DNA from: an uncultured Acidobacteriota bacterium
GTDB taxonomy: Bacteria > Acidobacteriota > CAIWXX01
Length of the DNA stretch: 64,000 nt
Direction: 5' to 3'
Assembly (NCBI GenBank): GCA_903916735.1
Contig: CAIWXX010000082.1
Location: 62,001 to 126,000, forward strand
Numbering within the stretch: position 1 is the first letter of the stretch; each line of letters starts with the position of its first letter. The translations under genes were made by a program, and so were the position numbers. Positions 1 through 64,000 of the stretch are shown here, in pieces. A model generated the notes under the pieces. That model searched no databases and was not told the DNA's origin. It was given only the letters and a program-made list of their open reading frames with translations.

Positions 1-1
1 C

Positions 2-1390
2 GGTATTGTCGGCGTCATGATGTTCCCGCTCGTCGCACGCGCCTTCGGAATCGTCGCTTCCATCGCCGGCATTATGGCGGTCCGGATGGACAAGGAAGAA
101 AAGATGGATCCGATGGAAGCTCTGAATCGCGGCTACTACATCGCCGTCATCCTGGCCATGGCCGCATTCGGAGCCGCCACCTACTGGCTCCTCAACAGCC
201 CGGCCGCTCCACACGCCTGGCTGCATTTCTTCGCCTGCGGAATCCTGGGTGTTCTCACCTCAGTCGCCTTCGTCTACATCACACAGTACTACACCGAGTA
301 TCGCTATCGGCCTGTGCAATCGATTGCCGAAGCATCCAAGACCGGACCAGCCACCAATATCATCGCCGGCATCGGCGTCGGACTCGAATGCACCTGGATG
401 CCGGCACTCGCGATGGGCGTCGCGCTGCTCGGGTCATATTACCTCGGCGCTTCCAGCGGCCTGCCGCATGCGGGACTCTTCGGCACGGCCGTTGCAACGA
501 TGGGCATGCTGGCCACGGCTGCGTACATCCTTGCCATGGACACCTTCGGACCAATCACGGATAACGCCGGCGGGATCGTCGAAATGTCACAGCAGCCGGA
601 AGAAATTCGCAAGAAAACGGATCGTCTGGATGCCGTCGGTAATACGACAAAAGCACTCACAAAGGGATACGCCATCGGCTCGGCCGGGCTCGCAGCATTC
701 CTCCTCTTCCAGGCCTATATGGATGAGATTGCGCAGTACGCCGGTCAAGAGATGAAGGCCGTTAATCTTGCCAATCCCGTCGTCTTCGTCGGCGGGCTGC
801 TTGGCGCCATGCTCGTCTTCCTCTTTTCCTCGATGGCCATTCGAGCCGTCGGCCGAGCAGCCCAGGCTATTATCCAAGAAGTCCGGAGACAATTTTCCAA
901 ACTGGAACGGATCAACGACATCATCCAATTCCCAGCTGATTTCAAACCCGATTATGGATCCTGCGTCGATATCGTGACGAAATCCGCTCTCCGGATGATG
1001 GTTGTGCCGGGACTGCTCGTCATCTTAATGCCCATTTCAGTGGGCCTCCTCTTCAAGGTCTTCATCACTGAAACTGATAAGCTGATCTCCGCCGAAGCCG
1101 TGGCTGCACTCCTGATGGTCGGCACCATCTGCGGAATCCTCATGGCCCTGTTCCTCAATAATGGTGGAGGCGCCTGGGACAACGCTAAAAAGTATATCGA
1201 ATCGGGCGCTCACGGAGGCAAGTACCTGATTGCAGCAGACGGATCAAGAACCAAGAATCCGACGCACAGCGCAGCCGTCGTCGGCGACACAGTCGGCGAT
1301 CCGTTCAAAGACACTGCCGGCCCGTCACTTCACGTGCTCATCAAGCTGCTCAGCACGATCACGCTCGTTCTGGCGCCGCTTTTCATCTGA
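2..1390 (+). CDS. hppA: Membrane-bound proton-translocating pyrophosphatase, C-terminal part (5' end outside window)
   Basis: The reading frame is open from the first bases, so the gene starts upstream. The protein couples hydrolysis of pyrophosphate to ion pumping across the inner membrane. Family motifs seen are MEALNRGYYIA, the DTFGPITDNAGGI loop that forms part of the pyrophosphate/Mg site, and many hydrophobic helices up to the C-terminus, which ends in the usual short tail. In the segment GNTTKALTKG the codons at 650-652 and 659-661 give Lys and Thr, at the places where K+-dependent enzymes have Ala and Gly/Ala. In this family that pair is the known signature of K+-independent H+-pumping enzymes. 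Ion specificity is therefore inferred as H+. A hairpin terminator follows directly. Confidence 0.95.
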   Translation, partial: GIVGVMMFPLVARAFGIVASIAGIMAVRMDKEEKMDPMEALNRGYYIAVILAMAAFGAATYWLLNSPAAPHAWLHFFACGILGVLTSVAFVYITQYYTEYRYRPVQSIAEASKTGPATNIIAGIGVGLECTWMPALAMGVALLGSYYLGASSGLPHAGLFGTAVATMGMLATAAYILAMDTFGPITDNAGGIVEMSQQPEEIRKKTDRLDAVGNTTKALTKGYAIGSAGLAAFLLFQAYMDEIAQYAGQEMKAVNLANPVVFVGGLLGAMLVFLFSSMAIRAVGRAAQAIIQEVRRQFSKLERINDIIQFPADFKPDYGSCVDIVTKSALRMMVVPGLLVILMPISVGLLFKVFITETDKLISAEAVAALLMVGTICGILMALFLNNGGGAWDNAKKYIESGAHGGKYLIAADGSRTKNPTHSAAVVGDTVGDPFKDTAGPSLHVLIKLLSTITLVLAPLFI

Positions 1391-1410
1391 TCGCAGATTC
1401 GAAATAGCAC

Positions 1411-1446
1411 AAGGCAGCAGGTGCTCAGCACTTGCTGCCTTTTTCC
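1411..1446 (+). terminator. Rho-independent terminator after hppA
   Basis: AAGGCAGCAGGTG pairs with CACTTGCTGCCTT (one G-T pair) across a five-base loop, and a short T run follows. It begins about 20 bases after the hppA stop codon. Confidence 0.85.
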
Positions 1447-1604
1447 ATTTCAGAGGTGAAGGACGCCATGACGGTAAGGCTCCGGTCGAGCCGCCCTTTT
1501 GAAAGTGCTCAGCCTTGCGTCCTCCGCAAGGCGGCGTCACAGTCGGCAATAATGCGCTGATTTTGCAAAGATAGCCGGGTCGGGATCTTCGCCTCGGTAT
1601 TTAC

Positions 1605-2798
1605 TTACAGTTTTCCCGGGTAGACTTGCAGCGCTTTTTCCAGGATTGTCACAGCCTGCCGCAGGCGAGGCTCTTCGACGACGTAAGCGATTCTCACTTC
1701 CCGCTGCCCCTTGCCGGGCGTCAGGTAGAAGCCATTGGCGGGCGCGAGCATGACCGTGGCTCCTTCATGGTTGAAGTCGGTAAGGAGCCAAGAGCAGAAC
1801 TTGTCGGCATCTTCCACAGGGAGTTCCGTCAGCATGTAGAATGCGCCTTCAGGTTTGTGGCATTTGACCCCGGGTATTTTCTGAAGTCCATCGGTCAGCG
1901 CATCGCGGCGCTTGCGGTATTCGTTGGTGACGCCGGCATAATAGTCCTTGCCCAAATAGAAGAGCGGCACGCAGGCATGCATGTCGAAAGTCCCCGCCGA
2001 GAGTCTGGATTGACCGATTCTTAAAAAGGCCTGCTGAAGGCCTTTGTTTTTCGTGACGACACATCCGAGGCGCACGCCGCATGCAGAATAGCGCTTCGAG
2101 AGGGAATCGGCGAGAATGATCTGGTCATCCATGCCGGGATAGTTCCAATAGGTCAGCGCCGCGCCTTCATAACAAAATTCCCGATAAACCTCATCGGAAA
2201 TGATGAAGATCTTCTTCTCGAGTGCAACGCGAGCGATCATGTCGAGTTCGTCTTTGGTAAGGACGGTGCCGGTCGGGTTACTCGGATTGCAGATGATGAT
2301 GGCTCGTGTGCGAGGCGTGATGGCCGCTCGGATCTCTTCCTCTTTGGGCGGCCTGAAGCCATCGTCGATGGTTGTCGGAAGAACGTCCATATGGACGCCC
2401 GCCGTCATGGCGAGTGAATAGTAGTTCGTGTAGAACGGTTCGAAGCACAGCACTCGTTGGCCCGGATTCGCGCAACAGAGTAATGCCATCGTGATGGCCT
2501 CGCTGCCGCCGATCGTGCCGGTGATCTCATGAGGCTGCACCGTCAGCCCGACTTGTTGATAGTAGTGGACGAGCCCGTCGATATACGGCTGAATACCCTG
2601 AGATGGGCTATAGGCAACCGTGCGTGTCGGAAATTTTGATGCCGCATCGAAAAACTCATGCGGTGTGGGCAGATCAGGCTGCCCGATATTGAGGTTGATG
2701 ACCGAGACTCCTCGCTCCCTCGCCGCCACAGCCAGTGGATGCAGCTTGCGAATGGGGGAAGCCGGAATTCTGCGCCCGCGTTGCGAAATCTTTAACAT
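1605..2798 (-). CDS. Class I/II pyridoxal-phosphate aminotransferase (aspartate aminotransferase-like)
   Basis: This 397-residue protein has the full fold type I aminotransferase layout. It has an N-terminal INLNIGQPDLPTP substrate segment, the NPSNPTG cofactor motif, ISDEVYREF, the SLSKRYSACGVRLG motif carrying the PLP lysine, and the C-terminal REVRIAYV arginine segment that binds a carboxylate. The length is normal. It resembles the aspartate/aromatic aminotransferase group whose N-terminus reads like SQRGRRIPASPIRKL; the exact amino donor cannot be told from sequence. It is transcribed convergently to hppA with the hppA terminator between them, and it stands alone, with the chemosensory operon diverging upstream. 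Confidence 0.9.
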   Translation of the reverse strand: MLKISQRGRRIPASPIRKLHPLAVAARERGVSVINLNIGQPDLPTPHEFFDAASKFPTRTVAYSPSQGIQPYIDGLVHYYQQVGLTVQPHEITGTIGGSEAITMALLCCANPGQRVLCFEPFYTNYYSLAMTAGVHMDVLPTTIDDGFRPPKEEEIRAAITPRTRAIIICNPSNPTGTVLTKDELDMIARVALEKKIFIISDEVYREFCYEGAALTYWNYPGMDDQIILADSLSKRYSACGVRLGCVVTKNKGLQQAFLRIGQSRLSAGTFDMHACVPLFYLGKDYYAGVTNEYRKRRDALTDGLQKIPGVKCHKPEGAFYMLTELPVEDADKFCSWLLTDFNHEGATVMLAPANGFYLTPGKGQREVRIAYVVEEPRLRQAVTILEKALQVYPGKL

Positions 2799-3165
2799 GA
2801 TGACGACATCTCCTCCTTCTGAGGCATACTCAAGAGGTATTCATATCACTGTTTTCCCGATCGCTGTCAAGTTGGTGAGATCACCCTGGGGATAACGTCA
2901 CAGTCAAGCCGGTGCCTTGTCTGGAAATTTTGAATCGGTGAAGTCCAAATAAAAAGCTAAAAGTAAAAAGGAAAACCTCAATCAAAACGCTCCCAGAAAT
3001 TCTTGCTTTGCTTCTCTCTTTTTGCTTCACAAAATCAACACAGTTGACCTAAACTCCAGCGGGGTTCACAGACCACTCTCATTGTGGTACCGTTAACCCG
3101 TTGCAACCGAGCCTGCAGGCGATGAACGAAGGCCGAGTCTCCCGATGAAGAAACAAGGAGCTGTC
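2799..3165. other. Divergent intergenic region, aminotransferase / chemosensory operon
   Basis: AT-rich spacer between two divergent genes. It must hold both promoters. I see a TTGACC-like element near 3044 but no convincing -10 at the right distance, and no repeat or RNA structure. Confidence 0.4.
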
Positions 3166-5397
3166 ATGTTGAAACTGACGCTGAAACACAAGGTGGCCGG
3201 CCTCTGCGCTCTGGCCGCACTCCTCCCTTTGATCGTCATCTCGGCACTGACATTTTATAAGCAAACGACTCTGAAAACTGGCGTCATCGAAGACATGCAG
3301 GTGTTGACGAAAGGCGAAACCGAAAAAACGGCCAGGATCGTTTATAAACTCTGCGAGATGGCCAACCGGCAAACAGCCGAGCGCCTCGATAAAAAAATGT
3401 CCGTCGCCCGGATTCAACTCAGGGCCATCGGAGGCCTCACCCGGTCGGATGAACCCGCCACGTGGAAGGCCATCAATCCATCGACAGGCGAAACAGTGAA
3501 GATTGATTTGCGAAAAATGATGGCGGGCGGCACATGGCTGGGAATGAATGAAAGCACCGCTGTCGAATCGCCTGTTATTGATTCGCTGGCCAAAACCCTG
3601 GATTGCTCCTGCAGCCTCTTCCAGAGGATGAACCAACGCGGAGATATGCTGGCGATCAGTACAACGGTGAGAACAAAGGACAACCGTCGCGCGATCGGTG
3701 TCGCCATCATGGAATCGCCGCAGGCCGGTGAAGTCAATCCCGTATTCGCGGCCGTTCTGAAGGGGGATTCCTATACAGGACGTGCGCTTGTTGCAGGTGA
3801 ATGGCAGATGGCGGCGTTCGAGCCGATCTGGGATTCGCCATCTAGGAAAGAAGTCATTGGGATGATCGCCATCGGATATCCGATGGAGTCTGTTTATCGG
3901 GACACGCGCCAAATTGTGATGTCGATCCCGGTCGGCAAGACCGGTTATGTCGGCATCATCGGCGGGAAGGGCCTCCAACGGGGGCATTACATCATTTCGA
4001 AAAACGGAGAGAGAGACGGCGAGTACATTTGGGAAACCCGGGATGCTCAGGGGGAGCCCATCATCCGGCGAATCGTCGAAAAAGCTCAAACGACAAGAAA
4101 CGGTTCCATCCTCTATGATCGGTATGCATGGATGAACATCGGTGAAACTGTGCCCCGCATGAAAACATCCGCTCTCACGTATTTTGCTGCGTGGGATTGG
4201 GTCATCCTCGCCGGCATGTATGAAGATGATTACCACGGTGTCCTCATCAAGGTTGAAAGCGCCGTCTCCAGGTGGCTTCGAATGCTGGCTCTGGCCGGCG
4301 CCATCGCGCTCATTGTCGTCGTCGCCGCAGCAACTTTCCTCGCCCGTTCCATCACAGCCCCCGTCGAAAACCTTGTGAACGTGGCACAACTCGTCGCTCA
4401 GGGAAATCTTATCGAAGCCCGTGAGAAAATGACGGCGATGGGAAAAAGCGGAAAGTCGCCGGAAGAGCCACCGGGAGGTGCTCCCGACGATCGCGCCGAC
4501 GAGACAACCCGGCTTTCGGCTGCGATCGAAAAAATGATCAGCGATCTGCGTTCTCTGGTCGGCCTGGTACAGACCTCCTGCGTGTGGCTCGTCTCGAGTG
4601 CAACCCAGATGGCCGCAGCATCCCGCGAGCAGGAATCCAACGTCGCAAGTTTCAGTGCGGCAACAACGCAAGCCGCTTCATCGGTGCAGGAGATATCCGC
4701 CACTTCGGAAGAGCTCGCCCGCGCCGTTCAGGATGTGAAGGATATCGCAACCGACACGGCCACACTCGCAAATTCCGGACGCAGCGGCCTTGAAGGCATG
4801 GAGAACGTCATGAACCAGCTGGCCGATGCGACGATGACGATCTCGTCCAAGCTGGCCGTCATCAGCAAGAAAGCCAACTTGATCAGTTCGGTCGTCACCG
4901 CGATCTCAAAGGTTGCAGATCAGACAAATCTCCTCTCTTTGAACGCTTCCATCGAAGCGGAAAAGGCCGGTGAACAGGGGCTGGGGTTTTCCGTTGTCGC
5001 TCGCGAAATACGGAGATTGGCCGATCAGACGGCTGCGGCGACACTCGACATCGAGCAAACCGTGACTGAGATGCAAACATCGGTATCAGCCGGGGTTATG
5101 GAGATGGATAAGTTCAGCCAAGATGTCCGGCACGGAGTCGTGACCGTCGGAAATATCAGCCGGGATCTGGCGCAGATCATCGAAAAAGTGGAAGATCTCA
5201 CGCCGCGTTTCGAGATCGTCAACGACGGCATGAAAGCGCAGTCTTTGGGAGCGCATCAAATCAGTGAAGCGATGGTTTTCCTGAGTGAAGGCGCTCGCAA
5301 GGAAACCGACTCGCTGAAGCAATTCAACGAAGCCACTCGACAGCTGACAGATGCTGTTCACACGCTGCAGGAGATCGCCGCGCGATTCAAGGTCTGA
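3166..5397 (+). CDS. Methyl-accepting chemotaxis protein, first of two in the Wsp-like operon
   Basis: Membrane chemoreceptor that should feed the CheA-like kinase encoded downstream. The ATG at 3166 is preferred over the one at 3145, because AAGGAG at 3155-3160 lies five bases before it; this gives 743 residues. A transmembrane helix near residues 10-28 is followed by a periplasmic Cache-type sensor domain, a second helix (segment LALAGAIALIVVVAAATFLA), a HAMP region carrying a Pro/Gly-rich insert, and a signalling hairpin with the conserved tip KVADQTNLLSLNASIEAEKAGEQGLGF (two adjoining parts). The C-terminus, RFKV, lacks a CheR-tethering pentapeptide. The second receptor at the end of the operon shares the insert and signalling domain. 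Its position matches WspA; the ligand is unknown. Confidence 0.93.
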   Translation: MLKLTLKHKVAGLCALAALLPLIVISALTFYKQTTLKTGVIEDMQVLTKGETEKTARIVYKLCEMANRQTAERLDKKMSVARIQLRAIGGLTRSDEPATWKAINPSTGETVKIDLRKMMAGGTWLGMNESTAVESPVIDSLAKTLDCSCSLFQRMNQRGDMLAISTTVRTKDNRRAIGVAIMESPQAGEVNPVFAAVLKGDSYTGRALVAGEWQMAAFEPIWDSPSRKEVIGMIAIGYPMESVYRDTRQIVMSIPVGKTGYVGIIGGKGLQRGHYIISKNGERDGEYIWETRDAQGEPIIRRIVEKAQTTRNGSILYDRYAWMNIGETVPRMKTSALTYFAAWDWVILAGMYEDDYHGVLIKVESAVSRWLRMLALAGAIALIVVVAAATFLARSITAPVENLVNVAQLVAQGNLIEAREKMTAMGKSGKSPEEPPGGAPDDRADETTRLSAAIEKMISDLRSLVGLVQTSCVWLVSSATQMAAASREQESNVASFSAATTQAASSVQEISATSEELARAVQDVKDIATDTATLANSGRSGLEGMENVMNQLADATMTISSKLAVISKKANLISSVVTAISKVADQTNLLSLNASIEAEKAGEQGLGFSVVAREIRRLADQTAAATLDIEQTVTEMQTSVSAGVMEMDKFSQDVRHGVVTVGNISRDLAQIIEKVEDLTPRFEIVNDGMKAQSLGAHQISEAMVFLSEGARKETDSLKQFNEATRQLTDAVHTLQEIAARFKV

Positions 5398-5570
5398 CAT
5401 CGCATGGATTATGTAGTATCTTGGTCAAGGAGTTGAGCAAATCTGCATTTTTCAATAAGGCACACCATCCAGAGGACCTGCCACTTCTGAAAGGCACGCA
5501 CTGAATGAGGACGTGGAAACAGAACGCACGATCGATATGAGAGGAGCTCCGAGCCGCCATCAGAGAGTGA

Positions 5571-6038
5571 ATGATCATGCTGTTGCTGCAATTTAGTATC
5601 GCGCAGGATCGTTACGCGCTGGAAACTTCGCAGATCATCGAAGTCCTCCCGCTCGTTCACTTCAGGCCATGCCCGGGCGCGCCCGATTACATCGCGGGGC
5701 AGTTCAATTATCGCGGCACCGTCATTCCCGCGATCGATCTGTGTCGGCTAATGCACGGCCGGCCATGCGAAGCGAAGATGAGCACCCGCATCATCGTCAC
5801 ATCCTATAGCGATACCGCATCCGGTCAGCACCTGTTGGGACTCGTGGCGGAATCCATGACCGACACAATAGTCGTGGCCGACAAAGACCTGAAGCCATCC
5901 GAGCTCGACCTCGATCAATCCCGCTATCTGGGCAAAATCGCCTGCGACAAGCGCGGAATGATTCAATGCATACGGGTGGAATATCTTTTGCCGGCCGACG
6001 TGTCGAAACGGCTCTTTTCAGCAGGGAAGGCGGATTGA
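5571..6038 (+). CDS. CheW-like coupling protein (WspB position)
   Basis: A 155-residue single CheW domain that would link the receptor to the CheA-like kinase. It starts with the typical beta strand LLLQFSIAQDRYALETSQIIEVLPLV and contains IAGQFNYRGTVIPAIDLCRLM, the conserved CheW core. It lies 173 bases after the receptor and two bases before the downstream methyltransferase start, so it is part of the same operon. It has no extra domain, unlike the second CheW in the operon. The start could be the ATG at 5571 or the one six bases later; no ribosome-binding site decides between them. Confidence 0.88.
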   Translation: MIMLLLQFSIAQDRYALETSQIIEVLPLVHFRPCPGAPDYIAGQFNYRGTVIPAIDLCRLMHGRPCEAKMSTRIIVTSYSDTASGQHLLGLVAESMTDTIVVADKDLKPSELDLDQSRYLGKIACDKRGMIQCIRVEYLLPADVSKRLFSAGKAD

Positions 6039-6040
6039 CT

Positions 6041-7300
6041 GTGCCTCTCTCAGCTTTGATCGAACGACTCTCACGAACCATCGGCCTTGATCCGGAATCC
6101 ATCGGATCGAATACGATCGCATCGAGTGTCCGGCAAAGAATGAGCAATTGCGATGAGTCAAGCGAGCCCGCTTACACTCAAAGAGTGGAAGAGAATTCCG
6201 ACGAGTTGCAGGCGCTCATCGAAGCCGTCGTTGTCCCGGAAACCTGGTTCTTCCGCGACGGTGAACCATTCGAGTATCTGGAGAAACACATCGCCGACGA
6301 GTGGAAGGAGGACCCGCGAGGCCATCGGCTTCGCATCCTGAGCGTGCCGTGCGCGACCGGCGAAGAGCCTTACTCGATCGCCATGTCGCTACGGAATGCC
6401 GGCATGAAATCGAGCGATTATTCCATTGATGCAGTTGACATCAGCCACGGCCTCTTGAGGAAAGCCGAAGCCGCGGTCTTCGGGGCCAACTCCTTCAGAG
6501 GCAATGCCCTCGGCTTTCGGGATCGCTACTTCGATGTAACCGAGAATGGGTATCTTCTCCGATCATCCGTTCGATCGGGTGTTCGTTTTCTTCAGGGCAA
6601 CATCATCAGCGACGATTTCCTTGCGAAAGAACATCCCTATGACATCATTTTCTGCCGCAATCTGCTCATATACTGTCGAGTCGACGCGCGGCAATGCATT
6701 ATTCGTTCTCTCAGCCGTCTGCTTCGCGAAGGCGGGTTGCTCTTTGTCGGCCACGCCGAGATGATGCCGGCGCTGGCGACGATCTTCACACCGGTCGCCG
6801 AGGCCGGAGCATTTGCCTATTGCAAGATTCCACCCCGGAGTTCACCGGCGGTAGCAACGGTATCCTCGCCCCGGCCGGAGCGTCCGAAGTCGGCACCTTC
6901 ATCTCGCTCACCTTCCAATCGTCAGCCTCATAAAACAGCCGTCACGACTGCCCGAGTTCACATTCCGAAAGCCCCGGCTGAAGATCCTCTCGAACACGCC
7001 AACCGCTTGGCCGATGCCGGGAAACTCCAGGAAGCAGCGGCGGCGTGCGAGGGGTTTCTAAAATCAAATAGCCAGGATGTTCGCGCTCATGTCCTTCTGG
7101 GTGTTTTGCAGGAAGCCATGAGCCGGAGGCGCCAGGCCGAAGAATCTTTCAACCGCGCACTCTACCTCGATCCCTCGTGCTATGAAGCCATCATGCATCT
7201 CTCGCTCTTGAAGGAACGTCGCGGCGACATCAAAGGTGCTGAACTATTGAAGAAACGCGCCGCGCGAATTCATGACAAGCAGAAGGAACCCCGGCAATGA
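6041..7300 (+). CDS. CheR-type receptor methyltransferase with C-terminal TPR (WspC-like)
   Basis: S-adenosylmethionine-dependent glutamate methyltransferase expected to methylate the operon's receptors. The GTG at 6041 is chosen because GGGAAGG lies ten bases upstream and the gene then begins just after the cheW stop; an ATG at 5966 would overlap cheW by 73 bases. About 419 residues. The CheR part has ETWFFRDGEPFEYL, the SAM-binding stretch RILSVPCATGEEPYSIAM and the IIFCRNLLIYC motif. A low-complexity Ser/Pro/Arg linker then leads to TPR repeats near the C-terminus (ANRLADAGKLQEA, AEESFNRALYLDP). CheR fused to TPR is the WspC arrangement. The next gene overlaps by ATGA. Confidence 0.92.
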   Translation: MPLSALIERLSRTIGLDPESIGSNTIASSVRQRMSNCDESSEPAYTQRVEENSDELQALIEAVVVPETWFFRDGEPFEYLEKHIADEWKEDPRGHRLRILSVPCATGEEPYSIAMSLRNAGMKSSDYSIDAVDISHGLLRKAEAAVFGANSFRGNALGFRDRYFDVTENGYLLRSSVRSGVRFLQGNIISDDFLAKEHPYDIIFCRNLLIYCRVDARQCIIRSLSRLLREGGLLFVGHAEMMPALATIFTPVAEAGAFAYCKIPPRSSPAVATVSSPRPERPKSAPSSRSPSNRQPHKTAVTTARVHIPKAPAEDPLEHANRLADAGKLQEAAAACEGFLKSNSQDVRAHVLLGVLQEAMSRRRQAEESFNRALYLDPSCYEAIMHLSLLKERRGDIKGAELLKKRAARIHDKQKEPRQ

Positions 7301-7953
7301 AAGATGCCGCTCGCAGCTGTTGGAACACGATTGGGGTTGCGGGAGACCGTTCGTGCACCGAGCTTCGCACGTATATCCATTGCAACAACTGCCCGGTCTT
7401 CTCCGCCGGCGGGAGAGCCCTGCTGGAACGAAATCCAACGGCCGGCCAGATTGATGAGTGGACCGCGAATCTGGCAATGGAAAAGTCCACTGAAAAACGC
7501 TCGGAAAAAGCCGCTTATATTTTCCGTGTCGGCACCGAGTGGCTTGGAATACCCGCCGATCTTTTCGTTGAAATCGTCGAAATGCGCCCGATTCGTCGTA
7601 TTCCCCATCGGCATAATAATGTCTTGACAGGGGTGATGAGCATCCGGGGCGAGATTCACCTCTGCTTTTCCATGGCTGATCTGCTCGGCATCGATGCCGG
7701 CGTTGTACCCGCTGAAAGCAAGGCCGTGCCGCGAGTTTGCGTTGTCAGGAAAAGCAGTTTCGTCTGGGGATTTCCGGTCGCCGAAATGCTGGGGCTGCAT
7801 CGTTTTTCGGAAAGCGATATCGAACAAGCCCCGATGTCGATTGCCAAGGCAGTGCCGAGGTTCACGAGTGGCGTCCTCACAGCCGGCAACCGAAAGATCG
7901 GCTTGCTGGATGATGAGCTTCTTTTCCATGCGCTGGAGAAATACATCGCATGA
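7297..7953 (+). CDS. CheW-like protein with N-terminal four-cysteine motif (WspD-like)
   Basis: A 218-residue protein. About the last 150 residues form a CheW domain (AYIFRVGTEWLGIPADLF, VLTGVMSIRGEIHLCFSMADLLGI). The first 60 residues hold CWNTIGVAGDRSC followed by HCNNCPVFSAGGRALLER, four cysteines and a histidine in a fixed pattern. As far as I recall, this motif recurs at the N-terminus of WspD proteins; its function is not known and metal binding is only a guess. Translation is coupled at both ends: its ATG overlaps the cheR stop (ATGA at 7297) and its stop overlaps the cheA start (ATGA at 7950). Confidence 0.9.
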   Translation: MKDAARSCWNTIGVAGDRSCTELRTYIHCNNCPVFSAGGRALLERNPTAGQIDEWTANLAMEKSTEKRSEKAAYIFRVGTEWLGIPADLFVEIVEMRPIRRIPHRHNNVLTGVMSIRGEIHLCFSMADLLGIDAGVVPAESKAVPRVCVVRKSSFVWGFPVAEMLGLHRFSESDIEQAPMSIAKAVPRFTSGVLTAGNRKIGLLDDELLFHALEKYIA

Positions 7954-10310
7954 CAAAACAAGGCAGTGGGCAGGACCTCAGCAACTTCTCCATGATGGAT
8001 CTTTTCCGCACCGAAGCGGAATCGCAGGTGGCGATTCTGAATGACGGCCTGCTGGCTCTCGAACAGGACGCTACGGCGGCCAGCCGCCTGGAAGCTTTGA
8101 TGAGGGCTGCTCATTCACTGAAGGGCGCGGCTCGTATCGTGGGCATCGATCCACTCGTTCAACTGGCTCATGCAATGGAGGATTGCTTCGTCGCGGCTCA
8201 GAAGGGACAGATCACGATCGGGCCCGAGCAAGCCGATGTGTTGCTCGCAGGCGTCGATCTCCTGGCCCGCCTTTCAAAGGAACCGAATCCGGATTCACCC
8301 GGGCAGCTTGCGCCATTTCAGCCACAGATCGATGCCGTGCTGGCACGACTGTCTGCTGTCAAGACGGCGAGCCAAATGCCGGCCCCCGTCGTCAGCGCCA
8401 ATGTGCCGCAGGCGAGGGCCGCGGTTGAACCAGCTGCTGTTGCAGCAGCCACTCCGACGCGTCCCGCGCCTGCCCCCGAGAAGCCTCCCGTGGCTCCTCC
8501 ACAGCCTCCATCACCGCCTCCTGTCGATGTGGTGGTGGTGGCGGCGGCATCGAAGGCCGCAGATGCAGCAGAGCGAGCCGTGCGAGTGTCAGCAGAAAGC
8601 CTCACACGTATGATGGGATTGGCCGGCGAATCGCTCGTGCAATCCCGGCGACTCGATCCGTCCTCCTTACGAATTCGCGCGCTCGTCAACCAGCTCTCAG
8701 GACTCTCCCGCACCGTGGATAAGCTTGAAGAGACGCTCGCTGCTCAGAATATCGGCTGGCGCCCTGCCCAGCTTCTGGCCGAGACACGGCAGCAGACCGA
8801 CGATTGCAACTTGCTGGCGAGAGACTGGCTCGATCGCCTCGATCTCTACGCCCGCCAATTGAGTGATGTCTCCGGCAGGCTCTACAGAGAAGTTGTCGCG
8901 AGCCGCATGCGGCCTTTCGGAGATGGAGTCACCGGCTTCCCGCGTTTTGTGCGAGACATGGCACGGCAGATGGGGAAAAAGGTTCGCTTTGAAATTCTCG
9001 GCAAGTCCACGAAGGTCGATCGCGATATCCTGGACAAACTCGAAGGCCCGCTCACCCACCTGCTCCGCAATTCACTCGACCACGGGCTGGAAACTCCCGA
9101 CGCGCGGCAGGCCGCCGGGAAAACCCCCGAAGGCCTGCTCCGACTCGAAGCCTTCCACCATGCCGGCCAGCTGCATATCACGATGACGGACGACGGCTGC
9201 GGTATCGACCTCGAAAGAGTGCGCCGCAAGGTCGTCGCCAAAGGCTTGACGACGGAAGAGATCATGCAGGGACTCTCTGAAGCCGAGCTGCTTGATTTCC
9301 TTTTCCTCCCGGGGTTTTCCACCGCTGAAATCGTCACGGAGATTTCGGGGCGCGGCGTCGGCCTGGACGCCGTGCGGGACCTTGCCCAGCAGCTCGGCGG
9401 ATCCATCTCTGTCGAGAATCGTCCCGGCCACGGAGCCAGCTTTCATTTGCGTCTGCCCGTGACCTTGTCGGTGATCCGAGTCCTTCTGATGGATGTGAGC
9501 GGCGAACCATTCGCAATCCCCCTCAATCGCATTGACCGGCTACTCCACGTCAGCTCCTCCGACATCCAGACGCTGGAAGGGCGGCGCTATGTCGTATCCG
9601 ACGGGCGAAACATCGGGCTCGTGAGCGCTCACGAGGTTCTCGGACTCCCCGGATCCGACATCCAAGGCAATGATTGGCCCATCGTGGTCATCGGCGATGT
9701 GACTCTCTGCTACGGGCTGGTTGTCGATCGATTCATCGGCCAAAGCGAGCTCGTTGTTCGCCCATTGGATCCACGCCTGGGGAAAGTGCCGGATGTGAGC
9801 TCAGCGTCCCTCATGGAAGATGGAACCCCTGTTCTCATTCTGGATGCCGAAGATCTCAAGCGATCAATCGGCCGGCTGCTCTCCGATGGTCAACTGAAGA
9901 AAATCCATAAGGCTGATGCAGAAGCCGAACTGGAAGCCAGGAAGCGAGTGCTCGTCGTTGACGATTCGATCACCGTGCGGCAGCTGGAGCGCGCTCTGCT
10001 GGCCAATCGTGGGTACGACGTGGAGATTGCCACTGACGGCATGGACGCCTGGAACAGCATCCGTTTGGAAACATATGATCTCATCGTTACCGATGTCGAT
10101 ATGCCGCGAATGAACGGCATCGATTTGGTGCGTCATATCCGGCAGGATGCCAGGGTGGGGGATGTGCCCATCATCATCGTCTCCTACAAAGACCGCCCCG
10201 AAGATCGACTCCAGGGCTTGGAAGTCGGAGCGAATACATACTTGACCAAGAGCAGTTTCCATGATGAATCATTCATCAAGGCTGTCATGGATCTGATCGG
10301 CGAGCCATGA
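7950..10310 (+). CDS. Hybrid CheA histidine kinase with C-terminal receiver (WspE-like)
   Basis: Central kinase of the pathway, 786 residues. The N-terminal HPt domain has AAHSLKGAARIVG with His55 as the likely phosphorylation site. A long Ala/Pro-rich linker (about residues 150-195) follows, then a dimerisation region, the ATP-binding domain with LTHLLRNSLDHGLETPDAR and DDGCGIDLERV plus GRGVGLDAV, a CheW-like regulatory domain, and a receiver domain from about residue 666 (VLVVDDSITVRQ, phospho-Asp in VTDVDMPRMNG). A CheA with a fused receiver and without a separate CheY is the WspE layout. Phosphoryl transfer is expected to CheB and to the receiver-phosphatase two genes downstream. It overlaps both neighbours by four bases. 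Confidence 0.95.
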   Translation: MTKQGSGQDLSNFSMMDLFRTEAESQVAILNDGLLALEQDATAASRLEALMRAAHSLKGAARIVGIDPLVQLAHAMEDCFVAAQKGQITIGPEQADVLLAGVDLLARLSKEPNPDSPGQLAPFQPQIDAVLARLSAVKTASQMPAPVVSANVPQARAAVEPAAVAAATPTRPAPAPEKPPVAPPQPPSPPPVDVVVVAAASKAADAAERAVRVSAESLTRMMGLAGESLVQSRRLDPSSLRIRALVNQLSGLSRTVDKLEETLAAQNIGWRPAQLLAETRQQTDDCNLLARDWLDRLDLYARQLSDVSGRLYREVVASRMRPFGDGVTGFPRFVRDMARQMGKKVRFEILGKSTKVDRDILDKLEGPLTHLLRNSLDHGLETPDARQAAGKTPEGLLRLEAFHHAGQLHITMTDDGCGIDLERVRRKVVAKGLTTEEIMQGLSEAELLDFLFLPGFSTAEIVTEISGRGVGLDAVRDLAQQLGGSISVENRPGHGASFHLRLPVTLSVIRVLLMDVSGEPFAIPLNRIDRLLHVSSSDIQTLEGRRYVVSDGRNIGLVSAHEVLGLPGSDIQGNDWPIVVIGDVTLCYGLVVDRFIGQSELVVRPLDPRLGKVPDVSSASLMEDGTPVLILDAEDLKRSIGRLLSDGQLKKIHKADAEAELEARKRVLVVDDSITVRQLERALLANRGYDVEIATDGMDAWNSIRLETYDLIVTDVDMPRMNGIDLVRHIRQDARVGDVPIIIVSYKDRPEDRLQGLEVGANTYLTKSSFHDESFIKAVMDLIGEP

Positions 10311-11362
10311 GAATCGGGATTGTCAACGATCTCATGTTGGCGGTCGAAGCGCTCCGGCGTGTTGTTTGCAGCGTCCCCGGCTACACACTCGCATGGATCG
10401 CTCGTGACGGGCAGGAAGCCGTGCAGAAGTGTGCGGCTGACCGGCCGGATATCATTCTCATGGATCTCATCATGCCCGTGATGAACGGGGTCGAAGCAAC
10501 ACGCCACATCATGATCGAATCACCATGCGCCATTTTGATTGTGACGGCGACGGTCCAGGGGAACATATCGCTGGTATTCGAAGCCATGGGTCATGGCGCG
10601 CTGGACGTTGTCCGGACGCCGGTACTCGGCCGGGAGGGTATGATCGAAGGAGCCGCAGATCTTCTTGCAAAGATCGAAATCATAGGGAAGCTTACGGGTG
10701 CCGTCGGCCTCACAAAATCAAGAAGTGTCTCCGCGGCGGAAGCGCCTCCGGCCTCGCTGGGCGCGATATCGCTCATCGTTATCGGTTCATCCACAGGAGG
10801 GCCGGCGGCCTTATCCGCAATCCTGTCGCGATTGCCGGGAGACCTGGACGCAGCGATCGTCATTACGCAGCATGTCGACCAGTACTTCGCCCCTGAATTG
10901 GCAACGTGGCTGAATACTCGGACATCCCTTCAGGTGAAAGTCGCCGAAGAAGGAAGCCGGCCGATTCCAGGGACCGTATGCCTGGCGTCGACCAACGATC
11001 ATCTGATCATGACCCCATCGCGGGCGCTCCGATATTCGCGCGAGCCGCTGGATTGCTACTACCGGCCGTCCGTCGATGTCTTTTTTAAAAGCGTCGCCGA
11101 ACACTGGCCGGCGGCCGGTACCGCTGTTCTTCTGACGGGGATGGGGAAGGATGGCGGCGAAGGGATGATGGCATTGAAAAAGGCCGGGTGGTACACAATT
11201 GCGCAGGATGAAAAAAGCAGCGTTGTTTTCGGTATGCCGAAGGCGGCGATTGAAATGGGTGCCGCCTCGCAGATTGTGCCTCTCACCGAGATCGCCGCTG
11301 TTTTGAAGGCCCGGCTGCATATGTATGACACGAGTGAACCAGGCGGAACAGCGTCGTTATGA
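10307..11362 (+). CDS. CheB-type protein-glutamate methylesterase (WspF-like)
   Basis: Adaptation enzyme that removes methyl groups from the receptors, 351 residues. The receiver domain spans about residues 1-125, with phospho-acceptor Asp53 in PDIILMDLIMPVMNG. The methylesterase domain shows its catalytic triad context: Ser in IGSSTGGPAA, His in ITQHVDQYFAPEL and Asp in LLTGMGKDGGEGM. Length and domain order are normal. It starts in an ATGA overlap with the cheA stop, so expression is coupled to the kinase. Confidence 0.95.
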   Translation: MRIGIVNDLMLAVEALRRVVCSVPGYTLAWIARDGQEAVQKCAADRPDIILMDLIMPVMNGVEATRHIMIESPCAILIVTATVQGNISLVFEAMGHGALDVVRTPVLGREGMIEGAADLLAKIEIIGKLTGAVGLTKSRSVSAAEAPPASLGAISLIVIGSSTGGPAALSAILSRLPGDLDAAIVITQHVDQYFAPELATWLNTRTSLQVKVAEEGSRPIPGTVCLASTNDHLIMTPSRALRYSREPLDCYYRPSVDVFFKSVAEHWPAAGTAVLLTGMGKDGGEGMMALKKAGWYTIAQDEKSSVVFGMPKAAIEMGAASQIVPLTEIAAVLKARLHMYDTSEPGGTASL

Positions 11363-11417
11363 TAACAAGGGCCATGGCCTATCGATTGAAGCCGGCCAGG
11401 AAGGGAAATGAGTCATT

Positions 11418-12623
11418 ATGACCGACAACACGGCAGACAGACCAGGTTCAGAATTGACGCGGCACGACATCACGGTTTTCCTCGTTGACGATCAGGCCAT
11501 GATCGGGGAAGCCGTGCGCCGGATGCTGGCAGCTGATCCGGAGATTCACTTTCATTTTTGCAGTGATCCGACCCAGGCCGTGGCGAAAGCCACCGAGATC
11601 CGGCCGACGGTGATCCTGCAGGATCTGGTGATGCCCGAGATCGATGGCCTGACGCTGGTCAAATTTTTTCGCGCCCATCCGGCAACGTGCAATGTGCCGC
11701 TCATTGTCCTGTCGACAAAAGAGGAACCGGTTGTGAAAGCGGAAGCCTTCGCACTGGGCGCCAACGACTACCTCGTCAAGCTCCCGGATAAGATCGAACT
11801 CATCGCCCGTGTCCGGTATCATTCAAAAGCCTACATCAACCTGCTTGAACGTAATGAAGCCTACGATGCTCTGTTGAAGAGCCAGAAGGCGCTGGCCACC
11901 GAGTTGGCCGAGGCCGCAGCATACGTTCGTGCCACGCTGCCGGCTCCACTGACAGGCGATGTTCGAACCGACTGGCGGTTTATTCCATCGACGGCTCTCG
12001 GAGGCGACGTCTTCGGCTATCACTGGATGGACGACAACCATCTGGCCGCTTACCTGCTGGATGTCTGCGGCCATGGAGTCGGCGCAGCACTGCTGTCCAT
12101 CACGGTGCAAAACGTCATCCGCTCCCAATCGCTGCCGAACACGAACTTTTTGATCCCGAGAGATGTCCTCCAGTCGCTCAACGAAACGTTCCCCATGGAA
12201 CAGCATAACGGCATGTTCTTCACGATCTGGTATGGAGTCTTCGACAAGGCGCGACGTCGCTTGACATACGCCTCAGGCGGGCATCCACCCGCTATCCTGA
12301 TCATGGGGGACGACCGTGGGACGGCCCAGGTGGTGCAACTCACCTCATCAGGATCGATCATTGGCGGGCTGCCGGGCATGTCATTTGAGGCGCGCGAACA
12401 TGACGTGGGGAGCCATGCCAGGCTTTATGTGTTCAGCGATGGCGTCTATGAAGTCAACATGCCGGATGAATCGATCTGGACGCTCGATCAATTCATCAAG
12501 GTTTTGTCGGCGCCGCCGGAGCCGGGCATGTCGGATCTCGATCGTGTTGTCACCCAGATCAGGAAGTTGAGCGGTTCTGAAACGTTTCAGGACGACTTCT
12601 CTTTGCTGGAAATTAATCTCTGA
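11418..12623 (+). CDS. Response regulator with PP2C/SpoIIE phosphatase output on a WspR-like receiver
   Basis: Output protein of the operon, 401 residues. The receiver (about residues 18-140, Asp69 in ILQDLVMPEIDG) has features I recall from the diguanylate cyclase WspR: VDDQAMIGEAVRRML, HFHFCSDP, VLSTKEEP, GANDYLVKLPDKIEL and the stalk RYHSKAYINLLERNEAYDAL. Where WspR continues into GGDEF, this protein continues into a PP2C domain with TALGGDVFGY, YLLDVCGHGVGAALLS and the C-terminal QDDFSLLEI, all metal-site motifs of SpoIIE-type Ser/Thr phosphatases. It should therefore dephosphorylate a protein, probably a STAS anti-sigma antagonist. No STAS or anti-sigma gene is present in this window. 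Confidence 0.93.
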   Translation: MTDNTADRPGSELTRHDITVFLVDDQAMIGEAVRRMLAADPEIHFHFCSDPTQAVAKATEIRPTVILQDLVMPEIDGLTLVKFFRAHPATCNVPLIVLSTKEEPVVKAEAFALGANDYLVKLPDKIELIARVRYHSKAYINLLERNEAYDALLKSQKALATELAEAAAYVRATLPAPLTGDVRTDWRFIPSTALGGDVFGYHWMDDNHLAAYLLDVCGHGVGAALLSITVQNVIRSQSLPNTNFLIPRDVLQSLNETFPMEQHNGMFFTIWYGVFDKARRRLTYASGGHPPAILIMGDDRGTAQVVQLTSSGSIIGGLPGMSFEAREHDVGSHARLYVFSDGVYEVNMPDESIWTLDQFIKVLSAPPEPGMSDLDRVVTQIRKLSGSETFQDDFSLLEINL

Positions 12624-12640
12624 CAGGAGGCAGAAGCGCG

Positions 12641-14749
12641 GTGAATATCAAGCTCACATCAATCCGCAGCAGGATCGCCTTGCGAACGGGGCTGTGTCTC
12701 CTGGCGACGATCGGAATCATTGTCGTCTATTCCACCATCACGACACGATCCATGTCGATCGACGCCGCACGGGAAAAGCTCATCAGCCATGCCGGGGAAG
12801 AAGGCTACCGGGTTCGGGCGCAGATCGAGGTGGCGCTCGATACGGCACGAACCCTGGCGAATGTCTTAACGTCGATCAAGGCATCCGGTTCTCCGATGAG
12901 CCGCGAGCAGGTCAACCAAATGCTCAAAACCGTCCTTGATAAAAATCCGGATTTTCTAGCTGTCTATACAGCTTGGGAACCCGATGCCTTCGACGGGATG
13001 GACAACAGATATGTGAATGCCACAGGGCACGACGCCACAGGCCGGTTCATCCCATATTGGAATCACAATGAAGAAGGGCGGCTGTTCATCGAGCCGCTGG
13101 TGAGTTATGAGAATGGCGCCAGGGATGCATCGGGAGCGCGCGCAGGCGATTATTATCTTCTCCCTCGAGAAACCAAGCGGGAATGCATTATCGAACCTTA
13201 CATCTATCCGGTGCAGGGCAAGGACACGCTGATGACGTCGCTGGTTGTTCCAATCGTGGTGAACAATAATTTTTACGGAATTGCGGGTGTCGATTTATCG
13301 CTCGAGTTTCTGCAGCGCATGGCTGACCAGAACAAGACCGGCAGACTTTTCATCTTCAGCAACAAGGGGAAGATTGCGGCTGCGACCAATAGTCCCGACC
13401 TCATTGGTAAACGGATGGAAGATGCTTTTGCCGCAGAATCAGACGAGAGGATACAGCTGATCAAGGAATCACAAGAGGATGCGAGAATCGGCAAGACGGC
13501 AGTGGATGTCCAAGAACCGATCCTGCTCGGACACACGCACACACCGTGGGCGATCATGATTCAGACGCCTGAAGCGCTTGTTCTCGGAACGGCGTCGGTT
13601 CTGATGCGCGAGCAGATACTCATCGGGCTGGCCTTTACGATTGCGGCTCTGTGGTGGGTGTGGATCACGGCCAGAGCCATTGTGAAACCCCTCACTGAAG
13701 TTGTGCAGGTTGCTCAGCTCGTCGCCACAGGCAACATCGCCGAGGCTCGGCGGATGACGACCGTGATGTCAATCGAGAAGGGTCAGAAGCCCGGGCCACC
13801 AGATCAACCCGGCAGTGCAGCGCCAAAGAAGTCTGGATCAAGGCACCCCGACGAGACTGGAATACTCTTCGACTCGATAGTCAAAATGACCGATGGCTTG
13901 GCGGGGCTCGTCGGACAGGTTCAGAAATCGAGCGTCCGGCTGGTTTCGACCGTGACGGAAATCTCCGCCACCGCCAGACAACAGGAAACCGCCATGTCCG
14001 AATTCGGGACGTCGACGACCGAGGTTGCCGCAGCCGTAAAGGAAATATCGGCCACATCTCACGAGCTCTCACGAACGATGGAAGGCGTCAAGGAAGCATC
14101 GGCCAAGACCGAGGCTCTGGCCGATACAGGACGGTCCGGCCTCACCGGCATGGGCGATGTCATGAAACACATGGCCGAAGCGACCGAATCGATTTCATCG
14201 AAGCTCGGCATCATCAATGAAAAGGCCGCGAAGATCAACACCGTCGTCACGACGATCACAAAGGTGGCTGACCAGACAAACCTGTTGTCTCTGAATGCAG
14301 CTATCGAAGCCGAGAAGGCCGGTGAACATGGACTCGGGTTTGCCGTCGTATCGCGCGAAATCCGGAGGCTGGCCGATCAAACCGCCATCGCGACATTGGA
14401 CATCACCAAGATGGTTCAGGAGATGCAGGCATCGGTGGCGACCGGCGTCATGGAGATGGACAAGTTTTCAGGCGAAGTCAGAAAGGGTGTCGCATCCGTC
14501 GATGAGATCAGCCAGCAGATGAATCAGGTCATCGAACAGATCGAGGAGCTGACGCCTCAGTTTGAATTTGTCAACGAAGGCATGAGGGTCCAATCGAAGG
14601 GCGCCGAACAGATCCGTGATGCAATGCTGAACCTGAGCGACAGTGCGAGGAGGATTGCTGAGTCGCTTCGTCAGTTCAACGAAAGCACGATGGAACTGAA
14701 AGGAGCGACACAAGAACTACAGACCGAAGTCACACGATTCAGAGTGTGA
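12641..14749 (+). CDS. Methyl-accepting chemotaxis protein, second of two in the Wsp-like operon
   Basis: A 702-residue chemoreceptor starting at GTG 12641, ten bases after AGGAGG (12625-12630) and 17 bases after the regulator stop. An N-terminal transmembrane helix is followed by a dCache-like periplasmic domain (LAVYTAWEPDAFDGMDNRYVN and a later SLVVPIVVNNNFYGIAGVDLSLEFLQ). A second helix follows near residue 335, then HAMP with the same kind of Pro/Gly-rich insert as the first receptor, and a signalling hairpin with KVADQTNLLSLNAAIEAEKAG. It ends in RFRV without a tethering pentapeptide. Having a second receptor of the same signalling class with a different sensor suggests that two inputs reach one kinase. 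Confidence 0.93.
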   Translation: MNIKLTSIRSRIALRTGLCLLATIGIIVVYSTITTRSMSIDAAREKLISHAGEEGYRVRAQIEVALDTARTLANVLTSIKASGSPMSREQVNQMLKTVLDKNPDFLAVYTAWEPDAFDGMDNRYVNATGHDATGRFIPYWNHNEEGRLFIEPLVSYENGARDASGARAGDYYLLPRETKRECIIEPYIYPVQGKDTLMTSLVVPIVVNNNFYGIAGVDLSLEFLQRMADQNKTGRLFIFSNKGKIAAATNSPDLIGKRMEDAFAAESDERIQLIKESQEDARIGKTAVDVQEPILLGHTHTPWAIMIQTPEALVLGTASVLMREQILIGLAFTIAALWWVWITARAIVKPLTEVVQVAQLVATGNIAEARRMTTVMSIEKGQKPGPPDQPGSAAPKKSGSRHPDETGILFDSIVKMTDGLAGLVGQVQKSSVRLVSTVTEISATARQQETAMSEFGTSTTEVAAAVKEISATSHELSRTMEGVKEASAKTEALADTGRSGLTGMGDVMKHMAEATESISSKLGIINEKAAKINTVVTTITKVADQTNLLSLNAAIEAEKAGEHGLGFAVVSREIRRLADQTAIATLDITKMVQEMQASVATGVMEMDKFSGEVRKGVASVDEISQQMNQVIEQIEELTPQFEFVNEGMRVQSKGAEQIRDAMLNLSDSARRIAESLRQFNESTMELKGATQELQTEVTRFRV

Positions 14750-15015
14750 CCGCCGGGCTTTCGCGAAAAAGCAAACGGTACTTGAAGCGGACCAGATGGA
14801 TTTTTCGCAAATAATATCCTGCTCTCATCCGAATGAAATATGCAAGTCTCAGAGGTGGTTATCAAGGGCAGGATTGGCCGGCGCGCTCTCTTTCCGTAAG
14901 GACGCTGGAGTCAGCAGGCGAGGCGTAGGAGGGGGGGGGGCGCAATTTGGGACACCACTCCTGGTTAAATGTTGAAGCGCGGGGATTATCAACTCGGAAC
15001 CCGGAATTGTTCTTC
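14750..15015. repeat. Intergenic spacer with a ten-base G run
   Basis: Spacer between the convergent receptor and kup genes. It holds an uninterrupted run of ten G at 14931-14940. No hairpin terminator is visible. The run lies 75 bases beyond the kup stop, so it should not alter a protein. Confidence 0.6.
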
Positions 15016-16944
15016 TCAGAGTTCGACCTGCGTTCCGAGTTCCACGACACGGTTTGGGGGCAGGCCGAAAAAATCGGTAGCCGCGCGGGCGTTGCGCGAC
15101 AGGAAAACGAAAAGAATCTTGCGCCAGTGCCACATTCTCGACGACCCTCTGGTCAGCAGGTTCTCTCGACCGAGGTAATAACTCGTCTGGTCGAATTCCG
15201 CCTTCACACCCATCGATTGGACGGACCGAATGACATCCGGCACATTCGGCGTCTGCATGAAGCCGTAGGAAGCGACAACTTGATGGAAACCGCAGCCCAA
15301 GTCCCGTATCTTGATGCGTTCTTTGCGAGGTACGATCGGGACCGCCGATGTCACAATCGAGAGGAGGAGCACATTTTCGTGGAGCATCTTGTTGTGCTTA
15401 TAATGATGAAGCAGGACCACCGGCACAACGTCGATTGCTGACGACAGAAAGACCCCGGTGCCGGGCACACGAAACGGCTTTTGGGCAGGTAGGCCGGCCA
15501 TGAAGATATCCAGAGGCAGTGATTCCTGCTGCAACTGGACCGCAAGCTCTCTGCGCCCACGCTTCCACGTCGTCATCACAGCGAAGATGATTGTGCCGAC
15601 AGCCAGGGGGAACCAGCCGCCGTGCAGGACTTTCATCGAATTAGAGGCGAAATATATGGAATCGATGAGAAGGAAGAACCCAATGACAATCCCGATACGC
15701 GTCAATCCCCATTTCCATCGATCGCGAGCAACGGCGGCGAGCAGGACCGATGTCGCGGCCATCGTGCCGATGACCGCAATGCCATAGGCCGCCGCAAGGT
15801 TGGATGATTTTTGAAAAGCGAAGACCAGGCCGACACACGCGATCATGAGAATTGTATTGATCTCAGGGATATAGATTTGCCCTTGCGCCTTGCTTGACGT
15901 ATGGATGATGGTCAGGCGTGGAGAGTACCCGAGCTGGACGGCCTGCTGGGCAAGCGAAAAGGCGCCGGAAATCAGTGCCTGTGACGCGATGATTCCAGCG
16001 ATCGTCGCCAGAACGACGAGCGGGTAGACGAGAACAGGTGGAGCCAACATAAAAAAAGGGTTTTCATCAGCCACTTCGCCGCGCAGTATGAGCAGTCCGC
16101 CCTGCCCGAAGTAGTTTAACAAAAGTCCCGGGAAGACAACCGCATACCAGGCAAACCGGATCGGCCGGCGGCCGAAATGCCCCATGTCGGCATAGAGTGC
16201 TTCGGCTCCTGTGATGCAAAGAACAACGGCCCCGAGCACGATGAATCCGCGCATACCATGCTCATGGAAAAATCGGAGAGCCCACATCGGATTGATAGCC
16301 TCAAGAATGCGTGGTGCCCGCAAGATCCATGGAAGGCCCATCGCACCGATAGTCACAAACCACACCAGCATAATTGGTCCGAATACGGTCCCGATTCCAC
16401 CGGTACCATGTTTTTGCAGGAAGAAAAGTGCAATCAGAATGACAGCGGCGATTGGAACGACATACGGAGTGAACATGGGTGTGGCAACTTCCAGACCTTC
16501 GATGGCGCTGAGCACCGTGATGGCAGGAGTGATCATCCCGTCAGCCCAGAGCAGCGCCGCTCCGAATAGCCCCAGAAAAATGAGAATCATCCGGCCTTGC
16601 TGTAAGCTTTTATCCCGCCCGTTGGGAGGTTTTACGAGTGCCAGCAAAGCCAAAATACCGCCGTCGCCCTGATTGTCGGCGCGCATGACGAACGTCATGT
16701 ATTTCAGTACGACGACCAGTGACAGCGTCCAGAATATGAGTGAAAGAATGCCCAGGATATTGGGCGCTGTCGGATGAAGCCCGTGGATTGGATTAAAACA
16801 CTCCCGCACGGCATAGAGGGGCGATGTCCCAATATCGCCATACACGACGCCGAGTGCTCCCAGGGCGAATCGGACGAGATCAGCGCGGTTCGTGATCTGT
16901 GGCGAGTGGCAAACGCCTGATGATGCAACTCCCGTGAACATCAT
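15016..16944 (-). CDS. kup: KUP/HAK/KT family potassium uptake permease
   Basis: Inner-membrane K+ importer of 642 residues, the usual length for Kup. The N-terminal GVVYGDIGTSPLYAVRECF segment is the family hallmark, followed by MRADNQGDGGILALLALV and about 12 hydrophobic helices. A hydrophilic C-terminal domain of about 150 residues (from PLDIFMAGLPAQKPFRVPGTGVFLS) carries the normal Kup ending. The start at 16944 is the first of two adjacent ATG codons; no strong ribosome-binding site is visible. It is a single-gene unit. Confidence 0.95.
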   Translation of the reverse strand: MMFTGVASSGVCHSPQITNRADLVRFALGALGVVYGDIGTSPLYAVRECFNPIHGLHPTAPNILGILSLIFWTLSLVVVLKYMTFVMRADNQGDGGILALLALVKPPNGRDKSLQQGRMILIFLGLFGAALLWADGMITPAITVLSAIEGLEVATPMFTPYVVPIAAVILIALFFLQKHGTGGIGTVFGPIMLVWFVTIGAMGLPWILRAPRILEAINPMWALRFFHEHGMRGFIVLGAVVLCITGAEALYADMGHFGRRPIRFAWYAVVFPGLLLNYFGQGGLLILRGEVADENPFFMLAPPVLVYPLVVLATIAGIIASQALISGAFSLAQQAVQLGYSPRLTIIHTSSKAQGQIYIPEINTILMIACVGLVFAFQKSSNLAAAYGIAVIGTMAATSVLLAAVARDRWKWGLTRIGIVIGFFLLIDSIYFASNSMKVLHGGWFPLAVGTIIFAVMTTWKRGRRELAVQLQQESLPLDIFMAGLPAQKPFRVPGTGVFLSSAIDVVPVVLLHHYKHNKMLHENVLLLSIVTSAVPIVPRKERIKIRDLGCGFHQVVASYGFMQTPNVPDVIRSVQSMGVKAEFDQTSYYLGRENLLTRGSSRMWHWRKILFVFLSRNARAATDFFGLPPNRVVELGTQVEL

Positions 16945-17421
16945 CCGCGTGACACGCTTAGCTCGCGATAGACGCAGGAAGGCTTCCTAAGAGAGGTTCT
17001 CGTCCATCGAAGAAAAAACGCACAATGAAAAAGGCACAGGAATAGGACTGTAACGCTCACAATAATTCCCGTCCGACGACTCGGGAGGCTTGCGAGGTGG
17101 CACACACAATATCGGCATCAAGCTGGGCGGAAGGTGTTGGGATTCTCAGAAATCTGCCTCCATGTCTGTCTTGTCAACTAAAATTCCCAGCCGTGTCAAC
17201 GGCAATATGCCTTGGCCTGAGAATTGTGTCAAGCCGTGTCTCACACAGGCCTCAAGGGCCAGTTCGTTGCACTGCATGACATCCGGCGCGCAACCAAGAA
17301 GGTACGCTCCCAGTAGTACCAACGAGGTTCTGATGACCGAGCGCGGCGCCTACGAGGCTCGGCTCGAAATACAACCATTTTTCGAATAGAATTCTCAAAT
17401 TAATGAGGAAGGGCTGAATGA
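16945..17421. other. Divergent intergenic region upstream of kup and the triple-fusion gene
   Basis: About 480 bases without a supportable gene. GAGGAAGGG near 17404 serves as ribosome-binding site for the gene at 17422. I looked for a c-di-AMP riboswitch in front of kup and saw no match. Confidence 0.4.
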
Positions 17422-20400
17422 ATGGTTGATATCGAATTTCACATACCGAATTTTTCTGAACAGGACGCCGTACGGTTAGCAGAGCTGCATTTTGGGCTGA
17501 AGGCAAGCGCGCGAGCGCTGCCGAGTGAACGGGATCGGAATTTTCGTCTTACCACCGAAAAGGGGCGGGAATATGTATTGAAGATCGCGCATGCCGGTGA
17601 AAAGCATGAGATCCTCGACATGCAGAATCGAACGATGGAGCACCTTGCCGATCGGGCTCCTGAGCTGTCGATCCCCCGCGTCTGCGCATCGACAAGAGGG
17701 GAGACGATCGTCGCCGTTGCCGACTCTGAAGGAGTGACGCATCTGATGCGTTTGTTGACCTATATCCCAGGAAAATTGTGGGTGCATGTCACCCCGCACT
17801 CTCCGGAATTGCTCCTCAGCCTGGGCCGCACCTTCGGTGTCATCGATCAAGCCCTGCAGGATTTTTCTCACCCTGCATCCACACGTGAACTGAAGTGGGA
17901 TCTCGCCCGTGCCGGCTGGATCCGTGACTATTTTCAGCACATCAATCAACCGGCTCGCCGCGACATCGTCCACCGTTTCCTGTCTCACTATGAAAGCATC
18001 ATCCTGCCGCAGTTGTCGAATCTCCGATCGAGCGTCATCTACAACGACGCCAACGATTACAATGTCCTCGTCAGCAACGACTATCCTCGCGCGCAGGAAG
18101 TCATCGGCGTCATCGACTTCGGCGACATGGTGCAGACGTACACCGTCTGCGAGCTCGCGATTGCCGCTGCATACGCCATGATGGGTCAGCGTGATCCGAT
18201 CGCGGCCGCAGCTCATGTTGCGGCAGGATACAATCATAACTTCCGGCTCACCGAATCCGAACTGGAAATCCTCTTCCCATTGATCTGCATGCGGTTGTGC
18301 ATGACCGTCACAAATGCAGCATACCAACGCGGCGTCGAGCCGGGGAATGAGTATCTCCTCGTCAGCGAACGCTCGGCCTGGGAGGTTCTAGATAGACTCG
18401 CTCTCATCGATCCACAATACGCACACTACGCATTCCGGCATGCCTGTGGCCTGCCGGCATGCCCGTCATCGCTCCCTCTCCGGCAATGGCTCACAACGCA
18501 TACGGATCAGATCGGCAACATCGTGGAACAGGATTTGAGCGCAGCCACGTCTGTCATCTTCGACCTCAGCGTCGGCAGCACAGAAATCGGAAACAACTCC
18601 GACTTCAATGATATCGCGGCCTTCACGCGGAATTTATTCAATCGCATGAAGCAAGCCGGCGTTTCGGTCGGAATCGGCCGGTACAACGAAGCGCGAGCGA
18701 TTTATGGAGGTGAGCAGTTCCAGACCGAGAAAGACAACGGTCCGGTGAGTCGTTCCGTCCATCTCGGGCTCGACATTTTCATGGAGTCCGGCTCGCCCGT
18801 CCTGGCGCCGCTGGACGGCACTGTCCACAGCTATCGGAATAATGCCGCCGCTTACGATTATGGCCCAACCATAATCCTTCAACATACTTTTCCAGAGATC
18901 GGGAAATCGCCCATATCGTTTTACACGCTGTACGGGCATCTCAGCGCGGATTCTCTCGAAGGCCTGCATGAAGGAATGGCGATCAAGCGAGGTGATCGCA
19001 TTGGCCGAATCGGCAACCCGCCCGGCAATGGCAACTGGCCGCCCCACGTGCACTTTCAAATCATCTCCGATCTGCTCGGCTTGAAAGACGACTTCCCCGG
19101 TGCCGCATTCGCCGTCGAGCGCGATGTGTGGCTCAGCATCTGTCCCGATCCAAATCTCATCGCCCGCATTCCCGAAGAGCGGCTTGCGGTTGGGGTTATG
19201 AGCATCGATCGGATACTGGCGGCCCGACGAGAACACATCGGAAGGAATCTTAGCATTTCCTACGAGAAACCCCTCAAGATCGTGCGCGGCTACATGCAAT
19301 ACCTTTACGACGAAGACGGGCGAGCCTATCTCGATGCCGTCAACAACGTGCCGTGCGTCGGGCATTGCCATCCGCACGTTGTCCGAGCGGGTCAGGCTCA
19401 GATGGCCCTGCTCAACACGAATTCGCGCTATCTTCACGAAAACCTCGTGCGCTACGCCGAGCGACTCTGTGCCAAGCTCCCCCATCCGCTACGCGTCTGC
19501 TTTTTTGTCTGCTCAGGCAGCGAAGCCAACGAACTGGCATTGCGCCTCGCACGCACGCACACCAGGCAGAAAGACACAATCGTGATCGATGTCGCCTATC
19601 ATGGAAACACCGCAGGACTCATCGAGATCAGCCCCTATAAGCATGCAGGGCCAGGAGGCGTCGGCGTTCCACAGCATGTCCACGTCGTACCGATGCCCGA
19701 TCCGTATCGAGGTCCTTATAAAGGATCTGATCCTGGAACCGGCGAAAAATATGCACGCCACGTGGGCGGGGCGATCGAGAAAATTCAGAGAAACGGTCGC
19801 GCCGTCGGAGCTTTCATCGCCGAATCTATTTTAGGATGCGGTGGCCAGATCGTGCTGCCCGATGGCTATTTGAAGGCCTCCTACCAGCATGTCCGTGAGG
19901 CGGGAGGCGTCTGCATCGCCGACGAAGTACAGGTCGGCTTCGGCCGCGTCGGCACGCATTTCTGGGCCTTCGAAACCCAAGGAGTTGTCCCCGACATCGT
20001 GACCATGGGGAAGCCGATCGGCAACGGGCACCCTCTGGCGGCTGTGATCACGACCCCGGAAATCGCCGCATCGTTCGACAACGGCATGGAATACTTCAAT
20101 ACATTCGGCGGCAACCCCGTCTCATGTGCCATCGGGATGGCCGTGCTGGATGTCATTGAACGTGAGCATCTGCAGGCTAATGCCCTTGCCGTCGGCAATT
20201 ATTTGATGTCAGGCTTGAGACGGCTTATGGAGAAGCACCCCATTATCGGGGATGTGCGTGGTCTGGGACTTTTTATTGGCGCTGAGCTCGTACTCAACCG
20301 ACACACTATGGAGCCTGCCGCAGAACAGGCTTCTTACATCGTCAATCGTTTGAAGGAACATGGTATTCTGATGAGCTTCGAAGGGCCTCATCACAATGTG

Positions 20401-20505
20401 CTCAAGATCAAGCCACCTCTGGTATTTTCTCGGGCAAACGCCGATTTGCTCTTGAGAATGCTTGATAAGATCCTTCATGAGGATTTCGTCAGGTTGGAGG
20501 GATAA
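17422..20505 (+). CDS. Triple fusion: aminoglycoside-phosphotransferase-like kinase, M23 metallopeptidase-like domain, class III aminotransferase-like phospho-lyase
   Basis: A 1027-residue protein. Residues about 1-345 form an APH-fold kinase with YVLKIAHAG, the catalytic [14 protein letters not shown] and metal-binding GVIDFGD. Residues about 380-590 form an M23/LytM domain whose zinc ligands are present: His447 and Asp451 (HLGLD), His542 and His544 (HVH). Residues about 600-1027 form a class III PLP enzyme with [23 protein letters not shown] and PLP lysine Lys864 in [12 protein letters not shown]. Animal relatives of the two outer domains are hydroxylysine kinase and the ammonia-releasing phospho-lyases for phosphohydroxylysine or phosphoethanolamine. 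Phosphorylation followed by elimination is thus a likely activity, but the substrate is inferred. The role of the peptidase domain is unknown. GAGGAAGGG supports the ATG start. Confidence 0.88.
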
Positions 20506-20631
20506 GGTGGGTCTGTGTCAGCAAGATGGAATTGATCTCTCGCAAGTACTAAAATGGATCCTCCAGGATGGCATCTCGATCAGAGGGGATGTTTTCTCGG
20601 AGCACTTTTCCACGGGAGCGCTGTCGTTGAA

Positions 20632-22083
20632 ATGATCACGAAAATAATCTCGCATTTTTCGAAAAATTTCACTATTTTCCTCGCCATTTGTTTTCCAGCA
20701 GTGATATTCCTCTACGGGCAATCTCCTCGTTGTACAGAATCAACGACTCTAACGGTCAATGTGCGCCCTATCGCCAATGCCGGACTGGATCGCTTCGCCA
20801 TGCGCAACCCCGTAGTCCTTGATGGATCGAGCTCCTATGACCCCGACCATTCCGGTTCACTAACCTATGACTGGCGGCAGTTATCAGGCCCTCTCGTCAC
20901 AATCTCCAATTCCACGACTTCGCAACCAACCATCAGCGGATTCTCTCAGACGCTGCCGATGACATATCCAGCTGTTGTCATCCAATTACTGGTAGGCGAT
21001 GGAAAGCTGAAAAGCAAGCCTGACCGGGTTGTGATCACGCTACTTCCGGACAGATCCTACAGCACTCTGGATCTTGAAAATCCGCCGTTCGATCCAAACC
21101 GCCCAACCATCGTCTTCTTTGGCGGTGGAGATGGAACCGATGGAGGCATGTCGACGTCAAGCCTTGAAGGTGAATGGGCCCGTCGTGCCAACATCATTAA
21201 TTTCCCCGAGTACTCGGCGGGTATCGGCTTTTCACCCGGCGAGCCACTCTACCTGAATTGCGCGGAACTGCTCCTTGCCTTCCTCTCCTCCGTGGCGCCC
21301 GCCTACGATCAACCGATTCAACTTATCGGCTTCAGCACCGGAGCCCGGCCGGCGACCGCTGTCGGCGATTACATCAATACGTGGGATATTTTCTGCCTTC
21401 ATGACGCGAGGTACAATACAAACCGCATAACACTTCTGGATGGCTTTCTCCCCGATCTTGAAAACCTTGACAGCTATCAGAGAGATTCCATTATTGATGA
21501 ACCATGCGAGATCGACAGCTATGGCGTCATCTTCCAGCATTTTTATCCGGGCGCAATCAACGTCTCTTTTCAAAAAGCATTCCATAATACGCCACATATC
21601 TGGTTTGCCAATTCGATCAGCCCTTCGGCATGGGCCAATGAGGACATGTTCGCTCATGGGCTCACGGGAGGCGCATACATTTCAGTGGTCGGTCCGGGCA
21701 AAAATCTTCGAATGAAAAAAGATGCCTCTCAGTATCATTTCAAATGGGTCGGGACGATGCCCGACACTTTCTCTTACTTTGACAAAGTCGCCGCGCCCGG
21801 CCTACTCCCACAGGCCGTGTCTCTGATCGGTCCGCGCAACGGATCGAAAATCAATCCGAAGGGCGCCGTCTTCAGCTGCCGGCCCTGCGAAAATGTCATT
21901 GGTTATAGGTTGCTCTTCGGACCCGACCAGGATCACTTAAAAGACGTCGTTTCAGACACCACGAAACCGCCGAAAAAACGTGTCTCGGTCATTCCATACA
22001 CTCAAACCTATTGGGCAATCGAAGCCCGAGACCGCTTTGGCACTACCATGACATCCGATCCGAGATTGATCTGCGCGAAGTGA
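20632..22083 (+). CDS. Secreted protein with PKD domain and alpha/beta-hydrolase-like domain
   Basis: The ATG at 20632 is preferred, since it gives MITKIISHFSKNFTIFLAIC, a signal peptide; the upstream ATG at 20554 would put 26 hydrophilic residues before it. About 483 residues. A PKD/REJ-like Ig-fold domain (VRPIANAGLDRF, LDGSSSYDPD, YDWRQLSGP) is followed by a region with PTIVFFGGGDGTDGG and the nucleophile-elbow-like IQLIGFSTGARPAT (G-x-S-x-G), suggesting an alpha/beta hydrolase fold. A C-terminal fibronectin-III-like domain follows (IGYRLLFGPDQDHL, TYWAIEARDRFG). Substrate unknown. No clear operon link; 126 bases separate it from the fusion gene. Confidence 0.75.
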   Translation: MITKIISHFSKNFTIFLAICFPAVIFLYGQSPRCTESTTLTVNVRPIANAGLDRFAMRNPVVLDGSSSYDPDHSGSLTYDWRQLSGPLVTISNSTTSQPTISGFSQTLPMTYPAVVIQLLVGDGKLKSKPDRVVITLLPDRSYSTLDLENPPFDPNRPTIVFFGGGDGTDGGMSTSSLEGEWARRANIINFPEYSAGIGFSPGEPLYLNCAELLLAFLSSVAPAYDQPIQLIGFSTGARPATAVGDYINTWDIFCLHDARYNTNRITLLDGFLPDLENLDSYQRDSIIDEPCEIDSYGVIFQHFYPGAINVSFQKAFHNTPHIWFANSISPSAWANEDMFAHGLTGGAYISVVGPGKNLRMKKDASQYHFKWVGTMPDTFSYFDKVAAPGLLPQAVSLIGPRNGSKINPKGAVFSCRPCENVIGYRLLFGPDQDHLKDVVSDTTKPPKKRVSVIPYTQTYWAIEARDRFGTTMTSDPRLICAK

Positions 22084-22156
22084 GGATGGAATCCGTCTGT
22101 GGAATATGAAGGCCGGAAATGCAAAATCGCAAGGCGTGAGGCGAATCGGTATTATT

Positions 22157-22840
22157 TCAACTTCGCGAGTGCAGCCTCTTCTGGACGGCATCGCTGGTCA
22201 GTTCGCGTAAAGCGTCGGCGGCGATCCAGCGTGCGGGGTGAGAATCCATCCGAGCGATTTCGCGCGCGACTTTGATAGCGGCCTTATTGAGGGCTGGATT
22301 GCGCTTCCCGATCTGCCGCAAGGCCCAATTGACGGCTTTCTTCACATAGTTTCGCGGGTCAGGCGCCTGGCGCTTGATGAGAGGCAGGAATCGAATAAAG
22401 TGTGCATCGTTTGCCTTCTTATCATGAACGCTCAATTGGGCCATCAACACGAATCCTGCTCTCTTCACAAACTCCTCGGCCCTCCCGCTCCATTCAAGCG
22501 CTTTTCGCCATGCGAATTCGGTTTTGTCCAGAAGGTTCATGCAGCACTGATCGCAAACATCCCATGAATCGAAATCATGAACCCACCTTTCCATCTGCTG
22601 CTCAGTGACTCGCGCCGGGTCGTCGATGAGGGCGGCGAGAATTCTCGCCTCGTGAATTCGCGTGGCCCAGAGATGACGCGCGAGCGAATGGTCTTTGCCG
22701 ATAGTCCGGGCGAGGGATCGCAGCGCCGGAATTGAAATTCCATACGCACGGGAGGTTTCGATTCCGTAGCGGGCCATTCCCTCGCGTGCTGCCGGGTTCG
22801 ATAGCTCTTTGAATTGACGGAGTATCTGTTTCAATGTCAT
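22157..22840 (-). CDS. AlkD-family DNA alkylation repair protein
   Basis: HEAT-like repeat DNA glycosylase family, about 227 residues. The ATG at 22840 (MTLKQILRQFKELSNP) is chosen over one at 22948, because the extra 36 residues are unlike the family and GAGG lies just upstream of the inner ATG. Family segments: YGISIPALRSLARTIGKDHSLA, HEARILAALIDDP, WVHDFDSWDVCDQCCMNLL, AGFVLMAQLSVHDK and NYVKKAVNWALRQIGKRN. In AlkD the conserved Trp/Asp of DFDSWDVCD approaches the lesion; it is present here. Isolated gene. Confidence 0.88.
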   Translation of the reverse strand: MTLKQILRQFKELSNPAAREGMARYGIETSRAYGISIPALRSLARTIGKDHSLARHLWATRIHEARILAALIDDPARVTEQQMERWVHDFDSWDVCDQCCMNLLDKTEFAWRKALEWSGRAEEFVKRAGFVLMAQLSVHDKKANDAHFIRFLPLIKRQAPDPRNYVKKAVNWALRQIGKRNPALNKAAIKVAREIARMDSHPARWIAADALRELTSDAVQKRLHSRS

Positions 22841-23042
22841 GTTAGCCTCACAGATGCTGTTCTCAGAGTTTGGCACAATCAGGTAACAAAGGACAAGAAA
22901 AAAAGCGATGGAACTTCCCGATCGTCCGCACGATGCCTCCATCGGCAAACTGAAAATTACCGATGAATTTTGCCTGATGCCGTCATTACTCAGTTAAGCT
23001 GGATCCCGAGCAATGCTCCATCCGCTTAGGTTGTCCCCTTTT

Positions 23043-23546
23043 TCAGGGCTCTTCATCCAGATCCAGCACATTGGGTTCGATCACACGCAGCGCCTTCCAA
23101 TGGCCTTTCCGGAAACGCCGCATCATGAACAGGCCCAGAAAAATAATATAAGCGCTGGCCGGTGACCAGGCAATATAAACGCCTCCACCCAACTGCACAC
23201 AGGCAATGTAGACCGGCACCAGCAAGGTGGCCCAGGAGAGGACTGTGCTCAGCGCCAACGGATACATCGTATCGCCCGCGCCGCGAAGTCCCGATGAGAA
23301 AATAATATTCATCGTATCGAAAATGGAATAGAGAGCGACGAAGCGGAGGAGCACGATGGCAATGTCCTGAATATGGACAAAGGCTATAGGATCGGCCCCA
23401 GCCTCGGGGGAATACCATGTGAGGAAGAGTCGGTCAACAAATGTCTGGATGGTGAAGAATATATAGCCGAGGATGAGCGGATAGGAGATCAGCAGGACTT
23501 CGCGGCTTCCGCCGGGACCGGACCATGATGGATTCAGTCGATTCAT
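23043..23546 (-). pseudogene. MATE-family transporter with large in-frame internal deletion
   Basis: Only 167 codons, against roughly 450 for the family. The first 48 residues (SREVLLISYPLILGYIFF, FVDRLFLTWYSPEA) are the N-terminus of a MATE exporter. From about residue 50 the sequence (LLRFVALYSIFDTMNIIFSSGLRGAGDTMYP, then VPVYIA and the charged RRFRKGHW tail) is the C-terminal last three helices. The joint is near 23400 and keeps the frame. A protein with four or five helices cannot form the two-lobed transporter, so this is a non-functional remnant or an assembly collapse. It lies next to two tRNA genes. Confidence 0.8.
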
Positions 23547-23629
23547 ACCAATCTCTTTGATTCACGACGATTCGCGATTCCAATCATCCAGCAAAAGGCC
23601 GGCGTTCCCGCCCTGCTGTGTTGATTTCT

Positions 23630-23705
23630 TGGCGTCCCCAGGGGGATTCGAACCCCCGTTGCCGCCGTGAAAGGGCGGTGTCCTGGGCCTCTAGACGATG
23701 GGGAC
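23630..23705 (-). tRNA. tRNA-Glu (TTC)
   Basis: Reading the minus strand, acceptor GTCCCCA pairs with TGGGGAC, and discriminator G and an encoded CCA follow. The anticodon stem CGCCC/GGGCGG-type arm carries loop CTTTCAC, giving anticodon TTC. The D-arm TCTAGAGGCCCAGGA and T-loop TTCGAAT are canonical. Confidence 0.97.
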
Positions 23706-23728
23706 GCGGTCGGACGGACCGTCGTCTT

Positions 23729-23801
23729 TGAGCCGTGCTGGGTTCGAACCAGCGACCCCCTGCTTAAAAGGCAGGTGCTCTGCCTACTGAGCTAACGGCC
23801 C
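23729..23801 (-). tRNA. tRNA-Lys (TTT)
   Basis: On the minus strand, acceptor GGGCCGT pairs with ACGGCTC (one G-T pair) and discriminator A. The anticodon arm CCTGC-CTTTTAA-GCAGG gives TTT. The T arm is GCTGG-TTCGAAC-CCAGC. CCA is not encoded, unlike in the neighbouring tRNA-Glu, which lies 23 bases downstream on the same strand. Confidence 0.97.
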
Positions 23802-24021
23802 ACTGCGAGCGACATATTGTAGGGATGGAAGGGGCGGGTGTCAATAGAAAATGAATTCGCCTCCTGCGATTCAGACACACCGGGACCTTGCGCCATGCCT
23901 GAGCGCATCGAACCGTTGCCGAAGTCAGGAATGGTGAGAAGGCAGAATTTCTGCTTGTGGTAGACGGCGACGACGGGAATGGTTGGGCTCAATCGACCGA
24001 GAATCTGCAGGCGGGTTTGGT

Positions 24022-24563
24022 TCATATGTGGAGCGGATCGTGGAAGCGCTCCAGGCGGAGGCCGTCGTCACGATGATCCAATCTTTGATTTCGCCGTTAG
24101 AATCGATTTCGCGGTTGATTGCACCCGAGAACGGAACAGGGCAACTCGTGCTGATTTTCCAGGCAGGAGCCGCGCCAGCCTGCCCGAAGCGTGGTCACGA
24201 CTGCTTCCCGATCATTCTCGAATGTCACAAGATCCATCACATCCTCTTCTTCTCAGAGCTTCTTCTTCTGGGGGCTGGAGGTGGAACTCGCAGAGCGGCC
24301 TCCAAACAGTTAATCGCCTCCAGGATCTGATGATGGAGTTGAACCAGGCTCGCCCGCGTCTCACGAAATCGACGGTACTGTTCCGCAAGTGGCCTCAGAC
24401 GGTGCTCATCGGATGGGAAGATCGATCGAAGGCGCGTCCGAAGTTGATAAAGAGTCCACTTGATCGGCTCGCGTGGGTGCAAAAGGGTAAGCGCGAGACG
24501 CCGATACTCTTCGATAATGGCTCGCAAGAGCTGACGTTGCCGGCTGGCCTGGTGCAGGTACAT
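24022..24563 (-). pseudogene. Probable frameshifted gene of unknown function
   Basis: The first part, 24563 down to 24237, is open and encodes a helical, Arg/Leu-rich stretch (MYLHQASRQRQLLRAIIEEY, LAEQYRRFRETRASLVQLH). It stops right after a Pro/Arg-rich segment. One base away, another frame continues with protein-like sequence (VMDLVTFENDREAVVTTLRA, GWRGSCLENQHELPCSV), then another shift gives INREIDSNGEIKDWIIVTT, and a return shift gives DGLRLERFHDPLHI and a stop. The succession of plausible segments in alternating frames suggests one gene broken by several indels. I do not recognise the family. The longer plus-strand ORF over the same bases looks like its shadow. Confidence 0.35.
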
Positions 24564-24822
24564 GATGATGTCTCAGTTCTGTCTATATGCAATAATAAAA
24601 TATAGCATAAAGAAACTCAAAATGCGTGCCCAAAAATACACTTCCGCGCAAAAAAACGACCGAACGGTCTCCGTACCAACTTCGCCACCGTCGAACACTG
24701 CGCAAGCCGTATGTGTGGTAAACCGCTCAGGATGCGCTCAATACATACATCACGCCCCCGTCGGGTGGACCTTCACCGAACTGCCCAGACTAGTCCCTCC
24801 CCACTGTCTGAATTGCAGAGTC

Positions 24823-24928
24823 GTCATCCAGAGCCATCGCAACGCGAAGGCGAAGTATCTCCTGCTCATGCTTCAACACTCATTGAATCAGGAAATTCTT
24901 CGGCCGCGAGGTTCGGCCTCAGAATGAC
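24823..24928. repeat. Degenerate inverted-repeat element
   Basis: Arms of about 40 bases, 24823-24864 and 24889-24928, are imperfect reverse complements (GTCATCC...ATCTCCTG against CAGGAAATTC...GAATGAC) around a 24-base loop. The wording, with TTCTTCGGCC and CTCAGAATGACAGG, resembles hairpin repeats that are dispersed between genes in many bacterial genomes. The rest of 24564-24962 shows nothing else supportable. Confidence 0.6.
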
Positions 24929-24962
24929 AGGAGGCGCTGTCATGAGAACTATTTATCAGACA

Positions 24963-26504
24963 TTATCGAAATAAGATTTTCACTTCCGGCTTTAATACCT
25001 TGCCCATGGCATTGCGGGGGAGCGAATCGAGAATGAGCATTCGAGTCGGAACTTTGTATGGCGCAAGATGCCGGCAGGCCCATTCACGAACATCTTTATT
25101 CGACAGAGTTTTTCTGACAATGATCGCCGCGCAAAGGCGTTCGCCCCATTCGGGATCTTCTATTCCGACGACAGCGCAGTCCGCAATATCCGGATGCTCG
25201 CGAAGCGCCGCTTCTATTTCGAGGGCCGAGACTTTGTAACCGCCGGTTTTAATAATATCGATCGAACGGCGGCCGAGTATGCGATAGGACTCATTTTCGA
25301 CCATCGCGATATCGCCTGTGCGGAACCACCCATCACGGAAGGCATTCCGTGTCGCCTCGTCATTGTTCCAGTACTCCTGAAAAACCGATGGCCCACGCAC
25401 TTCGATCTCACCCGGTGATCCTTCTTCGACACATTTTCCATTTTCATCGACAAGTCGCACGTCGACTCCAGGCAGAGGCGTCCCGACGTATCCGGGGCGC
25501 CGCTCCCCATGCAGTGGGTTCGAAAGCGCCATCCCAATTTCGGTCATCCCATAGCGTTCAAGGAGCGTGTGGCCCGAGATTGATTTCCATTTTTCGAGAA
25601 TCGGAACGGGGAGTGCCGCCGATCCGGATACCATCAGTCGCAGCCTGGAACATCCATCAGACAACAAAGCCTGCCGCTCGGGATTCTCCTTCTCCCACGC
25701 CGCTATCAATTTTGTATAAATCGTCGGTACCGCCATAAACACCGTCACCTCACCCGAGCTTAAACGTTCCCACACCCGGTCGGCATCGAAGCTCGAATGG
25801 ATCTCGCACAGAGCCCCAGCCCACATAGCACAGCTCAGCACATTGATGATGCCATGGATGTGATGGAGTGGGAGAACGAGAAGAGTCCGATCATTGGCTG
25901 TCCATTCCCAGGCATCGATGAGCGTTTTGATTTGTGCGTGAATGCCGGTATGAGTCGCGACCACACCCTTGGGTCTATTCGTCGTTCCGCTGGTATAGAG
26001 AATCATCGCGCGCCGGTGGAAATTGATTTCAGGCAGGCGTCGAATATCACTCGATACGGCCGCCGTCGTATCCACAAGACGCAGGCCTCCAGCGTGAGCT
26101 ATTCTCGGAATCGCCGGTTCAAACTGCGGATGCACAACGAATGTCGTCGCTTGTGAATTCGACAGGACATATTCAATTTCCGGCGCCGGATGCAACGGCG
26201 ACACCGGCACGGCGACGCCGCCGGCTCGCCAGATACCCCATTGGATCGCGGCATAGGCAAATCCGGGAGGCACCATGAAGGCAACCCTCGCCTCGCCCAG
26301 ATCATCAGCCTTCCCTAACAGGCATGATGCCACTCGATGAGATGCATCCAGAAGCTCCTGATATGAATATGTCCCATTCGACTCGGCGATGGCGACACGA
26401 TCACTCTGCTGGGAGGCTCGCTGAATCAACAGGGGAACTCTCCACGGCGGCGGCGGAGCGAACCAGTTCACAATACGCTTGAACACAGCCGGCTTATCTT
26501 TCAA
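24963..26504 (-). CDS. AMP-forming acyl-CoA synthetase, malonyl-CoA synthetase (MatB/ACSF3)-like
   Basis: Adenylate-forming ligase of 513 residues, normal length. Motifs in order: MILYTSGTTNRPKGVV (P-loop-like A3), LPLHHIHGIINVL, ERYGMTEIGMALSNP (A5), DGWFRTGDIA (A7), RRSIDIIKTGGYKVSALEIE (A8) and the catalytic lysine near the C-terminus in PRNAMGKVLKPE. The HHIHG and GMTEIGMALSNPL wording is close to the malonyl/methylmalonyl-CoA synthetase group, so a short dicarboxylic acid is a likely substrate; this is inference. The first bases downstream hold no partner gene. Confidence 0.88.
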   Translation of the reverse strand: MKDKPAVFKRIVNWFAPPPPWRVPLLIQRASQQSDRVAIAESNGTYSYQELLDASHRVASCLLGKADDLGEARVAFMVPPGFAYAAIQWGIWRAGGVAVPVSPLHPAPEIEYVLSNSQATTFVVHPQFEPAIPRIAHAGGLRLVDTTAAVSSDIRRLPEINFHRRAMILYTSGTTNRPKGVVATHTGIHAQIKTLIDAWEWTANDRTLLVLPLHHIHGIINVLSCAMWAGALCEIHSSFDADRVWERLSSGEVTVFMAVPTIYTKLIAAWEKENPERQALLSDGCSRLRLMVSGSAALPVPILEKWKSISGHTLLERYGMTEIGMALSNPLHGERRPGYVGTPLPGVDVRLVDENGKCVEEGSPGEIEVRGPSVFQEYWNNDEATRNAFRDGWFRTGDIAMVENESYRILGRRSIDIIKTGGYKVSALEIEAALREHPDIADCAVVGIEDPEWGERLCAAIIVRKTLSNKDVREWACRHLAPYKVPTRMLILDSLPRNAMGKVLKPEVKILFR

Positions 26505-26666
26505 TGATGTTCCTATTTAAGCACATTCCATGGGTGAATCGAGAAAAATACTTCGAGAACATCTTGACATCGCAACACCGGACAGACAATATCGCTCTCA
26601 CTGCTAATATCCGTCGGCAAAAAATGCCTGGCACGATCGATCGGCATTGAGGTCCAAATTGCAAAA
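26505..26666. other. Divergent promoter region, acyl-CoA synthetase / SLOG-like gene
   Basis: Short spacer that begins the 310-base gap between divergent genes. Apart from the possible small ORF that follows, nothing distinctive is visible. Confidence 0.3.
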
Positions 26667-26813
26667 ATGACCGCCAACTTGCAGGCCCCGGATCGCGTTG
26701 TGCTTCATCCCATCAATATTTCCGCCTATTCGCATGGTCGTTGGATCGCACGGAACCTGCCGGATCGGGAACGGCTGCCGACAGGATTCTCGACAGTGAT
26801 TCCGGCAAATTAA
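26667..26813 (+). CDS. Possible small ORF, 48 residues
   Basis: ATG at 26667 opens a 48-codon frame (MTANLQAPDRVVLHPINISA, then YSHGRWIARNLPDRERLPTG) that stops one base before the ATG at 26815. The following gene has no ribosome-binding site of its own, so translational coupling from this ORF would make sense. Against it, the only Shine-Dalgarno candidate, GAGGT near 26650, is about 13 bases from the ATG. No family recognised. Confidence 0.3.
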   Translation: MTANLQAPDRVVLHPINISAYSHGRWIARNLPDRERLPTGFSTVIPAN

Positions 26814-26814
26814 T

Positions 26815-27972
26815 ATGTTGAATCAATGCTCTGCCGAGTCACCTAGCACAATGAACATCACCTTCATGTTCGGAGATCAACAGTTGTTGACACGGCCACG
26901 CCGAGCGATCCTGATTTCGCGGACGCCCCGCAACCCGGCGCCAGGGACGCCATGGGTGCGCGCCATCGTGGAGGCCGTCCGGCGGAGTGTGGATGCGGGG
27001 GAGGTGATTGTCACCGGAATCGGGCGCGATCCATATGAGCTGGCGCTTGTCGAATGCAAGCGCGCTGGTGGAGAGGCAATTATTGTTTTGGAACAAGCGG
27101 TTGCCAATGAAGAGCAGTGGAGGCTCCTGAAAGATATCTCTCCTGAACGACGCCTGTTGGTTCATCCTCGGGGACAACCGGGCACGTTTTCGGTGAGTCC
27201 AAGCGAGCGCGATCAATGGATTGGAAAAATAGCGGATCGAGCATGGTCCGTTTCAATTCGGCCCAAAGGCAACATGGCGGCTGTCGCTGAATTGCTGAAA
27301 GAGAGGGGGTTTCCCATCGATCAGGTGTCGATGGCATCGGCCATCCGGGATTCAGGGAACCCCACCAGCCGGCCTCTCCCAATCTCAACCGCCGTCGCAG
27401 AGAATCCGTGGACATTTCTGACGCACTACACACGGGAGCCCGATGGAGCGTGGCCGGACGAATCGCGCCTCCACTATCTCACATGGCTCGCGGCCGCTCC
27501 AGTTCACAGCCGGCGTGACGCCTCTGAAGCGCTACGGAAAATGCTCGCGACGCAGTGCATCATCGGCTCTGGCCGCCTCATGCCGGGCCACACGCCGATG
27601 GTGAGCTTCACGGCAAAGCCGCCATGGGAGATGGCAGACCTATTTCGCTGGCGAACAGGTCTTCATCGGTGGACATTCCGACCGTATGGCCTGGCCGTTT
27701 CGAGAACCGTGCTTGCAGAGATGCGTGCGCGTCCGGTGACTTATCTTGCAGAAAGCGCCATCAGGCAACTTTCCGACTCAGAGCGAGCTTTCACACAAAA
27801 ACATGAACCCCCCGGCACCGACTGGTCAGCTGAAATGGAATGGCGCCTGCCGGGTGATTTTCGGTTTGATAGTGTCCCACGTGATTGTCTTCGGATACTG
27901 GTGCCAAGGAGCAGTGAATCAACCGGTTATCAAGATTTATTTCAAATAACGGCATACACAATTTGTGAATAA
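26815..27972 (+). CDS. SLOG (DprA-like) N-terminal domain joined to an unrecognised C-terminal domain
   Basis: 385 residues, or 373 if the ATG at 26851 is used; neither has a clear ribosome-binding site. The N-terminal half (AILISRTPRNPAPGTPW, VRAIVEAVRRSVDAGEVIV, then TGIGRDPYELALVECKRAGG and EAIIVLE) has the layout of the DprA/SLOG Rossmann-like nucleotide-binding fold, where the family usually reads GGxxGID...AL..GG.TI.VL. The C-terminal half has FLTHYTREPDGAWP, a helical segment, GHTPMVSFTAKPP and WTFRPYGLAVSRTVLAEMRA followed by RPVTYL. That pattern of a His/Tyr motif, then a late pYG..pV.Y segment recalls ADP-ribosyltransferase-like or DUF2971-like folds, but I cannot assign it. SLOG domains often occur in nucleotide-signal or phage-defence proteins. 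Confidence 0.6.
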   Translation: MLNQCSAESPSTMNITFMFGDQQLLTRPRRAILISRTPRNPAPGTPWVRAIVEAVRRSVDAGEVIVTGIGRDPYELALVECKRAGGEAIIVLEQAVANEEQWRLLKDISPERRLLVHPRGQPGTFSVSPSERDQWIGKIADRAWSVSIRPKGNMAAVAELLKERGFPIDQVSMASAIRDSGNPTSRPLPISTAVAENPWTFLTHYTREPDGAWPDESRLHYLTWLAAAPVHSRRDASEALRKMLATQCIIGSGRLMPGHTPMVSFTAKPPWEMADLFRWRTGLHRWTFRPYGLAVSRTVLAEMRARPVTYLAESAIRQLSDSERAFTQKHEPPGTDWSAEMEWRLPGDFRFDSVPRDCLRILVPRSSESTGYQDLFQITAYTICE

Positions 27973-28181
27973 TGCCTATTATCTCCCTATGATTCTATCG
28001 GATTTCCTGAAATGCGGACGATGCATGAACCGAAAAGTTGTTATCATTCTGAGGATATATAAGGTACCCGATGAATCTCATTCTATCCACATATTGCTAT
28101 ATGATGGAGATCGATCACTTTCTCTTGCGACCAGCATGGAGGATCATATGACCGAATCTCATTATCTCATGGAGGACATGT

Positions 28182-28778
28182 ATGGCTACCGACCTTCATC
28201 TCATGATCAAGAACCTGCTTTCTTTTTATGATTTTGCCGGACGTGTCATCATCTCGGTTGGTGCGGGCGGCGGGCAGTTCATCGAATACGGTCTTGTCGC
28301 AAAAAAGGTGATTGCTATTGATAATGATTCGACTGCTGTTAATAAATTAAGGCAAAGCATCGAGGAAAAAGGACTGACATCCAAATTTGAGCTCATGTGT
28401 GGAGATTTCCATGCGACTCAAGCCCGCGGTGATGTTGTCCTTTTCGAATTCAGCCTTCATGAGATGAACGATCCTGCTGCGGCTCTCCAGAGAAGCCGAG
28501 CGATGGCGCCCGATACCGTCGTCTTCGACCATTCACCCGGCTCAGAATGGGCCTATTACATTGCGGAGGATGAGAAAGTGAAAAGCTCTTGGAATGCAAT
28601 CGAATCGTGCGCCATCCGGAAGAGCATTCACTACGATGCAATTCAACGATTCGCCACCTACCAAGAACTATACGACAAAGTGAAACCACAAGGTCAAGCC
28701 AGTATCAACCGCATCAAGCGTTTTGAATCAGCGCGCGATATTACGATTCCGATGAAATACGGAATCGCCCTGCTCTAA
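28182..28778 (+). CDS. Class I SAM-dependent methyltransferase-like protein
   Basis: 198 residues with GRVIISVGAGGGQFIEYGL as the glycine-rich SAM loop, KVIAIDNDSTAVNKLRQ (acidic residue after beta-2), MCGDFHATQARGDVVLFEFSLHEM (motif around beta-4) and a later YQELYDKVKPQ segment. AGGA lies about ten bases before the ATG. Substrate unknown. It is preceded by about 200 AT-rich bases without a supportable gene and is followed by a hairpin terminator. Confidence 0.8.
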   Translation: MATDLHLMIKNLLSFYDFAGRVIISVGAGGGQFIEYGLVAKKVIAIDNDSTAVNKLRQSIEEKGLTSKFELMCGDFHATQARGDVVLFEFSLHEMNDPAAALQRSRAMAPDTVVFDHSPGSEWAYYIAEDEKVKSSWNAIESCAIRKSIHYDAIQRFATYQELYDKVKPQGQASINRIKRFESARDITIPMKYGIALL

Positions 28779-28807
28779 CTCTTTTCCGGTATCTATCGCC
28801 GCTTTCC

Positions 28808-28848
28808 GAACGAGATGATGCGTCGTCTCGTTCCAAACGGTCCTTTAT
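28808..28848 (+). terminator. Hairpin terminator between convergent genes
   Basis: GAACGAGATGA (28808-28818) pairs with TCGTCTCGTTC (28823-28833) around a four-base loop, with one G-T pair. A broken T tract (TCCTTTATTTTT) follows on the plus strand. The stem lies 30 bases after the methyltransferase stop. Confidence 0.55.
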
Positions 28849-29648
28849 TTTTGAGTTTGAGCGGCAACGATGCTCTTCGCGCACCTGAAGCCGACAGCGA
28901 TATCAACCCAGCTGGACTTCAAGGCTTCGCGTCCGGCGACGGTTAAACACGATTCTCCCGAATGCCAGCCGCCTCCACGGATAACTCGGAATTTTGCAAC
29001 CTCTGGTCCCGTCGGATTTTTATAAGGGCTTGTGGTGTAGTAATCCTTTTCGTACCTATCCGAAACCCATTCACGGACATTGCCCGCCATATCGAATAGT
29101 CCAAATCCATTAGGTGAGTAGCTCCCAACAGCAACCGTGCCTTTTTCATTTTTGTTGAAATTCGCCATTTTGCTGTCAAGGGTGTCTCCGTTGGGCCATA
29201 TCTTGCCAATGAGCTTGCCACGTGCGGCGCATTCCCATTCAGCCTCGGTCGGCAATCTCGCACCACGCCATTCGGCATACTCTTTTGCATCTGTCCATGA
29301 CAGGCCGATAACGGGATGATTGGGGAAATCCATTCCGCTGCGGAGTTCCTTTATCCCCCAGAACTGCGGTTGGGCATGACCAGTGGCCTTCATGAATTCG
29401 TCATACTGGGCATTCGTGACTTCTGTTTTGTCGATGTAAAAGGAATCGACATAAACTTTGTGGGCAATATTATCGACATATTTGCTCTCGTTCTTTTCCA
29501 GGCCCATCACGAATTCGCCGCCGGGGATCAATACCATTTCAGATTCTTTTGGTTTCGGAACGGCGGTTTCTGGAACCGGCTTTTTTTCTTCCGAATAAGA
29601 CAGAAATGAAGAGGCAACCACCAAAGCGAGAGGCAATAGCATTTTCAT
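28845..29648 (-). CDS. Exported SUMF1/FGE-fold protein, probably not a formylglycine-generating enzyme
   Basis: 267 residues. The N-terminus MKMLLPLALVVASSFLSYSE is a signal peptide. The rest is the formylglycine-generating-enzyme-like fold: MVLIPGGEFVMGL, YIDKTEVTNAQYDEFMKATG, HPVIGLSWTDAKEYAEWRG, RLPTEAEWECAARG, GLFDMAGNVREWVSDRY and VIRGGGWHSGE near the C-terminus, ending GFRCAKS. True FGEs have two cysteines close together after GGSY; here the equivalent stretch, GGGWHSGESCLTVAGRE, has one. It is therefore more likely a non-catalytic or differently acting relative. It lies 225 bases downstream of pepP on the same strand. Confidence 0.85.
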   Translation of the reverse strand: MKMLLPLALVVASSFLSYSEEKKPVPETAVPKPKESEMVLIPGGEFVMGLEKNESKYVDNIAHKVYVDSFYIDKTEVTNAQYDEFMKATGHAQPQFWGIKELRSGMDFPNHPVIGLSWTDAKEYAEWRGARLPTEAEWECAARGKLIGKIWPNGDTLDSKMANFNKNEKGTVAVGSYSPNGFGLFDMAGNVREWVSDRYEKDYYTTSPYKNPTGPEVAKFRVIRGGGWHSGESCLTVAGREALKSSWVDIAVGFRCAKSIVAAQTQK

Positions 29649-29873
29649 TCGGAACCTCCTGGTGTCGCTTATAGCTTAATCCTGCAATTTTTGAAACACG
29701 GATCACAAAAACATCATCCCGCGGCATCAGATGTGTCAATGAGATTTTCATCTTTTCGCGGCAGCAGAGGTGCGAGGGAGCGGAGGGGCAGAGGAGCCTG
29801 GAACCGAGCGGCCAATAAAATTCCTTGGGTTCAATCGCGTTCGCGATTGCTCTTAACCAATGGGCGATGTGGA
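29649..29873. other. Spacer between pepP and the SUMF1-fold gene
   Basis: About 225 bases. GGAGG lies just upstream of the 29648 start on the minus strand. No terminator or promoter can be defended. Confidence 0.3.
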
Positions 29874-31265
29874 TCAATCGCCCGACATAGCGGTTTCCAT
29901 TTCATCGATTGTTTTCGGGATGGGTTCGCCCAGCATACGGATGCCGTCGTTTGTGACCAGCACGTCATCTTCCACACGGAGACCGCCAATTTGGCGGAAG
30001 TGATCCACTTCTTTGTAGTTGATGAATTCGGCATGACGGTTTTCACTCTTCCACTGATCGATGAGCGCCGGTATGAAATAGAGGCCCGGCTCCACGGTCA
30101 TGACATATCCGGGCTGCAGAGCCTTGGCCATCCGGAGATAGCAGATACCGAATTGCTTGTTGCGCTGCACGGTTTCGTCATAGCCCACATAGGCCTCGCC
30201 GATATCCTCCATGTCATGTACATCCAGGCCCATCATGTGGCCAAGCCCACACTGGAAGAAGAGCGCATGTGCACCCGCACGAACGGCTTCGTCGAGATCT
30301 CCACGCATGAGTTTCATTTCCTTGAGGCCCTTGGCGAGAGTGAGGCAAGCGAGCAGATGGACATCGAGAAAGCGTTTGCCCGGTTTCATTGCCTGGAGAG
30401 CGGCCTCCTGCGCATCGAGGATGATCTGATAGAGCGTCCTCTGCTGAGGTGTGAAAAGCCCCGTGACGGGAAATGTGCGCGTAATATCCGCGGCATAGTG
30501 CAGCTTGGATTCCGCGCCGGAATCATTGAGCACCATTCCGCCTTCTTTGAGCAGGTTGCCGTGAAAAGGATTGTGGAGAGTCTCGCCGTGCACCGTCAGG
30601 ATGACTGGAAAAGCAACATGGACTTCGCGACTCAGCGCGACGCCTTCGATCGCTCCGGCAATGTCCGATTCCTTCAACCCCGGCCGCGTCATTCGCATCG
30701 CCGTGAGATGCATCTCGCGGGTGATCTCAAGAGCCTGTTCGATCTGCTCGATCTCCTCAGCCGCTTTCACCGACCGTTGAGCCGCAACCGCTCGAATCAG
30801 GTCGACAGATGCATACTGCTTGGCCTTGGCTGCATGGATACCGAGCAGATGCTGAATCTTGATGACGTTCTCGGGCCGGTAAGGCGGCAGGAAATGAACC
30901 TGTCGATGATCGGCAAGCGCATCCGCAAGAACAGTTTCCAGATCCGCTGAGGGCCGCACCGAGCCGACACCAACCTCCCGGCAGCGTTCGGCCAGCGGCG
31001 TCTGCGGGCCCATCCAAACGATGTCTTCGACGGTGATATCATCACCAAAAACAGTTTCTGTTCCTTTGTCGAAATCGACGATGGCCGCCAGGCCGGCGGA
31101 ATCCAGGCCCAAATAGTAGAGGAACGTGCTGTCCTGGCGGAAGGGAAAGGTGTTGGCTGAATAGTTCATAGGACTTTCAATATTGCCCAGGAAAAGCGCC
31201 ACTCCCGATTTGAACTGACTCTTCAACACCGCCCGCCGATCAACATAAACTCTCGTATTCAACAT
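29874..31265 (-). CDS. pepP: Xaa-Pro aminopeptidase (M24B)
   Basis: Cytoplasmic dimetal exopeptidase that removes the residue before proline or hydroxyproline, 463 residues. The N-terminal domain (YSANTFPFRQDSTFLYYLG) is the aminopeptidase P type. The C-terminal pita-bread domain has the metal ligands in context: the two Asp of LNDSGAESKLHYAADITRTF, His in GLGHMMGLDVHDMED, Glu in MTVEPGLYF and Glu in LRVEDDVLVT. AGGAGG lies five bases upstream of ATG. It follows hypD by 113 bases on the same strand, so it is probably in the same operon; the pairing fits release of hydroxyproline-containing peptides to the dehydratase. Confidence 0.94.
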   Translation of the reverse strand: MLNTRVYVDRRAVLKSQFKSGVALFLGNIESPMNYSANTFPFRQDSTFLYYLGLDSAGLAAIVDFDKGTETVFGDDITVEDIVWMGPQTPLAERCREVGVGSVRPSADLETVLADALADHRQVHFLPPYRPENVIKIQHLLGIHAAKAKQYASVDLIRAVAAQRSVKAAEEIEQIEQALEITREMHLTAMRMTRPGLKESDIAGAIEGVALSREVHVAFPVILTVHGETLHNPFHGNLLKEGGMVLNDSGAESKLHYAADITRTFPVTGLFTPQQRTLYQIILDAQEAALQAMKPGKRFLDVHLLACLTLAKGLKEMKLMRGDLDEAVRAGAHALFFQCGLGHMMGLDVHDMEDIGEAYVGYDETVQRNKQFGICYLRMAKALQPGYVMTVEPGLYFIPALIDQWKSENRHAEFINYKEVDHFRQIGGLRVEDDVLVTNDGIRMLGEPIPKTIDEMETAMSGD

Positions 31266-31378
31266 GATGCCTCCTGATCTTCGTAGCTATCTGCTTTTTG
31301 GATCTTCCAATTAATTCAGCGAAACTAAAAATCGATCGGCCACTCCGAAATGATTTCCATATTATCACGGCCGCGTTA

Positions 31379-33742
31379 TCAGAGGGCCTGGTGTTCTGTT
31401 CGCGCAATAATCTCATCCTGTAATTTTGGGATCAAGTCCACAAAATAATCGCTATAACCGGCGACTCGAACGATGAGATCCCTGTATTTCGCGGGGTGGG
31501 CCTGGGCGTCGCGGAGCGTTTCGGCATTGACCACATTAAACTGGATATGATGCCCATCCATCCTGAAATACGACCGGACAAGGTGCGCCAGTTTCCTGAG
31601 TCCTTCCGGGCTCGCCAGAAGCTGCGGCATGAATTTCTGATTGAGCAGAGTTCCACCGGTACGCAGATGGTCCATTTTTCCAGCCGATTTAATGACGGCC
31701 GTCGGCCCGTTGCGATCAGCGCCCTGCACCGGCGAAATGCCTTCCGACAGCGGTTCACCCGCATGACGGCCGTCGGGTGTGGCGCCTGTCACACGTCCGA
31801 AATAGATGTGGACCGTCGTCGGCAGCATGTTGATGTGATAGTGACCCCCAATCGTGTTGGGGCGTCCATCGACGGCGTTGAAGTAGATGTCAAACACATC
31901 CTTCATCAGATCATCGGCGTACTCGTCGTCGTTGCCGTATTTTGGGGTCTTGTTGAGGAGAAGCTGGCGTGTCGATTCGTGGCCGCGAAAATCAACGCGG
32001 AGCATGTCGAGCAGTTCGGGCATGGATCGGTCACGATGGTCATAAACATGATATTTGATGGATGCGAGCGAATCAGTGATGGTCCCTGTACCGACTCCCT
32101 GAATATACGATGAACTGTAGCGCGCGCCGCCATCATGATAATCCTTCCCTCGTTCGACGCAGTCATCGATCAGAAGGGAAAGAAATGGAGCGGGGATATT
32201 TTCGGCGAAGAGGCGTTCAATGACATTATTCCCTCGAATCTTGATGTCGACGAAATGTCTCACCTGCCGTTCGAAAGCATTCATCAACTCATCGAAAGAC
32301 GAGAAGGAAGCCGGATCGCCGGTCGCGAGTCCGATGTGCTTGCCGGTGCGCGGATCGACGCCTTTGTGGAGTGTGAGCTCAAGGATTTTTACCAGATTGA
32401 AATAGCCTGTCAGAATATAGCTTTCATGGCCGAAGGCCCCCGTTTCGACACACCCGCTGGCCCCGCCACAGCGCGCATCTTCCAACGACTTGCCTTGCCG
32501 GACCAGTTCCTGCACGATCGCATCCGCGTTGAAAACGGATGGCTGGCCGAAACCCGTCTTCACGATTTCGAGCGCACGCAACAGGAAGCTGTCGGGATTT
32601 TTCTTGCTGAGCTGAATGTTGGAGCTCGGCTGCAGCAGACGCATCTCTTCGATTACATCCAGGACGAGGAAAGAGACATCGTTGACGGCGTCGGCGCCTT
32701 CAGCTGTCAGTCCGCCGCTATTGATATTAGCGAAGTCCGTATACGTGCCGCTCTCTTCGGCCGTGACTCCCACCTTGGGCGGCGCCGGCTGATTGTTGAA
32801 CTTGATCCAGAAAGCCTGTAGAAGCTCTCGCGCAGACTCTCGCGTCAATGTCTCACCGGCCAGGCCTTGTTTATAGAAAGGATAGAGGTGCTGATCCAGA
32901 CGCCCGGGGTTGAAGGCATCCCACGGATTGAGCTCGGTGATGACACCGAGGTGTACAAACCAGTAGTACTGCAGCGCCTCCCAGAAATTGCGCGGAGCGT
33001 GAGCCGGCACCCATTCACAAATGCCGGCAATCCGTTCGAGCTCCGCCCTCCGTTCCGCGCTCTTTTCGGCGGCCGCCAGCTCATGTGCTTTTTTGGCGTG
33101 CCGTTGCGCAAAATTAATCAAGGCATCAGCGGCAATGGACATCGCCTTGAGCTCTTCCTGCTTCGCATGGGCAGTCGGGTCTTTAAAGAAATCCAGGCAA
33201 TGGAGGCTCGCCTCAATGTCGGCCTTGATATCGAGCATCCCCTTCCGGTAGATCTTGTCGCCGAGAACCGTATGACCGGGCGATCGCTGCTCCATGAACT
33301 CCGTGAACACACCGGCGTCGAATGCAGCTTTCCATTCATCCGTCATCTCGTCGAAAATCATGTCGCGGATTGTCTGGCCTTGCCAGTAGGGTATGATTTC
33401 GTCACGATAAGTGCGAACCGCCTCTTCGTCGACCTTGTACGAGGTCTTTTCGCGCGAGTCGAGTGTTTCGAGATCGGCGAGTGAATGAGCTGTAATTTCA
33501 GGATATGTCGGGGTGGATTTTGGAGCCGGTCCTCTTTCACCGACAATCAATTCGCCGTCAATGATACAGATGGTATTGTTCTCCAGAAGATGCTTGAAGG
33601 CCATCGCCCGGCGAACCGGTATCGAAACGCGGCGAGCAGTGTCGCTTTTATAAAAGCTGGTGATGAGTCGCGCTCGTTCAGCCGAGATTCGAGGGACGGC
33701 GTCGAGACTCAGTTGTCGAAGTTTCCGGATGCGGTCGTTCAT
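31379..33742 (-). CDS. hypD: trans-4-hydroxy-L-proline dehydratase (glycyl radical enzyme)
   Basis: 787-residue glycyl radical enzyme. The thiyl-radical cysteine is Cys431 with Glu433 in GGASGCVETGAFG, and the glycyl radical site is Gly762 in RVAGYSDYF. Compared from memory with Clostridioides difficile HypD, the residues around hydroxyproline also line up at a constant offset of three: His157, Asp275, Ser331, Phe337, Tyr447. Long stretches such as EFMEQRSPGHTV, FNNQPAPPKVGVT, TPKYGNDDEYADD and KMDHLRTGGTLLNQ match the same enzyme. It dehydrates hydroxyproline to pyrroline-5-carboxylate, without oxygen. No proC-like reductase is in the window. AGGAG lies within the upstream activase gene, whose stop is one base away. 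Confidence 0.92.
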   Translation of the reverse strand: MNDRIRKLRQLSLDAVPRISAERARLITSFYKSDTARRVSIPVRRAMAFKHLLENNTICIIDGELIVGERGPAPKSTPTYPEITAHSLADLETLDSREKTSYKVDEEAVRTYRDEIIPYWQGQTIRDMIFDEMTDEWKAAFDAGVFTEFMEQRSPGHTVLGDKIYRKGMLDIKADIEASLHCLDFFKDPTAHAKQEELKAMSIAADALINFAQRHAKKAHELAAAEKSAERRAELERIAGICEWVPAHAPRNFWEALQYYWFVHLGVITELNPWDAFNPGRLDQHLYPFYKQGLAGETLTRESARELLQAFWIKFNNQPAPPKVGVTAEESGTYTDFANINSGGLTAEGADAVNDVSFLVLDVIEEMRLLQPSSNIQLSKKNPDSFLLRALEIVKTGFGQPSVFNADAIVQELVRQGKSLEDARCGGASGCVETGAFGHESYILTGYFNLVKILELTLHKGVDPRTGKHIGLATGDPASFSSFDELMNAFERQVRHFVDIKIRGNNVIERLFAENIPAPFLSLLIDDCVERGKDYHDGGARYSSSYIQGVGTGTITDSLASIKYHVYDHRDRSMPELLDMLRVDFRGHESTRQLLLNKTPKYGNDDEYADDLMKDVFDIYFNAVDGRPNTIGGHYHINMLPTTVHIYFGRVTGATPDGRHAGEPLSEGISPVQGADRNGPTAVIKSAGKMDHLRTGGTLLNQKFMPQLLASPEGLRKLAHLVRSYFRMDGHHIQFNVVNAETLRDAQAHPAKYRDLIVRVAGYSDYFVDLIPKLQDEIIARTEHQAL

Positions 33743-33743
33743 C

Positions 33744-34721
33744 TCATTCTCCTATGCTGACATCGAAACCACGGCTTTTGAAGATCGTCTTGATTGATTC
33801 AATCCGGTCATTGGACAGGGGCTCAGTAGCGCCCATTTCATCTTCACGGCCCAGTTTTCGATACTTGTTGCGTCCACCCAGGTGGTATGGAAGCAGAGCC
33901 ACAGTCTGAGGCCCTTTGAGCCCCTCAAGAAAGGCGGCAATCTGTTCCTGATCATCATCAGAATCGTTGACACCGGGTATCAGAGGAACGCGGTAATTCA
34001 CAGGATGCCCTTGGCGCACGAGCTCACGAAGGTTCTTGAGAATGATCTCATTCGAACATTTCGTGAATTCGATGTGCCTTCTTTCATCGATGAGCTTGAT
34101 ATCATAAAGAAAAAGATCGGTCAGCTCGGCAATACGGGCGAGCGTCCCCGGCGACGCAAAGCCCGAAGTGTCAACGGCTGTGTGTATACGCTGCTCCCGG
34201 CATCGCACAAGCAACTCCAGCAAAAACTCCGGCTGCATCAAAGGCTCACCGCCGGAAAACGTGGCGCCTCCACCTGATTCATCATAGAAGACTCGATCCT
34301 TTAAGATCTCTGCAATAGCATCATCAACCGTGATGACCCGACCTAATCGTTGGATGACTTCCGCCGGACAAGCTGAAGCGCAGGTTCCACATCGAAGGCA
34401 AATATCATTCTGAATTCCGACTCCGCCGTTGTTTCTAGCGATCGCAGACCGCGGGCAGGCATCTATGCAAATCCTGCAATCATCAATGCACATATTCGAG
34501 CGAACAGCAATCTCCAGAGCCGGCGCCAAGCCTTCGGGATTATGGCACCACTGACATCGCAGCGGACAGCCTTTGAGAAAAACCGATGTCCTGATGCCTG
34601 GGCCATCATGAATCGAATAGCGGCGAATATCGAAAATAACTCCACTTCCGGCTACCCGGATCGGCTTATTTTCCGCGTTCGTTGCTTTCACTTTTCCACC
34701 CGATGCTGTCAATTCATGCAT
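33744..34721 (-). CDS. hypE: Glycyl radical enzyme activase for HypD (radical SAM)
   Basis: 325 residues. The radical SAM cluster motif CPLRCQWC (CxxxCxxC) follows SIHDGPGIRTSVFLKG, the activase signature. It is followed by two ferredoxin-like clusters (CIDDCRICIDACP and CLRCGTCASACP) and the GGGATFSGGEPLMQPEF SAM-binding segment. It should install the glycyl radical on HypD, which starts one base after its stop. The start is uncertain: ATG 34721 has no ribosome-binding site and overlaps an inverted-repeat operator. A GTG about ten codons in (AAAGTGAAAG) or a later start is possible without loss of known motifs. Confidence 0.92.
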   Translation of the reverse strand: MHELTASGGKVKATNAENKPIRVAGSGVIFDIRRYSIHDGPGIRTSVFLKGCPLRCQWCHNPEGLAPALEIAVRSNMCIDDCRICIDACPRSAIARNNGGVGIQNDICLRCGTCASACPAEVIQRLGRVITVDDAIAEILKDRVFYDESGGGATFSGGEPLMQPEFLLELLVRCREQRIHTAVDTSGFASPGTLARIAELTDLFLYDIKLIDERRHIEFTKCSNEIILKNLRELVRQGHPVNYRVPLIPGVNDSDDDQEQIAAFLEGLKGPQTVALLPYHLGGRNKYRKLGREDEMGATEPLSNDRIESIKTIFKSRGFDVSIGE

Positions 34722-34743
34722 CTGATATCTGATATATCAGATG
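34719..34743. promoter_or_regulatory. Three-half-site operator at the start of hypE
   Basis: Two direct copies of ATCTGATAT and one inverted copy fall in 25 bases. The right two form a perfect 16-bp palindrome, ATCTGATATATCAGAT (34727-34742). CATCTGAT (34719-34726) also pairs with ATCAGATG (34736-34743). The site covers the annotated hypE start, so it probably lies in the promoter or leader. The cognate regulator is unknown. Confidence 0.6.
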
Positions 34744-35268
34744 TGTAGTGGAAAATCAACATAGGCAGCAGCGCCCGAAATCCGCGGATAAGGAATGGCG
34801 GCAAGGCATCCTCGCGAGGGCCGTGCCGCAGAGGCACCGAAGCCATTTTGTCGCAATAGGCGTGTGTGCTTACTCGCGGATAAGGGCAGCATTGCAATCC
34901 CAAACTTAGGCAGCAATCAGCTTTGCTGCAGCATTGGCTCCTCTGCCCTTCCGCTCCTCCTCCCCTCTGCGGTTGTGTGAAGAATACTGTGCCGATTGCA
35001 ATTCAGTTGTCTCGGGATTGAGAGCCACTCTTCTTTCCTTGACACGGATTCCCATCAGCTATACTTTTCTCTTGTGGCTTCAAATGAGGATCCTTGGCGA
35101 GTAAGTTCCATCGACGCACGCCCTTCTCACAGAAGGATGAGCTGGACCCTCTTCACGAGGCCACCGAACCACACCGACGGCCTCATTCGGGGTCGCGCAA
35201 ATCACTCTTCAAAAACGAGCCGATTACCAGATTTAGTCGCGTTGCCATATATGGCCAAAGGAGGTCTT
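34744..35268 (+). promoter_or_regulatory. Divergent region with sigma70 promoter for the tricorn gene
   Basis: TTGACA (35039-35044) and TACTTT (35062-35067) are 17 bases apart, a good sigma70 promoter. Transcription would begin near 35075, leaving a leader of about 195 bases before the GTG at 35269. AAAGGAGG at 35257-35264 is the ribosome-binding site. The bases from 34744 to 35038 hold no gene I can support. Confidence 0.65.
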
Positions 35269-38200
35269 GTGCGCAAGTTCCTATCAGTGTTTGTTGCTCT
35301 CTTGCTGATCGCCCCGGCGTTCGCCTTGGCCGATGATGCCGGCCTGACCCGCCTGTTGCGATATCCGACGATCAATAAAGATAAGATTGCCTTCGACTAT
35401 GCCGGGGACATATGGGTGGTTGACGCGTCAGGCGGGGTTGCGAGGCAGCTCACATCCCATCCAGGGCAGGAGCTTTTTCCGCATTTCTCGCCCGACGGCA
35501 AGTCTATAGCCTTTACCGGCGAGTATGGCGGCACAAAGCAGGTTTACGTGATCAGTGTGGATGGCGGCACTCCGCGCCAACTCACCTTCTACAACGACGT
35601 GGGCGATATCCCTCCTCGCGGCGGGGTCGACAATCAGGTGATGGGCTGGACACCGGACAGCAAGAAAGTTCTCTTCGCCGCGCATCGCACTCCATGGAAT
35701 GATCGGATCGGCCGTCCCTATGTTGTGGCGGCTGACGGCGGCACCGAGGAACCGCTGCCGATGCTCGAAGGCTCCGGCTGCAGCTACTCGCCCGACGGCA
35801 CGCAGCTCGCCTACACTCCGGTCATGCGTGAGTTCCGAACCTGGAAGCGATACAAGGGAGGCAGAGCGCAAGACATCTGGATTTACGATATGCAGAAAAA
35901 CTCCGCCGATCGCATCACCGACTACGCCGGCACCGATAACCTGCCGGTCTGGTTAGGAGACACGATCTACTTCACATCCGATCGCGGCGCCAATCAGAAG
36001 CTGAATTTGTGGGCATACGACACCAAGACGCGACAAACACGGCAAGTGACGAATCACGATCGTTATGATGTCCTCTGGCCAAGCGGCGGACCGGGCGGAG
36101 TGGTTTACGAAAACGGCGGCTACATTTATCGCTACGACCCGGCAACTGATAAGAGCGAACGCGTGCCGATCCGCGTTTTTGGGGATTTCCCGCAAACCGT
36201 CCCCTATATCAAGAACGTCAAAGAGGACATCCAGAACTTTGACCTCTCGCCGAGCGCCAAGCGCGCGGTGTTTGAAGCACGAGGCGAGATCTTCACGGTA
36301 CCGGCCAAGGAAGGCGAACCGCGCAATCTGACGCGCACTGATGGGATACGCGAGATCCAGCCCACCTGGTCGCACGACGGCAAATGGATCGCGTACTTGT
36401 CGGATCGCACGGGCGAGTACGAGATCTATGTGCGTGAAAGCGACGGCTCGGGCGAGGAGCGGCGAGTCACAACGGACGGCGACATCTGGCGCTTTCAACC
36501 GGCCTGGTCCCCCAACTCAAAATACCTTGCATACGGCGATAAGAAGCAGCGCCTGCGATACGTCGATGTCGCGACCGGCAAGACAGTTGACGTTGATCAC
36601 GGCGTCCTCTCCGATCTCACGAATTACAGATGGTCGCCTGATAGCCGCTTCATTGCATACCCGAAGGAAGCCGCGACTCGCCTCCCGGCGATATGGGTTT
36701 ACTCGATCGAAGAGGGCAAAACACATCAGCTCACTTCCGGAATGAGCGGCGATTTTGAACCGGTGTTTGATCCGGATGGACGCTACATCTATTTCCTCTC
36801 CAACCGTGATTACAACCTGACTTTTAGCGGATACGAGTTCAGCTACATCTACACGCATCCGACGCGCGTCTATGTCGGGCTGCTGGCGAAGGACGGGCCT
36901 GCGCTTTTCCTGCCGGAGAGCGATGAAGAGAAGGCGGCAGCAAGCGATATGGCAGCGAAAACACCCGATAAGAAACCAGCCGAAAAGGCGAAAACTGAAA
37001 GCGCCAAGGACGAGAAGAAAGAGGAGAAGGCCAAACCGGTCAGCGTGAAGATCGACTATGATGGATTCGAGAGCCGGGTGCGAGCGGTCCCGGGATCATC
37101 CGAGGATTATCGAGGGCTCCAGGTCACAGCGAAGGCCGTCTTCTACGTCACCGGCCAGGACGACAAAGTGCAAGTCAAGATGTTCAACCTGGAGGACAAG
37201 AAGGAACAGACGGTGCTCGAAGGCGTGGGCACTTATGTGCTGTCGCAGGACGGCAAGAAGATCCTCTACCAGAAGGGCGAGGACTACTCAATCGTCGACG
37301 CCGCTCCGAACCAGAAGGCCGGCGATGGACTGCTGGCATTCGACAAAATGCAGATGAGAGTGGACCCCAGGATTGAATGGAAACAGATGTATGTCGACGC
37401 CTGGCGCACGCTGCGCGACTGGTACTACGACACAGGTATGAACGGTGTGGACTGGAAAGAAGTGCGCGAGCGCTATGGCGAACTCGTGCCCTCCATCTCC
37501 AGTCGTCACGACCTCGACTATATCTTCGGCGAAGTGGCCGGCGAATTGAGCTCGGGCCATGTCTATGTCAATCCGCCGCACTATGGCGCCGTCAAGCGCG
37601 TGGAAGGCGGGCTCCTGGGCGCTGATATTCGGCCCGATGCCTCCGGTTACTTCCGCGTCGCCGGGATTTTCCCGGGAGAAAACTGGCAGCGCGATTTTCG
37701 TTCGCCGCTCACCGAACCCGGAGTGAAAGTAAAGGAAGGCGACCTGATTCTGGCGGTGGACGGCTCCTCGACAAAGGGGGCCGATAATTTCTATCGCCTG
37801 CTGGATGGCAAAGCGGATCAGGTGGTCACGCTGCTCGTGAACTCCAAGCCTGATACCGCGGGCGCGCATGCCGAACGCGTGCGGACAATCAACAAGGAAA
37901 CCAACCTTCGATATCTCGATTGGGCGCAGGCTGAACGCCGCCGAGTCGATGAGGCATCGGGCGGGCGGATCGGCTACATCCACATGCCGGACACGGCACA
38001 GGCGGGCAATCAAGAATTGTTCAAGGGCTTCTACGCGCAGGCCACCAAAGATGCGCTCATCATTGACGACCGCTGGAATGGCGGGGGCTTCATCCCGGAC
38101 AACATGATCGACCTGCTGCGACGACCGCTGCTCAACTTCTGGGCAACGCGAGGCCTCGAACCGTTTCCAACGCCGGGCTTTGCGAACATCGGCCCCAAGG

Positions 38201-38571
38201 TGTGCTTGATCAACGGCCAAGCCGGCTCAGGCGGCGATGCCTTCCCTTACTATTTCCGTGAGATGGGGTTGGGAAAATTGATCGGCACGACCACCTGGGG
38301 CGGCCTCATCGGCCTCTCGGGCAATCCAGCGCTCCTCGATGGCGGCTCGATTCTGATACCCACCTTCCGTTTCTTCGACACGGAGGGAATGTGGGCCGTT
38401 GAGGGCATCGGAGTCAAACCGGACATCGAAGTCATCGACAGCCCGGACCAAATGGCCCAAGGCCACGACCCAAGCCTGGAAAAAGGAATCGAAGTGCTGC
38501 TCGATCAGCTGAAGAAGAATCCGCCCAAGAAAGTGGTGGTCCCGAAAGCCCCGGAGGCACCTATCAAGTAG
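35269..38571 (+). CDS. Tricorn-type exported protease (S41 catalytic core)
   Basis: Start set at GTG 35269, four bases after AAAGGAGG; it gives MRKFLSVFVALLLIAPAFAL, a signal peptide, and 1100 residues. Upstream ATGs at 34996 and 35251 would precede the ribosome-binding site or signal. Two beta-propellers fill the first 650 residues (repeats such as FPHFSPDGKSIAFTGEYGG and IQPTWSHDGKWIAYLSDRTG). A Lys/Glu/Ala-rich linker follows, then the helical domain, a PDZ domain and the tail-protease core. Catalytic residues by alignment with archaeal tricorn: His764 (SSGHVYV), Ser987 (GQAGSGGDAF), Glu1045 (AVEGIGVKPD); the Ser-Glu spacing of 58 equals the archaeal one. It would degrade oligopeptides in the periplasm. 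Confidence 0.94.
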   Translation: MRKFLSVFVALLLIAPAFALADDAGLTRLLRYPTINKDKIAFDYAGDIWVVDASGGVARQLTSHPGQELFPHFSPDGKSIAFTGEYGGTKQVYVISVDGGTPRQLTFYNDVGDIPPRGGVDNQVMGWTPDSKKVLFAAHRTPWNDRIGRPYVVAADGGTEEPLPMLEGSGCSYSPDGTQLAYTPVMREFRTWKRYKGGRAQDIWIYDMQKNSADRITDYAGTDNLPVWLGDTIYFTSDRGANQKLNLWAYDTKTRQTRQVTNHDRYDVLWPSGGPGGVVYENGGYIYRYDPATDKSERVPIRVFGDFPQTVPYIKNVKEDIQNFDLSPSAKRAVFEARGEIFTVPAKEGEPRNLTRTDGIREIQPTWSHDGKWIAYLSDRTGEYEIYVRESDGSGEERRVTTDGDIWRFQPAWSPNSKYLAYGDKKQRLRYVDVATGKTVDVDHGVLSDLTNYRWSPDSRFIAYPKEAATRLPAIWVYSIEEGKTHQLTSGMSGDFEPVFDPDGRYIYFLSNRDYNLTFSGYEFSYIYTHPTRVYVGLLAKDGPALFLPESDEEKAAASDMAAKTPDKKPAEKAKTESAKDEKKEEKAKPVSVKIDYDGFESRVRAVPGSSEDYRGLQVTAKAVFYVTGQDDKVQVKMFNLEDKKEQTVLEGVGTYVLSQDGKKILYQKGEDYSIVDAAPNQKAGDGLLAFDKMQMRVDPRIEWKQMYVDAWRTLRDWYYDTGMNGVDWKEVRERYGELVPSISSRHDLDYIFGEVAGELSSGHVYVNPPHYGAVKRVEGGLLGADIRPDASGYFRVAGIFPGENWQRDFRSPLTEPGVKVKEGDLILAVDGSSTKGADNFYRLLDGKADQVVTLLVNSKPDTAGAHAERVRTINKETNLRYLDWAQAERRRVDEASGGRIGYIHMPDTAQAGNQELFKGFYAQATKDALIIDDRWNGGGFIPDNMIDLLRRPLLNFWATRGLEPFPTPGFANIGPKVCLINGQAGSGGDAFPYYFREMGLGKLIGTTTWGGLIGLSGNPALLDGGSILIPTFRFFDTEGMWAVEGIGVKPDIEVIDSPDQMAQGHDPSLEKGIEVLLDQLKKNPPKKVVVPKAPEAPIK

Positions 38572-39301
38572 GCGGCAAGAGATAGAGGTCCGAGGAGGCG
38601 TTCAACTCACATCATAGAATCAGCGAGAACTGGGTTAGGCGCTGGGGGAATGGTTTTCCTCGGATTCGGGTTGAACTCAGTGAGCGAGGCTTCGTGGTGA
38701 CCCGCGTGGCGCACATGTTGCGATGAACGCGCACTGTCTCCTCACACATGGCATCCCAATGGACTTGCCGCCCTTGAATTCATCCATGTCTCTCGCATCG
38801 CGGGCCGACGACGTTGAAGCCAAGCATTGAGGCGGTCGTGCTTCGCCGTGAGATTTGCCATCACATCGCGCATGGGCGACAAGAAACTTCCGGGTATCGT
38901 CGCGGAGGACATTGGCAAATCAAGAGGGTCGGCGTCGCTGTCCATGATCAGGGCCCGTGCAGATTCGGAAGGAAAATCCCCAATTTTCCGTTATTGTTCT
39001 GCGCCCACGCTGATCTCGCAAGGGAGATTGCCGGCAGAATCCGGAATAATGTTCGCAACATGAGTCGAACCTATTTTTCGCGGCGTCCAGTCAATCCCGT
39101 TAACAGGATGCTTGCCAACCATTACGTCACTCCGGATGCATCACGTGCTGCCGGTTGACGGGCTTTGACGTCGCCGTGCCCGGACCAATCAGAATCCGCT
39201 GATAAGTAACAGCTCATCAAGGGATCAGCGGACGGTTTTGGTGACTATGTTGCCTAGAATGAAAGTCCGGCTCTCTGACACGAATCAAGTGCTGCTTGAT
39301 C
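38572..39301. other. Gene-poor stretch after the tricorn gene
   Basis: Some 730 bases. Several ORFs of 60-115 codons overlap on both strands, but none has a ribosome-binding site with protein-like composition. No terminator hairpin is clear. It may hold decayed sequence, as the adjoining 200 bases do. Confidence 0.4.
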
Positions 39302-39395
39302 TCATCTCCTTTTTCCGACGTTCATGTGGGTATCCTCCTTTGGTTGATGTGTGGTTATTGGCTACGAAACAAAAACGACTCGAATGCAAATAGAG
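39302..39395 (-). pseudogene. Remnant leader and start of a third propeller-type gene
   Basis: Minus-strand bases AACCACACATCAACCAAAGG, then AGGATACCCAC and ATG at 39325, repeat the leader, ribosome-binding site and start of the two propeller genes (CCACACATCATCCAAAGGAG). The frame opens MNVGKRR, like MNGGRTK of the 41951 gene, and stops after seven codons. The remainder of the gene is gone. Confidence 0.65.
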
Positions 39396-39421
39396 TGGCC
39401 CTCAGCCTCTGTGGCTTCTGC

Positions 39422-39497
39422 CTACCTAGCCTTAAACGTCACCGTGTTGCTTGTCTGTCTGTTGACAAGCACATGGACAGAGTGAGTTTTTCCGCTG
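39422..39497 (-). pseudogene. Remnant 3' end of a copy of the RCC1-like gene
   Basis: Minus-strand translation SGKTHSVHVLVNRQTSNTVT, then FKAR and stop, matches the end of the 40155-40822 gene (SGKTYFVRVLVNGQTSNTLT, FKVK, stop). Identity is high at DNA level over about 75 bases; upstream of it the frame is interrupted by a TGA. Confidence 0.7.
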
Positions 39498-39627
39498 CAA
39501 GATCAACGTGGCGGCACCTGGCTGAGCGCGGGATTCGATCACCTTGATGGCTTTCATCCGGACGCCCTGCCAGGTGCGCCTTGCCTGTCAGAGGCTCTAC
39601 GGGATTTCGACGAGTCTCCGGGTGAGT

Positions 39628-40020
39628 CTACTGCATCGTGGCATACCACCCGGTCACATTCTTCACGGACGTGGCCGCGCTGCCGGAGAAAGCTTCAAAC
39701 GTGCCGGCCAGCACATATTGGTTAGTTCCATTTGTCTTGAACAAATAGCCTGTGTAGATTTGGTAAGTTGTGGGATCGGTGGCTATGCATTTCCTCATGA
39801 ACATGATCTTCTGCGATGCGGTATTGTAGAATCCGAAGATGTCATTGCCATAGGCTGTCCCTGTCAGATTGCCTCCTGTGAACGTCGTAATAACCAGGTC
39901 CCCTTGGAAGCCATTGCCATTAATCTTCCACGTCCCCTTTGGGATGGGGCCCGCCAAGACGTTGCTGGACAGGATCGCCAGCACAACAAACGAAACCAGA
40001 AGTACCCATCTTATTTTCAT
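39628..40020 (-). CDS. Small secreted protein of unknown function
   Basis: 130 residues. MKIRWVLLVSFVVLAILSSN followed by VLAGP is a signal peptide with a cleavage site after Ala. The mature part is beta-rich (KGTWKINGNGFQGDLVITTF, GGNLTGTAYGNDIFGFYN, YVLAGTFEAF) and resembles small exported beta-barrel or lipocalin-like proteins only in general character. AAGGAG sits eight bases before the ATG. It follows the RCC1-like gene by 134 bases without its own copy of the array operator, so it may be co-transcribed with it. Confidence 0.75.
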   Translation of the reverse strand: MKIRWVLLVSFVVLAILSSNVLAGPIPKGTWKINGNGFQGDLVITTFTGGNLTGTAYGNDIFGFYNTASQKIMFMRKCIATDPTTYQIYTGYLFKTNGTNQYVLAGTFEAFSGSAATSVKNVTGWYATMQ

Positions 40021-40154
40021 TTCTTAATCTCCTTGGAAATGGTTGTTCGTAACCAGGTCACTGTGTATCTGATCCTGACGAGTGCTCTTCTTCCTTTCAC
40101 GACCTCCTCTCAGCGTGATCTTCCGTGAAGTTCGTTCACCACCGATTCCTCAAT

Positions 40155-40822
40155 TCACTTCACCTTGAACGTTAGCGTGTTGCTTGTCTGTCCGTTGACG
40201 AGCACACGAACGAAATAGGTCTTCCCGCTTTGGCACTTTTTCGGGATGTTGATGAGGAGCTTGTCCTTTGCCGACGATTTCACCGAGGCCAAGTATATCA
40301 GGAAATGGGGCAAGATGCCGGTCGAGAAATAAACCTTGTTCGGCAAGTTGGTCGTTGAAAAGCCGCGACCGCTGATCGTCGCCGGCTTGCCGGGCTTGCC
40401 TGTCTTGGACACGACACGCGAGATCCACGCGGCGTATTTTGACAAAGCGACTGAGAAGTCGTAGCCAGCTGTGATGGCCATGAAATCATTGCCGGCGGGG
40501 GCCTTGATCTCGCCGTGGAGGTTGGACCCCCAGCCCCAACCATGCTGCCGTCGGATTTCAACGCGAGATTGTGCCACCCATTCGCCGCGATAACAACGTA
40601 GTTGTTGCCGGCGGGAACGTTCACCTCGCCCTCGCCGTTCCATCCCCAGCCGACGATGTATCCAGGCAACCCACTGGTCACATTTTGCGAGATCTGCGGT
40701 TGGAGGATGTCATTCTCCAAAGACGCAGCCGTCCGACCGTTGGAGCGCACCGGGCTTAACAACAGAACCGCTGCGCACAACACGGTTGCGACGATGATGT
40801 CGGTCATCTTCGTAATTGCCAT
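40155..40822 (-). pseudogene. Secreted RCC1-repeat/IPT-like protein, frameshifted
   Basis: The start at 40822 has GAGGGG upstream and gives MAITKMTDIIVATVLCAAVL, a signal peptide. One RCC1-like unit (GWGWNGEGEVNVPAGNNYVV, IAANGWHNLALKSDGSMVG) is followed, in another frame, by the next unit (WGWGSNLHGEIKAPAGNDFM, AITAGYDFSVALS) and a C-terminal IPT/TIG-like domain ending SNTLTFKVK. The frame changes near 40526-40546, at a run of C residues (ACCCCCAGCCCCAACC). Either one base has been lost or gained in the genome, or this is a sequencing error in the C run. Its promoter carries the array operator. Confidence 0.75.
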
Positions 40823-40885
40823 TGCATCACCCCTCTCGGTAACCGCATCTTCATTTGACATTATCGTGACGGATACATCCCTAAT

Positions 40886-40905
40886 CACTACTTACACAAG
40901 TCGTG
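40886..40905 (-). promoter_or_regulatory. Array operator copy 1, upstream of the RCC1-like gene
   Basis: CACTACTTACACAAGTCGTG: the two 8-base arms pair with one mismatch. On the minus strand a -10-like GATAAT begins 21 bases downstream of it, which puts the operator just upstream of the -35 position. Confidence 0.75.
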
Positions 40906-40976
40906 TTAATTCAGGCGGAGTCATCGGCGCCGGCACACAAGCACAAATTGCCGCCCAGGAATCAACAGCCGCTCGC

Positions 40977-41951
40977 TCATCGACTCGTCAAGACATTGTA
41001 CAGCAGCGTCTGATCGCCGGCGACGGCGAAGAGGTATAGCTTCCCATTGTAAACCGCGGCAGACACTGCGTACTTGGTCAAGGGTCCGGATAGGTTCTCC
41101 AAGGACCAATGTGTGAGCGATGGCTTACGATTGTATGTACAGAAGATGCTGTTGGTGAGTTTGTCCTTCACGAACACGTACTGTACGTTATTGTAGACAG
41201 TCGCGGCCGGGCTCACGTCGGTCAGGAGCCACGTGCTAAACAACCACCAGACACCTGCCCAGCCTCCCTCCTTGTAGTAGGTGTAGTAGATTTTGGAGTC
41301 ACCAACCCCTTTACCAAAGAGCCACATTTGCCCCTGCCAGACACAGCCACCCAAGGCGACGTCGCTGTAACCGGTCGGAAACACAGGGGCGGGTCCAGCT
41401 CGGTTGTTGTATGTATCGTCCAGCCAGTAACTAAGTAGATTGTCGGCAAAACCGTGCGTGAAGAGGTACACGGCTGGCCCATCGGCGATTGCGCACATGT
41501 GCTTGCTGGGAACATCAATGTCGGAACAATTGCTTTCCGACCAGTACCCATTGTCGTTCGTAAACCTATGGACGTTGCCATAGTAGCCTGTGTCAACGGG
41601 AAGAGTATAGACTTCGAGCTTGTTGTTACAGACGGCCCCGCAGAGCTCGACATCGGTGTGGAGGCCATATTCTAGGATACGGAACCCGCTCCATCCCGCG
41701 CTCGTGTAAGTATTCATGTAGATGGCATGGTCGTTGATGCCCCTCGCGAAAAGGTACAGCTTCCCCGAGTAGCTGATCGCAAAGGGTCCCGCGTCCGTGG
41801 TGCCACCGTTGGGAATCGTATGCCAACCGCTCCACCTTCCTGGTGATGATGCCGTGTCACTCGTTTGGCCAAGTGAGATGCTGGCGATGCCGAGCAACAG
41901 CAGGGCTGCACAGACAAGGATGCCCAGGAATTTCGTCCTTCCGCCGTTCAT
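40977..41951 (-). CDS. Secreted six-repeat propeller-like protein A
   Basis: The ATG at 41951 is chosen because AAAGGAGG lies nine bases upstream; the longer frame to 42074 runs through the promoter operator. 324 residues. MNGGRTKFLGILVCAALLLL begins a signal peptide. The mature protein is six units of about 45-50 residues, each with an aromatic-rich strand pattern like AISYSGKLYLFARGINDHAI and a closing W (for example unit 6, KYAVSAAVYNGKLYLFAVAG). This suggests a six-bladed beta-propeller. It is a clear paralogue of the next gene upstream (42270-43241), including the leader DNA. Binding of sugar or another ligand is only a guess. No catalytic motif is seen. Confidence 0.82.
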   Translation of the reverse strand: MNGGRTKFLGILVCAALLLLGIASISLGQTSDTASSPGRWSGWHTIPNGGTTDAGPFAISYSGKLYLFARGINDHAIYMNTYTSAGWSGFRILEYGLHTDVELCGAVCNNKLEVYTLPVDTGYYGNVHRFTNDNGYWSESNCSDIDVPSKHMCAIADGPAVYLFTHGFADNLLSYWLDDTYNNRAGPAPVFPTGYSDVALGGCVWQGQMWLFGKGVGDSKIYYTYYKEGGWAGVWWLFSTWLLTDVSPAATVYNNVQYVFVKDKLTNSIFCTYNRKPSLTHWSLENLSGPLTKYAVSAAVYNGKLYLFAVAGDQTLLYNVLTSR

Positions 41952-42068
41952 GTTGATATCCTCCTTTGGATGATGTGTGGTTACTGGCAACGATATTCGA
42001 GCGACTCTGTCATCATCATAGTATTTCTCATCTTCACCTGCAATTCTCGTAACAAACGCAACTCCTGT

Positions 42069-42088
42069 CACCACTTACACAAATAGTG
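42069..42088 (-). promoter_or_regulatory. Array operator copy 2, upstream of propeller A
   Basis: CACCACTTACACAAATAGTG: arms pair with two mismatches. It lies 118 bases from the start codon, exactly as copy 3 does for its gene. The DNA between operator and start is also conserved with that copy. Confidence 0.75.
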
Positions 42089-42269
42089 TTGATGCCGACG
42101 GGAATCCTGAGTCTGACACCGAGAATTGATCGCTGATGCAGACCCGCCGGCGTCGTGTTCACGCGGCGCAGGCCACCAGTACCACGTTGTGCGACAATCA
42201 ATCGAAGATGGTTTTTGCCTTCTCATCTAATGAGACGCCCAATCAACCTTTTTCTCCGGGCATGCGGAA

Positions 42270-43241
42270 TCACTTGCTGAAGACGCTATACCAGACGCTC
42301 TGGTCGCCGGCGATGGCGAAGAGATACAGCTTCCCGTTGTACACAGCAGCAGACAAGGCGTACTTGGTCAACATTCCCGGTACCACGGCACGAGCCCAGA
42401 AGTTGACTGACGGATCATGGGATCTCAAACTGTAGATGCGGTTGTTCATCTTCCCTTTCTCGAATATGAAAAGGCTATTTTTGTACACTGCCGTTGCGGC
42501 GCTTACGTCGGTCTTGACGCTATTGACGACTGGACCCCAGCTGTTCAGCCAACTCCCATTTCGGTTGAAGCTATAGAAGAGCGCGGAGTTATCACTATTT
42601 CTCTTATCAAAAAGCCACAACTGTCCCGCCCAGACACAGCCGTTGACGGCGGTATCGCTCGCGAAATCGCCGGGTACCTGATACCAATTATTATCGTGGC
42701 CATACATGTTGTCCCGCCAATAGATTTGTGTATCACAACATCCCTTGAGGAATAGCAAGGCGTCTTGCCCATACATGAGCGCGCACGTTGCGAAATTAGC
42801 ATATTGGGTGTCCGCGGAAAGTTCTCCAAACGAGCAGCTCCAATGACCATCGATGTAGCAGCCGATATTGAGGCGGTGAGTGACAGAGTTACTGGCATAG
42901 AGGTAAAGGTTGTTGCCATATGCGTTTCCGCCGACAGGGAGGGTGGTTGTTATGTCACCGACCACATCGCTGTACCCGCTCCATCCGTATGCATCAAAGG
43001 TATTCAGGTAAATACGGCCGTCCACCATTCCCTTGGTGAAGAGCCATAGCTTCCCGGAATAGCAGATCGCGAAGGGCGCCGCATCAGTTTTGCCAACCAT
43101 GGGGATTTTATGCCAGGTGCTCCACGTTCCTGATGGAAGTGCCCGGGATGCCGCTTGAACGAGTGAGATACCGGCGAGACCAAGCGAAAGCAGGGCCACA
43201 TAGAGAATCATGCCCAGGGATTTTGTTCTTCGGACGGTCAT
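42270..43241 (-). CDS. Secreted six-repeat propeller-like protein B
   Basis: 323 residues starting MTVRRTKSLGMILYVALLSL, a signal peptide, with AAAGGAGG nine bases before the ATG. Six units follow the same pattern as protein A (unit 1 AICYSGKLWLFTKGMVDGRI; unit 6 KYALSAAVYNGKLYLFAIAG), and the two proteins align end to end with many substitutions. Unit 3 contains a vicinal pair of cysteines (KGCCDTQIYW). The promoter carries the array operator. With protein A it forms a duplicated pair under one regulator; the role is probably extracellular binding, but no family can be named from sequence alone. Confidence 0.82.
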   Translation of the reverse strand: MTVRRTKSLGMILYVALLSLGLAGISLVQAASRALPSGTWSTWHKIPMVGKTDAAPFAICYSGKLWLFTKGMVDGRIYLNTFDAYGWSGYSDVVGDITTTLPVGGNAYGNNLYLYASNSVTHRLNIGCYIDGHWSCSFGELSADTQYANFATCALMYGQDALLFLKGCCDTQIYWRDNMYGHDNNWYQVPGDFASDTAVNGCVWAGQLWLFDKRNSDNSALFYSFNRNGSWLNSWGPVVNSVKTDVSAATAVYKNSLFIFEKGKMNNRIYSLRSHDPSVNFWARAVVPGMLTKYALSAAVYNGKLYLFAIAGDQSVWYSVFSK

Positions 43242-43358
43242 GTTGATATCCTCCTTTGGAAGATGTGTGGCTATTGGCGGCGATATTCAAGCGACTTTAA
43301 CGTCACCAAAGTAGCTCTAATCTTCACTTGTAATTCTCGTAACAAATGCAATTCCTGT

Positions 43359-43378
43359 CACCACTTACACAAGTAGTG
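43359..43378 (-). promoter_or_regulatory. Array operator copy 3, upstream of propeller B
   Basis: CACCACTTACACAAGTAGTG: 8-base arms with one mismatch around ACAC. It is 118 bases from the start codon of propeller B. A weak -10 (AATTAC) sits 24 bases downstream on the minus strand, the same spacing as the TATAAT after copy 4. Confidence 0.8.
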
Positions 43379-43471
43379 TTGATGCAGACGGAAATCACTG
43401 GTCTGGTAGCGAGTATTTTTCGCTGAGGCAGGCCTGCCGGCAGCTCGTTCACGCGGCAGGAACGACCGGGG

Positions 43472-44149
43472 TCACTTCACGATTCTCAAGCGCAGAGCCT
43501 TCGAAACAGCCTCCGACTTGGAGTGCACGTGTAGTTTCTCGTAGATGTGCTTGATGTGATAGTTGACGGTATTGAGGGAGACGCCGAGCTCTTCGGCGGC
43601 TGTTCTGTAGTTGTGCCCATCTACCAGCATCTTCAGCAATCGCGCCTCGTGCGGTGTCAGCTGATCCTCCATACGGCTCGGCGGAATCCCTTCCTTGAAC
43701 AGCTTCAGAACTCGCCGTGCCACGCCCGGCGACAGCGGCGCTCCACCGTCCCTCGCCTCTCTGATGTTCTCCAGAAGGCGCGCGGGCGGCGTCCCTTTCA
43801 GCAGATACCCGGATGCACCTGCACAAATTGCCGCGAAGATTCTCTCATCATCATCATAGACGGTGAGCATAAGAATCGCCAAGCCGGGATACCGCTCGGT
43901 CAAGATCCGGATTCCTTCGATGCCGGACATCCCAGGCAACCCGATGTCGACAAGCGCGACATCGGGGAGGTTCCCTCGCAATCCCTCCAACCCATCTTCC
44001 ATGCTCCTGTAAGTACCGGCGCATTTGTAGCCGGGAGTGCCGTCGATGAGCATTCGGAGGCCGTCTCGTATTCCCGCCATATCTTCGATGATCGTGACTT
44101 TGATCATCCCGTTGTCGCTCTTGCTATCGGTCTGAGGCGTTGCCGACAT
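43472..44149 (-). CDS. LuxR/NarL-type response regulator of the propeller array
   Basis: DNA-binding response regulator of about 225 residues. ATG 44149 is used; a TTG three codons earlier is too close to AAGGAG. The receiver covers about residues 14-130 with phospho-Asp68 in PDVALVDIGLPGMSG and the Lys in GYLLKGTPP. The C-terminal helix-turn-helix (EARLLKMLVDGHNYRTAAEE, LGVSLNTVNYHIKHIYEKLH) is the LuxR/NarL type. The gene follows the Reg_prop histidine kinase, the usual partner of such regulators. A perfect inverted repeat with a TATAAT lies in its own promoter, and three related sites precede secreted genes downstream, so it probably activates itself and the array. Confidence 0.93.
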   Translation of the reverse strand: MSATPQTDSKSDNGMIKVTIIEDMAGIRDGLRMLIDGTPGYKCAGTYRSMEDGLEGLRGNLPDVALVDIGLPGMSGIEGIRILTERYPGLAILMLTVYDDDERIFAAICAGASGYLLKGTPPARLLENIREARDGGAPLSPGVARRVLKLFKEGIPPSRMEDQLTPHEARLLKMLVDGHNYRTAAEELGVSLNTVNYHIKHIYEKLHVHSKSEAVSKALRLRIVK

Positions 44150-44169
44150 TTTTTCCAAAACTCCTTGGC

Positions 44170-44218
44170 ATTATACTAAGGCACAGCCACCGGCATGTCA
44201 CTACTTGTGTAAGTAGTG
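44170..44218 (-). promoter_or_regulatory. Array operator copy 4 (perfect) and promoter of the response regulator
   Basis: 44199-44218 reads CACTACTTGTGTAAGTAGTG, with perfectly complementary 8-base arms. On the minus strand TATAAT (44175-44170) follows 23 bases later, so the operator abuts the -35 position. That is the position of a class II activator. It separates the kinase gene from the regulator gene, giving the regulator its own promoter. Confidence 0.85.
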
Positions 44219-44241
44219 TCGTGATTAATTGCCTGGAAAAA

Positions 44242-47200
44242 CTACCTGGTCTTGGACCGACGCAATGGTATGCGCACGGTAATGTGCGTTCCTTCTCCCG
44301 GCCGCGACGCGAGAGTAAACAATCCGCCGAGCGCCTCGGTACGCGCGCGCATATTCTGCAACCCGTGTCCGGTGCCGGCGGACTGTGGATCGAATCCCCG
44401 GCCATTGTCCGTCAAGGCAATGTCCATCCACCGGCCTGCAACTCCCAAGGCGGCATCGACCTGTGTGCATTTCGAGTGGCGTGCGATGTTCGCGATAGCC
44501 TCTTTCCATATCAGATAAACCTCACGGCGTAGCAACGGATCGAGACTCAATTCTTCGACGCCCTCCGCGACGTTGAATCTGATGTGAATGTCGCTCGTCG
44601 CGAGCGTATCGGAAGCGAGGCGTCGCATTCGGTGGACCAAGTCTTCGACTCGGTCCTCTTTCGGATTGATCGACCAAACGATGTCACTCATGGACTCGAC
44701 CGTGTCGCGGGAGGTGTTGGCGATACGCGACAGCAACTCTGCGGAAGTCTGATCTCCTTCGCCGGTCCGTCGGCCGACCACTTCGCTCATGATCGCTATC
44801 CACGACAGATTCGCTCCAATGTCATCATGAAGGTCGGTCGCGATACGCGTCCTGACCCGTTCGACTTCAACATGCCGCCGCAGGCGCGAGCGGTAGATCG
44901 CATAGGCCACTGCGATCAGAGCCGCGCCTTCCAGCATGAGAAACCACCAGCGGCGCCATATCGGGGATAGAATGCGGAAGGAGATGGTGGCCGGCTGGCT
45001 GCTGACCGAGCCGTCCTCGGTGATTGCGCGAACCGAGAAGCGATATGTTCCAGAAGAGAGGTTCGTGTAGTTCACGGTGCGCAACGGCGTTTGTGGCCCC
45101 CACTCTTCTCCGGCGCCTTCCAGTTTGTATTGGTACCGGGCGACTCTGCCGGAGCCCAAGACAATGCCTAGCGAATCGATCTCCAGTTGGTTCTGATTGG
45201 GCTTGAGCACGAGTCCGGAGATCGCGGTCTCGCCGAGCTCGAACAGAGGGTGCGCCACGCCATTGATGCGAAGTCCTGTCACAAACGTGTGTGGGGCTGC
45301 GTACGATTGACTTGGCGGAGGGATGAACCGTGCGAGTCCGGTTGCAGTGGCGAACCAGAGCGCCCCCGAGCGATCTCTGCACGCACCGTAGAATGTGCCG
45401 CATGGCAGCCCATCGGCACTCGTGTAATGCTCGACGCCGCCGACTTCCGGATCAAGCACGTCTAAGCCGTGACCTGTTCCGAAGTACATCCTCCCATATG
45501 CGTCCTCGGTGATGCACCCCACCTCGTCGCTCAAGAGTCCTTCATGCGTCGTGTACCTTTTGATTCGCCCTGGACGGGCCGCTGCTGGGTCTTCGATGAG
45601 TCTGACGCCGTCATACCGGGAGGCGATCCAGAGCCGACCGAGATGATCGAGATGAAATGCAATCGTCTCATCGGGTATTCCATCCTTCGCTGAAAGGAGC
45701 AAGAACCGGCCGTCCCGATATCGCGCGACACCCCCAGCGTAGAACCCGATCCAGAGGCTCCCAGACCGGTCTTCACAGAATGCCGTAGGGGCTTCATGAG
45801 GAATTCCCTCAGAGTAGATGTGGAACCTGCCCGACCTGCGGTCCCATCGGTTCAGACACGATGAGTTGTATCCATACGTGCCGACCCAGATATCTCCTCG
45901 GGAGTCCTCGTAAACCTGAATAACGTGATCTTCGGACAGGCCGTCACGTGTCGTGTAGACCGCGAGCGGTGAATGTTCAGCCATGTCGCGCACCGGCATC
46001 CGTGCATATCGACAAAGACCCTTCCTTGTCGCGACCCACCACTCACCCATGTGATCTTGCAGGCAAATCCGATCCGTTCCTAAACCCGACCACTCGACAC
46101 TCTCCAGCAGCCTGGGACGTACGGTCGAGAAACGCTGCCCATCGAACTTTTGGATTACTATCCCATGAATGCCGGACTCGGCGCACAGCTCCCCTGCTCT
46201 GTCCTCGAATACCGAATGTATATCTTGCTGCGCGAGTCCATCCTGCTCGTCATATGTCACGAATCCGTGGAGCGGTATCTTCATGGCCCCGCCGGCCTCG
46301 GTTCCAATCCAGAGGTCGCCATCCTTGTCTTGGGCCAACGCCATGATTGATTCCTGAATCAGCCCATTTCGTTTCGTGTAGCGGATTATCAGCTCACTCT
46401 TTCCCTTGGACTCGAAGATGATCTGTGTGAGACCGCCGACGGCGCCAATCCACATATTTCCTTTCGGCGTCTCGATCAGTGAACTAATATCGCGTCCTTG
46501 AATGTCTCGGCCCGCCAAGTACCGGCGTGCCACCAGAATGCCGCCCGGGTGAGGGTATTCCGAGAGCCGGCAGAGCTCATTGTCCTTGCCGACCCATATG
46601 CGCCCCTGGCTATCTTCCATCAGGGTGGAGATGTAATCCGAGCTGAGGCTATCCTCCATCGTGAGTTTTTCGACGGTTCCTTCAGAACTGCGACGAAACA
46701 GACCGGCTGAGGTGCCAATCCACAAGAATCCTCGCCGATCCAGCAGGAGGGCTCCGACGGAGATCTGACCTGTTGAGGGAGACACAAGCGGCACACTCTG
46801 GAACTCCCAGTGGCCGCCTTTGAGATGACCACAATAGAGACCATTTTCAGTCCCGCACCAGAGATCGCTGTTTTCATCTTCGAGAAGGACGTTGAGGTCA
46901 CGCGAGGCATCGTCGGGACCAGTCCATTCCAATGTGAAGAACTTACTGGGGTCGGTGCGCTTCGACGGATCCGGGACGAATCGGCAGAGACCCCGGCTTG
47001 TCGCGACCCATCTGTCTCCGGCTTTGGTGATGAGCACATCCCATACTCTTTTGTCGGGAAGCCCCTGGTCGATGCCGTAGTTCGTGAATTGATAGCCATC
47101 GAACCGCGACAGTCCCTGCTCAGTGCAGAACCACACAAAGCCCAGCGGGTCCGGAACGATTTCATAGATCAGGTTCTGGGCCAGGCCGTCGGCCGTAGTG

Positions 47201-47298
47201 TATGTCCGCATCGACAGCCGCTCCGCCGGACTTTGTGAACAGAGGAAAATGAGCAAAGCGCTGGACAGCAGCCCCGAAGTAAAATGTTTCGCCACCAA
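44242..47298 (-). CDS. Propeller-type sensor histidine kinase (Reg_prop, Y_Y_Y, HisKA_3)
   Basis: 1018-residue membrane kinase. The start is TTG 47298 or GTG 47295; no clear ribosome-binding site. A signal peptide (SSALLIFLCSQSPAERLS) leads into about 14 Reg_prop repeats (units such as GDRWVATSRGLCRF and GRLWIASRYDGVRL) forming two periplasmic propellers. A Y_Y_Y domain (VARYQYKLEGAGEEWGP) and one transmembrane helix (WFLMLEGAALIAVAYAIY) follow. The dimerisation domain is HisKA_3 type with His824 in ATDLHDDIGANLSW. The ATPase has DNGRGFD and GHGLQNMRARTEALGG. The LuxR-type regulator 23 bases beyond the operator is the natural partner. Related sensors in Bacteroides detect glycan fragments; the ligand here is unknown. 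Confidence 0.93.
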   Translation of the reverse strand: MVAKHFTSGLLSSALLIFLCSQSPAERLSMRTYTTADGLAQNLIYEIVPDPLGFVWFCTEQGLSRFDGYQFTNYGIDQGLPDKRVWDVLITKAGDRWVATSRGLCRFVPDPSKRTDPSKFFTLEWTGPDDASRDLNVLLEDENSDLWCGTENGLYCGHLKGGHWEFQSVPLVSPSTGQISVGALLLDRRGFLWIGTSAGLFRRSSEGTVEKLTMEDSLSSDYISTLMEDSQGRIWVGKDNELCRLSEYPHPGGILVARRYLAGRDIQGRDISSLIETPKGNMWIGAVGGLTQIIFESKGKSELIIRYTKRNGLIQESIMALAQDKDGDLWIGTEAGGAMKIPLHGFVTYDEQDGLAQQDIHSVFEDRAGELCAESGIHGIVIQKFDGQRFSTVRPRLLESVEWSGLGTDRICLQDHMGEWWVATRKGLCRYARMPVRDMAEHSPLAVYTTRDGLSEDHVIQVYEDSRGDIWVGTYGYNSSCLNRWDRRSGRFHIYSEGIPHEAPTAFCEDRSGSLWIGFYAGGVARYRDGRFLLLSAKDGIPDETIAFHLDHLGRLWIASRYDGVRLIEDPAAARPGRIKRYTTHEGLLSDEVGCITEDAYGRMYFGTGHGLDVLDPEVGGVEHYTSADGLPCGTFYGACRDRSGALWFATATGLARFIPPPSQSYAAPHTFVTGLRINGVAHPLFELGETAISGLVLKPNQNQLEIDSLGIVLGSGRVARYQYKLEGAGEEWGPQTPLRTVNYTNLSSGTYRFSVRAITEDGSVSSQPATISFRILSPIWRRWWFLMLEGAALIAVAYAIYRSRLRRHVEVERVRTRIATDLHDDIGANLSWIAIMSEVVGRRTGEGDQTSAELLSRIANTSRDTVESMSDIVWSINPKEDRVEDLVHRMRRLASDTLATSDIHIRFNVAEGVEELSLDPLLRREVYLIWKEAIANIARHSKCTQVDAALGVAGRWMDIALTDNGRGFDPQSAGTGHGLQNMRARTEALGGLFTLASRPGEGTHITVRIPLRRSKTR

Positions 47299-47624
47299 AG
47301 TACCGTATTAACAACCGATCATGTGATACTGTTTCCGGGTGGAAGATGGGAAATACTACGAGAGTAGTAAATCGCGTCTCGAAAGACGACCGTTAAAAAT
47401 CATTCTCCGTCTCCAGGGCCGGATGACTGGCCCATCAGGCAATAATCATGGGGCGATGAACGGCAAATCACGTTCGGAATGTAGACCTGAGGTGCGTCGA
47501 TGTCAAACAGAAGTAAGGTCTGTATTCCTTGACCGGAGCCCTGTCAGCCGGTATCATCACGGCAATGCCTATCGGAGCATAACAAAGGCACGCATTCTTC
47601 TGCGACACTGGAGGAGATCGCTGG
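47299..47624. promoter_or_regulatory. Divergent region, sensor kinase / TonB receptor, with a short palindrome
   Basis: TACTACGAGAGTAGTA at 47354-47369 is a perfect palindrome with a four-base centre. It contains the ACTAC and GTAGT cores of the array operator but with four bases between them instead of eight. GGAGGAG precedes the ATG at 47625. No other structure seen. Confidence 0.5.
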
Positions 47625-50600
47625 ATGAGAGATCCTGTATGCAGGAAGGCGATCAGGGGCTTCACTATGGCCCTCGCCCTCCTACTCGGCCACCCCTCAG
47701 CGCCGGCCCAGTCTGTGCAGTATGGAAAGCTGACTGGAGAGGTGACATTCGAAACCGGTGAGCCGCTCCCGGATGTCAATATTCAAATCGCCAGCGCCGC
47801 GTTGATCTCGCGAACACGGTCGACTTCCACAACCTCAAACGGGATGTATGTTTTCATTAATCTGCCGGTAGGAACATACCAATTGACGGCGACGCGAGCT
47901 GGGCTGAAGACTGTTATTCGTGAGAACATCATGATCTCTGCCGGGGCCGTCATGTCAGTGGACGTCGGAATGATGCTGGGCGAAGTCGCCGAGAGCGTTA
48001 TCGTCACCGCGGCGGGCCCGGTCGTGGACAGCGAGACATCGACAGTCAGCACGAAATTCGACGAACCGATGCTCCGGAGGCTGCCCACCAGCCGCGATGC
48101 ATTCTATGACCTCGCACTCATGGCTCCTGGGACAACCGGTTCCGCCAAAGTCTCCTCGTGGCTGCCGGGGCCATCGGCATACGGCGGAAGCGCCAACGAA
48201 GACTCCTTCCTGGTGAACGGCATCAACCTGACTGATCCGCGGGGCGGTGCCTTTGGATCACTCGTCAACGTCAACTATGATTCCGTGCAGGAAGTGCATG
48301 TTCTGGCCCTGGGCTCGAAAGCGGAATTCGGCAGCGCCACCGGGTTGACTGTGGACGTCCTGACCAAATCGGGCGGCAACCAATTCAGCGGCAATCTCAG
48401 CTATTATGTGCAACCGCTCAAGCCGGCTGATAACGTCCCTGGCGCCGGTGAGAATCTTGGTAGAGACTGGTTATATCTTGAGCCCGGGTCTCGACCGGAT
48501 GACAGAACCATCAAGGATTCGGAGCTGACGGCAACTCTGGGAGGCCCCATCATCAAGGACAAGGTCTGGTTCTACACAGCCTACGATCACATCAATGAGG
48601 ATCGCAAGGTTTCGCTCTGGCCTCTGCCTTTGCAGCGAACCAACCGCTATTATGATTTCAAAATCACAGCTCAGCCAACACCGAATGGCCATGCGTGGGT
48701 GGCGTGCCACATCGAGAGAAACCGCCTTGAGCATGATACATGGGGGTACGATCTTCCTTGGGATACATCCCTGAATTATGGCGCGACTCAAAACAACAAC
48801 ACGATTTCATCCGAGTGGCAATGGGTGCAGAACGACAGGAATATGGTCTCAGCCAAGTACCTTGGGTACTGGACGGACTCGAACCCCCTGCTTCCAGCGG
48901 ATGCGCCATCGAATCCCGGATACCTCAACTTTTGGAAGTGGCGGGTTTTTGCTGTGAATGGCCACTTCCCTTATAACCAGGCACGTGATTCCACTCGGCA
49001 TACGATCCAGGCGGATTTCTCGCACTACGCGGAGAATTTCCTCGGTGAGCAGGACATAAAATTCGGCGTGCAGTATACGGCCGGCCACGGCAACCAGACC
49101 GGCGACTATTTCGCAGGGTACGGTAACTTTGCTTATCCTCTCCGGTATAATCAGGACATCAGCTATTGCAAGAATGCATATGGCGACACCGGGATGCAGT
49201 GGTATGTGGATCAAAGATATCTGCCGCCATTCAAAACCGTGCGCAGGTATCGCCAGGCAGGGGTGTTTTGCGACGATCAGTGGACTCTCTCAAAGCGCCT
49301 GACTCTCAATCTGGGCCTGCGCTACGACAATATGACCTGCGGCTATGGCAAGGGCGAGGTCTACGAAATGCCGGCCAGTCCTCACGATACCCCGGCCTCG
49401 CTCAGTGTCATTCGCGATCGTCAAGGGACTGGAAACATATTCGACTTCAACACGCTGTCTCCGCGCCTCGGCGCAACATATTTGCCGACAGATGATAGGA
49501 AGACCGCGCTCAGAGCCAACATCGGGCGGTACTACATGCCGATAGGACTCGACAATCTGGGCCATTACGGCCCCGACATGCCATTGATGCGGACTCATCG
49601 ACTCTACTTCAACGTGCCATGGGAACTGGTCGATACGAATCATAATAACTATGTGGATCCCGACGAAGTCACAGCGGCGGCCAGGTTGCTGAAGGATTTC
49701 AAGCCGTATGACGGCACGTGGTTGGACCCGACAGACCTATCATGGCAGTGCAAGGTGGCGGCCGGCACAAAGCCGGAGTTCACGGACCTGATCACATTCA
49801 ACGTCGAACGGGAGATCATGAAAGACCTCTCACTCTCGGCCACGATCATTCATAAGCGAACCGGTAACACACTGGCCAATTGGCCGATCAACCGGCAGAC
49901 AGGAAAGCCTTTTGAATATGAGCGCGTCACGTACACGACGAAATATGGACAGACAGTGGACCTCTATAGCATCCTCATGAAGGATTACAACGCCGACGGC
50001 CGGGTCGACGATCAGGACGTTAATTGGATCAGAACGAACAGAGACTACGAAGTTCGAAATCTGCCTCAGAATATTGACGGCATCGACCCTGAGCAAACCT
50101 ACAAAGGGCTGCAATTGGCCGTGAAGAAACGGTACTCTGATCGATGGCAGATGCTATTGTCGTTTCTGTACTCGGCGTCCAACGGCGTCGCCAATCGCAA
50201 CCGGCACCAGGACTGGTACGTCACCGGGTCGATGGTCATGGATGAGCGATGGATCGAAAGCCCGAATCAACTTATTGACAACATACAAGGGCCGCTGCCG
50301 TTCACACCAAAGTACCAGTTCAAGATCAGCGGTTCTTACCAGATCCCGAAGGCCGAGATCGGCGTCGGCTGGCGTTTCAGTTACGACTCGGGACGCCCCG
50401 TCTGGTGGTTGGAGGATGTCCCGCCGGTGCTACGATGGCCCGATCCGTCAGGGGTCGTGGTCGATACGGTGCCATGGCTCGTCATCGTTGCCGTTGATCC
50501 CAAAAATCCTCGCTATCTACCTGCAACGAAGACACTCGATCTGCATCTGGACCGCATTTTCGATCTCGGCAGGTACAATACTCTCCGCCTGTCGCTGGAC

Positions 50601-50723
50601 TGTTTCAATGCGCTCAATGCCAAGACCATTACCAACGTGGATCCTTATCAGCACCCTGGTCAGGTCACCGGTGTCCTCAACCCATCGCGCCGTCTTCGGG
50701 TAGGAATCTCGTACGAGTTTTAG
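47625..50723 (+). CDS. Oar-like TonB-dependent outer-membrane receptor 1
   Basis: 1032 residues with a signal peptide (ALALLLGHPSAPAQS). A carboxypeptidase-regulatory-like domain (YGKLTGEVTFETGEPLPDVN, then YVFINLPVGTYQLTATRAGL), a plug domain (VDSETSTVSTKFDEPMLRRL; NGINLTDPRGG) and a large beta-barrel ending in VGISYEF with the terminal aromatic of outer-membrane proteins follow. Two segments in the barrel look like calcium loops: DTNHNNYVDPDE at 49632-49667 and DYNADGRVDDQD at 49984-50019. It imports or binds an unknown large ligand. It is divergent from the sensor kinase. GGAGGAG supports the start. No TonB/ExbB genes are in the window. Confidence 0.92.
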   Translation: MRDPVCRKAIRGFTMALALLLGHPSAPAQSVQYGKLTGEVTFETGEPLPDVNIQIASAALISRTRSTSTTSNGMYVFINLPVGTYQLTATRAGLKTVIRENIMISAGAVMSVDVGMMLGEVAESVIVTAAGPVVDSETSTVSTKFDEPMLRRLPTSRDAFYDLALMAPGTTGSAKVSSWLPGPSAYGGSANEDSFLVNGINLTDPRGGAFGSLVNVNYDSVQEVHVLALGSKAEFGSATGLTVDVLTKSGGNQFSGNLSYYVQPLKPADNVPGAGENLGRDWLYLEPGSRPDDRTIKDSELTATLGGPIIKDKVWFYTAYDHINEDRKVSLWPLPLQRTNRYYDFKITAQPTPNGHAWVACHIERNRLEHDTWGYDLPWDTSLNYGATQNNNTISSEWQWVQNDRNMVSAKYLGYWTDSNPLLPADAPSNPGYLNFWKWRVFAVNGHFPYNQARDSTRHTIQADFSHYAENFLGEQDIKFGVQYTAGHGNQTGDYFAGYGNFAYPLRYNQDISYCKNAYGDTGMQWYVDQRYLPPFKTVRRYRQAGVFCDDQWTLSKRLTLNLGLRYDNMTCGYGKGEVYEMPASPHDTPASLSVIRDRQGTGNIFDFNTLSPRLGATYLPTDDRKTALRANIGRYYMPIGLDNLGHYGPDMPLMRTHRLYFNVPWELVDTNHNNYVDPDEVTAAARLLKDFKPYDGTWLDPTDLSWQCKVAAGTKPEFTDLITFNVEREIMKDLSLSATIIHKRTGNTLANWPINRQTGKPFEYERVTYTTKYGQTVDLYSILMKDYNADGRVDDQDVNWIRTNRDYEVRNLPQNIDGIDPEQTYKGLQLAVKKRYSDRWQMLLSFLYSASNGVANRNRHQDWYVTGSMVMDERWIESPNQLIDNIQGPLPFTPKYQFKISGSYQIPKAEIGVGWRFSYDSGRPVWWLEDVPPVLRWPDPSGVVVDTVPWLVIVAVDPKNPRYLPATKTLDLHLDRIFDLGRYNTLRLSLDCFNALNAKTITNVDPYQHPGQVTGVLNPSRRLRVGISYEF

Positions 50724-50832
50724 TCACGCGTTCATCCAACCCTCGATATTGCCGCGCGTTCACTCTCACGGCCTCTCTCGGGAGGCTCAACATCGAAATG
50801 CAGGTTCCTGGATTCACCTCAACTCCACTCCC

Positions 50833-50863
50833 TTGACAGCATCTAACCTTAGATATATTCTAA
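50833..50863 (+). promoter_or_regulatory. Promoter with overlapping PerR/Fur-type box for the regulator gene
   Basis: TTGACA (50833-50838), 17 bases, TATTCT (50856-50861) make a good sigma70 promoter. The inverted repeat TTAGATATATTCTAA (50849-50863) covers the -10, which fits autorepression. Transcription would start within a few bases of the ATG at 50868. Confidence 0.7.
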
Positions 50864-50867
50864 ATGC

Positions 50868-51266
50868 ATGATGAACCAGATTAAGCGGCTTCGAGATCAT
50901 GGAGTTCTGGTGACGCCGCAACGCATTGCCATCGCAGAATACATACTGAAAACCAAGGCCCATCCGCATGCCGATGCAGTTTGGGTGCATGTACGGCGAC
51001 GACACCCGACGATCTCACGAGCCACCGTCTACAACACCCTCAATCTTTTCGTCGAAAAGGGGTTGGTCAAGGCTCAACCCATCACCGGAGGCGCTGTCAT
51101 TTTCGACCCGAATGTCCGGCGGCACCACCACTTCATCGATGAAAAGTCCGGCATCATTTATGATCTCCCCTGGGAGGCGGTGAAGGTGACGGCCGAGCGG
51201 GGACTCAGTGGGTTTGAGGTGAGGGAGTACCAGGTCGTGTTGCGAGGGCGAAGGCGTAGGCGTTAA
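50868..51266 (+). CDS. Fur-family regulator, PerR-like
   Basis: 132 residues. The winged helix (VTPQRIAIAEYILKTKAHPH, SRATVYNTLNLFVEKGLV) is typical for Fur/PerR. The metal site is partly visible in VRRHHHFIDEKSGIIYDLPW, where His-rich and Asp positions bind the sensing metal. The C-terminal CxxC zinc motifs of many PerR proteins are absent, and the protein ends in an Arg-rich stretch (RGRRRRR). A PerR-type palindrome precedes the adjoining catalase remnant, which supports a role in peroxide response. There is no ribosome-binding site before the ATG; see the promoter entry. Confidence 0.88.
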   Translation: MMNQIKRLRDHGVLVTPQRIAIAEYILKTKAHPHADAVWVHVRRRHPTISRATVYNTLNLFVEKGLVKAQPITGGAVIFDPNVRRHHHFIDEKSGIIYDLPWEAVKVTAERGLSGFEVREYQVVLRGRRRRR

Positions 51267-51307
51267 GTGGCGAGTAGAGAAACGCGAGTCACTTTTATTT
51301 TGGAATC

Positions 51308-51328
51308 ATATTAGACAATGTCCAATAT
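51308..51328 (+). promoter_or_regulatory. 21-bp palindromic PerR/Fur-type operator upstream of the catalase remnant
   Basis: ATATTnGACA, one central base, TGTCnAATAT: complementary except at two positions and the centre. It lies about 30 bases upstream of the catalase frame, in the place of a promoter. Confidence 0.7.
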
Positions 51329-51356
51329 AAGATAAATTATCGAAAGGAGATCAACC

Positions 51357-51797
51357 ACGAAAGAGAAACAACTGACAACATCCGCCGGTATTCCGGTTGC
51401 GGACAACCAGAACGCGCTCACCGCCGGCGCGCGCGGGCCGCTACTCGTACAGGATTGGCAACTTTTCGAGAAACATGCTCACTTCAATCGCGAACGGATT
51501 CCGGAACGGGTCGTCCACGCGAAAGGATCTGGCGCTTATGGCGTCTTCACCTGTACGCAGGATATCACCCGCTATACGAAAGCAGCCATCTTCAACATCA
51601 TCGGGAAAAAGACCGAGTGTTTCCTGCGATTTTCAACGGTTGCCGGCGAACGCGGCGCCGCCGATGCCGAGCGGGATGTCCGAGGGTTCGCCATGAAATT
51701 CTATGCCGACGAGGGGAATTGGGATCTGGTCGGCAATAACACCCCCGTGTTCTTCGTACGCGATCCGTACAAGTACGTTGTCGACGTGGGTGATTGA
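51357..51797 (+). pseudogene. katA: Catalase gene remnant: start codon lost and C-terminal two thirds missing
   Basis: AAAGGAG at 51343-51349 precedes the codon ACG at 51357, where the family start would be. From there the frame reads [60 protein letters not shown] and [13 protein letters not shown]. This is the N-terminal third of a heme catalase, with the distal His (VVHAKG) and Asn (VGNNTP) still present. After RDP the sequence departs from the family and stops within nine codons. The proximal Tyr and most of the heme pocket are gone. Both defects make it non-functional. Confidence 0.88.
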
Positions 51798-52449
51798 AGG
51801 GGCACATTGAGAGGCACATTGATATCCAATGGCATCGAATGCTTCTAGATCCTGGTCTTCTCGACTGATGGAAGAACGCTGAAATTGGATCCTATCAATC
51901 CGGCGAAGACCGAGTTGTGAAGGCGGGCGCATGGTACGCAGTGAGCGCCAAATCCGGGGGTTTTCAAATTTGACGATTCAGCCGGGCCAGAACACAATTC
52001 GCTCATGTCACACATCGACCCTCTCCTCATCAAATAATCCAAGCAGACGCGGGTCCTAAGCCGGGGCCCGCTGTGCGATCCCGCGGTCAGTCGGCCATTG
52101 ATTTGGGTTTAAGCAACACAGGCATCAATTCCAACGGCCGGCGCACATTCTATGGCTGGACCCCGGGCTGCCGTTGGCCAAACTCCAGAGAGTGAAATCC
52201 GCTATGCGCAAATGGAGTGTCGAATCTTTCCGTTGATTTCGATACAATGGCGAAGAAATCCTGATGCGCACAAACGACGTCCACTCGCCGGACCCGAGTG
52301 AAGTCGAAAACGAATGCAGGATCCTCGGCTACTTCATCTCAGCAGTTCCGGCATCCAAATATGATGTCCCGCACTCCAATTGCTCAGCATCCTAAAAAAG
52401 TCTCACAAACGAAGCGCGGCGGTGCGAGGATAAGCTGGAGGGGACTCTC
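51798..52449. other. Gene-poor stretch after the catalase remnant
   Basis: About 650 bases. I looked for the missing catalase C-terminus in all frames and did not find it. A 43-codon ORF from ATG 52264 has no good ribosome-binding site. Confidence 0.4.
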
Positions 52450-52632
52450 ATGCCGAACCCAATGGATTCGGAACCGGCGTCAGAAATCATTGGCCCCATC
52501 GCCCTGCTATCTCAAGCGATACCGAGGAGCATTGATTTTAAAAAGGTGTGCAACAAATCCAATTTCAATACTATAATTGCCTCACAAGGGATCGAAACCC
52601 ACTGCCTGGTTGTTTCTAGCATTCGACAATGA
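52450..52632 (+). CDS. Possible small ORF, 60 residues
   Basis: ATG 52450 is preceded by GGAGGGG at a spacing of six, a strong ribosome-binding site. The product (MPNPMDSEPASEIIGPIALL, SQAIPRSIDFKKVCNKSNFN) matches nothing I know. It ends 114 bases before the TonB receptor start and could be a leader gene. Confidence 0.35.
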   Translation: MPNPMDSEPASEIIGPIALLSQAIPRSIDFKKVCNKSNFNTIIASQGIETHCLVVSSIRQ

Positions 52633-52746
52633 GATGAAGGTCATCATATTATTCGTTCGCGATAGGGCGGAGCCATGAGACAGTTCACGGACTCAAGGGA
52701 ATGCCGACGAAGGGTGTATCATTCGGTCATTATTATAGGAGGCAGC

Positions 52747-55545
52747 ATGAAGAGGTCTTTGATCCTATTTCTTTTCCTCCTCGCCGTGGATATTCCTTGT
52801 TACCCACAGTCACGCGAGACCGGCGCGATCCGTGGCAAGGTGGTGGACGAACAGAAGGCGACTCTGCCTGGAGTCAGCGTCACACTGACCAGCCCAAGCC
52901 TCATGGGCCCTCGAACCGCCATCACCGATATCTCCGGCGAATTCCGTTTCCCGGCGATTCCACCAGGCGACTACAAGGTGGAAGCCGCACTCTCTGGATT
53001 TGGCACTGTCATCCAGGAGAACATCCGCGTATCTACCACCAGCACAATCAGCCTTGACATCACGATGAAGCCCGCCACAATATCAGAGCTGGTCACCGTG
53101 GTCGCCGAGGCTCCGACTGTGGACCTGAAGTCGACCGAGACGGCTTCCGTGACGCTTTCCAACGAAATCCTGCGCAACATCCCGAACGCCCAATTTTCCA
53201 CGGATATCGTCAACCTCGCTCCCGGCGTCAATGATGATGTCGCCTACGGCGCCGGAAACGGACGCGGCGTCGCCTATCAGCTCGACGGTGTCGGCGTGAA
53301 TGACCCCGATGGCGGAACCGCCTGGGTCTTCGTCGATTACAACATCATCCAGGAAGCCAAGGTCATGGGCATTGGCCTGCCGGCCGAGTACGGGAACTTC
53401 ACGGGCGTCATTTTCAACATCATCACCAAATCGGGCGGCAACCAGCTATCAGGCCACTTCGAAGCCGACTTCCAGGGTCACCCGGAGCGGGGCACTCTGA
53501 AGGGTAGCTTCCCTAGTGGATCTTTCTGGGGCTCCCAGAACAACTCGGCCTATGTCCACGACTGGCCGAACATCACATCCCCCCTCGAAAGCATCTTCGA
53601 TGCCAACGCTCACCTCGGCGGGCCGATCGTCAAGGACAAGCTCTGGTTCTTCGGCGGAGCACAATGGTATCGTTCCAAGAACTGGGTTACCGGCTTCCCG
53701 TATGCTCGGGATTACAAACAGCCCCGATCATTTCTCAAGCTGACTTCCCAGACGTCGCCTCATACGAACATGAGCGGGTCGATCGAGTACGACAACTATA
53801 ATGGCACCTATCGCGGCGCTGATGCCAGGGTCATGCCGGACGCAACACGCGACCAGATAGATCCTGAGGTCGTCATCAACTACGATATGACTCACATCAT
53901 CGGCTCCCAGACGCTCATCGATTTCAAGGCCGCCCTGTTCAACGGCTACTACAACCTCGAGCCTCGGACCGGCCGGAACGTCAACTCACACTACTTCAAC
54001 AACGACAACCCGAACATTCCAGGGGATCAATCAAAGTGGACATACTACAACTGGGGGAGTTACGAAGAACACCCAAGGTCGAGGTTCCAGGCGAACGCCA
54101 GCCTGAGCCACTACACCGACAACTTCATCAAGGGGAAGCACGATTTCAAGTTCGGCGTCGAATTCGAGCACTCCAAAGTCCGTAATCTCCTCTCGTACAC
54201 GGGCGAGAATCACTGGCGATATTACGACCAATGGGGAAATGGCTACAACGGCAACTACAGCGCTTATCAGTATGAGGGCTACAATGCCCGGACGCGGATC
54301 ACGCGGTTGGAGACCTTTGCCCAAGATTCGTGGGAGGTCAACGATCGCCTCAATGTCAATGTCGGTGTGCGCTTCAGTCAGAATTGGGGAAAGATTGCCG
54401 AGCTCTCGGGAAATCAGTACAGCGCATCCCGTGTGGCTCCCCGCGCCGGATTCGCACTCGATATCCTTGGAGACAAGTCGACGGTTCTCAAAGCCCACTA
54501 TGGCGAGTTCACGGATGGGATGTACTCATCCATTCTGGACAGGCTGAGCCCCACATTCTCAGACGGGATTCTCTGGTATTGGGACCCCGGCAGCGAGTCC
54601 TGGTATGAAGGCCACCGCGTGACACACGGGAAGTGGGTCATCGACCCCGGAATCAAGCACCCGTTCATGAGGCAGTTCACGATCGGCGTGGAGAGAGAAA
54701 TCTTCAAGGACACGTCGTTCTCGGTTACATACATCAACCGTGGGTACCACAACTTCATTGGGCCATATAATGCTCTGGCTACTTATGAGGCGGTTCCATA
54801 CTATGTCGAGGAACTGGGGAAGTATTACACGCTCTACAACCTCACATCGGGAGATGCAGCTGAGTGGCATATCACAAATCTCGACAAGATCCGGGATCTT
54901 TACAAGGGCGTCACAGGCTCGTCCACGAATCCCTACCGAAAATACTGGGGCCTTGAGTTCCTCTTCAACAAACGCTTCTCCGATAAATGGCAGCTGCTCG
55001 CCTCATATGTCTACTCCCAGGCGACGGGTACGATCGACAACTCGACATACGAGGATCTTGGCTGGGGACGGGCGACCTATGACCCAAATTTCTGGATTAA
55101 CGCCAATGGTCACATGACAAGCGATCCCACTCACATGATCAAGCTCCAGGGCACATACGTCCTGCCGCATGGGATTAACCTCAACGCCTATTTCCACGCA
55201 ATCACAGGGGATGCATGGGCCCAGAGATACAGGACCGGCAGCAAGGATTTCGATCAGGGCCGGATCACATTCAACACAGAGCCGGCGGGATCGCACCACT
55301 ATCCCATGGCCACGTCGTTGGATCTCAGAGTCGAGAAGACATTCATGTTCGCCTCGAATTACCAGGTGGGACTGATTTTCGACATGTTCAACGTTTTCAA
55401 CACCGACACGATCACCAGCTGGGGCACTCGGATCGGCTACGACTGGTACAACGACCCGACATACGCGCCATCGACTCAAGGTCATGACTTGTCTGATCTG
55501 ATTCTTCCACGGCGGACGAGAGTCGGGATCAGATTGACCTTCTAG
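52747..55545 (+). CDS. Oar-like TonB-dependent outer-membrane receptor 2
   Basis: ATG 52747 follows AGGAGG at a spacing of four and gives MKRSLILFLFLLAVDIPCYP, a signal peptide; the upstream ATG at 52675 adds 24 residues of no signal character. 932 residues. A carboxypeptidase-regulatory-like domain (AIRGKVVDEQKATLPGVSVT, DISGEFRFPAIPPGDYKVEA), plug (TASVTLSNEILRNIPNAQFS; YQLDGVGVNDPDGG) and a beta-barrel ending VGIRLTF. It shares the architecture of receptor 1 but the two are only distantly similar. A strong terminator follows, so it is a single gene unit. Ligand unknown. Confidence 0.93.
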   Translation: MKRSLILFLFLLAVDIPCYPQSRETGAIRGKVVDEQKATLPGVSVTLTSPSLMGPRTAITDISGEFRFPAIPPGDYKVEAALSGFGTVIQENIRVSTTSTISLDITMKPATISELVTVVAEAPTVDLKSTETASVTLSNEILRNIPNAQFSTDIVNLAPGVNDDVAYGAGNGRGVAYQLDGVGVNDPDGGTAWVFVDYNIIQEAKVMGIGLPAEYGNFTGVIFNIITKSGGNQLSGHFEADFQGHPERGTLKGSFPSGSFWGSQNNSAYVHDWPNITSPLESIFDANAHLGGPIVKDKLWFFGGAQWYRSKNWVTGFPYARDYKQPRSFLKLTSQTSPHTNMSGSIEYDNYNGTYRGADARVMPDATRDQIDPEVVINYDMTHIIGSQTLIDFKAALFNGYYNLEPRTGRNVNSHYFNNDNPNIPGDQSKWTYYNWGSYEEHPRSRFQANASLSHYTDNFIKGKHDFKFGVEFEHSKVRNLLSYTGENHWRYYDQWGNGYNGNYSAYQYEGYNARTRITRLETFAQDSWEVNDRLNVNVGVRFSQNWGKIAELSGNQYSASRVAPRAGFALDILGDKSTVLKAHYGEFTDGMYSSILDRLSPTFSDGILWYWDPGSESWYEGHRVTHGKWVIDPGIKHPFMRQFTIGVEREIFKDTSFSVTYINRGYHNFIGPYNALATYEAVPYYVEELGKYYTLYNLTSGDAAEWHITNLDKIRDLYKGVTGSSTNPYRKYWGLEFLFNKRFSDKWQLLASYVYSQATGTIDNSTYEDLGWGRATYDPNFWINANGHMTSDPTHMIKLQGTYVLPHGINLNAYFHAITGDAWAQRYRTGSKDFDQGRITFNTEPAGSHHYPMATSLDLRVEKTFMFASNYQVGLIFDMFNVFNTDTITSWGTRIGYDWYNDPTYAPSTQGHDLSDLILPRRTRVGIRLTF

Positions 55546-55577
55546 GAGTGCCGCAAACTCAGGTTGTCATTTCCATC

Positions 55578-55609
55578 AAAGGGGCAGCGGAAAATGGCTG
55601 CCCCTTTTT
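55578..55609 (+). terminator. Rho-independent terminator after TonB receptor 2
   Basis: AAAGGGGCAGC (55578-55588) pairs with GCTGCCCCTTT, followed by T residues. It begins 32 bases after the stop codon. Confidence 0.9.
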
Positions 55610-55714
55610 ATGTCCCGCTCACCATTGTTGGACCCTTAGTGTCTAAAACGGCGAAATGTCGACAAGAAACGGCAAGATCTTCGGAACATGCAAGATCCCA
55701 TCCGAACCTCTTGG

Positions 55715-55785
55715 GAATGCAGGAAGTAAGGAAACCAGGAACGACCCCGATCATTGCCGGCACACTGCCTTCCGTTCCTGCATTC
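55715..55785. repeat. Intergenic inverted repeat
   Basis: GAATGCAGGAA (55715-55725) and TTCCTGCATTC (55775-55785) are exact reverse complements; the inner flanks (AAGGAAACC, GGAAGGCAG) are also partly complementary. Possible dispersed hairpin element in the 304-base gap before the next gene, which otherwise shows nothing. Confidence 0.5.
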
Positions 55786-55913
55786 TTCCATTCCTAGCTT
55801 CCTGAGAGGTCTGGAGTCGCTCTGTGGTGCGCCCACCGTCTTTGGTTCTGGCTCCGCGCCAGGGTTAGGCATTCCTGGTGAGGGCCTCTGTTATGGGCTA
55901 AAATGGCGCCGTC

Positions 55914-58241
55914 ATGAAAAAGCGCCGATTGGCAATCGCCTTCTTTGCAGTCGCTGCAGTGATTCTTGGCGTCGCTTACAAGCTCTTCTTTCAGGAGCCG
56001 GGATTTGCCCAACTCAGAGGTAATCACCAATTCAATCTGATCCTGATCACATTGGACACGACGAGGGCCGACCATCTGGCATGCTATGGATGCACGCACG
56101 TCGAAACACCAACAATTGATCGCTTTGCCGAGCATGGGGTCAGGTTCGAGAGATGCTTCGCCCAGACACCTCTCACGCTGCCATCCCACACATCGATCAT
56201 GACAGGGACGCTGCCTCTCTTTCACGGCGTCCGGGACAACGGCGGGGTTTTCGTTCCCCAGGGACTTGAGACGCTGGCTGAGCTCTTCAAGCACAAGGGA
56301 TACGAAACCGGCGCATTCGTCGCCGCCTATGTACTCGACTCCAAATGGGGATTGAATCAGGGCTTCGACTATTACTTCGATCGGTTCGATTTGAGCAAGT
56401 TCAAGCGAATCTCTCTGGGAACGGTCCAGCGGCCGGCCAACGAAGTCATGGACGAGGCCCTGCCATGGCTTGAGAAACGGAAGGATAAAAATTTCTTTGC
56501 CTGGGTTCACCTCTACGACCCGCATTCTCCCTACGAGCCGCCTGCACCGTTCAACAAGCAATATGCAGAGCACCCGTACCTGGGCGAAATCGCATTCGCC
56601 GATTCGCAGATTCAACGACTCTGGCGGTTCCTCGAAACCAGCAGCCTCCTCGACAGAACCTTTTTGGTATTCGCCGCGGATCATGGCGAGAGTTTGGGAG
56701 AACATAACGAGTCAAGCCACGGATTCTTCATCTATCAGGGCGCGATCCATGTTCCGCTTATTATCGTCACGCCCTTCAAGAGGTTTCAGGGAGTTGTATC
56801 GCCCGAGACCGCTAGCCTAGTCGACCTGATGCCCACGATTTGTGAAATGGAGGGAATTCCCATCCCGATTCAGGTTCAGGGAAAGAGCCTGCTCCCGGCG
56901 TTCTACAACCATCGTCAAAAAGAAGCGCCGCTCGCTTATTCTGAAACCTACTATCCCCGCTTCCACTATGGGTGGTCGGACCTCAAGAGCATTCAAAACG
57001 AAAAGTATAAGTTGATCATATCTCCAGAGCCTGAGCTTTACGACATCGCCGATGATCCCAGTGAAGAGAAAAATCTCGTCTGGTCGCAGCAAGATGTTTA
57101 CCGGAACATGAATGCTGCGGCCGAAACTCTCATCCGTGAATCCGGCAAGAACGCGTACCAGACGGACGAAACAAAAATAGATGAGGAGACCCGGGAGAAG
57201 CTGGCATCGCTCGGTTATGTCGGATCGTTCTCAAACCCCGCGAAGCTCGAGGGCAAGACGCTGGCCAATCCCAAGGAAAAAATCGGCGTCTATAACGAAC
57301 TTTCTCATGCACGCGAAATGGGGATGAGCGGCAAGCCGGAAGAGGCTATTAAGATCATCAGGGGAATCATCGCCACCGATCCCGACATCACGGACGCCTA
57401 TTTTTCGATCGGCAATATTTACTTCCAGCAGCAGAGGTACCGGGAGGCTATCGACTATTTCAAACAAGTTCTCGGCCGCAAGCCCGATGACTCCTTCGCC
57501 GCCATCAACATCACACTGGCTTATGAGGGAATGAACCAATTCACTGAAGCCGAAGAGTTCGTGCTGAACTATCTCAGCAAAGGCTTCAAGGAGCCTCAGC
57601 TCTATTTCATGCTGGGCAATATGAACTTCATCCAGAAGAATTACGACAAGGCGATTTCCTATTTCGAGACCTGCCTTTCGCTCAACGCCGAATCCGCGTC
57701 TTCGCACAATATTCTCGGCGCCATCTATTTGGTCAAGGGCGAGTTGCACCGCGCCGAGGAGCATCTGCAAAAAGCCATGCAACTGAATCCGCGCCTAACA
57801 AACCTGCATTACAACTGGGCGCAGATGGACGAGAAGGAGGGCATGCTCCAGGAGGCGGAGGCTGAATACATGAAGGAGCTTGAATGCTCTCCCAAGCACT
57901 TCAAGGCCATGTATAACTTGTCCCATCTCTACCGGGAGACCAACAATGAAGCAAAGGAATACGAATATCTAAAGCGCTGCCTGGACACGGACCCGGATTT
58001 TCCACTGACCTATTTCTATCTGGCGCGAATTTACCTCCGCCGCGGCGAGCGATATCAGGAAGCGGTCGACCTCGTCAAAAAGGGAATCGATCTCAAGCCC
58101 GAGAGAAGCGAACTGCCCCTGGCGTATTTTCTCCTCGCCGATCTCTACAACCGTCTGGGAGATCAGGCGATGTCCAGGAAATGCGCACAGAAGGGACAGG
58201 AACTGGCAGCATCAGCGGATGGCGACAACCCGCAAAATTGA
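55914..58241 (+). CDS. Membrane-anchored sulfatase-like hydrolase with C-terminal TPR domain
   Basis: 775 residues. One transmembrane helix at about 6-24 (LAIAFFAVAAVILGVAYKLF) anchors a periplasmic alkaline-phosphatase-superfamily domain (NLILITLDTTRADHLACYGC, FAADHGESLGEH, VDLMPTICEM). At the sulfatase active site, where CxPxR is expected, it has LTLPSHTSIMTG. The formylglycine cysteine is replaced by Thr and the Arg by His, so it is unlikely to be an ordinary formylglycine sulfatase. From about residue 445, TPR repeats follow (DAYFSIGNIYFQQQRYREAI, AISYFETCLSLNAESASSHN). It converges on the GWxTD gene with six bases between stops. Phosphatase, phosphotransferase or sulfatase activity is open. 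Confidence 0.88.
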   Translation: MKKRRLAIAFFAVAAVILGVAYKLFFQEPGFAQLRGNHQFNLILITLDTTRADHLACYGCTHVETPTIDRFAEHGVRFERCFAQTPLTLPSHTSIMTGTLPLFHGVRDNGGVFVPQGLETLAELFKHKGYETGAFVAAYVLDSKWGLNQGFDYYFDRFDLSKFKRISLGTVQRPANEVMDEALPWLEKRKDKNFFAWVHLYDPHSPYEPPAPFNKQYAEHPYLGEIAFADSQIQRLWRFLETSSLLDRTFLVFAADHGESLGEHNESSHGFFIYQGAIHVPLIIVTPFKRFQGVVSPETASLVDLMPTICEMEGIPIPIQVQGKSLLPAFYNHRQKEAPLAYSETYYPRFHYGWSDLKSIQNEKYKLIISPEPELYDIADDPSEEKNLVWSQQDVYRNMNAAAETLIRESGKNAYQTDETKIDEETREKLASLGYVGSFSNPAKLEGKTLANPKEKIGVYNELSHAREMGMSGKPEEAIKIIRGIIATDPDITDAYFSIGNIYFQQQRYREAIDYFKQVLGRKPDDSFAAINITLAYEGMNQFTEAEEFVLNYLSKGFKEPQLYFMLGNMNFIQKNYDKAISYFETCLSLNAESASSHNILGAIYLVKGELHRAEEHLQKAMQLNPRLTNLHYNWAQMDEKEGMLQEAEAEYMKELECSPKHFKAMYNLSHLYRETNNEAKEYEYLKRCLDTDPDFPLTYFYLARIYLRRGERYQEAVDLVKKGIDLKPERSELPLAYFLLADLYNRLGDQAMSRKCAQKGQELAASADGDNPQN

Positions 58242-58247
58242 AGAGGG

Positions 58248-60311
58248 CTATTCCAGTCCGACGCTCTTTTCCGCCTGTTCCTCGAGCTCCTTGATTGAGC
58301 GTTGATCAGGCAGAAGGGCCAACGATTTCCGAAGCAGGGGCAGTGCTTTTTCGGGACGGCTGAGATTCATGTAGCACTCGGCAGCCAAGTTGAGCACGCC
58401 GATTTCGGTAGTCTCTAACATGATCTTTTCGAGATACTCTGCCGATGAGGCCCAATCATGAAGACCCGCGAAATCGAGGGCGATGACCTTGGCGGTTTCG
58501 CGGTCCGGCTTTAGTTCGTAGAGAGGAACAGCATGGTCAAGGGATTCCCTGTAGCGGTTCAGTCCATAAAGGGTTTTCGCCAACAATAGACGAACAGCCG
58601 GGTCGTCCCTCGCCTGCAGCGCCTTGCTCAGTAGATCTCGTGCGCGGCCGTAGTCTCCAGCTGCGAAATACTCGCTTCCTAAGATCATCAGGCTCTCGGA
58701 ACCCGGGAATGGCTCATGCATCCGGGCGTAAACCCAGGGCACCGTCGGATAAGGTCGCGCGAGTACAGAGAAACTCTCCTTCTCCGAAATTATTTTGTTG
58801 CCACCCGGGCCGAGAGCCGAGACGTCGACTCGGTAGTCACCCGGTTTGGCACCGGCCAGGGAGTAAGTCCCTGCCAACGTGAAATTCATCGCACCGGCGG
58901 CATTCAAAGAACTGACAGCAGCCAGCGGCAGGGTGGCCACCACCTTTCCAGTGTCGAGAGAGATGATCTCCGCAACGGCAGTGGGGCTTGCAGCCGGCTT
59001 CTGGCCAAAGAAGTCCCAAGCCTGAATGAGAACTCCAAGTTTTTCATCGGGCAAGAACTCATTGCGCGCCCCGACGAGGAATTGATATCCGTCGAAAACA
59101 AATGGCTTGAGACTCGCCCTCTGTGCCTCCGCCACCGCCTCCTGGCTGTGAAAGATCAGAGGAGCGCTCAGGCGCGCCGTCCCAGCATCCGGCACGACAA
59201 GGCGTGTCTCGAAAGAGGAGAAATCCTTGGAGGTTTTATTCTTCAGAAGGAAGAGCGCACGGTGCTCTCCAGGGATCACCGGCAGGATGTCCTGAAAGGC
59301 GAATTTCCGGCGTTCATGTTCCTTGTATTGCTCGGGAGTCATCTGAAGCGGGATCTCTTCCGTCCTCTCGAATATCGGGGATCCGTGAACATCCTCCAGT
59401 CTCAGAATAAACTCGAAGCTCGCATAGATTTCCGCCCTGTAGGCCCCGAAATTCATCTTCTCCGGCTCGATGGTCCAGTGAATAAAAGGCTGCCCGCTCT
59501 CCTTGAACACCTTCACCTGGAAAGCACTTCTGAGATAGTTCGCGATGTATTCTGTTTCGACATAATCCTTATACGAAAGGTAGGAGCGAGCATATCCGCC
59601 GGAATATTTTTTCTCCGGCAGTTGTTTGATGGAAGCGATGAGATTGGACGAGGAAAAGCTGCCGAGCCCGCTCTGCTTCTCGCCGGGAATGTAGCTGATC
59701 GCGGCAGCTGCGAGCTCTGAGCTCGTGTTCTTGATGATCTGAAGTGCGGCCCCACGCTGGCTTGGACTGAAAGACATGCGGGACGAGACGAGTTTCTCAG
59801 GGCCTTCGATGCCCGGATAGTAAAGTTTGTAATCGCCAATGCCTTCCGGCTGGTAGAAAACAAGATAGAAGAAGGCCGGCAGGCCGAACTGTGCAGAGCC
59901 TTGGTAGAACCAAAGCTCCATCGGCCAGAGATCGGAATGGGTTGTGAAGAGCCGGCGCTCGCGAGGCGGCCCGAGGAGCAGACAATAAAAACCGCGCTCG
60001 GTCCGGCTACCACGCTTGGGCGAATCATAGCCGAATGTTAGGTCCGCGAAACGGACCCTTTCCATATACTCCTTTTCGAACTCATTGAATGATGTGTCGG
60101 GCAGCGTGTCGCGAGCTCGCCAGAAGAGGATGATGAATTTTTCCCTCTCGGCTGAAGTTCGGAGCTGGAGGAAAACTTCGCGTTCGGTCTTCGTGATAAT
60201 CGGGGAGACATCTTCGATCCACATCTCATGTTCGAGGATCAGCTTTTCTTCCGAGAAGAGGATACCGGACACGAACAGCAGGGGCAAAATGAACAACAGT
60301 GCGTGAGTCAT
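58248..60311 (-). CDS. Exported GWxTD-domain protein with C-terminal TPR-like region
   Basis: The ATG at 60311 is used, since MTHALLFILPLLFVSGILFS is a signal peptide; the open frame to 60704 has no such reading. 687 residues. The N-terminal domain (LILEHEMWIEDVSPIITKTE, REKFIILFWRARDTLPDTSF, NEFEKEYMERVRFADLTFGY) is the GWxTD family, common in Acidobacteriota, with unknown function. A long beta-rich middle includes Ig-like parts. The last 130 residues resemble TPRs (FAAGDYGRARDLLSKALQAR, ECYMNLSRPEKALPLLRKSL). The convergent sulfatase-like neighbour also ends in TPRs; whether they cooperate is unknown. Confidence 0.85.
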   Translation of the reverse strand: MTHALLFILPLLFVSGILFSEEKLILEHEMWIEDVSPIITKTEREVFLQLRTSAEREKFIILFWRARDTLPDTSFNEFEKEYMERVRFADLTFGYDSPKRGSRTERGFYCLLLGPPRERRLFTTHSDLWPMELWFYQGSAQFGLPAFFYLVFYQPEGIGDYKLYYPGIEGPEKLVSSRMSFSPSQRGAALQIIKNTSSELAAAAISYIPGEKQSGLGSFSSSNLIASIKQLPEKKYSGGYARSYLSYKDYVETEYIANYLRSAFQVKVFKESGQPFIHWTIEPEKMNFGAYRAEIYASFEFILRLEDVHGSPIFERTEEIPLQMTPEQYKEHERRKFAFQDILPVIPGEHRALFLLKNKTSKDFSSFETRLVVPDAGTARLSAPLIFHSQEAVAEAQRASLKPFVFDGYQFLVGARNEFLPDEKLGVLIQAWDFFGQKPAASPTAVAEIISLDTGKVVATLPLAAVSSLNAAGAMNFTLAGTYSLAGAKPGDYRVDVSALGPGGNKIISEKESFSVLARPYPTVPWVYARMHEPFPGSESLMILGSEYFAAGDYGRARDLLSKALQARDDPAVRLLLAKTLYGLNRYRESLDHAVPLYELKPDRETAKVIALDFAGLHDWASSAEYLEKIMLETTEIGVLNLAAECYMNLSRPEKALPLLRKSLALLPDQRSIKELEEQAEKSVGLE

Positions 60312-60716
60312 TATCAGCGACCTGTTTTTATTTTGCCCGTGTCGTGCGCCGGAAACTGCCGACCATATCCAATGCATACCGATCGTCCGGCTCTGGGTCA
60401 TCCCCTTTGCGAATGCAGGTGAATTCCGTCCATGACAATGGGCACGTTGACGCGTGGCGACAATGTTCTCCTCAATCCCTCGAATCATTGAAAAGACCGC
60501 GTCGGAATGACGCACGACACCAGAATACCATAGACGCATCGTGTTTTCCCGGATCACAATCGCGGTGCAGGGGTTCCTTCGTGCCTCCTGCGCTGCGGAA
60601 CCCCTGGGGTAGCATTGAGCAGCTTGAGCAAAACCCTGATGTTTGATATTTTTGATAGCGCCTTTCTGGATGAGCATACTAGTGGGAAGCAAAATCAGGT
60701 ACATCGAAGGACACTT
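60312..60716 (+). promoter_or_regulatory. Upstream region of the GntR regulator with hairpin and sigma70 promoter
   Basis: A perfect 10-bp stem, CAGGGGTTCC (60568-60577) with GGAACCCCTG (60597-60606), is followed by TTGAGC (60624-60629), 17 bases and TATTTT (60647-60652), a usable sigma70 promoter. GAAGG at 60706-60710 is the ribosome-binding site for 60717. Confidence 0.55.
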
Positions 60717-61391
60717 ATGAGTGAACCAAGCATTCTCAACGTGAAATCGTTAAAAGAACAAGTCTATGAATACCTGCGGCAGCAGATGAGCAGCGGAGAT
60801 CTCCATCCCGGTTCCGTCATTGATCTGAATGCCACGAGCAAAAAGTTGGGCATCAGCAAGACGCCTCTGCGCGACGCCCTCATCATGCTCGAAAGCGAAG
60901 GCTTCGTTGAAATACTCCCCCGACGGGGAGTTTATGTGAAAACGCTATCGCTTCAGGAAATCCGCGAGTTCTATCAGATCATCGGTGCCCTCGAAAGCAC
61001 AGCCCTGTTGGCGTCCGCAAATCGCCTCGGGTCTTCTGAGCTCACCGCTATGAGGGATCTCAATACCGCCATGAAACGCGCTCTCGACGAGAACGATTTT
61101 GACACATACTACGCACGGAACCTTGCATTCCACGATCTCTACATCGGATGTTCCGGAAACACGACCCTGGCCAAAACCGTTCATCTTTTAAAAAAGCGCT
61201 TGTATGATTTCCCGCGCCAGGTGGGCTTCGTCAAGGAGTGGGAATATGCGTCGATCGGAGAACACCAACGCATCATCGATCTGCTGGCGGCGGGTGATGT
61301 TAAAGGTGCTGCCGGCTATATCCGCGACATCCATTGGTCATTTGAAACCCAGGAAAATTTCATCAATCAATATTATCGGAACATCGAATAA
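60717..61391 (+). CDS. GntR-family transcriptional regulator, FCD (FadR-like) type
   Basis: 224 residues from ATG 60717, six bases after GAAGG. The N-terminal winged helix (LKEQVYEYLRQQMSSGDLHP, ATSKKLGISKTPLRDALIML, ESEGFVEILPRRGVYV) is GntR type. The C-terminal helical FCD domain (FYQIIGALESTALLASANRL, YYARNLAFHDLYIGCSGN, GEHQRIIDLLAAGDVKGA) has the conserved Asp and His residues that bind a metal and a carboxylate ligand. Such regulators usually control genes for organic or amino acid use. No adjacent metabolic gene is present, so its target may lie elsewhere, possibly even the hypE operator in this window. Confidence 0.92.
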   Translation: MSEPSILNVKSLKEQVYEYLRQQMSSGDLHPGSVIDLNATSKKLGISKTPLRDALIMLESEGFVEILPRRGVYVKTLSLQEIREFYQIIGALESTALLASANRLGSSELTAMRDLNTAMKRALDENDFDTYYARNLAFHDLYIGCSGNTTLAKTVHLLKKRLYDFPRQVGFVKEWEYASIGEHQRIIDLLAAGDVKGAAGYIRDIHWSFETQENFINQYYRNIE

Positions 61392-61645
61392 CGATTCACG
61401 GGAAACCCCATAAGCCTGCGACAAAATTCTCGCATTGAGCGTTCCGGCGTGGGCGTCAGTGTCATCGCGGCTCTCAGTTACAGCCTGGGGTCACAATCGA
61501 ATTCCAAATTAAGTCCCCGGTTCGGTCAGCAGGATCCCAATACTCACCGGGGAATTCGGGATGCTGCCATTACGCGTAGGGATCGGCGACATCGCGTTGC
61601 GCCATCAGGTTCGGCGTGCCGTCTCTCCAGTCACTCCGTCGATGA

Positions 61646-62529
61646 TCAGGGAGCGGGCGCCGAGAGGGGCAACCGGATGATGAATCCGGCGCCCGCATCG
61701 GCGGCGTTTTCAGCGCGAATCGAACCGCCATATCCTTCGACAATCGCCCTCACAATGGCCAGGCCCAATCCAGTATGTCCGTCTTTCTCGTGAGAGGAAC
61801 CTGGGCGATAGGCGAAGAACCTTTCAAAAATACGATTGATGTGCTGCTCCGGGATGCCGGGGCCTTGATCTTTTATCACTACGACGGCGGCGGCGCCGCC
61901 TTGACCGGAGAGCGCCACGTGCACGACGCTATTTTCCGGTGGAAAGCCGGCGGCATTTTCCAGGACATTTTCAAAAACCTGCGCCAGGCGCTCGGGAGAG
62001 GCATCGACCAACAGGGGTCCGTCGGTCTTTGCCAATTCAATTTGAAGGTTCCGATCCTGCCTCAGTTGAAAACCGGAGACCATCGCTTCAAGCAACTCGT
62101 GCAGATCGACCACCCGTCGCTCTTCCTTATCCAGTCGCGCATCGATGTGGGAAACATCGCGTACATCCGCCAGCAGATGCTCCACGCGCGCGGTTTCGCA
62201 CAGAATAATGTCGATAAACCGACTTCGCTCATCCTGAGTCTCGACCTCACGCAACATTTCAGCCGCGGCGCGCATCCATTTGTTGATCGAGACGCTGAAG
62301 GAGCCGCTGAGCTGAAACGGCATCCAGAAGAGGCGCCCCCGAGAGTGCCGCCGCTGCGAGCCTCCCCTGCTGGACCATGGCCCGTTCCTGCTCCACCAGC
62401 ATCTGTTTCTCATACACATCCAGGCACAACAAACCGGCAACAGGCAGGAAGACCAGAAGGATATTGAACGCCAGCAGACGATATCGAAATCGTCGACAGT
62501 TGTCTGAGTATCGATTCTGGACGGCTCAC
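61646..62529 (-). pseudogene. Broken sensor histidine kinase, partner of the OmpR-type regulator
   Basis: The intact part is the ATPase end: AEMLREVETQDERSRFIDII, LLADVRDVSHIDARL, VFENVLENAAGFPPENSVVH, DQGPGIPEQHINRIFERFF and GLGLAIVRAIVEGYGGSIRA. Upstream, a GTG at 62529 opens SRPESILRQLSTISI, then another frame gives RYRLLAFNILLVFLPVAGLL and CLDVYEKQMLVEQERAMVQQ, the N-terminal membrane segment of such kinases, up to LLQRLDQQ near 62290. There it joins, out of frame, to the middle of the phosphorylation domain. The rest of the sensor, the second helix, HAMP and the phospho-accepting His are missing. At least one frameshift (near 62480) and one large deletion (near 62290) are needed to explain this. 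Confidence 0.75.
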
Positions 62530-62617
62530 TCGAAATAGCTCCCGAGGAAAAAGTAAAAAGAGGGCCGTCTCGAATGCCGCCATTGTACCGTCGACTCATT
62601 CATTTTGATAAAACGAT

Positions 62618-63331
62618 TCAATCTCCACCGTATCGATACCCCAGACCATGCACGGTCTGAATGGCTGAAAATTCCGGATCGATGGAAGCAAACTTCTTTC
62701 GCAGCCTTTTGACGTGACTATCGATCGTGCGATCCGAGACGAATGTATCGTCAGGGTAACCGTCCGACATGAGCTGCCCCCTGGTTTTCACGACACCGGG
62801 GCGTTGCGCGAGAGCTCGCAGGATCGCAAACTCAGTGACTGTCAGATGAACCGCTTTGTCTTTCCAGTGAGCCGAGTAGCGTTCCAGATCCAGATGCAAA
62901 TCCCCGAGGCGCAGGATGTTCTCAGGAGAGGGTGCTAGCTGGCGGTGATTGAGGGCGGTCCGGCGGAGAAGCACCCGAATGCGGGCAATCAGCTCCCGCA
63001 TGGAAAAAGGCTTGCAGAGATAATCATCCGCGCCAAGCTCCAGCCCGAGGACACGATCGAACTCCTCGTCGCGAGACGTTAGAAAAATGATGGGCAGAGT
63101 TTCCGAGAGGCCGCGAAGTTTGCGGCAGAGATCGAGGCCGTCCAGTCGGGGAAGGATGATGTCGAGCACGGCGACATCCGGCAGTTGATGCTGGAAAGCC
63201 TCCCAGGCGCTCTGGCCGTCAGCGTATGTTTCCACGTCGAATTTCTCGCGGCGAAGTGCGAAACCGACTGTTTCTCTGATGTTCTGTTCGTCGTCAACAA
63301 CGGTAACCCGGCTTTGAATGATGGCTTGCAT
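62618..63331 (-). CDS. OmpR-family response regulator (ChvI-like)
   Basis: About 237 residues from ATG 63331 (MQAIIQSRVTVVDDEQNIRE); a longer frame to a TTG at 63376 is less likely. The receiver has VAVLDIILPRLDG with the phospho-Asp and FLTSRDEEFDRVLGLELGAD, then LCKPFSM with the conserved Lys. The winged-helix output domain (LTVTEFAILRALAQRPGVVK, DRTIDSHVKRLRKKFASIDP, VHGLGYRYGGD) is complete. Its histidine kinase gene, 88 bases downstream, is broken, so the regulator may be orphaned or serve another kinase. Confidence 0.93.
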   Translation of the reverse strand: MQAIIQSRVTVVDDEQNIRETVGFALRREKFDVETYADGQSAWEAFQHQLPDVAVLDIILPRLDGLDLCRKLRGLSETLPIIFLTSRDEEFDRVLGLELGADDYLCKPFSMRELIARIRVLLRRTALNHRQLAPSPENILRLGDLHLDLERYSAHWKDKAVHLTVTEFAILRALAQRPGVVKTRGQLMSDGYPDDTFVSDRTIDSHVKRLRKKFASIDPEFSAIQTVHGLGYRYGGD

Positions 63332-63488
63332 TGCCACAAATCTACAACACTCTGTTTTCCGTACACAACTCCTCAATGACCCGCGACGGCCGCATTGCCT
63401 CTTTCTTAATGACCCATTTCCTAACTCACCCCGAAATTCGGAAAATTCCCATACGCGATAGATATGTGACTTTTCATATCAAGAATTC

Positions 63489-63731
63489 ATGCTTAGGGCT
63501 CGCGAAAGATTAACTTCCGGTTTTCAGAGTGGGGTGATTGTGCAGTTCCAGCTTGAGAGGGCCTGGTCCTTGGTGATGAGTGGAAGTCCCTGCGTAGTGA
63601 AGTGCTCCCCCGCAGTTCGGCGATACGCGTGAACTTCCGCATTGGCGATACGGCTCCCTACATCGCCAGCCGCCTTCAAGGCACGGTTACGCTCTATCGG
63701 CTGTAGTTATTTTTGCGCGAGCCCTAAGCAT
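63489..63731. mobile_element. 243-bp element bounded by inverted repeats
   Basis: ATGCTTAGGGCTCGCG at 63489-63504 recurs exactly inverted at 63716-63731. The next ten inner bases are similar (AAAGATTAAC against CAAAAATAAC), so the repeats are about 26 bases. The inside has no intact ORF; the last bases translate as IASRLQGTVTLYRL then stop, which might be a transposase end, but I cannot name it. No direct target repeat is evident. It looks like a MITE or an insertion-sequence remnant. The flanks, 63332-63488 and 63732-63823, show nothing further. Confidence 0.55.
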
Positions 63732-63823
63732 CTAATCTGTTTTTACTCGTCATATTAAATTCTTAATCCCGCCTTAAAAGAAAAAATCGTTGACGGCAGC
63801 CAAATGTTTGTGCGCCTTTCGAA

Positions 63824-64000
63824 TTATCTCGTTGGAGCCGATTGTGTAACCTGGGTGGTGCCTGAAACACTGCCCACATTAGCTGTAACGGTAATCACAA
63901 TATCGCTGGTTGTGTTGTTCTTGAGAACCTTCAGACTATTTTTCGCCTGCCCATTGCTATTTGTAATCTGCGGTGACCCGTTAGTAATTGTTCCGTTATC
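63824..64000 (-). CDS. C-terminal end of an Ig-like-domain protein (continues beyond the window)
   Basis: 58 codons open to the right edge on the minus strand, ending with TAA at 63824-63826. The sequence (DNGTITNGSPQITNSNGQAK, NSLKVLKNNTTSDIVITVTA, NVGSVSGTTQVTQSAPTR) has the Thr/Ser/Asn-rich beta-strand pattern of bacterial Ig-like (Big) domains found in adhesins and other surface proteins. Too little is present to say more. Confidence 0.65.
   Translation of the reverse strand, partial: DNGTITNGSPQITNSNGQAKNSLKVLKNNTTSDIVITVTANVGSVSGTTQVTQSAPTR

Follow-up and report, generated by a model that had tools for sequence, protein, structure and literature searches.

The locus examined here raises the question of whether a propeller-type sensor kinase, the response regulator (RR) encoded beside it and a group of secreted proteins are linked into a dedicated circuit by a shared 20-bp inverted repeat, as an earlier note on this DNA had proposed. 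The genes and candidate operator sites concerned are listed below; "the window" denotes the whole stretch of 64,000 nucleotides analysed.

44242..47298, minus strand: sensor histidine kinase with signal peptide, Reg_prop repeats (8 scored stretches), Y_Y_Y, transmembrane segment, HisKA_3 and HATPase_c (Pfam)
43472..44149, minus strand: NarL/LuxR-type RR with Response_reg and GerE; recognition helix NTVNYHIKHIYEKL
42270..43241, minus strand: propeller B, secreted, six repeats, PLL/AAL-lectin-like propeller model
40977..41951, minus strand: propeller A, secreted, 43% identical to B
40155..40822, minus strand: RCC1-like secreted protein with C-terminal IPT/TIG-like domain, frameshift-interrupted
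44199..44218, no strand assigned: operator 1, CACTACTTACACAAGTAGTG, perfect arms, in the RR promoter
43359..43378, no strand assigned: operator 2, sense CACTACTTGTGTAAGTGGTG, in the propeller B promoter
42069..42088, no strand assigned: operator 3, sense CACTATTTGTGTAAGTGGTG, in the propeller A promoter, within a region duplicated with operator 2
40886..40905, no strand assigned: operator 4, sense CACGACTTGTGTAAGTAGTG, in the promoter of the RCC1/TIG-like gene, with GATAAT at 40860-40865

Genes and operator sites of the window

The kinase was matched by the Pfam models Reg_prop (9.2e-50) and Y_Y_Y (1.1e-10), and its double-propeller sensor is predicted to be periplasmic, so that the proposed reading of an extracellular signal by this kinase is better worded as periplasmic sensing. 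The RR scored over the cut-offs of both Response_reg (2.3e-19) and GerE (1.4e-13), which places it in the NarL/FixJ (LuxR-type) class, and its acidic pair E22/D23, D68 and K118 are invariant throughout its subfamily. When compared with the NCBIfam equivalogs for named NarL-type regulators (NarL, NarP, UhpA, GacA, MctR and MadR), it passed none, the best being MctR with 122 bits at a cut-off of 300. An Oar-like TonB-dependent receptor gene (window 47625-50723) diverges from the kinase gene and the gene behind this receptor (50868-51266) resembles a Fur gene on visual inspection. The intergenic region between kinase and receptor contained no operator.

The four copies of the inverted repeat start at 40886, 42069, 43359 and 44199 and carry 1, 2, 1 and 0 mismatches, respectively, to CACTACTT-N4-AAGTAGTG, exactly as the earlier note had given them; 0.04 copies were expected from dinucleotide shuffles of the window, none of which reached four. 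In the genome-wide scan that had been suggested there, no fifth place with up to two mismatches was detected (5,367,960 bases, 183 contigs), so that the absence of a further copy, first noticed for the window, extends to the genome, and the sites are confined to this locus at that threshold (5.37 Mb). Three mismatches were found at 7 further places. The looser pattern CTACYT-N4-ARGTRG occurred at six places in 5.37 Mb, of which two lie in the window locus, two at the paralogous RR locus on contig C42 and two elsewhere. Because propellers A and B share a duplicated upstream region that extends well past the operator, operators 2 and 3 are not independent, and the four sites amount to about three independent occurrences. 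A chance origin of the four sites was rejected on the basis of the window shuffles, the genome-wide scan and the matrix test on RRs of other genomes described below. Another site of the same genome (C76:13656) was rejected as an operator, as it is not ahead of any gene, and a perfect site in G129 (L071), a phylum member from an unrelated family, which has no such regulator alongside, fits chance over the ~1.7 Gb scanned.

Neither propeller A nor propeller B gave a significant Pfam match. Propeller A most likely starts with the ATG at 41951, after AAAGGAGG, rather than with a GTG within the operator. An AlphaFold model of propeller B (pLDDT 76.6, five-sequence alignment) was compared with the PDB using Foldseek, and the best matches were Photorhabdus PLL/PHL and fungal AAL-type lectins (E ~1e-11, probability 1.00, TM ~0.6). 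The protein models as a candidate PLL/AAL-lectin-like propeller with possible sugar binding, its top structural matches being fucose-binding lectins; it shares 18-22% identity with these lectins and has six repeats, whereas PLL has seven blades. A contig search with propeller B as query yielded no relative, and the propellers that occur in the phylum are distant ones. A third propeller-gene fragment of 45 residues, 51% identical to B and apparently a remnant, lies on contig C97 of the same genome (L019:1501-1635), and at L013:556-2283 one polypeptide combines a distant propeller of the A/B kind with a papain-like domain of the cysteine peptidases (Peptidase_C70/C39).

The claim that the RCC1-like gene is one of four operator-preceded genes was borne out as far as the operator is concerned, but the gene is split by a frameshift and occupies two frames (40298-40822 and 40155-40643), which may reflect decay or an assembly error. 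Its TIG-like part is 38-49% identical to the C-terminal parts of secreted proteins encoded at paralogous RR loci of the same genome. A frameshift also seems to affect the SBBP/TIG-like target of the paralogous locus on C42 (L053). Behind the RCC1-like gene, a 130-aa secreted protein is encoded (window 39628-40020); it has no operator and is possibly co-transcribed.

Promoter geometry and mode of control

Three of the operators adjoin promoter-like sequences of the same build:

44173..44201, minus strand: GTGACA-17-TAGTAT (RR), 3-bp overlap with operator 1, conserved -10 offset
43333..43361, minus strand: GTGACA-17-GAGAAT (propeller B), promoter pattern
42043..42071, minus strand: GTGACA-17-GAGAAT (propeller A), promoter pattern

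The corresponding pattern of the RCC1-like gene is GTGATT-17-GATAAT. On the gene strand, the first three bases of GTGACA are the final three bases of the operator, and the RR operator, previously described as merely abutting the -35 position, therefore overlaps this element by 3 bp. The perfect TATAAT noted for the RR promoter is present but sits 3 bp past the place that the -10 element keeps at the other promoters and in relatives, the conserved -10 element here being TAGTAT. Among 46 sites from the window and its relatives, strong -10 matches were located at offset 20 in 21 cases and at offset 21 in 13, with 0-5 cases at each other offset. Since the distance to the -10 element is fixed, the operator centre would lie at about -42.5, assuming a normal transcription start. 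These promoters thus show the geometry of class II promoters, with the operator over the -35 element and its centre near -42.

The likely arrangement appears to be a class II activator circuit that is autoregulated and confined to its locus, with several paralogous ones in the same genome. The propeller (Reg_prop/Y_Y_Y) kinase would phosphorylate the adjoining NarL-type RR, a dimer of which would bind the inverted repeat over the -35 element both at its own gene and at the three secreted-protein genes and, positioned at about -42.5, would act as a class II activator. Autoactivation of the RR would then result in positive feedback with a small, dedicated output. The periplasmic signal is perhaps a glycan, which, given the ligands of the sensors of Bacteroides hybrid two-component systems (HTCS) and the lectin-like propeller targets, is a fair guess at most.

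As GTGACA is already a fair -35 element (5/6 match, 17-bp spacing to the -10 element) and is overlapped by the operator, the same RR might instead bind these sites as a repressor that blocks the -35 element until it is released by the signal. We consider this unlikely: the centre at about -42.5 is kept within 1-2 bp across relatives, which repression would not require, and many relatives have a poor -35 element (e.g. GTTACG) while operator and -10 element persist. The position at -42.5 thus appears to be a better fit for activation than for repression.

Conservation of regulator, operator and targets

By sequence comparison, the RR belongs to a subfamily that spans the Acidobacteriota. Its paralogs in the same genome are C135:8343 (64% identity), C42 (61%) and C122, C99, C95 and C135:2415 (46-55%), and a scan of named genomes returned 80 RR loci, mostly from Acidobacteriota, with some from Ignavibacteria, Bacteroidota and Calditrichota. 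Of the 95 RR loci for which sufficient sequence was available, 83 encode a homolog of the window kinase just upstream on the same strand. Rather than being the single odd locus implied at the outset, the window locus thus belongs to a family found throughout the phylum, of which this genome carries several paralogous circuits. One contig of this genome (L052, C135) encodes two subfamily RRs of differing helix type, a propeller kinase and secreted proteins with TIG domains. At L058 (G009:C35), the ORFs before and after a related RR encode 2721 aa and 2014 aa, respectively, and no kinase homolog was found within 3.6 kb upstream. The Bacteroidota-labelled loci L149, L150 and L141 contain a tandem pair of subfamily RRs; at L149 and L150, operator-like sites lie ahead of the second RR and of a TonB receptor, which at L149 is accompanied by SusD.

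The window-derived pattern CACTAC-N8-GTAGTG was present upstream of 9 of 103 RRs and within 700 bp downstream of 14 of 103, in both cases ranking first among 60 letter permutations, whose median count was 1. A matrix trained on own-genome sites only was then applied to 95 RRs from other genomes. The density of matches (per 100 kb) was 118 within 200 bp upstream and 82 within 300 bp downstream, compared with 3.7 on the kinase side, 4.9 in the RR gene and 8.9 at 600-4000 bp downstream. Upstream matches marked 22/95 RRs and downstream matches 23/95, while 40 position-permuted matrices reached at most 5 and 7, respectively. No match was obtained for 19 NarL-type RRs outside the subfamily, a small control. 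Among relatives that keep kinase and RR, which the earlier note had suggested searching, sites therefore recur at the same two places, namely the RR promoter and the promoter of the next gene. Examples are TACTACCTGTTTGGGTGGGG ahead of the RR and CACTACCTGAACAGGTGGTG ahead of the next gene at L080, ATCTACCTGTTCAGGTGGTG (RR) and ATCCACCTGTTCAGGTGGTG (next gene) at L092, and CCCTACCTACGTAGGTGGTG and TACTACCTAAATAGGTGGTG at the own-genome paralog C42. Since the same switch adjoins related RRs across the phylum, the control family to which the window locus belongs is widespread.

Genes that follow the downstream sites or adjoin these RRs encode a 1710-aa Kelch protein (L084), proteins with TIG/Flg_new repeats (L092), Ig-like/FG-GAP/PKD (L093) and NHL/PKD/Ig domains (L062), a further Kelch protein (L060) and collagen-like (L145), PEP-CTERM (L122), SBBP/DUF7948/TIG (L055) and TIG proteins (L054); at the Bacteroidota-type loci (L149, L150), a TonB receptor with SusD is among them. 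A hydrophobic N-terminus was predicted for 28 of 60 first co-directional downstream genes (26% of background genes), a modest excess. The targets of the family circuits are mostly secreted repeat or propeller proteins.

The type of operator is associated with the recognition helix of the adjacent RR. A CACTAC-type site accompanied 36 of 70 RRs with the helix N-T-[VI]-x-[FY]-H and 1 of 30 with other residues (Fisher p=1e-6); at a matched identity of 50-57%, the counts were 7/21 and 1/22. About half of the [FY]H regulators had no site at the threshold used. De novo palindrome searches that left out the window returned CTACCT-N4-AGGTAG as the top pattern at [FY]H loci (27/71, shuffles at most 11), and the top pattern at loci with other helices was CGCATG-N2-CATGCG (16/30, shuffles at most 8). 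The latter is followed by a -10 element at the matching place (offset peak 24 past the 14-bp core) and is exemplified by L056:8301-8314, with others at L114, L129, L130, L136, L148 and L054. Own-genome paralogs of the second helix type carry the CGCATG operator as well, ahead of the RR at C95 and between the RR and the gene of a TIG-domain protein at C122. A receiver-domain tree required 7 helix changes, 4 of them on well-supported branches, and the operator followed the helix in ~2.7 of 4 independent pairs and went against it in almost none; with only four such changes, this tree test cannot reach significance. The residue that follows the helix K/R, either H or N, showed too weak a link with the outer operator bases, and this idea was dropped.

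These associations also bear on the identity of the regulator. Binding by the adjacent RR is a prediction, and a regulator encoded elsewhere could in principle occupy the sites, the neighbouring RR being coincidental. This is highly improbable, as own-genome sites are restricted to loci of this RR subfamily, and both the presence and the type of operator vary with the helix of the adjacent RR, even among paralogs of one genome. That the palindromes are RNA hairpins of the preceding gene (terminators or mRNA-end structures) is scarcely credible: every site is intergenic, shortly past a stop codon, and some arm mismatches are G-U pairs on the sense strand, but T runs after the sites are absent, the half-site sequence itself is conserved beyond mere complementarity, the distance to the downstream -10 element is fixed, and the sites associate with the helix of the adjacent RR; a terminator hairpin was rejected on spacing, sequence conservation and absent T runs.

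Sites, spacing, conservation and helix association were all computed directly. The proposal of a dedicated kinase/RR/secreted-protein circuit draws support from the locus-confined motif, its recurrence in relatives and its dependence on the helix, and would extend to the family, in which each circuit would control secreted or outer-membrane proteins encoded alongside, with an operator type that follows the recognition helix. With moderate confidence, we propose a large acidobacterial family of plug-in circuits, shared with some Bacteroidota-related lineages. Each would use a propeller kinase with a NarL-type RR to control adjacent secreted propeller or repeat proteins, and helix changes would switch the operator and insulate circuits of the same genome, while the promoter geometry stays fixed.

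Relation to known systems

For the giant sensor kinases widespread in uncultured Acidobacteriota, regulator, operator and targets can now be given together, and many secreted repeat and propeller proteins that had lacked an explanation would come under a predictable switch. Natural paralogous RRs whose two operator types go with just a few residues of the recognition helix also make the insulation of parallel two-component circuits testable with purified proteins and short DNA.

Propeller/Y_Y_Y sensors, NarL-type RRs and the control of adjacent genes by HTCS are known. In the open-access papers searched, no description was found of a system that, like the present one, combines a propeller kinase and a NarL-type RR as separate proteins with an operator family proper to them, predicted autoregulation, targets among secreted repeat proteins and operator types that go with the recognition helix. 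NarXL, UhpBA and LiaSR share with it a HisKA_3 kinase, a receiver-GerE RR and an inverted-repeat operator, but here the sensor is a double propeller and the RR falls below each curated NCBIfam equivalog cut-off. To our knowledge, CTACCT-N4-AGGTAG matches no site of the NarL/FixJ family (NarL 7-2-7, lux box, UvrY box).

ReeS of Clostridium perfringens is likewise a sensor kinase related to the propeller/Y_Y_Y type, and the proteins that it switches on, sialidases, are secreted; it is an orphan kinase for which no cognate regulator or operator is known (PMC3762733). The HTCS of Bacteroides polysaccharide utilisation loci share the large periplasmic Reg_prop and Y_Y_Y sensor, recognise oligosaccharides with it and also control surface or secreted-protein genes that are usually adjacent (PMC3243724). 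The Bacteroidota-type relatives, whose next genes encode TonB receptors and SusD, are HTCS-like in this respect. In HTCS, kinase, receiver and DNA-binding domain form one polypeptide, whereas kinase and RR are separate genes here; the output is a NarL-type receiver-GerE protein with a palindrome at about -42.5 and an autoregulatory site, and the acidobacterial targets are mostly repeat or propeller proteins, not glycan enzymes.
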